Positions 1-35,196 of a stretch of 35,196 nucleotides of DNA are shown piece by piece. Each line of letters begins with the position of its first letter. Position 1 is the stretch's first letter. The position numbers and the translations under genes were made by a program. Origin of the DNA: Acidobacteriota bacterium. GTDB lineage: Bacteria > Acidobacteriota > Terriglobia > Terriglobales > Acidobacteriaceae. Location: the NCBI GenBank assembly GCA_021779935.1, contig JAJXZT010000031.1, positions 1-35,196 on the forward strand. Direction: 5' to 3'. The notes below the pieces were generated by a model that searched no databases, was not told where the DNA came from, and saw only the letters and a list, made by a program, of their open reading frames with translations.

Positions 1-338
1 AAGTGCAGAAGGCGAGGAACCGCAACAAGTCGCGCGTGCGCTCGAAGGTCGAGCATGTGTTTGCGGTGATCAAGTTGAAGTTCGGATTTGTGAAGGTGCG
101 CTACCGAGGACTGCGAAAGAACGCCAACCAGGTCTTCACCTTGTGCGCACTGAGCAACTTATTCCTGTCGCGCCGCCGATTGCTGCGCACCCAGGCGGCG
201 TAGTGTTTCAGGGCGTTGGCCAGTGGTATCTGAACCCGCAAGCCGTCCGAAACGCCCCCGGAAAACGCTGACAACTTCGCTTCCGCCGGCCCACAAAACC
301 GGAACCCCGCCACGCTTCACAACTTGTGCAGAGGTTCC
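1..338 (+). mobile_element. IS5-family insertion sequence, right part only
   Basis: The element enters from outside the window and ends near base 338. It carries the C-terminus of a DDE transposase followed by about 135 bp of noncoding right end. The boundary is placed because the minus-strand receptor frame is family-like up to NPRLSL and then becomes unrelated sequence. TTAA at 339-342 sits exactly at the switch and matches the YTAR target preference known for the IS5 group. The inferred terminal sequence (read inward from 338) begins GGAACCTCTGCACAAGTT. The left end and the second TTAA copy lie outside the window, so the duplication is not confirmed. Confidence 0.75.
3..203 (+). CDS. IS5-family transposase, C-terminal fragment (cut by window edge)
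   Basis: This is the last ~66 residues of a DDE transposase. The open frame runs in from the window edge, so the apparent GTG at base 3 is not the true start. The segment RSKVEHVFAVIK followed by FGFVKVRYRGL is the typical IS5-family C-terminal signature. Its glutamate (in KVEHVF) is expected to be the third acidic residue of the DDE triad. The protein ends with a basic Arg-rich stretch (LSRRRLLRTQAA) and a TAG stop. The enzyme would cut and join the ends of the element it sits in. Whether the full copy is active cannot be judged because the first two catalytic Asp residues are outside the window. Confidence 0.85.
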   Translation: MQKARNRNKSRVRSKVEHVFAVIKLKFGFVKVRYRGLRKNANQVFTLCALSNLFLSRRRLLRTQAA

Positions 339-2205
339 TTAAGGATAGGCGGGGATTTACTCGCCATGTGTCCTGACCGTAGGCGGAGTAATTTGCATCA
401 AGATATGTAAATCCAGCGAGGCGGTCGTACAAATAGAAAGTCGCCGTCGCGCTCTCGACCGCAGGCATGGACAGGAAATAAGTGCCCATTATCAGGCTTT
501 CCGGCGAGGATACCGGCGAATTGCGGCGGTAGTCGAAGCCGAACTTGAGCTGATGGCTGCCCAGCTTGACTGACAAGTTGTCGATAAAGTTGAGGCTGCG
601 GCCCTGGTTGCGCGCAATGGGGCCACCGCTGGCGCCCAATGGATATCCGCTGACTGGGTCGCTAAACGGATAGAGGTAGTACGTCCAACGGCGCTGCGAG
701 CCGCCATAGTTATCGGGAAGGAAAAGATTGTCGGGCGGCGGCGTTGCTCCATCCAGGGGAATGTTGTACTCGATATCCTGCCCATCCAGGCTGCTCATGT
801 TGAAGCGAACTTCATTGACCATCCGGTTGGAAAGCACCTGGGTTGCGCCAACCGTGAGCGTCTGGGTGTTTTTTATGTAGTGATCGAATTGCGCGGGGTT
901 TTCGTTATTGGCCACGTTCGAGTACGAAGGCGCCCGATTGTAGCGGAAAAAGAACGAGTAGTTCTGGCCGAAGTTCTGGTCAATCCTGAGATTCCAGGCG
1001 TCCATGTTGTTGACGTTCGAGTACGACTGCGTAAACAGTCCGCCAAGAGCGTTGCCGTTCGAATCGAAGAGGGTATTCGCGCCGTTGGGTAACGGGAAGG
1101 CGCTCAGCAACTGCTTGGTGATGGGATTCGAGGCATTGTCCCGGAACCACTTCGTGGGAGTGACAATCTCGATGTTGGGTTGCGGTAGAAGGAAGCGCTG
1201 GCCTTCATAGGAGAAGAAGAAGAAAGTTTTGTTGCGACCGTTGTAGCCAGGCAACAGAACAGGACCGCCAAAGGCACCGCCGAAATCGTTGTAGCGGAGC
1301 GGCGGCTTGGCCAGCGGAGTCGTCGACAGCGGATTGTTCGGGTAGCTGTAGTCGAAGTAGTCGCGGGCATCAAGGATGTCATTGCGAAAGTAGTCGAAAG
1401 CGGAACCATGAAACTGGTTACTGCCCGAGCGGGTGACAAGAGAAATTTGAGCGCCAGGCTGGCGGCCGTACTCAGGCGCGAAGGTGGACGTCTGGATCTT
1501 GAACTCCTGCAGGTCGTCCATCGTGACCAGATTACTGAAGCCGCCTTGAATGTTCGTCGCCGGGAGTGAGCCGCTCACCTGCTGGCCAATGCCTTCGAAA
1601 ACTGTCGTGTCGAAGTTGGCGGCAACGCCATCCACGGTGAAATAGTTGGAGTCCGTGCGCTGGCCATTGACACTGAACTGTCCCTGTTGGCCGCCGTTCT
1701 GCGCAACCGGCGTATTGACGACGCCGGGAGAGAGTTCGATTAGCGTCTGGAAGCTGCGCCCGTTCACCGGCAGATTTTGGACAAAGTTGCGATCGATGAC
1801 CGTACCGACTGTCGCGTCAACCGAATTAGCTTGTGCACCTTCGGCGGAAACAGTGACGCTCTCCGAAGCGGAGCCAATCTGCATTTTAAAATTTTCGCTG
1901 ACTGCGTCCTGCACGTGGAGCGTAAGACCTTGCTTGACGAATTCCTTGAATCCCGGATTCTTCACGGAGATGCGATATCTCCCCGGTGCAAGACTTGGAA
2001 ATAGGTAGAGTCCAGCCTGATTTGTGTGATTAACCTGCGATACGCCGGTTTCCACATTGGTGATTTGTACGTCAGCGCCTTGAATTACACGCCCTGAAGG
2101 ATCGGTGACGTAGCCAGAGACGCTTGCGGATTCCGCCTGGGCCAAGGCCAGTCCGGCGAGCGCCAGGAGCACGGTGAGAAGAACAAACAAGCGATGAACT
2201 CTCAA
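208..2205 (-). pseudogene. TonB-dependent receptor (carboxypeptidase-regulatory/Oar-like), truncated by IS
   Basis: This encodes an outer-membrane transporter of the acidobacterial TonB/Oar type. A signal peptide (VHRLFVLLTVLLALAGLALAQ) is followed by a CarboxypepD_reg beta-sandwich (about residues 28-110), a plug domain containing LPVNGRSFQTLIELSPG and FSVNGQRTDSNYFTVDG, and the first strands of the barrel. The start chosen is TTG at 2205, with GGAGG at 2214-2218, 8 nt upstream. An in-frame ATG at 2274 would precede the signal peptide with 23 odd residues and has no ribosome site. Family-like sequence ends at NPRLSL around base 342. The last ~44 codons to the stop at 208 are read from the IS5 element. 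Full members are usually about 1,000-1,200 residues, so a large part of the barrel is missing and the product is probably non-functional. The substrate is unknown. Confidence 0.85.
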
Positions 2206-2375
2206 GAGTGAAACCTCCACGGACAGATTTTCCGTTTGATTAAGAATGTCTGGAGAGGTAGTGGTTTGTACCAACCGATGAGAGAAAAGAATTCATGCTA
2301 TCAATCAAAATTTCGCGGACCAGCGATTTCACCCGCGGAATGACACGCGAGGCCCTTGGCGGATAACACTCGCGA

Positions 2376-3617
2376 TTATGGATGATTGGGCCGCGAGCCG
2401 AGGTACGCCTGCAACAACCGGCGACCCTTTGGAAACGGCGTATCCTGGTGCGATTCAACCGTGACGAATACTGTGTCAATCGACTTCAGCTTGGCTGGAT
2501 CGTTCACTTTCATGACCCAACGCTTTTGCACCGCGCTATCGATGTAGAACACACCAAGCTTCCGCGCATCCTTTTCGTAGCCATCGCGTTCACCCCACGC
2601 CTGGAAAACCACTTTCCTTCCAGCGTGGACCTTGTCGAGGTCGAACGCATAAAAAATCAGCGACTTCCCTTCCGCATAGATCACGCGCCCAAAAGACTTG
2701 TTCGCAACGGAGCCATTCTCCGAATCGTACACATCGATGATATGCAGCTTGCGCGCGCCCATGAGTTCACGGACATCACTGGCAGCCGCATTCAACTGGC
2801 GCTCGCGCTCGACGGCTTCGTGCGCATTGTTCACAGAGAGTTGAAGATCGTGAATGCGATTCTCGTCCGCAACATAATCGGCCAGCATATGATCGCGAGC
2901 CATCTTTATCCGCTGCATATCTGCAGACATTTGCGCGATGGCAGTATGCTGGCTGGAATTCTGCTGGCTGAGTTGTGCAACGAGCTGCCCTTGCTGGGTA
3001 AGTTGCGTGGATACCTGCGCGGCGTCAAGACGAGCCGCCAGCAATTGGCCTTTTAGCTCTGCCGATTGCCTCTGGTAATAAGCGGCGCGGTCGCGCTCAT
3101 CGGCAAGCTCCGCTGAAAGCCGCCCGTCAACGGCGGGTGTCGACGTAACGACAGGCTTCTCCGGAACCGCAGCTGGAACACTAACGATGGGGACGGGAGC
3201 AACCAGGGCGGCTTGCATGGGATTCGCCCGGTCATTCCATACTATGGCCGAAGCGCCGATGAGAACCATCGCCGCGATTGCCGCACCGCCAAACTTCGTC
3301 CAGCCAGTACGGAACTTCTTTTCCGCCCGGGGAACAAATGCGTTCATCGCGTCACTGGAAAACTCCACGCCTTCAATCCGCGCGCGCGAAAGAAAATGTG
3401 CGGCACGCGACGTTTCCTGTATCTCCAGCACGTCGCGATCAGCCAGCGGCGCCAGTTCGACTGGAAAATGGTGAATCGCGTCCACGTATTGCTGTGCCAC
3501 TCGATTACAGGACTCGCACGTACGCAGGTGTTCCGACAGTTCGCGGTGTTGCTCTAGAGAGAGTTGGCCGATGATTGCCAACGCGCAGAACTCCTGATAC
3601 TCGTCATGCTTTCGCAT
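2376..3617 (-). CDS. Membrane anti-sigma factor: zinc finger, coiled coil, RskA-like C-terminal domain
   Basis: This is the predicted partner of the sigma factor encoded just upstream. The N-terminus has the anti-sigma zinc-finger pattern H30-x3-C34-x2-C37, which in this family holds the sigma factor in the cytoplasm. One membrane segment follows (about 109-127, GGAAIAAMVLIGASAIVW). Next comes a Val/Pro-rich stretch and a long Gln/Ala-rich region (about 165-280) with heptad character, probably a periplasmic coiled coil. The last ~120 residues resemble the RskA C-terminal beta domain (VVFQAWGERDGYEKDARKLG). The start is ATG 3617, with AAGGAG 7 nt upstream, lying 14 nt inside the end of the sigma gene, so the two are translationally coupled. 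An earlier in-frame start at 3638 has no such site. The sensed signal is not evident. Confidence 0.88.
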   Translation of the reverse strand: MRKHDEYQEFCALAIIGQLSLEQHRELSEHLRTCESCNRVAQQYVDAIHHFPVELAPLADRDVLEIQETSRAAHFLSRARIEGVEFSSDAMNAFVPRAEKKFRTGWTKFGGAAIAAMVLIGASAIVWNDRANPMQAALVAPVPIVSVPAAVPEKPVVTSTPAVDGRLSAELADERDRAAYYQRQSAELKGQLLAARLDAAQVSTQLTQQGQLVAQLSQQNSSQHTAIAQMSADMQRIKMARDHMLADYVADENRIHDLQLSVNNAHEAVERERQLNAAASDVRELMGARKLHIIDVYDSENGSVANKSFGRVIYAEGKSLIFYAFDLDKVHAGRKVVFQAWGERDGYEKDARKLGVFYIDSAVQKRWVMKVNDPAKLKSIDTVFVTVESHQDTPFPKGRRLLQAYLGSRPNHP

Positions 3618-4245
3618 CTGAGATCTCCTTGCGCGCATAAATTATCTGGGGTTGAAAAGAAGATGAAAGCTGTTCACGAAGTTTATCCAGTCCACGATAA
3701 TAATGATGACGCACGTTCCCGACATTCTCGTCGAGACATTCGGCAATTTCTTTTAAAGTCAGGCCCTCAAAGAATGCCAGTTGCAGGACGTTCCGTTGCC
3801 TGTCATTCAACTGGGACAGCGCCTCCTCAATGAGGTGCTTCTTCTCGGGATAGGTGAGGTCGCCCGGACTCAGGAGCGGCACAAGATCCTCAAGTTCCTG
3901 GACCGGTTCCGCGGCGAAGCGGTTGCGAGTGGCGAGGTGGCGACGCCGATTTAGACTAAGATGGTATGCGAACTTGAGCACCCAGGTCTTGGCGGACCCG
4001 CGAGCGGCATCATAGCTGGAAGCCGATTTGTAGAGTTCCAGAAACACGCTCTGCGTCGTATCCTCTGCCTCCGCCACGTCACGCAACACCTTAATAGCAA
4101 TACTGAATACCAGACGCTGATAGCGATGAAACAATACCGCCAGCGCGTCGCCATTGCGGTGCCGGAGATGGGCCATCACCGCTTCGTCCGGCAACAAACT
4201 CAGTTGCGCGAACGTCAGAGCTTTTTCTTCCCGATCGTTGTCCAT
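3604..4245 (-). CDS. ECF-type RNA polymerase sigma factor
   Basis: This is a 213-residue sigma-70 family protein that would direct RNA polymerase to its own set of promoters. The sigma-2 region covers about residues 25-95 (LFHRYQRLVFSIAIKVLRD, then AEDTTQSVFLELY, the -10 contact helix). The sigma-4 region covers about 135-195 (LSQLNDRQRNVLQLAFFEGL, then LKEIAECLDENVGNVRHH, a helix-turn-helix for -35 recognition). The linker has no sigma-3 domain, which fits the ECF class. The 3' end overlaps the anti-sigma start by 14 nt. The ATG at 4245 has only a weak purine-rich site upstream. Inverted repeats lie in the 500-bp upstream region. Likely targets include the downstream receptor gene, but that is inferred from neighbourhood only. 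Confidence 0.92.
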   Translation of the reverse strand: MDNDREEKALTFAQLSLLPDEAVMAHLRHRNGDALAVLFHRYQRLVFSIAIKVLRDVAEAEDTTQSVFLELYKSASSYDAARGSAKTWVLKFAYHLSLNRRRHLATRNRFAAEPVQELEDLVPLLSPGDLTYPEKKHLIEEALSQLNDRQRNVLQLAFFEGLTLKEIAECLDENVGNVRHHYYRGLDKLREQLSSSFQPQIIYARKEISDAKA

Positions 4246-4303
4246 CTCGCGCGCCTCGCTCCCACAGTGCGAATCGTGCCAAGTACTTTAACTCAGCTCG
4301 GGC

Positions 4304-4324
4304 AATATATTTCAGGGATATATT
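4304..4324. promoter_or_regulatory. AT-rich perfect inverted repeat upstream of the sigma gene
   Basis: AATATAT at 4304-4310 and ATATATT at 4318-4324 form a perfect 7-bp inverted repeat with a 7-nt spacer. It lies about 60 nt upstream of the sigma-factor ATG, in an otherwise GC-rich region. It could be an operator or part of the promoter for the sigma/anti-sigma operon. The role is inferred from position only. Confidence 0.35.
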
Positions 4325-4421
4325 TTTTGCGGCGTTGGTACAAATCGGCAAACTTACAACAAGGCGACTGAACGGCCCCATGGTTCTCGGGATGCACACA
4401 TAGACTTGGCAGGGAACGTTT

Positions 4422-4465
4422 GTCCCTTTCGGTTACGAGGTTAACGCACAACTGACGAAAGGGAC
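4422..4465. repeat. 10-bp perfect inverted repeat with 24-nt loop
   Basis: GTCCCTTTCG (4422-4431) is matched by CGAAAGGGAC (4456-4465). The arms are too far apart for a normal intrinsic terminator and no U-tract follows. It could be a protein-binding site or the base of an RNA hairpin. No coding gene overlaps it. Confidence 0.5.
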
Positions 4466-4715
4466 TCCCGCTGGCCACACTCTGGCAACGAGGAACACGA
4501 GAGAGGCAAGCGCCGGCTGGAAAATTCCGTATTCCAGCAACCACGCCTGAGAACCGCAGGCACTTTGTCTTGTGGAGGCGTGTAATCGTAGGAACAAAGA
4601 CGAAGAGGCGGTACAATAGCGGTCATGCAGGGTTTGCGCAGGTAACGGACAGCGACGGCAAATAGTGGAAACTCCTCGAAGTTGTATTTGGGTCCCCTGT
4701 AAAAACCCCTGCCAT

Positions 4716-4745
4716 TTGTTTGCACCAAAAACTGTGAAGTAAGAT
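4716..4745 (+). promoter_or_regulatory. Candidate sigma-70 promoter for tRNA-Leu
   Basis: TTGTTT (4716-4721) and TAAGAT (4740-4745) are separated by 18 nt. Transcription would begin about 7 nt before the mature tRNA 5' end. Both boxes are imperfect, so this is a position-supported guess. Confidence 0.4.
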
Positions 4746-4758
4746 AGTGATTCTAAAA

Positions 4759-4843
4759 GCGAAAGTGGCGGAATTGGCAGACGCACCAGACTTAGGATCT
4801 GGCGGGGAAACCCGTGGGGGTTCGAGTCCCCCCTTTCGCACCA
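4759..4843 (+). tRNA. tRNA-Leu (anticodon UAG), CCA encoded
   Basis: The acceptor stem GCGAAAG pairs perfectly with CTTTCGC, then comes A73 and an encoded CCA. The anticodon stem CCAGA/TCTGG encloses the loop CTTAGGA, giving anticodon UAG for CUA leucine codons. The T arm is GGGGG-TTCGAGT-CCCCC. The extra nucleotides between the anticodon and T arms form the long variable arm of a class II tRNA, and discriminator A fits leucine. The gene is complete at 85 nt. Confidence 0.97.
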
Positions 4844-4949
4844 GGCTTCCGTAGCACTCTCGTGGGCTGGCGGGGTGACACTTCCTTCTCCATCCTTTCC
4901 TTGATACTCTGCTCCATCCATCATTTCTTTTCTTTCTTGCGAGGCAGTT

Positions 4950-5240
4950 ATGTCCTTCACCGAACAGCCTGAGATCCGAATCACCAATACTGACGATTTT
5001 CGCGACAACTACTCCAACAGCGTGCAGGTGCGGATGAGCGTGTGGGACTTCTACCTTGCGTTCGGAACCCTGCTGCCAAGCGGCGATAAGCTCGAGGTGC
5101 GAAACTTCCAGGGCGTATATCTCAGCCCTCAGCAGGCCAAGGCGTTGGCGGTTATGCTCCATCAGAACGTCGCGAACTACGAGCAAACCTTCGGCGAAAT
5201 CAAGCTCGATCCGCAGTTTGCCACCGGTCCGGTGCACTAG
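4950..5240 (+). CDS. DUF3467 family protein
   Basis: This is a 96-residue cytoplasmic protein that matches the DUF3467 pattern: an N-terminal acidic strand, then YSNSVQVRMSVWDFYLAFG, and a C-terminal helix (SPQQAKALAVMLHQNVANYE). Members are short and widespread in bacteria, and the function is not established. The ATG at 4950 is preceded by GAGG at a 5-nt distance. The gene ends 16 nt before the glycosyltransferase ATG on the same strand, so the two may be co-transcribed. No signal peptide or membrane segment is present, and the length is typical for the family. Confidence 0.85.
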   Translation: MSFTEQPEIRITNTDDFRDNYSNSVQVRMSVWDFYLAFGTLLPSGDKLEVRNFQGVYLSPQQAKALAVMLHQNVANYEQTFGEIKLDPQFATGPVH

Positions 5241-5256
5241 GGAGTTCGCACGCGAG

Positions 5257-6900
5257 ATGGCCCATCGACACATCGAGCGGGATCAGCGGCACTTTCACCT
5301 CCCGACGGTCTCCGTCTTCGCACTGATTTTTACCGCCATCTTCCTGATGCATGGCGCGTTGCTGCGTCTTCCGTACTTCTGGGACGAAGCGGGATATTTT
5401 GTTCCCGCCGCGTGGGACATTCTTCATGGCGGCGGACTGATTCCGCACACCACCCTGTCCAACGCTCATCCGCCTGTCGTCATGTTGTGGCTCGCCGCAT
5501 GGTGGAAGTTGAGCGCCTTCAGTCCGGTCGTAACGCGAACCGCAATGCTGCTGGTGGCTGCCTTCGGCCTGCTGGGACTCTACAAACTGGCGCGGTTGGT
5601 GTCGAACTCCGCTGTTGCCGCCGGCACAGTTGTGCTCACGGCGCTCTACCCTGTTTTCTTCGCACAGAGTTCTCTTGCGCAGCTCGACGTTCCCGCGATG
5701 GCGTTGACCCTATGGGCAACGTATTTCTATCTCGCGGGACGCCGCTCTGTTTGCATTGCCGTTGCCGCGCTCGCCTGCGTAACCAAGGAGACCGCAGTAG
5801 TTGTGCCGTTGACCTTCTTCGCGTGGGAACTGTTGTGTTACGTGGCACAACGGCGCATCGCAAGTTCGAATGCCGGAGGAAGTTCGGCGGAGCGCTGGCT
5901 GCTTGAGCCGGTCGCGCCATGGAAAAGCTTCTGCCATCTACTGGCACTGTTGCCTCTGACGGCGTGGTACACCTATCACTACCTCCACACCGGACACATC
6001 TTCGGCAATCCTGAATACCTGCAATACAACATGGGAGCGACACTCACACCGCTGCGTATTTTGATCGCCGCCGGAATGAGGCTCTGGCATACATTTGGAT
6101 ATATGAATCTATTCGTACTGACGGCCATCTCCCTGCTCGCCATGGGGCTGCCGCCGGTGGAAGACGATGCCATTGAGCGACCGCGGATTGCACTGCGCGT
6201 GCAGGCGGTATTTGGCGTGCTCATCCTGGCGCATGTCGCGGAGTTTTCCCTGCTGGGCGGAGCACTGCTGGCGCGTTACATGCTGCCGGTGATTCCCCTG
6301 GTGATTCTGCTGTGCGTCTCAACCCTATGGCGCAGATTGGCGCACTGGCAATGGTGGACAGCCGCCGTGGGAGTGGCGTTTGTCGTCGCTCTGCTGGCAA
6401 CTCCGCCGTGGAGAATCGCTCCGGAAGATAACCTTACTTATAGCGACTTCGTGCGGCTCCACAAGCAGGCGGCAACCTACGTCGAACAGCATTACGCAAA
6501 CGATAAAATTCTTACGGCGTGGCCTGCCTCGGACGAACTGCATCGTCCATTCCTCGGCTATGTAAAACAGCCGCTTACCGTCGTGCGTGTTGAGAATTTC
6601 ACGCTGGACCAGATGATGACGGCGGCGCAGCAACGCGACGGGTATGACGTGGTCGTGGCTTTCTCCACAAAATACGATCCTCCAAGCGGATGGGTGAACC
6701 GGCTTGGGTGGTGGAATCGGATGCAGGAAAAGTATTTCGATTACCACTCCGACCTACGGCCGCAATTGATCGCGACCATGCTGCAGGGACACATCGTCTG
6801 GCAACGCGCCAAGGGCGGCGAATGGATCGCCATCATCGAGCTGGATAAAATCCGCAATGCCTCGCTGCAAGTCCACGGGCGCACCTGGCTTTCCCCGTAG
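5257..6900 (+). CDS. Polytopic GT-C glycosyltransferase, ArnT/PMT-like
   Basis: This is a 547-residue inner-membrane protein with around ten hydrophobic segments in the N-terminal two thirds (for example VSVFALIFTAIFLMHGAL, MLLVAAFGLLGLYKL and VFGVLILAHVAEFSLLGGAL). The first extracytoplasmic loop carries FWDEAGYF, whose D43-E44 pair sits where ArnT/PMT enzymes keep the acidic catalytic residue. The C-terminal ~130 residues are soluble and probably periplasmic. The family transfers sugars from polyprenyl-phosphate carriers to lipids or proteins; donor and acceptor cannot be read here. The start chosen is ATG 5257, which follows GGGAG and the DUF3467 stop. An upstream in-frame start at 5056 would lie inside DUF3467 and is rejected. 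The function is inferred from topology and the DE motif. Confidence 0.75.
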   Translation: MAHRHIERDQRHFHLPTVSVFALIFTAIFLMHGALLRLPYFWDEAGYFVPAAWDILHGGGLIPHTTLSNAHPPVVMLWLAAWWKLSAFSPVVTRTAMLLVAAFGLLGLYKLARLVSNSAVAAGTVVLTALYPVFFAQSSLAQLDVPAMALTLWATYFYLAGRRSVCIAVAALACVTKETAVVVPLTFFAWELLCYVAQRRIASSNAGGSSAERWLLEPVAPWKSFCHLLALLPLTAWYTYHYLHTGHIFGNPEYLQYNMGATLTPLRILIAAGMRLWHTFGYMNLFVLTAISLLAMGLPPVEDDAIERPRIALRVQAVFGVLILAHVAEFSLLGGALLARYMLPVIPLVILLCVSTLWRRLAHWQWWTAAVGVAFVVALLATPPWRIAPEDNLTYSDFVRLHKQAATYVEQHYANDKILTAWPASDELHRPFLGYVKQPLTVVRVENFTLDQMMTAAQQRDGYDVVVAFSTKYDPPSGWVNRLGWWNRMQEKYFDYHSDLRPQLIATMLQGHIVWQRAKGGEWIAIIELDKIRNASLQVHGRTWLSP

Positions 6901-6951
6901 CCGCCAAACATACATATCGACATATAGAGATACGGAATCCAGCCACGTTGT

Positions 6952-7641
6952 TTATGGCTGCCTGGTGAGGCCGCGTGCAGTTTCAAACACCTGCTGGAAC
7001 ATAGCGGCGGTCAACTTACCGGTCGCCGTGTTCTGGTTCGACGGATGATACGAGGCAAGCAGCACAATGCCGTTTGGCATTGTATGCTGCGCTGCATGAC
7101 CGAAGCCGTATCCGGCCTTGCTGGCGATCACGCCGGCACGCCTGAGAAAATTCAGGTAAGCATCGAACCCGATCTTTCCCAAAGCGACCACTACCTTCAG
7201 GTTTTTGAGTGCGCGGATTTCGCGATCGAGAAATGGAGCGCAGTTTGCGATCTCCTGCGGGGTGGGCTTGTTATCCGGAGGAGCACAGCGTACGGCCGCC
7301 GTGATGTATGCGTCGTGCATCTCCAGTCCATCGCCGAGGCTCTCAGCTTCCGGTTGCGATGCAAAACCTGTCTTGTACAGAATTGGATACATGAATCGCC
7401 CGGACGCGTCGCCGGTGAACGGCCTTCCCGTGCGATTGCTGCCGTGGGCTCCCGGGGCCAGTCCGAGGATAAGCACACGAGCGTCAGGATCGCCGAAGCC
7501 GGGAACCGGTTTCGCCCAATAGTCCCATGCGGCATATGCGCGGCGCTTCTCAAGACCCATCGCTTCGCGATGAGCTACCAGTCGCGGACAGAGCCGACAG
7601 GCAACCACCTCTTTATTAAGGACAGCAAGTGCGGAAGGCAT
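6952..7641 (-). CDS. Uracil-DNA glycosylase, family 5 (UDGb-like, 4Fe-4S)
   Basis: This 229-residue DNA-repair enzyme removes uracil, and in this family also other deaminated bases, from DNA. The four Fe-S cysteines are visible: C15 and C18 (ACRLC), C119 (VRCAPPDNKP) and C134. Motif 1 is GLAPGAHGSNRTGRPFTGD (60-78), which lacks the Asp/Glu water activator of families 1 and 4, as expected for family 5. The C-terminal motif is SYHPSNQN with H199. The start chosen is ATG 7641, giving MPSALAVLNKE. An upstream in-frame start at 7740 would add 33 unlike residues. It is divergent from the C45-like hydrolase gene, with 140 bp between them, and convergent with the glycosyltransferase. Confidence 0.9.
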   Translation of the reverse strand: MPSALAVLNKEVVACRLCPRLVAHREAMGLEKRRAYAAWDYWAKPVPGFGDPDARVLILGLAPGAHGSNRTGRPFTGDASGRFMYPILYKTGFASQPEAESLGDGLEMHDAYITAAVRCAPPDNKPTPQEIANCAPFLDREIRALKNLKVVVALGKIGFDAYLNFLRRAGVIASKAGYGFGHAAQHTMPNGIVLLASYHPSNQNTATGKLTAAMFQQVFETARGLTRQP

Positions 7642-7781
7642 GGCGCCTATTCTAGCGCGGTGTCCGAATTGAGCTACCTGCGATGCAGCACAAAAGCTGA
7701 TAGGGGTAATTCGTCGTAAAACTTTAGTTCCCAAAAACACTCACGCCGCGGTAAGCTGCTGCACCATTGGAGGAACCTCGG

Positions 7782-9233
7782 ATGGCGAAGTTATTCCGAT
7801 TTTCTGCTCTCACCGTAGTGGCTCTGATGATGTTCTGCGCGGCAGGTGCATGGGCGCAAAAAGCCGAGCTCGCCGCGAAACATGCCGATGCGCGAATGAA
7901 GAACGCGTACCGCTTTGAGCGTGCCCACTGGATCTACGTTCACCTCGAAGGCTCGCCATCGGACATCGGTTATCAGCACGGCTATCTGCTGGCGCCGGAG
8001 ATCGCCGATGCGTTCAACGCGGTCAAAATCAAGGACACTCGCCGCACGAAGCGCGACTGGACATTCTTCCGCAAGACCGCGCAGGACGTACTGTGGCCGC
8101 ACATCGAGGCGGAGTACCGGCAGGAGTTGCAGGGCATCGCCGACGGCCTGAAGGCGCGCGGCGTCAAGATGGACCTGTGGGATGTGGTGGCGCTGAACGC
8201 GATGGAGGAAGTGCCGGACTATTACATCCCCTGGCTGGAGCGCACGCACCAGCAGGCAAAGCGAGCAGGAGAGGCCGACCTGACGGCCCCCGGCAATTGC
8301 TCGGCGTTCGTCGCCACGGGAAGCTGGACGAAGGACGGCAAACCGGTGATGGCGCACAACACTTGGACCAGCGTGATCTCCGGTTCGCGCTGGCGAATTA
8401 TTTTCGATATCGCACCGCAGCACGGTTACCACTTCATGATGGACGGATTCCCGGGCATCATCGCCAGCGACGATGACTTCGGCATCAACGCTGCGGGACT
8501 GATGATCACGGAAACGACCATTACCGGCTTCGCCAGTTTCGACCCGAACGGCATCCCGGAGTTCGTCCGCGCACGCAAGGCCATGCAATACGCCAACTCC
8601 ATCGACGACTACGTGAAGATCATGGTCGGCGGGAACAACGGCGGCTATGCCAACGACTGGCTGCTGGCCGATGCAAAGACCGGCGAAATCGCGCGCTTCG
8701 AAATCGGCCTGAAGTTCCACAAAGTCTGGAAGACGAAGGACGGTTACTTCGTCGGCTCCAACTTCCCCAGCGATCCGGAGTTTATCAAGACTGAAACGAA
8801 TTTCGATCCGAACAACATGGCCAGTTCGATGAATGCGCGTCACAAGCGGTGGGATCAGTTGATGGCCGAGAACAAAGGCAGGATCGACGTGGCGCTGGCG
8901 AAAGCATTCCTGGCCGATCACTACGACACTTATGAAAAGAAGATTCACCCGGACGAACGCACGCTCTGCGGACACGTGGACGTCTCGCCGAGAGGCGTTC
9001 CCGAGTGGGGCGACGCGCCATTCACGCCGGAAGGGGCAGTAACCGCCAAGGCAGCCGACGCCACGATGGCGAAAGGCATGGCGTTCTGGGCGCGTGCCGG
9101 ACGTCCCTGTGGTGAAGACTTCATCGCCTCGAAGTTCCTGAAGGAACACCCGCAATTCGACTGGCAAAAATCAATCCTGCCGGACATGAAGGGCAACCCG
9201 TGGGCGGAGTTCCGGCCGGGAGAGAAGAAGTAG
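7782..9233 (+). CDS. Secreted C45-like Ntn hydrolase (acyltransferase/peptidase or phospholipase-B-like)
   Basis: This is a 483-residue exported protein. The start is ATG 7782, with GGAGG 8 nt upstream. A signal peptide (about 1-25, ending GAWAQ) is followed by a pro-segment with GSPSDIGYQHGYLLAPEI, a pattern common to C45/phospholipase-B-like proteins. GNCSAFVATGSWTKDGKPV (171 on) places C173 where the N-terminal nucleophile would be exposed by self-cleavage. A later block (GFPGIIASDDDFGINAAGL) is also typical. Known relatives hydrolyse amide bonds or acyl groups, so the precise substrate is uncertain. Periplasmic location is inferred. It stands alone as a transcription unit and a strong hairpin terminator follows at 9260. 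Confidence 0.78.
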   Translation: MAKLFRFSALTVVALMMFCAAGAWAQKAELAAKHADARMKNAYRFERAHWIYVHLEGSPSDIGYQHGYLLAPEIADAFNAVKIKDTRRTKRDWTFFRKTAQDVLWPHIEAEYRQELQGIADGLKARGVKMDLWDVVALNAMEEVPDYYIPWLERTHQQAKRAGEADLTAPGNCSAFVATGSWTKDGKPVMAHNTWTSVISGSRWRIIFDIAPQHGYHFMMDGFPGIIASDDDFGINAAGLMITETTITGFASFDPNGIPEFVRARKAMQYANSIDDYVKIMVGGNNGGYANDWLLADAKTGEIARFEIGLKFHKVWKTKDGYFVGSNFPSDPEFIKTETNFDPNNMASSMNARHKRWDQLMAENKGRIDVALAKAFLADHYDTYEKKIHPDERTLCGHVDVSPRGVPEWGDAPFTPEGAVTAKAADATMAKGMAFWARAGRPCGEDFIASKFLKEHPQFDWQKSILPDMKGNPWAEFRPGEKK

Positions 9234-9259
9234 TTCATAAGGCTTCGCTTCAAAGTGGG

Positions 9260-9288
9260 AAGGCGCGCGGAACAGGCGCGCCTTTTCT
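9260..9288 (+). terminator. Rho-independent terminator after the C45-like hydrolase
   Basis: AAGGCGCGC (9260-9268) pairs perfectly with GCGCGCCTT (9276-9284) over a 7-nt loop, followed by TTCTGTT. It lies 26 nt past the stop codon. Confidence 0.8.
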
Positions 9289-9332
9289 GTTGCACGTCGC
9301 ACGCAGGGTGCTACTTTGGCTGCGGAACCGCG

Positions 9333-9869
9333 ATGAGAATCAAGAAGACATCTTCGCGCCTGGAGTTCACGATCCATTCGCGGCCGAACTGGATTCTTGC
9401 AGCGTTGTTGATTTCCCTAAGTGCCGTTCTCATCGTGTTTATCCTGCGGATGGGAAGCTTCCCCGCCAGTTTTGCCCAAGTCGCGCTCCTGGTATTTGCG
9501 CTATGGAATGCGGGGTATACGGCACGAGAGATTTTCCACTACAACAGCCTCGAATTCCTCAAAGATGAACTTGTGATTCGCAGCTCCGTGTTGCGCAAGC
9601 GCGAAGTAGAAACCTACATCCTGCACAAAATCTCGGAGCCGCAGTGGGTGAAATCTACGCAGAACGGACTTGGGTTGATGGAGCCAAGCCGTATTCGCTT
9701 TCTATATATGGGGGAAGAAATTGAGGCCGCCGATAACATCTCGCAGGAAGAGTTCGACACGATGATGACGTTGGTTCGCGGCAGGTACCCCGAACTCACA
9801 ACGAGGTGGACGCACGGCCTTATCGAGACGCCTCTGCCGGATTACATCCCTGTCCTGGGTCTGAACTAG
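9333..9869 (+). CDS. Small membrane protein with PH-like soluble tail, function unknown
   Basis: This is a 178-residue protein. A short basic N-terminus (MRIKKTSSRLEF) is followed by two hydrophobic segments (about 22-41 WILAALLISLSAVLIVFI and 48-65 FAQVALLVFALWNAGYTA). A soluble part then reads like strands of a bacterial PH-type domain (LEFLKDELVIRSSVLRKREV, then IRFLYMGEEIEAADNIS). The PH resemblance is by pattern only. The start is ATG 9333. A longer frame from 9255 would run through the terminator hairpin of the previous gene, so it was rejected. The ribosome site is weak. Its TAG stop overlaps the stop of the convergent ABM gene within CTAG (9866-9869). Confidence 0.6.
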   Translation: MRIKKTSSRLEFTIHSRPNWILAALLISLSAVLIVFILRMGSFPASFAQVALLVFALWNAGYTAREIFHYNSLEFLKDELVIRSSVLRKREVETYILHKISEPQWVKSTQNGLGLMEPSRIRFLYMGEEIEAADNISQEEFDTMMTLVRGRYPELTTRWTHGLIETPLPDYIPVLGLN

Positions 9870-10165
9870 AGCGCGTTAAATACTCCGATCAATCTTTCCG
9901 AATCCGTCAGTCGCTCGCATTGCTCGTCGAGGCGACGGTAGTCTGCGGCAAACTTTTGCTTGAAGCTTCGATACGCGTCAATATTTTCCCAGCGATCCAT
10001 GGTGATGTAACGCCTGCTGACCTGCGAGTCGCGCAGGAGGATTGTGCCGTGATACGCGGGATCGTTGTGAAAGAGCCGCGCCCATTCGCCTTCCGAGCCG
10101 TAGATTGACTCAAACTCCGCCTCATGGCTGGGAAGGACATGAAATTCCCAAAGTACGTGAATCAT
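9866..10165 (-). CDS. ABM-fold (antibiotic biosynthesis monooxygenase-like) protein
   Basis: This is a 99-residue protein of the ferredoxin-like dimeric alpha-beta barrel type. IHVLWEFHVLPSHEAEFESI forms strand 1 and helix 1, and YHGTILLRDSQVSRRYITMD followed by RWENIDAYRSFKQ forms the later strands and helix. ABM relatives include quinone monooxygenases, heme-degrading enzymes and proteins of no known activity. No heme-ligand residue can be assigned with confidence. The start chosen is ATG 10165; a longer frame from 10228 adds 21 residues not expected in the family. It is a single gene on the minus strand, convergent with the preceding membrane protein. Confidence 0.7.
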   Translation of the reverse strand: MIHVLWEFHVLPSHEAEFESIYGSEGEWARLFHNDPAYHGTILLRDSQVSRRYITMDRWENIDAYRSFKQKFAADYRRLDEQCERLTDSERLIGVFNAL

Positions 10166-10305
10166 GACGCGATTGTACGCGGACTTTCCCGAAATGCACT
10201 GGAAACGGTGCACCGCTCGTTTGACCACCTTTGTAATGGGGCTTTAAACTGGGTGTTTGCGGGAGTGCGCGCTGCCGGTTACAGGGCCTCCCTTGGAAGA
10301 CTTTG

Positions 10306-10323
10306 CGGGCGGGTTGCCGCCCG
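10306..10323 (+). promoter_or_regulatory. GC hairpin in the tig leader
   Basis: CGGGCGG (10306-10312) pairs with CCGCCCG (10317-10323) over a GTTG loop. It ends about 30 nt before the tig start codon and no U-tract follows, so it is not an obvious terminator. It may affect tig translation or mRNA stability. Confidence 0.35.
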
Positions 10324-10353
10324 GTACATATTCCTGATTTTGAAGGCAATTCC

Positions 10354-11667
10354 TTGGATTCCACTGAGACGAACAACGAAGCTACGAACACCGTTCCTGT
10401 GGCTACGGCCGCCAACCCTTGTCACCGCGAAATTTCCGTTGAGATTCCGGCCGACGTAGTCGCCCGCGAGCGGCAGAATGTGCTGGCACGCTTCCAGAAG
10501 TTTGCGCGCATCCCCGGCTTCCGCAAAGGCAAAGTGCCGGCGACGATCGTGAAGCAGCGCTTTGCCGAAGACATCAAGAGCGAACTGGTCGAAGCGCTCA
10601 TCCCGAAGTACTTCCGTTCGGAGACGGAGAGCCAGAAGCTGACGCCGGTTTCCCAACCGCGCATCACCGAGTTGCAGATGGACGAGGGCGAGCCTCTGCG
10701 CTTCAAGGCGAGCTTCGAGGTACTGCCGGAATTCGAAGTTCTGGGCTACCAGGACATTCGCGTCGAGAAAGCCTCGGTTTCGGTAACGGACGAGGAAGTG
10801 GAAGCCGCGCTGAACCAGCTTCGCGAGCAACAGGCCTCTTACGATAACGTGGAAGAAGACCGCGCACTGGCCGATGGCGACTTTGCGCAGGCCGCCTTTG
10901 AAGGCAAGAGTGACGAGGAGGCCGCACAGCCGGTCAAGATGGACGACGTGCTGGTGGAGATCGGTGGCCAGAATACGGTCAAGGAGTTCACCGAAAACCT
11001 GCGCGGCGCCAAGGCTGGTGAAGAGCGCGACTTCGACGTGGCGTATCCAGAGGATTTCAGCGAGCCGCGACTCGCCGGCAAGACCCTCCACTATCACGTG
11101 AAGATCAACGGCATCAAGAAGAAGACGGCGCCGGAACTGAACGACGACTTTGCCAAGCAGCTTGGCGCGGACTTCAATACGATCGACGAGTTGCGGACGC
11201 GCGTGAAGGAAAACATGCTGCACGAGCGCGAGCACGAGGCCGAGCACAAGGCCAAGGACCAGATCGTCGACGAGCTGGTGAAAAAGTACGACATCGCGGT
11301 TCCCACGGCTCTTCTGGATCATCAGATCGACCAGCGTCTGGAGCGCGGATTGCGCGCGCTGGCGGCACAGGGTTTGCGGGCGGAAGATCTGAAGAAGATG
11401 GACATGAGCCGTCTGCGCGAAGGCCAGCGCGATGGCGCGCTGCGCGAAGTGAAGGCTTCCCTGCTGCTCGACAAGATCGCCGATGCCGAAAAGATCGAGG
11501 TCAGCGACGAGGAACTTGGCGAGGAAGTGCAGCGGCTGGCGCACCAGATGAAACAAACTCCGGATGCTCTGCGGGCGCGCATGGAAGAAAACGGCACGCT
11601 TGATCGCATCAAGGACAACATCCGGAACGACAAAGCGCTCGAGTTCCTGTACAAACAGAATCAGTAG
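10354..11667 (+). CDS. tig: Trigger factor
   Basis: This is the ribosome-bound chaperone that meets nascent chains at the exit tunnel. The start chosen is TTG 10354, with GAAGG 7 nt upstream, giving 437 residues. A longer frame from 10303 would read through the GC hairpin. The ribosome-binding signature GFRKGK is at 55-60 in the N-terminal domain (HREISVEIPADVV onward). A divergent FKBP-type PPIase domain follows (about GDFAQAAFEGKSDEEA to KTLHYHVKINGI), then the charged helical C-terminal arms (NDDFAKQLGADFNTIDELR onward). It is the first gene of a tig-clpP-clpX series on the plus strand, the same order as in many bacteria. Confidence 0.96.
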   Translation: MDSTETNNEATNTVPVATAANPCHREISVEIPADVVARERQNVLARFQKFARIPGFRKGKVPATIVKQRFAEDIKSELVEALIPKYFRSETESQKLTPVSQPRITELQMDEGEPLRFKASFEVLPEFEVLGYQDIRVEKASVSVTDEEVEAALNQLREQQASYDNVEEDRALADGDFAQAAFEGKSDEEAAQPVKMDDVLVEIGGQNTVKEFTENLRGAKAGEERDFDVAYPEDFSEPRLAGKTLHYHVKINGIKKKTAPELNDDFAKQLGADFNTIDELRTRVKENMLHEREHEAEHKAKDQIVDELVKKYDIAVPTALLDHQIDQRLERGLRALAAQGLRAEDLKKMDMSRLREGQRDGALREVKASLLLDKIADAEKIEVSDEELGEEVQRLAHQMKQTPDALRARMEENGTLDRIKDNIRNDKALEFLYKQNQ

Positions 11668-11805
11668 CAGCTCGCAATTGAAACGCAGTCAAATATGTAG
11701 CCAATGAATCTCCCGCCGGACACGGCCGATACAGCCGCCGGATTTGGGACTTGAAGGGATGGCTCCGAAACGATGGGGCCGCCCGCGCAAAAGGAGCCGG
11801 AACCT

Positions 11806-12390
11806 ATGCTTGTGCCCATGGTGATTGAGCAGACCAGCAGGGGCGAGCGCGCGTACGACATTTTCTCCCGGTTGCTGCGGGACAACATTATTTTCCTTGG
11901 CACTCCGATTGACGACAACGTCGCCAACCTCATCATCGCCCAGATGCTGTTCCTCGAGGCGGAGGATCCGGAGAAGGACATTTCGCTGTACATCAATTCG
12001 CCTGGCGGCTCAATTACGGCCGGCATGGCGATTTATGACACGATGCAGTTTATCCGTCCCGATGTGACCACCATTTGCATCGGTCAGGCGGCGTCCATGG
12101 CGGCCCTGTTGCTGACGGCGGGAGCGCCGGGCAAGCGATATGCCCTGCCGACGTCTCGCATCCTGATCCACCAGCCGCTGATGAGCGGTCTGAGCGGCCA
12201 GGCAACCGACATCGATATTCATGCCCGCGAGATTCTGCGCATGCGCGAGATTACAAGCCAGTTGCTGGCCAAGCACAGCGGGCAGCAGTTGGAAAAGGTG
12301 GAGCGCGACGTCGAACGCGACTTCATCATGAACGCGCAGCAGGCGAAAGAGTACGGAATCGTCGACGACATTATTTATAAGCACAAATGA
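11806..12390 (+). CDS. clpP: ATP-dependent Clp protease proteolytic subunit
   Basis: This is a 194-residue serine protease that forms the tetradecameric barrel used by ClpX and other Clp ATPases. The start chosen is ATG 11806, with AAAGGAG at 11790-11796 (9-nt spacing). The open frame continues back to 11773 without support. The triad is visible: S97 in GQAASMAA, H122 in ILIHQP and D172 in ERDVERDF. The glycine-rich SPGGSITAG block is intact, and the N-terminus [19 protein letters not shown] is typical, with only a short leader before the processed region. It lies 138 nt after tig and upstream of clpX, with which the product forms ClpXP. Confidence 0.97.
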
Positions 12391-12742
12391 ATAGCTTGTT
12401 TGTGCCTGCCTTGACACTGATGGAGTAAACGGTTGCAGGACTCCCCGCGACGGGTGTTACCGGGCGGGGGGAACCGAATCGGCACTCCTCAAAAGAGGTA
12501 CTAACGTCACGCATTCGATTTTCGCCATCCCTTTACGCGGCGATGCGTTCGGAGGGACAATAAAGCGATAACGAAGCGATCAGCAGCATGGGGTTCCGGG
12601 TCGGCCTGCAAGGGTTGGTGACCCGGATTGGCATTTTGGGTTGGCTACAGCAGTGGATCGCATCTGCACACGACTGGAGCAATCCGGTCTTCCGGCACGA
12701 AGAGCTGCCGCGGCCTTAAGGGTTTGTAAGAAGGAGTGTCCC
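12391..12742 (+). other. clpP-clpX intergenic region, structured and non-coding
   Basis: These 352 bases lack a convincing gene. Possible RNA structure is seen: an 8-bp stem, one pair being G-U (12441-12448 with 12464-12471), and a small CCTC-AAAA-GAGG hairpin (12487-12498). The clpX frame is open back to 12641, but the residues upstream of 12743 do not look like ClpX. No clear terminator or paired promoter boxes are evident, so a separate clpX promoter is possible but unproven. Confidence 0.45.
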
Positions 12743-14023
12743 GTGAGATCCAGGTCAGGTTCCGACGAAGTGTTGCGCTGCTCGTTCTGCCACAAGTCGC
12801 AGGATGCGGTCGCGAAGCTGATCTCGTCGCCGAGCGATTATCCGCGCGCTTATATCTGTGACGAGTGCGTGGCCGTCTGTAACTCCATTCTTGAAGACGA
12901 TCGCGCCGAGTCACAGACATCATCCAGCCCGAATCATCTGCCGAAGCCGCAGGAAGTGAAGACCTTCCTCGATGAATACGTGATTGGGCAGGACCGTACA
13001 AAAAAGAAACTTGCAGTGGCTGTCTACAACCACTACAAGCGCGTCTACATGAACCGGCAGCGCAACAATGAAGTGGAGCTGTCGAAATCGAACATTCTGC
13101 TGATCGGCCCAACCGGTACGGGCAAGACCCTGCTGGCGCAGACTCTGGCAAAGATGCTCGACGTGCCGTTCGCCATCGTGGACGCGACGACGCTCACTGA
13201 AGCCGGTTACGTCGGCGAAGACGTCGAGAACATCATCCTCAAACTGCTGCAGGCCGCCGACGGCGACGTGGGCCGCGCGCAGACCGGCATCATCTACATC
13301 GACGAAATCGACAAAATTGGCCGCAAGGATGAGAATCCCTCGATCACCCGCGATGTCAGCGGCGAGGGCGTGCAGCAGGCGCTGCTGAAGATACTGGAAG
13401 GCACGGTCGCCAACGTTCCTCCGCAGGGCGGACGCAAACATCCGCACCAGGAGTTCACGCCGGTTGATACAACCAATATCCTGTTTATCTGCGGCGGCGC
13501 GTTCGTCGGACTGGAACGGCTCATCGGGCGGCGTGTGGGCAAGCGCGCCATGGGCTTCCGCACCGGCGAAGATGCCACGGGGAAGGAAGCGGAGTTTGTC
13601 CCGCCCAACAAGCGCGACACGGAGCTTCTGCAGAAAGCCGAACCGCAGGATCTGATCAAGTTCGGGTTGATCCCCGAATTCGTCGGCCGCATGCCGGTGA
13701 TCGGCATTCTCAACGATCTTGACGAGGCGGCACTGGTCGAGATCCTGACCCGCCCGCGCAACGCCATCATCAAGCAGTATCAGCGGCTCTTCGAGTTCGA
13801 GAACGTGAAGTTGAAGTTCACGGACGACGCACTGCGTGCCATCGCCCGCGAGGCGCTGAACCGCAAGGTAGGCGCGCGCGGACTGCGCATGATCCTGGAA
13901 GAACTGATGCTCGACCTGATGTATCACCTGCCCGGCCAGAAGCGGCTCAAGGAGTTCGAGGTGACGAGCGAGATGGTGGAGAAACGCGAAATCTCCGCAC
14001 CACTGATGGAGAAGGCGGGATAA
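12743..14023 (+). CDS. clpX: ATP-dependent Clp protease ATP-binding subunit ClpX
   Basis: This 426-residue AAA+ unfoldase feeds tagged proteins to ClpP. The start is GTG 12743, with AAGGAG 6 nt upstream; the upstream in-frame ATG (12641) would add 34 non-family residues. The zinc-binding domain has C13, C16, C39 and C42. Walker A is GPTGTGKT (122-129). The pore loop [10 protein letters not shown] and Walker [11 protein letters not shown] are present. The ClpP-docking loop reads MGF ([11 protein letters not shown]) rather than the IGF of E. coli, a conservative change. The C-terminal small domain ([25 protein letters not shown]) is complete. A strong terminator follows at 14051. Confidence 0.97.
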
Positions 14024-14050
14024 GCAGCCTCTCAACTCAAGTCAAAATTG

Positions 14051-14079
14051 AAACGCCCGGCCCCTTGCCGGGCGTTTTC
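14051..14079 (+). terminator. Rho-independent terminator after clpX
   Basis: AAACGCCCGGC (14051-14061) pairs perfectly with GCCGGGCGTTT (14067-14077) around a 5-nt loop, leading into a T run. It closes the tig-clpP-clpX unit 28 nt past the clpX stop. Confidence 0.88.
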
Positions 14080-14117
14080 GTGTCTGCACGCTTTGGGAAA
14101 TTATGAGTTCATAAGAA

Positions 14118-14148
14118 AGCCCCGCCGTTGCCGGCGGGGCTGAGTTTT
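14118..14148. terminator. Hairpin terminator between clpX and the Ig-repeat gene, probably bidirectional
   Basis: AGCCCCGCCG (14118-14127) pairs with CGGCGGGGCT (14132-14141) over 4 nt. On the plus strand GAGTTTT follows; on the minus strand TTTCTTAT follows. It lies 26 nt past the minus-strand stop at 14167, so it likely ends the Ig-repeat transcript and backs up the clpX terminator. Confidence 0.75.
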
Positions 14149-14166
14149 GAAGAGGTCAGGAGAGTT

Positions 14167-17100
14167 CTACTGCTCCAACCTCTGTACGTCCGGGTGGTTC
14201 GACGAGCCCTCAATGCAGGCCACCTTTGTTGACGTGATGGCGTAGCAATAGAGTCCCGCATGCCCACTCATCGAGACTGTCGCCTGACCGTACGTGGCAT
14301 TCGTAACAGACAAAGACGCCCCGATCTGCTGGTTGTAGTCGGTGTAGCTCTGCCCTCCCGAATCATTTGCCCCGGTGACGACACCGCTGGTGTCAATCGA
14401 CACATATCCCGAGCTCTCTCCGTTATTAGACTGCATCTCCGGAAGCGGGTCGAGGATGTATGTCCCGGCGAAACTGTTCAAGGTGAATGAAGTCTGCGTC
14501 TGATGTTCCATCCATCCAAACCCTACGTTGGGATTGGCCGTCGAACCAGGATCCAGCATGAACCCGGAGTTCTGGTCATAGAGGTAGAAGTAAATGTTGT
14601 TCCCGCCTCCCGGGAGAACCGTGACACGGCCGGAAGACTCGACCGTGGCGGTTGCAGCGCCTACTGAATCGTTGGATCTATACGTACCACCTTCATCCGC
14701 GTCGCTGATATTGACGTTGCAGGAGCCCGATGAATTGCAGCTTCCCTGCATGACCTGCGACCGGTAACCCTGGATTACATCGGACGTGCTTATGCCGATG
14801 GACTGCTCGTACATTACGAACGAGCCGTTAATGTTGGCTGCGGCATACGTTCCCTGCTGCTGCTTGCGTACGTCGCCACTCTCCAATTCGTTCGAAGCGT
14901 GCGAATCCGCGCTCATCATGATTGAGCGGTTCGCATCGATGATATAGCTGACAAAGTTTGCCGTACCTCCCGGAGTCACGAGAGCCATGGTGAAGCGTCC
15001 ATTCGAATCTGGCGCCAGGTACGTTCCGGTAAAGGTAGCGTGCTGGTACGTGCCGCCCTTGGCTTGATCAATTACCCCGTTGCTGATCGTACCGCCGCTC
15101 ATGCTCAGCCGTCCGACCGTCGCCCTGGGCGTTCCACTACCTGATTCGCCAGTCATGCCAAAGGCAAACCCGCCGCTCAGAGTGCCCGAGACGAATGCGT
15201 TTGTATCCTGCTTGTAGCAAGTTCCATCGCCGTGTTGTCCCGAGGGAGAGGTGCCGGCGTCGTCGAACTCGACGAGGTGAATGGTTGTAGACGGTCCCGC
15301 CGCGACACTGTTCGCGGCAAGGGTATACGTGAACGTTCCACCAGGAGTGGCGGTCACCGTCATAACACCACGGTTGTCCGAGCCAACGCTGTACGTTCCA
15401 ACCAGTGTTCCCGTTCCGACGCCAGCCTTCGAATTACTGTTGAAGACTCCGGAACTTAGATGGCCGCTGCCGTCAGCGGTCACGCTGGTCAACATCGCCC
15501 AGCGGGAACCATCTGCGTCCACATACCCATTGAGCAGACAGGCGTACTGGCCTGTCAGATACGAGTTATGGGCACCGTTCGGCGCAGCGCTGACCACGAT
15601 GTAGTAGCTCTGCGAGATCGTCGCCGGTGTAGACGCGCTGTCGGTCACCTGCAACGTGAAGTTGTAGGTTCCGACCGTCGTGGGAGTTCCCACCACCTGT
15701 TGGATGTTCGTCCCGGAGAACGCCAACCCAGTAGGCAGGGAGCCGCCTGAAATGGAGAGATGATACGGCTGCGTTCCGCCCGAGATATTGAAGTACATCC
15801 CGTACGGCAGGCCTACGCCTGCATTGTTCATATCGCTCTGAGTGGTGCCGATCGTCAGGCTGGTGGTTTGAAGCACGTTAATCGTGAGCGTTGCCTGTTT
15901 CGTGTTATCGGTAACGGACTTCGCAGTCACCGTGGCCGTGCAATTGGACGACAGCGAGGATGGAGCGGTAAAGGTCGCGGAAGTGGTCGTCTGACCGCTC
16001 AGCGCACCGCACCCGCTGCTGGGCGACAACGACCAGGTCACACCTGCGCTCCCCGAGTCGTTGGTGACCGACGCGGTCATAAAGACCGTGCCGTTCAGGG
16101 TTACCGTCTGGGAAGTATTCGGTGAGATCGCGACGCTGATGACCGGCGTGCTCGTAACCGTTACCGTGGCCGACGCCGACTTCGTGTTGTCGGCATTCGA
16201 GGTCGCGGTCACCGTAACGCTCAGCGGACTTGAAGCCACTGATGCGGGCGCGGTGTAGAGACCCGAGTTGCTTACCGTGCCGCAGCTTGCGACTCCGCAA
16301 GTCACGGACCAGGTCACGGCTGTGTTCGACGTGCCAACGACATTCGCCGAGAACTGCTGCGTGCCGCTCACGGAGACTGACGCGGTCGTCGGGGAGATCG
16401 TTACGACTACCGGCGTAAGGGTGACTGTCGCCGTCGCCGACTTGGTGCCGTCAGCTACCGACGTTGCCGTCACGGTCACTGTCGACGAACTGGTCACCGT
16501 GGCCGGAGCCGTGTAGTTACCGTTAATGTCAATCGTGCCGCAAGCCGCGCCACCCGCCGTACAGGTCACCGTCCACGTCACAGCCGTGTTCGGATTGCCC
16601 TGGATATTGGCGGAGAACGTCTGCGTCTGCGTGGCTCCCAGCGTCACCGTTCCCGGCGAAACCGAGATCGTCAGCGGATTCAGCGTGACGACAGCCGTGC
16701 CGGACTTCGTGCCGTCCGCAACGGAAGTTGCCGTCACCGTGACGTCGTACGTGCTGGTGGCAACTGTAGGCGCGGTATAGAGGCCAGTATTGCTGATGGT
16801 GCCGCAGGCGGCTCCACCCGCCGTGCAACTCACCGACCATGTAACCGACTGATCGGGATTGCCGGTGATGGTGGCGCCGAACTGCTGCGTGGCAGTGGCC
16901 GTCAGGCTGGCCGTTCCCGGCGAAACCGCCACGGAAAGCGGATTCAGCGTAACCGTCGCCGTTGCCGTCTTCGTAGTGTCGGCAACCGAGGTTGCCGTGA
17001 TTGTCACCGTCGTCGTATTCACGACCACCGTCGGTGCCGTGTAGTTACCGCTCGCGTCGATCGCGCCGCAGGCGGCTCCGCCTGCCGTACAAGTCGCCGT

Positions 17101-18090
17101 CCACGTCACTGCCGTGTTCGGGTTTCCTGTAATCGTTGCGGTGAACGTCTGGGTCAGCGTGGCGGTCAACGTTTTCGTCGTTGGAGCCACCGTGATGGTC
17201 AGCGGATTCAGTGTGACCGTCGCCGTCCCCGTCTTGGTGCCGTCGGCAACCGAGGTCGCGGTAATCGTTACCGTCGTCGCGGTTTGGACCACCAGCGGCG
17301 CGGTGTAGAGACCCGCCGTTGTGATCGTGCCGCAGGCGGCTCCGCCTGCCGTGCATGTCGCCGTCCAGGTAACCGCGGTATTCGCAGTCGCACCAACCGT
17401 TGCGGTGAATTGCTGCGTCAACGTTGCGGTGAGTGTCTTGGTTGCCGGTCCGACGGAAACCGTAATCGGATTCAACGTAACCGTTGCGGTGCCGGACTTC
17501 GTGGTGTCCGCCGCAGATGTCGCTTTCACGGTTACGGTGGCCGACGCCGCTACGATCGCGGGCGCGGTGTACAAGCCGGTGGTGCTGATGGTGCCGCAGG
17601 CCGCGCCGCCCGCAGTGCAAGTAACCGTCCATGTGACGGCGGAATTGCTCGTCGCAGCGACCGTTGCGGTGAACTGCTGCGTGGCTCCTCCGTTCAAGGA
17701 TGCCGTGGCCGGTGCGACTGTAACGGAAATTGGAGTGAGGGTAACGGTCGCCGTGGCAGTCTTGGTGGTGTCCGCCGCGGAAGTGGCCGTCACAGTCACT
17801 GACGTAGAACTTGCAACCACTGCGGGAGCGGTGTAAAGCCCGGTCGCGCTGATGGCGCCGCAGGCCGCACCACCCGCAGAGCAGCTTGCGCTCCAGGTGA
17901 CCGACGTATTCGTCGAGTTGGCGACGGTGGCCGTAAACTGCTGCGTCCCCCCGCCATTCAGCGTCGCCGTTGTCGGAGAAACGGAAATTGTTACTGCGGG
18001 TTTACTTCCGCCACCGCATGCAGCCATCCAGAGCACTGCGCAGACCATCAACACTACTGCCCCACAACGGGCAACCCGAAGACGTCGCAT
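14167..18090 (-). CDS. Large lipoprotein with eight bacterial Ig-like repeats
   Basis: This is a 1,307-residue surface or periplasmic protein. The start is ATG 18090, with AGGAGG 4 nt upstream; an earlier in-frame ATG (18120) has no such site. A lipoprotein signal peptide ends at C25 (LWMAAC-GGG). Eight consecutive Big_2-type repeats follow (residues 34-739), each opening like TISVSPTTATL and containing VTW, a Cys pair (in TCTAGGAACG, absent only as a unit in the last repeat) and GLYTAP. After these comes a putative-Ig (He_PIG-like) domain (LPTGLAFSGTNIQQVVGTPT) and a ~450-residue beta-rich Gly/Ser/Thr tail built from loosely repeated GQYACLLNG- and GTYLAPDSNGRF-like units. The family suggests adhesion or surface display; no catalytic motif is seen. 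It faces against clpX and lon. Confidence 0.85.
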   Translation of the reverse strand: MRRLRVARCGAVVLMVCAVLWMAACGGGSKPAVTISVSPTTATLNGGGTQQFTATVANSTNTSVTWSASCSAGGAACGAISATGLYTAPAVVASSTSVTVTATSAADTTKTATATVTLTPISVTVAPATASLNGGATQQFTATVAATSNSAVTWTVTCTAGGAACGTISTTGLYTAPAIVAASATVTVKATSAADTTKSGTATVTLNPITVSVGPATKTLTATLTQQFTATVGATANTAVTWTATCTAGGAACGTITTAGLYTAPLVVQTATTVTITATSVADGTKTGTATVTLNPLTITVAPTTKTLTATLTQTFTATITGNPNTAVTWTATCTAGGAACGAIDASGNYTAPTVVVNTTTVTITATSVADTTKTATATVTLNPLSVAVSPGTASLTATATQQFGATITGNPDQSVTWSVSCTAGGAACGTISNTGLYTAPTVATSTYDVTVTATSVADGTKSGTAVVTLNPLTISVSPGTVTLGATQTQTFSANIQGNPNTAVTWTVTCTAGGAACGTIDINGNYTAPATVTSSSTVTVTATSVADGTKSATATVTLTPVVVTISPTTASVSVSGTQQFSANVVGTSNTAVTWSVTCGVASCGTVSNSGLYTAPASVASSPLSVTVTATSNADNTKSASATVTVTSTPVISVAISPNTSQTVTLNGTVFMTASVTNDSGSAGVTWSLSPSSGCGALSGQTTTSATFTAPSSLSSNCTATVTAKSVTDNTKQATLTINVLQTTSLTIGTTQSDMNNAGVGLPYGMYFNISGGTQPYHLSISGGSLPTGLAFSGTNIQQVVGTPTTVGTYNFTLQVTDSASTPATISQSYYIVVSAAPNGAHNSYLTGQYACLLNGYVDADGSRWAMLTSVTADGSGHLSSGVFNSNSKAGVGTGTLVGTYSVGSDNRGVMTVTATPGGTFTYTLAANSVAAGPSTTIHLVEFDDAGTSPSGQHGDGTCYKQDTNAFVSGTLSGGFAFGMTGESGSGTPRATVGRLSMSGGTISNGVIDQAKGGTYQHATFTGTYLAPDSNGRFTMALVTPGGTANFVSYIIDANRSIMMSADSHASNELESGDVRKQQQGTYAAANINGSFVMYEQSIGISTSDVIQGYRSQVMQGSCNSSGSCNVNISDADEGGTYRSNDSVGAATATVESSGRVTVLPGGGNNIYFYLYDQNSGFMLDPGSTANPNVGFGWMEHQTQTSFTLNSFAGTYILDPLPEMQSNNGESSGYVSIDTSGVVTGANDSGGQSYTDYNQQIGASLSVTNATYGQATVSMSGHAGLYCYAITSTKVACIEGSSNHPDVQRLEQ
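15874..17991 (-). repeat. Tandem ~264-bp coding repeats (eight Ig units)
   Basis: Units 1-6 are each exactly 88 codons (264 bp) from 17991 to 16408. Unit 7 is 90 codons and unit 8 is 88 codons. Units 1-7 share the AACG/ASCG-type block and GLYTAP or GNYTAP; unit 8 is the most divergent (TATFTAPSS). The first six look most alike, which suggests recent duplication or homogenisation. Confidence 0.85.
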
Positions 18091-18923
18091 AGACCCTCCT
18101 AAATATTTGGTCCCTGACAAAACCTAGGTTCGATTCGCTTTGGTGATTCTGCCTGCGAGAAGAGGTCTAAACTGAAACACACTCGGTTTGTCCCAAAAAT
18201 ACTGCGATGTGTTCTCGACTGCCTCACTCCAGGCAACGCTGTTTCAAGTGCAACTTGGGCCGGACCATCGAAAAACTCACAGCACCAACGCGAACAGGGG
18301 GGGGCGCGCATTAGTGTTGGACGAGATGGATTCTCACACTTTCATCCAGTAGAGGCAACAGTTTCCTTCAACTTGAGTCGAGAAATGAGGAGAAAGGCAC
18401 CTTGGAGGCGCTGGCTTATCTTCCTAGGGCTATATCCAGAGTGGTTACTACAGTTTCCCCTTCTGTGTCGATGTGCTTGACTTGTGAATTGAGGAAGAGA
18501 GGAACAGAGAAGATTTGTCTACATTCTCCGGTTTCCAATGCCTCAACTGACACTCCGCTCGAGTTCCAATACAGAAAAAAGAAACATTCACCCAGCGAGG
18601 CGCACCTAAAGAAACGTTCGATGTCGTCCGATAAGGCCGATCGAGGAGCAGACTACAAGTTCTCAACACGAACTCGCTCCGTGCTGGCACTCCCAGAACG
18701 GCCGCAGATAACTGGCATTGAGCGGTTACGATCGAGCAAACTGAAGAGTTCCTTGCGGCGGGTCTTTCGGTTGCCCACGCCCAACCAATGTAGTAGGCTC
18801 GGGAGTACGGATTCGAACTTACCGAGGATGCTCGGTGTCCACTGCCAGAGCGCTGCGGACCTCGACGAATTTCACGTAAGTTCTTGATTTCTTGGCATCT
18901 GGACACAAGGGGAGCAAGATAGA
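18091..18923. other. Long non-coding region before lon
   Basis: About 830 bases lie between the divergent Ig-repeat gene and lon. Open frames of about 150-160 residues exist on both strands (18402-18887 plus, 18448-18906 minus), but they overlap each other, match no family, are rich in Ser/Arg and lack ribosome sites. The base composition looks less GC-rich than the neighbours. Promoters for both flanking genes must lie here, but I could not fix any. It may be decayed DNA. Confidence 0.5.
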
Positions 18924-21332
18924 GTGACGCCTACCAAGGAAAAATTCGAGACAAGAAAGCTGCCGATGATGCCCATCCGGGATGTCGTCATCTTTCCGTA
19001 CATGATGACCCCGTTCGTGGTTGGAAGGGAATCAAGCGTCCGAGCCTTGGACGAAGCCCTGGCCGGCGACAAGCGAATCTTCCTGGCAACCCAGCACGAC
19101 GCGAGCGTCGACGAGCCCAAGCCGAATGAGATTTACCAGGTCGGCACGGTCGTCAACATCGTGCAGAGCCTGAAGCTCCCAGACGGCAATATAAAGGTCC
19201 TGGTGGAAGGCATCGAGCGCGGCAAGGTCCTGCAGATTGTCGAGACCGACGGATATTACGAGTCCACAATCCGAACCGTGAAGTACACGCCGGAAATGAC
19301 GCCGCAGATCGAATCGGCCATGCAGCGCGTCTCCTCGCTCTTTGAGCAGTACGTCAAGCTCTGTCAGTCGCTGAACTACGAGACCATGGCTTCCAGCGTC
19401 CGCACCGAGGACATCTCGAAGCTGACCGACACGATCGCCGCCAACCTGCAGCTTTCCATCGAGGAGAAGCAGGAGTTGCTGGAGATCTTCGATCCCGCCG
19501 AGCGCCTGAACCGCGTGGCCGACGTCCTCGACATCGAAATCGAAAAGCTGAACATGGACCGCACCATTCAGTCGCGCGTCAAGCGCCAGATGGAGCGCGC
19601 CCAGAAAGAGTATTACCTCAACGAGAAGATCAAGGCCATCCAGAAGGAACTGGGCCGCGGCGAGAAAAGCGAGTTCGACGAACTGAAGAAGAAAGTCGAT
19701 GCCGCCGGCATGCCCAAGGATGTTCACGACAAGGCCATCCAGGAGTTGAAAAAGCTGGAAGCCATGCCGCCGATGTCGGCCGAATCCACGGTTTCGCGCA
19801 ACTACCTCGACTGGCTGCTGGCCGTCCCGTGGAAAAAGAAATCGAAGGAAGTCCGCGACATTGAGTACGCGGAAAAGGTTTTGAATGAGGATCATTACGG
19901 GCTGGAAAAGATCAAGGACCGCATCCTTGAATTTCTTGCCGTCCGGCAGTTGGTCAAGAATCCAAAGGGTTCGATCCTGTGCTTTGTCGGACCTCCGGGC
20001 GTGGGCAAGACTTCGCTCGGCATGAGCATCGCCAAGGCCACGGGCCGCAAGTTTGTTCGCATGTCACTGGGTGGCGTGCGCGACGAAGCCGAAATTCGAG
20101 GCCACCGGCGCACATACATCGGCGCCCTGCCGGGCCAGATCGTCCAGATGATGAAAAAGGCCGGCACCAAGAACCCGGTATTCATGCTCGACGAAGTCGA
20201 CAAGATGTCGATGGATTTCCGCGGCGACCCGTCATCGGCGCTGCTCGAGGTACTGGATCCCGAACAAAACTTCATGTTCGTGGACCATTATCTTGACGTC
20301 GAATATGACCTCTCGCAGGTGTTCTTCATCGCCACCGCCAACGTGATGCACACCATACCGGCGCCTCTCCAGGACCGCATGGAAGTTCTGCGGTTACACG
20401 GTTATACCGAACTGGAGAAGCTGGAAATTGCCAAGCAATACTTGGTGAGAAAGCAGCGCGAACAGGCGGGCGTAAACGACAAGAATGTGACCTTTACCGA
20501 TGATGGCCTGCTTGGGATCATCCGCGGCTATACCCGGGAAGCCGGCGTCCGCAACCTCGAACGCGAGATCGGCAACGTTTGCCGCAAGGTCGCGCGCAAG
20601 GTGGTCAAGGAGGGCGAGAAGTACACCATCGAGATCAACGGCGAGAATGTGAGTGAATTCCTCGGCGTTGCCAGGTACCGCGATACCGCCGCCAACGAAA
20701 AGAGCGAAATCGGGTTGGTTACCGGCCTTGCATGGACGGAAGTCGGCGGGTCAATCCTGACAACGGAAGTCGCGATTGTTGACGGCAAGGGCAAGCTGAC
20801 GCTGACCGGAAAACTCGGCGACGTGATGCAGGAATCGGCACAAGCCGCCATGAGCTACGTTCGCTCGCGAGCGCACCGTCTCGGGTTGCCGCGCGATTTC
20901 TATCGCAATGTCGACATTCACGTTCACGTACCGGAAGGCGCGATCCCGAAGGATGGCCCCTCGGCCGGCATCACCATGGCGACGGCGATCTCCAGCGCCC
21001 TCAGCCGCATTCCTGTCCGGCGCGATATCGCCATGACCGGTGAAATCACGCTGCGTGGCAAGGTGCTGCCCATCGGAGGGCTCAAGGAAAAACTGCTGGC
21101 CGCTCATCGCGCCGGTATCTTTGAAGTGATCATGCCCAAGGAAAACGAAAAAGACATCGCGGAGGTCCCGGAAAACCTGCGCAACGCGATGAAGTTGCAT
21201 TTCGTCGATAACATGGACGAAGTGCTGCAAGTCGCTCTCGAGAGGCCGCTTCCGGAAGTTCCCGAGGATGCCAGTGCCCCCGTTCTTGGCACGATTACGC
21301 CTCCCCCCGAACCTCCATCCGCCCGTCAATAG
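18924..21332 (+). CDS. lon: Endopeptidase La (Lon protease)
   Basis: This is an 802-residue ATP-dependent cytoplasmic protease for damaged and regulatory proteins. The start is GTG 18924, with GGGGAG about 8 nt upstream. The N-terminal LonN substrate domain ([19 protein letters not shown]) and a helical region (to about 330) precede the AAA+ module with Walker A GPPGVGKT (356-363) and Walker [12 protein letters not shown]. The protease domain carries S680 in PKDGPSAG and K723 in GGLKEK, the Ser-Lys dyad. The C-terminus ends in a Pro-rich tail ([10 protein letters not shown]). The length is typical. In many bacteria lon follows clpX directly; here it is 4.9 kb away. Confidence 0.98.
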
Positions 21333-21351
21333 GCAGAGCAAATTTCTGCTG

Positions 21352-21379
21352 GCCCGCGCTTCGGCGCGGGCTTAACTTT
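21352..21379 (+). terminator. Hairpin between lon and engB
   Basis: GCCCGCGC (21352-21359) pairs with GCGCGGGC (21364-21371) over a TTCG tetraloop, followed by TTAACTTT. The broken T run means termination may be partial, letting some lon transcripts read into engB. Confidence 0.55.
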
Positions 21380-21467
21380 GCGCCGGAATCCGCGTGGCAA
21401 TCCATCTTTAATATTTGCCGACCGCCCCCACTGGAATTTTCCGCATCTCAGGATAGAATCACATGGG

Positions 21468-22085
21468 ATGAAGGTTTTCACGCGGTTCATCACATCATCG
21501 GCCGATGCCTCGAAGTTCCCTCCTCCGAGCGCTCCTGAGATTGCGTTTCTCGGACGCTCGAATGTCGGAAAGTCGAGCTTGATTAATTCGCTCGTGAGCA
21601 ACAAGATCGCAAAGACCAGCAACACGCCCGGCCGCACCCAGACAATCAACTTTTTCGAAGTGCGTTGGCCTGGACGCCCGCATCCTGACATCCTCTTTGC
21701 TGACCTTCCCGGCTACGGCTATGCCCGGGTGCCGAACGCCATCCGTGAACAGTGGCCGAGCTTCATCAATCCCTACCTGACGACCCGTTCCACGCTTGCC
21801 CTGTGCCTATGCCTGGTGGATGCCAACATTCCTCCGCAGAAGAGCGACGCCCAGTTGGTTGACTTCCTGAAGCAGACGCAGCGACCGATGCTGGTGGTGG
21901 CCACCAAGGCCGACCGTGTCGGCACGCGACTGCAAGCTTCGCTGAACGCCCTTCGCCAAGGGTTGCAGGTGGATCAAATCGTGGCGTATTCGGCAAAAAC
22001 CGGCCTTGGAAAAGAGGACCTGTGGAAGTTGATTCGCGAGGCCGGCGAGCGGTTAACCGGCGAACTTCCTTCCCTGACTGAATAA
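21468..22085 (+). CDS. engB: Ribosome biogenesis GTP-binding protein EngB/YsxC
   Basis: This 205-residue TRAFAC GTPase is needed for assembly of the large ribosomal subunit. G1 is GRSNVGKSS (29-37), followed by the family signature TPGRTQTINFF. G3 is DLPGYGYA and G4 is TKAD, and the C-terminal SAKTGLGKEDLW matches the G5 region. The start chosen is ATG 21468 (MKVFTRFITSS); an open frame back to 21378 adds residues not seen in the family. The ribosome site is weak (AGGA about 14 nt upstream). Position just after lon is common in several phyla. A hairpin terminator follows. Confidence 0.95.
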   Translation: MKVFTRFITSSADASKFPPPSAPEIAFLGRSNVGKSSLINSLVSNKIAKTSNTPGRTQTINFFEVRWPGRPHPDILFADLPGYGYARVPNAIREQWPSFINPYLTTRSTLALCLCLVDANIPPQKSDAQLVDFLKQTQRPMLVVATKADRVGTRLQASLNALRQGLQVDQIVAYSAKTGLGKEDLWKLIREAGERLTGELPSLTE

Positions 22086-22108
22086 CAAACTCTCTTGCCC
22101 CAAAGAAC

Positions 22109-22135
22109 AAGCGCTCCACTGCGGAGCGCTTTTCT
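22109..22135. terminator. Hairpin terminator between convergent engB and the BON gene
   Basis: AAGCGCTCC (22109-22117) pairs perfectly with GGAGCGCTT (22123-22131) over 5 nt, then TTCTCTG. The minus-strand side ends in TTGTTCTTT, so it may serve both convergent genes. Confidence 0.75.
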
Positions 22136-22167
22136 CTGTCACGCTGTTTCCCGTCGCAAATGATCCG

Positions 22168-22920
22168 TCACTTTCCGGATGACACCGCGAGATTATTGGT
22201 CACCCTGTACACGCCCGGCACCTCCGATGCCGCCATGAACGCAACCTGTTTATCCACCTGGCTGTTCACCACGCCGTCCAACGCTACATTGCCGTTTGCC
22301 ACCACAATGCGAATTGGATCCTGCGGGTCGTTGGCATACATCGGAAGCCTTCCGTAAACCGCACGTGCAACGCGGAAACGGATGGCATCGTCAAACGGTG
22401 AGAGCGGCGCAACTTTCACCCTGTCAATGAGTTCCTTCACTCCCGGCGTCGTTTCCACCAGGTTGATTGCGGAATCCCTGCTCGCATAGGTCCGAGTGCT
22501 GCCGGAGAGCGTCACCACTCCGTTCCGCACGCCCAGGCTGAAACTGTTGAACACGGTTCCCGGGTACGTGTGGTCATAGCGCAACTTGTCCGCAAGCTTG
22601 TTCTGCAATTGCTCATCGGGAACAGTGCTCGCAACCGTAACATCGTCGCGCACTCCCGCGACATGGTCCTTGCGGCGAATCTTCTGCTCCGCGTTCGCCT
22701 TGTCGTAATACAGCCCTACCGAGCCGGTGAGAGTCACTACACCTTGTTCTACCCTGGCATGCACGTTCGAAAGACTCTTGTTACCCTGCAGGTAACTTTG
22801 TACCTCACTCAGAATCTGCGAGTCGTACTTGCCGCTCCCGGACACCTGCTGCGCGGCAATTGGCGCGCACAGCGCCGCCGAGAGGATCGTCACCAGCGTC
22901 AACTTAATTGCTTTCGTCAT
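22168..22920 (-). CDS. Exported protein with three BON domains
   Basis: This is a 250-residue periplasmic protein. A signal peptide (about 1-24, ending PIAAQ) is followed by three BON (OsmY/nodulation) units. Each has the helix-strand pattern ending in a G-V-V-T-L-x-G type motif: EQGVVTLTGSV (about 58-68), RNGVVTLSGST (about 132-142) and NGNVALDGVV (about 209-218). BON domains are thought to bind phospholipid or outer-membrane surfaces, as OsmY does under osmotic stress. The start ATG 22920 has AAGGAGAGG just upstream. A perfect palindrome lies 14-31 nt upstream of the start, so transcription is probably controlled. It is 74 nt from pcm and may form its own transcription unit. Confidence 0.85.
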   Translation of the reverse strand: MTKAIKLTLVTILSAALCAPIAAQQVSGSGKYDSQILSEVQSYLQGNKSLSNVHARVEQGVVTLTGSVGLYYDKANAEQKIRRKDHVAGVRDDVTVASTVPDEQLQNKLADKLRYDHTYPGTVFNSFSLGVRNGVVTLSGSTRTYASRDSAINLVETTPGVKELIDRVKVAPLSPFDDAIRFRVARAVYGRLPMYANDPQDPIRIVVANGNVALDGVVNSQVDKQVAFMAASEVPGVYRVTNNLAVSSGK

Positions 22921-22933
22921 GGTTCCTCTCCTT

Positions 22934-22951
22934 AGTAAGCATTCGCTTACT
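22934..22951. promoter_or_regulatory. Operator-like palindrome upstream of the BON gene
   Basis: AGTAAGC (22934-22940) and GCTTACT (22945-22951) form a perfect 7-bp inverted repeat with 4 nt between. It lies just upstream of the ribosome site of the BON gene. The shape and bases (GTAAGC-n4-GCTTAC) resemble operators of TetR-family repressors. No tetR gene is seen in the window, so the regulator would act in trans. Confidence 0.55.
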
Positions 22952-22994
22952 TAGACGCGGAACCTCGCCGGAAGTTTCGTTTTCTCTGGGATAT

Positions 22995-23669
22995 TTATCG
23001 ATGCCAGGCAGGAAATCCGGCTTCGCCAATGAGCGGCACAAAACGACAGCCACCGAGAGTGGCGGTCTCAATACTTCCCTTGGACTTACGCGCCAGATGC
23101 AGCATCTGCAACTCGACAGAACCAACAGGCACAATCATGCTGCCGCCCTCTTGCAGTTGCCCGGCCAGTGCGGCCGGGATGGCCGGCGCCGCCGCCGCAA
23201 CGATGATGCGGTCAAACGGAGCGTGCGAAGGCAGACCTTCGCTTCCGTCTCCGTCAATTACCACTGTATTTGTAAACCCGGTTCGAGCAAGATTGATTCG
23301 CGCACGCGCGGCAAGTTCAGGGCGCACTTCCATGGTGAAGACTTCGGTGGCAAGCAGGGAGAGGACGGCTGCCTGGTATCCGGTACCGGTGCCAATTTCC
23401 AGCACCCGGTCTTGGGGATCGATGGCGAGCAGTTGCAACATGTACGCCACGATGAATGGCTGCGATACTGTCTGTCCGCCGCCAATCGGAACCGGCGAAT
23501 CGTCGTAGGCGAGGCGGGTCAACTCCGCGTTGACAAATTCGTGCCGGGGAACCCGCAGCATGGCGTCAAGCACGCGTTCGTCGCGGATTCCGCGCCGGCG
23601 AAGCTGCTCTTCCACCATGCGCGCGCGCGCCGCTTGAAAGCTCTCGGCGACAGATGTTTCTTCAGGCAC
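22995..23669 (-). CDS. pcm: Protein-L-isoaspartate O-methyltransferase
   Basis: This is a 224-residue SAM-dependent methyltransferase that starts repair of isoaspartyl residues in aged proteins. The N-terminal helix region (RARMVEEQLRRRGIRDERVL) and the PCMT substrate loop GGGQTVSQPFIVAYM are present. The SAM motif is VLEIGTGTGYQAAVL, and FDRIIVAAAAPAIP is the later conserved block. The start is GTG 23669, 6 nt after the tamB stop, so it is probably translated from the same mRNA. There is no signal peptide, so the enzyme acts in the cytoplasm. The length is typical. Confidence 0.95.
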   Translation of the reverse strand: MPEETSVAESFQAARARMVEEQLRRRGIRDERVLDAMLRVPRHEFVNAELTRLAYDDSPVPIGGGQTVSQPFIVAYMLQLLAIDPQDRVLEIGTGTGYQAAVLSLLATEVFTMEVRPELAARARINLARTGFTNTVVIDGDGSEGLPSHAPFDRIIVAAAAPAIPAALAGQLQEGGSMIVPVGSVELQMLHLARKSKGSIETATLGGCRFVPLIGEAGFPAWHR

Positions 23670-23675
23670 GGCGGA

Positions 23676-26600
23676 TCACCGTTTGCGCTTCCGGATGCGC
23701 ACATCGAATCCGACGACGCCGTTCTGGTCGCGCACTCCAATGATCGATATTTCTCGATTTATATTGTACTCAACCTGGATCACTTCCTGCGCCGATTGCG
23801 CAAGGTTCGTGATGTAGGTGAGTGTCACCTTGTTCGATACCTGTTGTTCGATCGTCATGCGGGCGTTGGCGGCGTTTTCCGGGCCGCCGACCGAGGGATC
23901 GATCTTGATGCGGCTCACGCCGAACAATTTCTGCACGCGGCTGCTCACCGTTGCGTTCAGTGCCTGCCCCAGCAGCGCACTCGACGCGCTCTCCGTCAGC
24001 GTCGGCTGCGATTGCGTATAGGCCACCGTCGCCTGGTTGATCGACTCCTCACGCGTTCGCCCCAGCGCCAGCAGTGCAATGATGTCACCCGTCGGCAGCG
24101 GCGGATCCGAGCGGTACGTCATGCTCAACCGGTCGAGCGAGCCGTGCAGCCCCAGCGTGATGTCGTAGTCCCTTACGTGCGCGGTTGCTTCCGTGTCGAG
24201 CACCGGCGTAATCGTAACCGGGTTGGAGAAAACGATGTCCCCGCGTTCGATGTGATATTTCGTCCCGGCAAAATTCACATCGCCTTCGAGTATGTCCACT
24301 CTTCCCAGCACCGCCGGGCGCGCCGCCGTGCCGCGAATGTGCAGATCGACATCTCCCGATATTCGCGCCAATGAAGTTTCCACTTGTAGCGCCGCCGTGG
24401 AAACGACATGCACGTCGAGATGCAGGTTGTTCGTTGGAGATCCCGGTCCTGGCCCGATTGCCGACTGCTTGCTGCGCGCCAGGTACATGGCAAAATCGAA
24501 CTGCGGGTTCAATGCAAATTTCGTCACCGTAACGTCGCCGGAGAGCATTGCATTCTTCATGCTGCCGGAAAGCGTCAGGTTCGCATCCGCAGTGGAACTC
24601 ACGCCTTCCGGATAGCGGATGCGGATGTCGCGGCCGTGTCCCGTCAGGTTAAAGGCGATTCCCCGTTCGTAGGTAATAAAACCACCAAGAGTCAGCAACC
24701 CTCCGCCTGACCGCGCCGAGAGGCTCTCTACCTGCAAACGATCCTGGTTAAAGATCATCGTGCCGTTCACGCCGCTCAGTCCGTTCGGCATGTCGATGTA
24801 AGAGACAGCGCCATTGGTAATCGTGACCCGCCCGTGAAAACGCGGTTGCGTGACCGTGCCGCCGATGGTGAGGCCGAACGCACTGACCCCACTCGACATC
24901 AGGTTTGCATCAATCGTCTGCAGTATCTTCAGATTGACGTCGCCGTCCGCACGCATTCGCAACCGGCGCTCGCCCGTAACTTCGGCCGTACCGCGCAACT
25001 CCAAAAAGTGTGTCTGTTCGCCGACCATGCGGAACTGCTCAATGCGGACGAGACCTCCCGCAATGTTCACGCGAAGCGGACCGTCATTCCGAACGGGAAC
25101 GCTCTCCAGATTGCTCGACAATCGTGCAATGTTGATGCCCAGGTTGAGCGCGCCCGGTGATTTCAGCGATCCGGAGACATCCGCCCGGCCATCCACTGCC
25201 GTTGGCCCGGTAAGTCTTACGGGAACGAATGCTTCGATCAGAGGATTCAAGTTGGTGCTGTCGAAAGTCAGTGCGCCGCTTCCCGCCATTTCGCCGCGCA
25301 TTTGAATCATGCCATCGAACGAAACATGTCCTTGCGGAAAATCGGAGCGGGCCGTCACACGCATTTCCGCGCCCTGCGTTACCGCAGTCGCCTTTAGATC
25401 GCCGACCCGTACCTTGTTTATAGCGAGGTCTCGCAACTGCAACGACGCGTTGATCGCCGGTTCATCCGGTGTTCCCTTGCCCGAGGCATCCAGCGAAAGC
25501 AGACCGGCGATATGCACCTTGGAATAGTTCGCCTGCGCTAGACGGTCAACGCGCAAATTTTCGCCGTGTGCATTGAATCGGAACGCCTTTGTACTCACGT
25601 TGTATGCAACACTTCCACTAGCCGTACCCACATCGCTTGCCAAGCGGACATTGCGCGCCTCGGCTTCGTTGTTGGCGAAGGCGACATCTGCGGCAAGCGA
25701 CTGCACGGCCTGTCCGTACACCACGGCTTTCGACAGTGTCACGTGACCCGCGACTTGTGGCGCGTTTCGCGTGCCCATGAATTGAAGGGCCGCATCCAGC
25801 GTGCCAGTCACAGGATAGGCATACCCAGCGATTGACTGTAGTTCCGCGACATCGCCGTGATGCAACGCAACGCTGGCCGTAAAAGGGGTATCCCTGGTGA
25901 ACTCTCCGTTTACCGGTGTCGCCGAACCTTCCGCATTGATCACGGTTGGCCCGTGACGCAACACTGCGTTGCTCACCCTGACGCGTTGCGGAGAATAAAG
26001 CACATCGGCCGATAACTCGTCCCAATGGATTGACTGTACACGGTGCTGTGCAGGACCTGTGCTTACTGTCTTTGTCGCACCCGGCTCTGGATTGGCGCCC
26101 TTCAGCGGCCATCGCGGAAGTTGCCAGTACGCCGGATTCTCGAGAATCGGTCCTGGAACTGCTGTGCTCGGTTTTACCTGCGCTGCCACAACTGGCTTAG
26201 AAGCCTGCGGTTGCGGAACCTCGCTACCAACCATTGTTGTAAAGTCTCGTGCGTCCACGTGACCCGTGATCGTGGGCACTTTCAGAGTTCCAGTCGCGCT
26301 GCCGGAGAAAGATGCCACGCCCGAAAGATGCACCGGCAGCATCGTTGGACCGCCGAGTGCTTCGACCATTGGCCCGAACTCCGCAAGGTTCGAGGTCGCG
26401 AGATTGAATTGCAGGCTATTGCGCGGACTGAGCGCTCCTGACGCAGTGAGATGAGTCGCACGCGTCGAGAGTGTAAGGACGTCAAAGTTAAGTACTCCTG
26501 ACGGCTCGCGATACGACGCCTTCACCTGTCCGAAAACCGGCAACTCATCCGAAGGTACTGCCGCCGGTGCGCTGACATTGAGCGATACATCCGTGCGCAG

Positions 26601-27914
26601 ATCCTGTCCCGTCCCCTTCCAGTCTGCTCGCACGGTTCCCGACGCAGTTCCCAAGGTCTTCAACTTGTCGAGCGGCAATCGCTGCGTGGAGACAGCGGAC
26701 AAAATTTGCGGAATCGAGACTCCATGCACGGAAAGCTCAATCGATCCATTCGGACGGCCGAGACTTAGTAACTCGGCGCCACGACTCTTGTTCGAACGGA
26801 AAACCGCTGTACCAGGCTCAATAGAGCTTCGCACGCTGGCTTTCCCCGTCAGGGTTCCGCCGAGCGCGTGAATAAAAATGTGCGGTGCCGCGATACCCTG
26901 ATTTTCCAGCGTGAAGTCAGCTCCTCCGGAAACATCCGCCACATGAAGCGATGGGTCGGACCATGCGAAATCGCTGATTGCAACTTTGCCGATCGATGCA
27001 ACTCCCTGTTGCGACCAGGTGGCGCGTCCTCCGAGGTTGAACGTCCCGTCTCGCACTTCGCTCACTCTTGCAATTCCGGCCAACTCGCGCAGATCCCCGC
27101 TGACCTTGTATGTCGCATCCACTTGCGGCTGCCGGAAGTTATCCACGCTACCGCTCGCCTCCAACCGAAGTCCGCTGGTCGCCACAGTCAGGGATTTCAC
27201 CGAGATTCGCGTCGGGAGAATACTGAACTCTGCGTCCCCCTGGATTGAAACCGGCCTGTAGTCCTTAAGCTTCATGTCGATCTTGCCGGCTCGGATCGTT
27301 CCGTCAAACCGCGTCTCCTGCGTGGAATACGTCATCTTCGCCGTTACATCGTTCGCATTGATGTCTAAAGGAATTCGCTGCTCATTCAGCAGCAGCACTC
27401 CGTCAGTTAGTTCCAACCGCTCGATGCCAAGATTAAACAGCTCTTCCGGTGTACGACTCGCTGTGCTTTTTACTTTAGGCGTGGGCTGGTTCGTGGTTCC
27501 GTCGGGATAGACAATGAGGTGTACTTCCGGCCGCTCAATTGAAAGCTGCCTGAATCCAATTTTTCCACGCAACATCGAAACGATTTTCAGCCGCGCATAA
27601 AGGCGCCCCACATGAACATAAGGAAGTTCTCCGGGGCCTTCTTTGCCGTGGACCGTCAGGCCGTCAGCTTCGAATTCAAGTTTAAGCAGGCTCCACTTTA
27701 GATCGCGAAGTTCCACGTGTCCGCCGGTCGTCCTTTCCATCTCGCTGATGATGGCATGGCGAACTTGCTCTCGAAAATTACCACTGGAGAGATACCATCC
27801 GGCTGCAATGAACAACACCAGCAGGACAAAACTCACGGCAAGGGGCCACCACCGCATCACCTTCTGTGGCGGCGACTTTTCTTCCGCGGGTTGCTGATGG
27901 AGGCTATCGGTCAT
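23676..27914 (-). CDS. tamB: TamB-like translocation and assembly protein (DUF490)
   Basis: This is a 1,412-residue inner-membrane-anchored protein that spans the periplasm. One N-terminal membrane segment (about 21-42, WWPLAVSFVLLVLFIAAGWY) is followed by a very long beta-rich AsmA/TamB-like body. The C-terminal ~300 residues hold the DUF490 core, with GDVNFAGTKYHIERGDIVF, DYDITLGLHGSLDRLSMTYR and PLPTGDIIALLALGR. TamB-like proteins are linked to outer-membrane protein assembly and lipid transport between membranes. The start ATG 27914 is 6 nt past the SurA-like stop, and pcm begins 6 nt after its own stop. A proline-rich linker lies near residue 600 (VPQPQASKPVVAAQVKPS). Confidence 0.92.
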   Translation of the reverse strand: MTDSLHQQPAEEKSPPQKVMRWWPLAVSFVLLVLFIAAGWYLSSGNFREQVRHAIISEMERTTGGHVELRDLKWSLLKLEFEADGLTVHGKEGPGELPYVHVGRLYARLKIVSMLRGKIGFRQLSIERPEVHLIVYPDGTTNQPTPKVKSTASRTPEELFNLGIERLELTDGVLLLNEQRIPLDINANDVTAKMTYSTQETRFDGTIRAGKIDMKLKDYRPVSIQGDAEFSILPTRISVKSLTVATSGLRLEASGSVDNFRQPQVDATYKVSGDLRELAGIARVSEVRDGTFNLGGRATWSQQGVASIGKVAISDFAWSDPSLHVADVSGGADFTLENQGIAAPHIFIHALGGTLTGKASVRSSIEPGTAVFRSNKSRGAELLSLGRPNGSIELSVHGVSIPQILSAVSTQRLPLDKLKTLGTASGTVRADWKGTGQDLRTDVSLNVSAPAAVPSDELPVFGQVKASYREPSGVLNFDVLTLSTRATHLTASGALSPRNSLQFNLATSNLAEFGPMVEALGGPTMLPVHLSGVASFSGSATGTLKVPTITGHVDARDFTTMVGSEVPQPQASKPVVAAQVKPSTAVPGPILENPAYWQLPRWPLKGANPEPGATKTVSTGPAQHRVQSIHWDELSADVLYSPQRVRVSNAVLRHGPTVINAEGSATPVNGEFTRDTPFTASVALHHGDVAELQSIAGYAYPVTGTLDAALQFMGTRNAPQVAGHVTLSKAVVYGQAVQSLAADVAFANNEAEARNVRLASDVGTASGSVAYNVSTKAFRFNAHGENLRVDRLAQANYSKVHIAGLLSLDASGKGTPDEPAINASLQLRDLAINKVRVGDLKATAVTQGAEMRVTARSDFPQGHVSFDGMIQMRGEMAGSGALTFDSTNLNPLIEAFVPVRLTGPTAVDGRADVSGSLKSPGALNLGINIARLSSNLESVPVRNDGPLRVNIAGGLVRIEQFRMVGEQTHFLELRGTAEVTGERRLRMRADGDVNLKILQTIDANLMSSGVSAFGLTIGGTVTQPRFHGRVTITNGAVSYIDMPNGLSGVNGTMIFNQDRLQVESLSARSGGGLLTLGGFITYERGIAFNLTGHGRDIRIRYPEGVSSTADANLTLSGSMKNAMLSGDVTVTKFALNPQFDFAMYLARSKQSAIGPGPGSPTNNLHLDVHVVSTAALQVETSLARISGDVDLHIRGTAARPAVLGRVDILEGDVNFAGTKYHIERGDIVFSNPVTITPVLDTEATAHVRDYDITLGLHGSLDRLSMTYRSDPPLPTGDIIALLALGRTREESINQATVAYTQSQPTLTESASSALLGQALNATVSSRVQKLFGVSRIKIDPSVGGPENAANARMTIEQQVSNKVTLTYITNLAQSAQEVIQVEYNINREISIIGVRDQNGVVGFDVRIRKRKR

Positions 27915-27920
27915 GAAATG

Positions 27921-28640
27921 TCAATGGCTGGGCGCCTCATTGCCTCCCGCTCCGAATGGAGCCTCTGTGTCCTTGGCCGCACCCTTCAACTCCGGATCCA
28001 TGATGTGTATCTCGCTCTGGCTGCGCAGGTTCTGCATCCATGTGGAGAACATCTTGTCGATCTTCTGCTGCGTAAGCAACTCTTCGATCTTGTCCGCCAC
28101 CGCCGAAAGCGGATCGGGTTCCGCGCCCATGCGCTTCACCTGTGGAACGAGTTTGTCATTGTAGTAGGCGACAATCTCCGATCTCTGCACCCGCACCGTG
28201 GGACGCAAACGCATTTCCACGAAGCGCAGCGTCTGCAACTGCGAAGAGATCAGGTCGTCCAGCTCCTTTTGCGTGAAGCCGTAGGAAGCCAGCACGCTCT
28301 TCCACGCCGCATTGGATTTCGCGCTGGCGTAGAGCACTCGGATGTCTTCCTCGCGATGCGCAATCTCCGCCGCGGTTGGCATGTACAGGTCCTGCATCTG
28401 CTGGAGCAGAAGCTGCCGCTCAATCAGCCGCTGGAATGCCGCATTGCGTTCTGCTGCCGTCACGGCAGTCAAAGGCCGCGCTTCCTGCAGCGCTTCAAAA
28501 CGAATTTCATCTTCCAGTTCGCTCTGCAACACAGGCTTTCCGTTCACCGTCGCGATGATGCGATCCACCACCTGGCTGGCAAATCCACAGCCGGTGGCAA
28601 GCAGCAACACGATCGCGATCTGTGCGAACTTGAGTCTCAT
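27921..28640 (-). CDS. SurA N-terminal-domain chaperone lacking a PPIase domain
   Basis: This is a 239-residue exported protein. The signal peptide (LKFAQIAIVLLLATGCGFASQ) could be cut by either signal peptidase, because ATGC is a weak lipobox. VVDRIIATVNGKPVLQSELEDE (about 24-45) is the usual start of a SurA_N/parvulin-type chaperone fold. The following helices (AFQRLIERQLLLQQMQ, FTQKELDDLISSQLQ, LRFVEMRLRPTVRV) complete the core. No rotamase domain follows, whereas E. coli SurA has two, so the protein would hold outer-membrane clients rather than isomerise prolines. The ATG overlaps the bamA stop as TAATG, and tamB begins 6 nt after it. The tail (APFGAGGNEAPSH) is probably disordered. Confidence 0.83.
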   Translation of the reverse strand: MRLKFAQIAIVLLLATGCGFASQVVDRIIATVNGKPVLQSELEDEIRFEALQEARPLTAVTAAERNAAFQRLIERQLLLQQMQDLYMPTAAEIAHREEDIRVLYASAKSNAAWKSVLASYGFTQKELDDLISSQLQTLRFVEMRLRPTVRVQRSEIVAYYNDKLVPQVKRMGAEPDPLSAVADKIEELLTQQKIDKMFSTWMQNLRSQSEIHIMDPELKGAAKDTEAPFGAGGNEAPSH

Positions 28641-31639
28641 TAGAAAGTCTGCCCGATACTAAAGAAGAAATTGAACCGCTTCAGCCGCTCGTAATGAGGA
28701 GTCACGCCGGTGGAAGCTTGCTTGATTGGAAAGAGCGGCGCGTTCAGGTTGTATCCCAGGTCGACGCGCACCGGGCCAATCGGCGTCTTGTAGCGAATGC
28801 CGCCGCCAACCGCTTGCGACATGTAATTGAAGTCGCATTTCGAATTGGCGGAAAGGTCCTTGCATGTGTCCGGATGGCGCTGGCTGAATCGCCAGAGATT
28901 GTGCCACATCTCGTTGGATGTCGAGAAGACATTGCCCATGTCGTGAAAAAGTACGAAGCTGACGTTATTTCCAACGAATGGCAACGGCGTTGGCGGCAAT
29001 CGTAATTCGAGATTATTGATGATCATCGCGTTTCCGCCCAGCGGAGATCCAGTCGCGGGATCGCGTGGCCCTGCCTGGTTGATGGCGAAACCACGAAGCG
29101 AATTGCTGCCACCGGCGAAGAACCGCTCCGGCAACGGGATAATGTTGGAGCTGCCATAAGGCATCTCCACGCCAATGCGCAGCGAACGTGCAAACACGTA
29201 TCCCTTGCCGAACCGGTGGTATGTCGAATTCTGCGCGAGAATCCTCCCGAAGTCCGCTTCCGAACCGAAGTATCCAGAAGCCACTCCGATGTCGAGCGTG
29301 TTGTAAACGCCCTTCGTCGAATTGACGGGATCGTCGCGCCGGTCCTGAATATAAGTAAGACTTGGCATGCCGACGCGCACCGGACGTGAATAGATCGGGA
29401 TGAGGTCGGGACTGAAACCGACGGGAAAACTCGACGGATCCACTTTCACGCGTCGATAGCTAAAGCGATACAACAGTTGGGAAGCTTTACTCAGCACCTC
29501 GGTGAGCTGCGCGGAACCTTCCAGTCGTTCCGATGCGAAGGTGTTTACGTCGCGCGAATTGTCATAAAAAGTGGTGAATGTCAGCCGCCAGTTTGGAAGA
29601 TCAAGCCAACGCGGCGAATCAAAACTGAGCAGCGCACGCCGCTCAAGTTGGCCGAGGCGCGACTTGAAAATGATCGACTGGTCGCGTCCCCGGAAATTAA
29701 TCCTCGTAACGTCGAAAGAAACACGCGGACTGATTCCCGTCTTGCCCTGTGGAGACGTACCCTGTGCCTGGTTCGTACCCGTGCCGAATTCAAATCCAAA
29801 TCCATAGTTGAAGGTGTACCGTTTCGCCTCTTTGATGTTGTACAGAAGCGTCTTGTACGTCGCTGCGCCATCAGGGTTCTGTATTGCCATATCAACGACG
29901 TTGAATATCCCGAGATCGTAGAGGCGGCGTTGAGAATTCAGCATCGCCTCCTGGCTTAGCGGTTGCCCAGGTTTGATTTCAATCTCGCGATCGACAATGT
30001 ATGGCCGGGTAAATTCAAGTCCGGAAACCAGCACCCTGCTGATGAATACGCGCGAACCTTCGTTGATGCTGTATGTGACATCGACTTTCGTCGGATCGCC
30101 ATTGTGCGGCTTCACTTCGCTCTGGAACTGAACATTCGGGAAACCGTTGTTGAAGTAAAAATTAAGAAGCGTCTCACGATCCGTCGCCGCAATAGCCGGT
30201 GAAAACGGCTGGCCCTCGCCAGTATCAATCTTCGAGAGCAATTCTTCGTCGCTGAATGATTTGTTGCCCTTAATGGTGAGGGAATGCACACGGGTCTGCG
30301 GGCCTTCAGCAATCGTGATGGTCACTCCCATCCGGCCCTTCTTCTGATCGTGCATCACCTCGCCTGACACCTTTACACTTTCGAAACCGTTCGACTGGTA
30401 CAAGTCCGTGATGGACTGCACATCCCTGGCGAGTGCGCTCTGGCTGAAGCGTCCGTGCGATAGCACCATGCTTGCCGGCTGAACGATCATGCGTTCGCGG
30501 ATGGTATCGCGGTCGAAATACCTATTTCCTTTAATCACTACCCTGGTGAGTTTCTGACGCTCGCCCTTGTCCACGGCGTAGACGATGTGAACTTGACTGG
30601 AGTTTGCCGGACGATTCTCCTTCACTTCGATCTTTGCGTCGAAGTAACCCCGGCTTTGCATGTAATCGCGAATATTTCTCCGTCCTTCATTCAGGAGATC
30701 GGTATCAACGGCGTTTTCCTCGAACACCGGAACATACTTCCTCAGTTGGCCGCTGCTGAGGTTCGCACCCTCGACATCCACCTCAACGGTCGGTCCGCGA
30801 TCAACCTCAAATGAGTAATCAACCGTATTATTCGCGGGATTGTACTTCTTGTCCGTCAGCGCAATTTGCGCCTCGAGCCGGTCCTGCTTCTGATACTTCT
30901 TGCGCAGCCGCTGCAGTGCGCGCGAAACCGTATCGAACCTCACCCAGTCATGAGGATGGATCTTTCCGATATCTTCGACTTGTCCCACTGAAAAACCGGA
31001 ATTGCCGGTGATTGCCACCGTTCCCACCCGTGCTCTTGCACCGGGCGCCACATGGAATGCAACATCCATCTGCTGGGTCTCGGGATGAGCGACTTCCTGG
31101 TGCGTGATGGTTGCGTGGTAATAGCCGTAATCCTGGAGCAGTTGCAGCATCAACTGTACGGCTTGATCGACTTTTTCCTTGGAATACGTATAGCCAAGCT
31201 GAAGCTTGCTGGCGTTCACCATCTGGCTCTCGTTCGGGCCAGACTTCGGAAAACCATCCACTGACACAACCCCAGCGAAGTAACTTTGCTTGAAAATAAA
31301 TGTCAGCTTGATTTCATCCGGCCCGGCGGGATCTGCCACGGCCTCTATATCCGTAAATCGGCCTGTTGCGTAAAGCGCCTTGATGCTGTCGCGGATCTTG
31401 ATGCGATCAAGTGGTGTGCCCACTTCCTGCTGCACCAGACTACGCAGATGCGCTTGCGGAATTGTCGCGACAAGCCCCTGAAAATCAATTTGTGCGACCT
31501 TCATTCCCTGCAGCGAAGTACGCGCTGGAAGCTGCGTCGCCTTGGCGGAAGTGGCCGGCTGCTGCGCAGAAACAAGCATGGGCAGCGCACACATCAACGC
31601 CAGCAGACTACGCCGAACTAGCCTTGCGGATGTGAGCAA
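28640..31639 (-). CDS. bamA: Outer-membrane protein assembly factor BamA, seven POTRA domains
   Basis: This is a ~999-residue Omp85 protein that inserts beta-barrels into the outer membrane. The signal peptide is ARLVRRSLLALMCALPMLVSAQ. The start is unsure: consecutive TTG codons at 31645, 31642 and 31639 follow GGGGG, and 31639 gives the best spacing; the open frame reaches 31702. I count seven POTRA units, beginning near MKVAQIDFQGL, YFAGVVSVDGF, RARVGTVAITGN, PTVEVDVEGAN, RQKLTRVVIKGN, RVHSLTIKGNK and FISRVLVSGLEF. The 16-strand barrel follows, with FFAGGSNSLRGF at the loop-6 VRGF position and a final aromatic strand ending in Phe (FFFSIGQTF). E. coli BamA has five POTRA. It is first in the operon with the SurA-like gene, tamB and pcm. 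Confidence 0.92.
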   Translation of the reverse strand: MLTSARLVRRSLLALMCALPMLVSAQQPATSAKATQLPARTSLQGMKVAQIDFQGLVATIPQAHLRSLVQQEVGTPLDRIKIRDSIKALYATGRFTDIEAVADPAGPDEIKLTFIFKQSYFAGVVSVDGFPKSGPNESQMVNASKLQLGYTYSKEKVDQAVQLMLQLLQDYGYYHATITHQEVAHPETQQMDVAFHVAPGARARVGTVAITGNSGFSVGQVEDIGKIHPHDWVRFDTVSRALQRLRKKYQKQDRLEAQIALTDKKYNPANNTVDYSFEVDRGPTVEVDVEGANLSSGQLRKYVPVFEENAVDTDLLNEGRRNIRDYMQSRGYFDAKIEVKENRPANSSQVHIVYAVDKGERQKLTRVVIKGNRYFDRDTIRERMIVQPASMVLSHGRFSQSALARDVQSITDLYQSNGFESVKVSGEVMHDQKKGRMGVTITIAEGPQTRVHSLTIKGNKSFSDEELLSKIDTGEGQPFSPAIAATDRETLLNFYFNNGFPNVQFQSEVKPHNGDPTKVDVTYSINEGSRVFISRVLVSGLEFTRPYIVDREIEIKPGQPLSQEAMLNSQRRLYDLGIFNVVDMAIQNPDGAATYKTLLYNIKEAKRYTFNYGFGFEFGTGTNQAQGTSPQGKTGISPRVSFDVTRINFRGRDQSIIFKSRLGQLERRALLSFDSPRWLDLPNWRLTFTTFYDNSRDVNTFASERLEGSAQLTEVLSKASQLLYRFSYRRVKVDPSSFPVGFSPDLIPIYSRPVRVGMPSLTYIQDRRDDPVNSTKGVYNTLDIGVASGYFGSEADFGRILAQNSTYHRFGKGYVFARSLRIGVEMPYGSSNIIPLPERFFAGGSNSLRGFAINQAGPRDPATGSPLGGNAMIINNLELRLPPTPLPFVGNNVSFVLFHDMGNVFSTSNEMWHNLWRFSQRHPDTCKDLSANSKCDFNYMSQAVGGGIRYKTPIGPVRVDLGYNLNAPLFPIKQASTGVTPHYERLKRFNFFFSIGQTF

Positions 31640-31822
31640 CAACAATCCCCCATTTTTCCCTGTTCGTTCGTACCGGTAACCCGGCAAGTGCACTCCACCC
31701 ACTTATTCTGATGAGCCTCGGCCAACAGCATGTTGCACGGAGCACCGGGCATACGCATATGGTCCGGTACGGTTTTACACGGCCGTGCGAGGGCCTGCCG
31801 CACACGCATAAACTCAGGCCCT

Positions 31823-31828
31823 TATAAT
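31823..31828 (+). promoter_or_regulatory. Perfect -10 box upstream of the ThiF-like gene
   Basis: TATAAT lies 20 nt before the ATG at 31849. No convincing -35 hexamer is found 16-18 nt upstream and there is no TGn extension, so promoter status rests on the -10 alone. Confidence 0.3.
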
Positions 31829-31848
31829 ACCTGTTTGGACTGGAATTA

Positions 31849-32877
31849 ATGGACTCGAAGACGAAATTCGAAGAGCGGTATTCAAGACAGATACTCTTTC
31901 GCGGAATTGGCGAAGAAGGACAGCGGCGGCTGGCCGAATCGCGCATCGCCATCGTTGGCTGTGGGGCAACGGGTTCGGTGCTCAGTTCGCTGCTGGCGCG
32001 CGCGGGCGTGGGATGGATTCGCATCATCGACCGCGACTACATAGAACCGAGCAATCTGCAGCGGCAGGTGTTGTTCGACGAGCAGGACGCGGCGGAATCG
32101 CTGCCGAAGGCAATTGCCGCACAGCGAAAATTGCAGTCGTACAACTCGGAGATCACCATCGACGCGCAGGTGGAGGACGTAATTCCGGGCAACATCGGGG
32201 ACTTGCTGGAAGGCGCGCAACTGGTGATGGACGGCACGGATAATTTCGAGACGCGCTACCTCATCAACGACTACGCGGTGAAGAATAATGTCGCGTGGAT
32301 TTATACCGCGGCGGTGGGCAGTTATGGCGTGACGATGAACGTGCTGCCGCACGAGACGGCGTGTCTGGCCTGCGTATTTCCTGACTCTCCGCGAGGTGTG
32401 GTGGAGACGTGCGACACGTCGGGAATTTTAAATTCGGCGGTGAATGCCGTGGCGTCGATTGCGGTGACGGAAGCGCTGAAGTTTCTTGTGGGTGCAAAAG
32501 ACAAGATGCGGCGCACCTTGTATTCACTGGACGTTTGGCACAACGATCACGCGGAGATTACGGTGGACCATCCGCGCGCGGGATGCCGCGCATGCGACGA
32601 AGAAGACTTCATTCATCTCGCTGGAGAGGCGCGTCCACACATCACGATGTGCGGCAGAAACTCAGTGCAGATACATGAGCGTAATCGGGCAGTGGATTTT
32701 TTGGAGATGAAAAAAAGATTGGAACCGCATGGGATTGTGCGGTGTAACGAGTTCGTGTTGAAGTTCTGGCGGGAGCCGTACGAGATGACGCTGTTTCCGG
32801 ACGGGCGGGCGATCATCAAAGGCACGACTGACGCGGGTTTGGCGCGTAGCCTGTACGCGCGGTTCGTCGGCTCGTAG
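31849..32877 (+). CDS. ThiF/MoeB/HesA-family E1-like adenylyltransferase
   Basis: This is a 342-residue enzyme that would adenylate the C-terminal glycine of a ubiquitin-like sulfur carrier (ThiS or MoaD type). The N-terminus RYSRQILFRGIGEEGQ is typical. The nucleotide loop is GCGATG (37-42), followed by DRDYIEPSNLQRQVLF. Zinc ligands are C172/C175 (CLAC) and C246/C249 (CRAC). C188 in VVETCDTSGIL sits at the conserved cysteine of MoeB/ThiF. After the zinc site comes an extra ~80-residue domain (ITMCGRNSVQIHERNRAVDF onward) containing another Cys (IVRCNEF). No rhodanese motif is seen in it. No carrier-protein gene lies nearby. Which cofactor pathway it serves cannot be read from the window. 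Confidence 0.88.
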   Translation: MDSKTKFEERYSRQILFRGIGEEGQRRLAESRIAIVGCGATGSVLSSLLARAGVGWIRIIDRDYIEPSNLQRQVLFDEQDAAESLPKAIAAQRKLQSYNSEITIDAQVEDVIPGNIGDLLEGAQLVMDGTDNFETRYLINDYAVKNNVAWIYTAAVGSYGVTMNVLPHETACLACVFPDSPRGVVETCDTSGILNSAVNAVASIAVTEALKFLVGAKDKMRRTLYSLDVWHNDHAEITVDHPRAGCRACDEEDFIHLAGEARPHITMCGRNSVQIHERNRAVDFLEMKKRLEPHGIVRCNEFVLKFWREPYEMTLFPDGRAIIKGTTDAGLARSLYARFVGS

Positions 32878-32910
32878 GCGCAAAAAGGGGCAAATGGCCC
32901 CGGAAGCGCC
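32877..32910 (+). terminator. Two-tier hairpin after the ThiF-like gene
   Basis: The outer stem is GGCGC/GCGCC (32877-32881 with 32906-32910). The inner stem is GGGGC/GCCCC (32887-32891 with 32897-32901). There is no T run after it, so intrinsic termination is weakly supported. It sits between convergent genes. Confidence 0.3.
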
Positions 32911-32991
32911 AGTATCTTTGGAGTAATCAAGACTATTGACTACCTGGGCACTCCCGGGTGGCTCTCCGGTACTGCTTTTCCCTCTGCATTT

Positions 32992-34707
32992 TCAGTCGCG
33001 GTCGCCCTGCTGCGAGACCATCATGCTGACGTTGTTTTTGGTGATGGTCATGGTCTCGAAACCGCCGCGCGGGACACCGAGCATGCCTTCGGCGATGGCG
33101 ATCTGGTCGTAATTGCGAATGTCGTCGTCGGGGATGTCCTTCAACAGGGAGACGGCCCACTCGGGGGAGATGGCAGCGGCGCGGTCGAGCATGGTGCGCC
33201 ACGCATTGGTCGAAGGCCAGTAAGCTTTCGGCGCCGTGTTGGGATCGTCGGCGTTGGTATCGGTCTTGTAGAGTTTGGCGGCGATGTCCATTCCCTTCTC
33301 GATAGCTTTCTTCGCGCTATCGGTTTCACCAAGTTGCTGGTAGAGCGAGACGATGTCGCCAATGCTCATCATCTGTTGTTGCGGAGGCACATCGGCAAGG
33401 GAGTCGAGCGCCTTGCCGAGAGCGGACTTGGCAACAGACGTATCCTTCTTCACGTTCTGGCGGGCGATGCCTACATAGGTCTGGACGCGAAGGCCGGGCG
33501 ATAGAGTGATGGCCGCGGCGAGGGCATCGTTGGGATGAGAAGCGGAGTCATCGACGATCTGCTCGGAACGCTGCGCTTCCCCCATCGACGGCGGCGCAGC
33601 CATTTGAGGAGCAGGGCTTCCACCGGGAGGCTGCACGGAGCCACCCGCTCCGGCCCCCGGACCGGGACCGCTCGAATATGACATCGTGGTACCGCCAGAG
33701 GGGCTTCCCGCCGGTGTCTGCAACGATGACATGCCTTCGGGATATTTCGAGAGATAGGTCTGAAGGTCGCTGCTCTGCGCGAGGAGTTTTCTGGCGCGCT
33801 CAGGATCGAGCTTGCGAATCACGGGCATCAACTGGAAGACATCGTACTGGTAGATGGAGTTGAACTGCACGGCTCCCTTGGCGGAACTCATGCCGATGGT
33901 CGGGGAGTCACCCTGTTTCGCATTCTCGGCGGCGGCCTTCGCCTGCGAGAGGACTTCATCGATGGCCTGACGGATGAGATCGTCGGGAACCTTGCCGTAG
34001 AACTCGGGGATCATGCTGGGGAAATCCATGGTCGAGAACGAGGTGCCGTGCTTGTGGTTCTGGTAGCTGGCCAGCGACTCGGTGAAGAGCTGGCGCAGTT
34101 GGTCCTGCTGATCGGGCCCGAGCATCTTCATGATGCGCGAGGCCGTGGCGTAGGGCATCTCGGACTCTTCGGAGATGCGGGTGACAAGATCGATGGGCCG
34201 GGCGAGATCGTGGTTGTCGCGATAGTAGCCGAGCATGGCGTTGATGACGTTGGCGCGGTTCTCGACGGGCAGCTCGCCGATCATCTTGTCGACGCGGGTG
34301 GGCACGAGCGCGACGAGCGCTCGGAGGGCCCAGAGTTGAATATGCTGCGGGATCTGCCGGTTCATCTGCTCGTTGGGTGTGTGTATCTGGAGATCGCGGG
34401 TGGCGGTGTAAGCCTGCTCAAGCAGATCGGCGGCCTTGTCGCGGTCGGTCATCTGGTAGGCGCGAGCCAACTCAACGTACGCAAGAGCACGAGTGGCGGG
34501 CTGGAAGGCTCCGGCGGCAGCCTCGGCGCTTTCCAGCAATTCCATGGCGCGCTTCTCTTCCTGCTTGCTGAGCTTGGGCGGCGGAGTGGCCTGCTTCTTC
34601 TGCTCCGGACGCGCCTCGGTGCGGGTTTCCATTTGTTGTTGTTGCTGCGCAAGCGTGAACGAAGAAAGAAGCAGAACGGCGGCAGCGGTAACGGTGAGTG
34701 GGCGCAC
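32992..34707 (-). CDS. Exported helical-repeat protein of unknown function
   Basis: This is a ~571-residue protein with no recognised catalytic motif. The start is probably GTG 34707, with AGGAGG 4 nt upstream, giving a clean signal peptide (RPLTVTAAAVLLLSSFTLAQ). The in-frame ATG 34734 has no ribosome site. A charged low-complexity stretch (QQQQQMETRTEARPEQKK) is followed by TPR-like helical repeats (ALAYVELARAYQMTDRDKAADLLEQAY). A central Gly/Pro/Ser-rich linker (SSGPGPGAGAGGSVQPPGGS) separates this from a second helical half (YVGIARQNVKKDTSVAKSALGKAL and IVSLYQQLGETDSAKKAIEKG). Two arrays joined by a flexible linker suggest a scaffold or binding role. The family is not identified. Confidence 0.75.
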   Translation of the reverse strand: MRPLTVTAAAVLLLSSFTLAQQQQQMETRTEARPEQKKQATPPPKLSKQEEKRAMELLESAEAAAGAFQPATRALAYVELARAYQMTDRDKAADLLEQAYTATRDLQIHTPNEQMNRQIPQHIQLWALRALVALVPTRVDKMIGELPVENRANVINAMLGYYRDNHDLARPIDLVTRISEESEMPYATASRIMKMLGPDQQDQLRQLFTESLASYQNHKHGTSFSTMDFPSMIPEFYGKVPDDLIRQAIDEVLSQAKAAAENAKQGDSPTIGMSSAKGAVQFNSIYQYDVFQLMPVIRKLDPERARKLLAQSSDLQTYLSKYPEGMSSLQTPAGSPSGGTTMSYSSGPGPGAGAGGSVQPPGGSPAPQMAAPPSMGEAQRSEQIVDDSASHPNDALAAAITLSPGLRVQTYVGIARQNVKKDTSVAKSALGKALDSLADVPPQQQMMSIGDIVSLYQQLGETDSAKKAIEKGMDIAAKLYKTDTNADDPNTAPKAYWPSTNAWRTMLDRAAAISPEWAVSLLKDIPDDDIRNYDQIAIAEGMLGVPRGGFETMTITKNNVSMMVSQQGDRD

Positions 34708-34998
34708 ACGACCTCCTGCGATGGGTGGATGCATGGATAGACGCGTAGGGGATTGTACCGTGAGCGGGGGAATTTTCGGATTGCCGGATTTTCGGATTGA
34801 AAAATAAAGAGGATCAACGCAGAGGGCGCGGAGGAATTGTCGATTGACGATTGGAAGGCGGAGGAGTTCTCACCACAGAGGCACCGAGACATAGAGGGGA
34901 AAGACAAGATGGAAGAGGAGAATTCATTCGCGTCCGCGAGGGGAGGGGCGTAGAGTGATCGGCGCGATTCATTAGGTCGCAGGTCGGACGCGAAGAGA

Positions 34999-35029
34999 CC
35001 CACATCTGCCAACTGCTGGCAGATATGGG
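34999..35029. repeat. REP-like imperfect palindrome
   Basis: CCCACATCTGCCA (34999-35011) pairs with TGGCAGATATGGG (35017-35029) over 5 nt with one C-A mismatch. It looks like a dispersed extragenic palindrome. Copy number cannot be judged from this window. Confidence 0.6.
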
Positions 35030-35070
35030 GCACCCTCAAACCATCGTAGTCGATGAGATGTGGGGCACCC
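35021..35070. repeat. Direct repeat pair AGATRTGGGGCACCC
   Basis: Two 15-mers (35021-35035 and 35056-35070) differ at one base. The first overlaps the right arm of the adjacent palindrome, so both probably belong to one repeat family. Confidence 0.6.
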
Positions 35071-35196
35071 GGCGGGGAACTTGGGGGAGAAGAACCGATC
35101 AGCCGCTCAGTCGGGCTTTCACTCCATCCTTTCGCGATCGTTCCCCCATTGATAGAATCTCGGACGCGCTGCGCGCGGCTTTGTTTCTACCCACAT

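Follow-up and report, generated by a model that had tools for sequence, protein, structure and literature searches.

A seven-POTRA Omp85 encoded with TamB and an isomerase-free SurA core in Acidobacteriota, and related TamB-Omp85 single reading frames

The findings bear on the way in which TamB contacts its partner in the outer membrane and on the cargo of the TamA-TamB system (TAM), which may be proteins, lipids or both. The cryo-EM structure of E. coli TamAB has the last TamB strand paired with strand 1 of TamA (PMC12800296). TamB-type proteins have been implicated in anterograde phospholipid transport (PMC12800296, PMC10665443), and in Borrelia burgdorferi, which is without TamA, BamA binds TamB (PMC13382580). 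A TamB-linked second Omp85 has already been described in Acidobacteria by Heinz et al. (2015), who reported a second BamA-like Omp85, some copies of which have seven POTRAs, the gene order BamA-TamB, and a grouping of this Omp85 with TamA (PMC4494059).

We analyzed a window of 35,196 nucleotides from an Acidobacteriota bacterium (contig JAJXZT010000031.1, the whole stretch). The compact four-gene cluster reported in the initial annotation was confirmed: the genes encoding an Omp85 protein (28640..31702), a SurA core chaperone (27921..28640), TamB (23676..27914) and protein-L-isoaspartate O-methyltransferase (pcm, 22995..23669) all lie on the minus strand at the place it had given. Its description as an envelope-assembly gene set also held, with TamB paired with an Omp85 and a SurA-type chaperone; Pfam backs each gene. 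The Omp85 gene begins with GTG at 31702, or at a later start near 31639, the position chosen in the initial annotation. Its junction with the SurA-core gene reads TAATG, a 1-nt overlap at 28640, and 6 nt separate the SurA core from tamB (27915..27920) and tamB from pcm (23670..23675), so closely that the four genes would be co-transcribed. The upstream border is an intergenic region (31703..31848) presumed to hold the promoter, followed by a divergent ThiF-family gene on the plus strand (31849-32877); a promoter scan found no sigma-70-like site in 31703-31848 and was uninformative (2 sites against 5.7 expected). On the other side, 74 nt past pcm, begins a minus-strand gene (22168..22920) for an exported protein with three BON stretches (PF04972). 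Eleven of 18 same-family loci have a BON homologue directly 3′ of tamB, or of pcm as in the window; the unit may extend to the BON gene and end there. The terminator-like hairpin 3′ of it (22109..22131, minus strand) is a weak signal, with 19 such sites against 14.3 expected in shuffles. Among the 81 loci examined, the order Omp85, SurA core, TamB was found in 17, including the window, and the order TamB, Omp85, SurA core in 24 others; the recurrence of these orders indicates a linkage beyond chance.

The window Omp85 shows the arrangement by which the Omp85 superfamily is recognized, POTRA repeats and then a barrel reaching the C-terminus. PF01103 matches residues 669-1020 of 1020 (E about 2.9e-48 to 7.9e-48; 28643..29698, minus strand), preceded by seven POTRAs (29828..31501, minus strand) given both by PF07244 matches over cut-off and by our own profile, not five as in canonical BamA or three as in proteobacterial TamA. 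The unfused Omp85s of TamB loci have seven POTRAs in 18/18 same-family and 32/39 other cases, and canonical BamAs have five in 16/18; these counts, like those of the SurA core below, come from profiles built from these same loci, which may miss distant members, and the POTRA profile detects two of the three POTRAs of E. coli TamA. The initial annotation had proposed searching the genome for a second Omp85 as a possible TamA. A second Omp85 was indeed found, but it is BamA rather than TamA, and the window protein stands in the place of TamA: the second protein has five POTRAs, is encoded on contig C55 downstream of rpsI-rpsB-tsf-pyrH-frr, and has its barrel cut by the contig end. No three-POTRA Omp85 was found in the genome with PF01103 or PF07244. 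Trees of 98 and 64 Omp85s separated the window protein, like most of the TamB-linked Omp85s, from BamA: E. coli BamA grouped in one clade with the canonical BamAs of acidobacteria, and the window Omp85 fell in another (SH-aLRT 99 and 100). The label “bamA” on the window gene was thus a misnomer. With one small gene between them, the Omp85 gene and tamB share a cluster in a TamA-like arrangement. In one of these trees the branch of E. coli TamA is very long (end branch 2.86), and TamA is placed outside the window clade, grouped with four other Omp85s of acidobacteria that were fetched from near TamB; common ancestry of the window protein with TamA may hold but does not follow from this tree.

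The SurA-core gene encodes a signal peptide (judged by eye), an N-domain and a putative SurA C-terminal helix. Pfam matched it to SurA_N_3 (E 9.3e-9) and gave no rotamase match at E <= 0.1 that would mark a parvulin PPIase, while each of the other four SurA_N proteins detected in this genome has a rotamase domain. A SurA-core profile matched the N-domain of E. coli SurA at E 2.4e-18 and its last helix at 6.5 bits, which is not significant alone, and skipped both PPIase domains. The predicted model aligned with SurA (8pzv_F) at Z 13.4 over 167 residues, the C-terminal helix included; this value is near the level of unrelated helical bundles, so the assignment comes mainly from sequence. In all 41 loci carrying it, the SurA core lies downstream of the Omp85 gene on the same strand, within 200 nt in 39; in L111 the gap is 473 nt and in L125 it is 788 nt. 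It accompanies 41/54 unfused Omp85s and was not found beside the other 13 or at any of the 21 fusion loci surveyed, which indicates that the module can do without it, although some fetched stretches are short (e.g. L072, L089, L111) and a SurA core further off would escape.

TamB is the sole PF04357 match in the genome (E 1.1e-48), with its best stretch at residues 1064-1405 of 1412, the C-terminal TamB/DUF490 domain; a hydrophobic stretch near residues 22-45, seen by eye alone, is a possible membrane anchor. Pcm matches PF01135 (PCMT) at residues 21-216 of 224 (E 3.1e-61). By eye no signal peptide was seen at its N-terminus, so the enzyme should be cytosolic and would not act directly on periplasmic clients. 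The gene follows tamB immediately in 16 of the 18 family genomes that have pcm, and is missing at E <= 1e-25 from 22/40 family genomes. Of the 81 loci sampled across the phylum, 2 had pcm near TamB, both in the window's family; the idea of a random neighbor, raised by this figure, was dropped because of the adjacency within the family. Pcm has no evident mechanistic link to the module.

TamB and Omp85 were found in one reading frame in at least 35 of 149 sampled Acidobacteriota genomes, from 22 of 61 families; a four-row alignment was the query of the genome scan. Outside this number are two fused frames from genomes already counted, L185 and L187 (contig-end cut), and a split case, L186 of genome G148, in which TamB spans two overlapping frames; a 1,835-codon frame at L178 is unfused. 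The fused frames have 2,019-2,779 codons, counted from stop to stop and in some cases cut at contig or stretch ends, and contain no second export signal. The TamB C-terminal domain is followed by a hydrophilic linker of 11-55 residues, the POTRAs and the barrel. No signal-peptide-like stretch was found at the junction in 37/37 fused frames (top 15-residue hydropathy 1.59), and in a parallel test a hydropathy >=1.8 was reached in 0/21 fusions versus 46/57 unfused Omp85s and 14/18 BamAs. In Acidobacteria bacterium Mor1 (L153; CP011806.1) the fusion lies on a 5.99 Mb contig whose record is titled partial sequence. An AU test on 23/37 fused frames, 30/57 unfused Omp85s and 11 BamAs rejected a single clade of fusions (p 4.1e-5), and with it the fusions as one clade from one event; one gain with later splits is possible. 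In the AlphaFold model of a fused C-terminal part (pLDDT 72.2, pTM 0.42), the domains are shown and their mutual placement is not; the best 50 PDB matches listed for this model were BAM/BamA chains. Among 50 Chlamydiota genomes, 19 of them with TamB, no fusion was found, and none of the 19 TamB frames exceeded 1,298 aa.

Taken together, we consider it likely (probability about 0.78) that the cluster encodes a TAM of acidobacterial type, equipped with its own chaperone and built on a second Omp85 apart from BamA. TamB would be anchored in the inner membrane and span the periplasm, and its C-terminal domain would dock on the dedicated seven-POTRA Omp85 in the outer membrane, at the lateral gate and the POTRA array. 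The SurA core, lacking isomerase domains, would most likely bring or hold unfolded outer-membrane clients at the Omp85, while TamB may offer a hydrophobic groove for phospholipids. Pcm would be a cytosolic passenger, co-expressed in the window's family. The fused frames of relatives support the putative Omp85-TamB complex: in other acidobacteria the two are encoded in a single frame, which would fix the partnership covalently. Judged from their sequences, these frames look like single-chain bridges from the inner to the outer membrane. Somewhat less firmly, we propose that Acidobacteriota evolved one-piece TAMs, probably repeatedly, as chains of over 2,000 residues with an inner-membrane anchor, a TamB span and a five- or seven-POTRA barrel, the split forms often being accompanied by an isomerase-free SurA.

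The initial annotation had raised the possibility that one Omp85 serves as both BamA and TamA, for which Borrelia would be a parallel. The nearby tamB and the missing three-POTRA Omp85 would suit this idea, but the five-POTRA BamA beside rpsB-tsf-pyrH-frr and the separate clade of canonical BamAs led us to reject it, and we give it very little probability; the window protein is instead the TamB-linked second Omp85 of Acidobacteria, which does not support one Omp85 with both roles. It is also improbable that pcm is a functional member whose isoaspartate repair aids envelope assembly under stress: its familial adjacency to tamB speaks for this, whereas the apparent lack of a signal peptide, its absence from over half of the family genomes and its rarity near TamB elsewhere speak against it.

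A more serious competitor, though one we hold as the lesser possibility, is a module that is mainly a phospholipid bridge, with the TamB groove delivering lipids, the Omp85 as an outer-membrane foot and protein assembly secondary. The reported lipid transport by TamB-type proteins and a covalent TamB-barrel link, which suits a permanent conduit, agree with it, but the SurA-type core beside 41/54 unfused Omp85s points to protein clients, and the two roles are not mutually exclusive. The SurA core was seen in no fusion locus surveyed. That the long frames yield two chains through internal starts, proteolysis or assembly errors is unlikely: G148 lends it some color, but the frames run without internal stop in 35 genomes of 22 families, one of them on a 5.99 Mb contig, the junctions resemble no signal peptide, and an internally started Omp85 would be without an export signal. 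Proteolysis after synthesis would be compatible with these points.

If TamB and Omp85 form one natural chain, the identity of the partner, the stoichiometry and the topology would all be set by it. The C-terminus of TamB must then end in the periplasm, about 11-55 residues from the first POTRA; if the fused form is true, the TamB strand would be locked beside its own lateral gate with the two halves forced into a 1:1 ratio, which would put the hybrid-barrel model to a natural test, and structural studies could use the fused gene as a construct of one gene. That a SurA core is encoded alongside the module hints at a client route of its own, by which a protein-assembly role could be tested apart from a lipid role.

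The closest described system is the acidobacterial duplicate BamA-TamB operon of Heinz et al. (2015), which likewise has a second Omp85 with TamB and the canonical BamA elsewhere, whereas in our tree E. coli TamA lies apart from the window clade (PMC4494059). No mention of SurA, isoaspartate or fusion was found in the main text of that paper (PMC4494059), and as far as our literature searches reach, the SurA core lacking PPIase, pcm after tamB and the TamB-Omp85 single frames go beyond it. The E. coli TAM also has an Omp85 and TamB in adjacent genes, but with three POTRAs instead of seven and without a SurA-core gene between them. Compared with the periplasmic chaperone SurA, the SurA core shares the N-domain (by profile and fold) and an apparent signal peptide, but it lacks the parvulin PPIase domains and is encoded beside the Omp85. 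The Borrelia BamA-TamB hybrid similarly joins TamB to a BamA-like Omp85 with no separate three-POTRA TamA found (PMC13382580), yet Borrelia employs its own BamA, which in the window genome is a separate gene. For the fusions, the long MlaD of Veillonella parvula is a precedent in that one polypeptide combines an anchor in the inner membrane with a barrel at its C-terminus; it belongs to the MCE family and has a ten-strand barrel, while the acidobacterial chain joins TamB to an Omp85 (PMC10665443).

The source genome (4.49 Mb, 99% complete) carries the window as its contig 10. On the minus strand, the Omp85 gene (28640-31702), a 239-codon SurA-like gene (27921-28640), tamB (23676-27914) and pcm (22995-23669) follow one another in the 5′ to 3′ direction, and this order together with the junctions (TAATG, 6 nt and 6 nt) bears out the compact four-gene cluster proposed in the initial annotation. 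Upstream, the cluster is bordered by a divergent ThiF-family gene, while a minus-strand gene encoding a protein with three BON stretches (22168-22920) lies 74 nt past pcm, with a terminator-like hairpin beyond it. A homologue of this protein was also observed 3′ of tamB in 11 of 18 same-family loci; DolP of E. coli, also a BON protein, is connected with BAM.

Searching the source genome with PF01103 showed two Omp85s, the window gene and one on contig C55 whose barrel is cut off by the contig end, and PF07244 detected seven POTRAs in the former, five in the latter and two in a protein on contig C49. The C55 gene stands 3′ of rpsI, rpsB, tsf, pyrH and frr (names assigned from translations), the surroundings of bamA in E. 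coli. In a 98-row tree, E. coli BamA clustered with 18 canonical acidobacterial BamAs (support 99), and 73 TamB-linked Omp85s including that of the window formed another clade (99); a second, 64-row tree placed the window Omp85 in the same way. Four more Omp85s fetched near TamB formed their own group with E. coli TamA (96) on the BamA side, the TamA branch being long. These four acidobacterial proteins (L069, L079, L097 and L124), which group with TamA and not with the window clade, are possibly true TamA types. Among unfused Omp85s from families other than the window's, four gave only three POTRA hits each; these may or may not be the same four proteins. The C49 protein (415 residues; L020:7384-8631, plus strand; G000:C49:19383-20630) possesses POTRA repeats and a signal-peptide-like start and gave no barrel match. 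Frames of 437-480 aa that match the greater part of it occur in four further genomes among 60 of the phylum (G009, G024, G013 and G022). It may be a soluble POTRA scaffold.

A profile built from 27 proteins of the SurA-like kind matched the N-domain of E. coli SurA at 2.4e-18, with an alignment that skips both parvulin domains; its match to the last helix of SurA (418-448) scored 6.5 bits, not significant alone. In the AlphaFold model of the window protein (pLDDT 77.9), residues 25-214 align with SurA 25-426 over 167 residues at Z 13.4, close to a level (about 13) that helical bundles can reach by common arrangement, and the best three Foldseek matches are SurA chains in BAM-SurA complexes. 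The source genome yielded four further SurA_N proteins, each of which has a PPIase domain. Given the profile match, the fold alignment, the Foldseek matches and the PPIase domain in the other four proteins, the middle gene most likely encodes a SurA core without the isomerase.

Of 81 loci, 41 have the SurA core 3′ of Omp85 and in the same orientation. In 17 of them, one being the window, tamB follows the core, and in the other 24 tamB precedes Omp85. The distance between Omp85 and the core is no more than 200 nt in 39 of the 41, the two wider gaps being 473 nt (L111) and 788 nt (L125). The order SurA core then tamB also occurs on eight more contigs labelled Bryobacterales or Terriglobia. Within the 81-locus set, no SurA core was found beside 13 of 54 unfused Omp85s or in any of the 21 loci where TamB and Omp85 are fused. 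In five Omp85-TamB pairs (L055, L059, L163, L164 and L167), no SurA core was detected between the two genes; for L055 and L059, the pair is an additional one in a genome of the window's family that carries the three-gene set too.

In 21 of 80 fetched loci, a single open frame gave matches to TamB as well as to Omp85, and the Pfam order was TamB, POTRAs, barrel in all four fusions tested. The fusion was confirmed in fourteen further fetched genomes, so that at least 35 of 149 sampled phylum genomes, from 22 of 61 families, carry a fused frame (2,019-2,779 codons, stop to stop). For 18 of these 35 genomes, the matches listed include no PF04357 match other than the fused frame. Acidobacteria bacterium Mor1 carries one such fusion on a 5.99 Mb contig (L153), and Candidatus Polarisedimenticola svalbardensis has another (L154); the fused protein of G053, a genome of the window's phylum, is 100% identical to the Mor1 fusion over 1,100 residues, a kinship that marks this phylum as Acidobacteriota. 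Ten genes flanking five fusions were scanned; nine matched families that have no relation to envelope assembly, and the tenth had no match. TamB matches were missing in 18 of 149 phylum genomes, six of them of one genus (g65), and 17 of the 18 had an Omp85 match, among the matches listed.

Linkers and N-terminal hydrophobic segments were surveyed in 37 fused frames, namely the 35 together with L185 and L187. Between TamB and the first POTRA lie 11-55 residues, and this linker is hydrophilic, its 15-residue hydropathy never exceeding 1.59. A hydrophobic segment of at least 1.9 occurs within the first 150 codons in 32 of 37 frames (exceptions L122, L129, L171, L176 and L187), and one of at least 1.8 before POTRA 1 was found in 0 of 21 fusions versus 46 of 57 unfused Omp85s and 14 of 18 BamAs. 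The model of the C-terminal 1,100 residues of Mor1 shows a TamB end with helices and six strands, a low-confidence linker at residues 349-373, then five units resembling POTRAs, and a barrel region with many strands. Only one POTRA was detectable in L185:4204-9768 (G020) and L187:3-3158 (G005), each the second fusion in a genome with a five-POTRA fusion. In L186 (G148:C747), the TamB C-terminal part and Omp85 share a 1,400-codon frame, and the TamB N-terminal part lies in an overlapping second frame, which represents either a split gene or a frame error.

Five POTRAs were counted in 17 of 21 fusions, and most fusions grouped together in the trees (19 of 21 in the 98-row tree, support 85; 20 of 23 in the 64-row tree, 90). 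The seven-POTRA fusions L090 and L174 adjoin the unfused seven-POTRA L108, and the four-POTRA fusion L074 is nested among unfused Omp85s. A single clade of the 23 fusions in the 64-row set was rejected, being 224 log units worse (p 4.1e-5). Repeated splitting of a fused gene would be a less simple explanation, and repeated fusion is the simpler reading. Fusion by read-through is made possible by the order tamB-omp85, which many loci of the phylum sample show; Omp85 comes first in 18 of 18 loci of the window's family.

Of 40 family genomes, 18, among them that of the window, encode a Pcm at E ≤ 1e-25, and by eye its gene lies 3′ of TamB on the same strand in 16 of these 18 (exceptions G184 and G161). 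Across the phylum, pcm is near TamB in 2 of 81 loci, both in the window's family; it is a family-level partner of tamB. No signal peptide was seen at the Pcm N-terminus. The sole TamB match of G171, at G171:C3:25232-25549, is fragmentary and contains an in-frame TGA; it adjoins an intact-looking pcm. The tamAB genes of E. coli MG1655 (L152) adjoin divergent msrA, which encodes another protein-repair enzyme, a loose parallel to pcm beside the window tamB.

The core of the finding is already published, since Heinz et al. 2015 (PMC4494059) describe a second BamA branching with TamA in Acidobacteria and Aquificae, seven POTRAs in some duplicated copies, and the order BamA-TamB in Acidobacteria. 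Among the literature matches listed, none describes a TamB-Omp85 fusion or a TAM operon that includes a SurA core, a scope outside which most subscription journals and bioRxiv preprints fall, and term searches of the available portions of PMC4494059, PMC11014939, PMC13382580 and PMC12800296 returned neither. In E. coli TamAB, as PMC12800296 describes, the last strand of TamB pairs with the first strand of TamA, and C-terminal strands lie within the barrel lumen. The fusions retain the TamB C-terminal domain followed by the short linker, a layout that appears to fit a TamB whose C-terminus faces the periplasm. The window proteins would make up a bridge of this kind from two pieces, to which the SurA core may feed clients. 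The chaperone gene favours protein clients, and our data fit client insertion and lipid passage alike, both of which are supported for TAM in PMC12800296 and PMC11341756. The long MlaD of Veillonella, as presented in PMC10665443, is a precedent for a one-chain bridge, and the fusions would likewise span from the inner to the outer membrane as a single chain.
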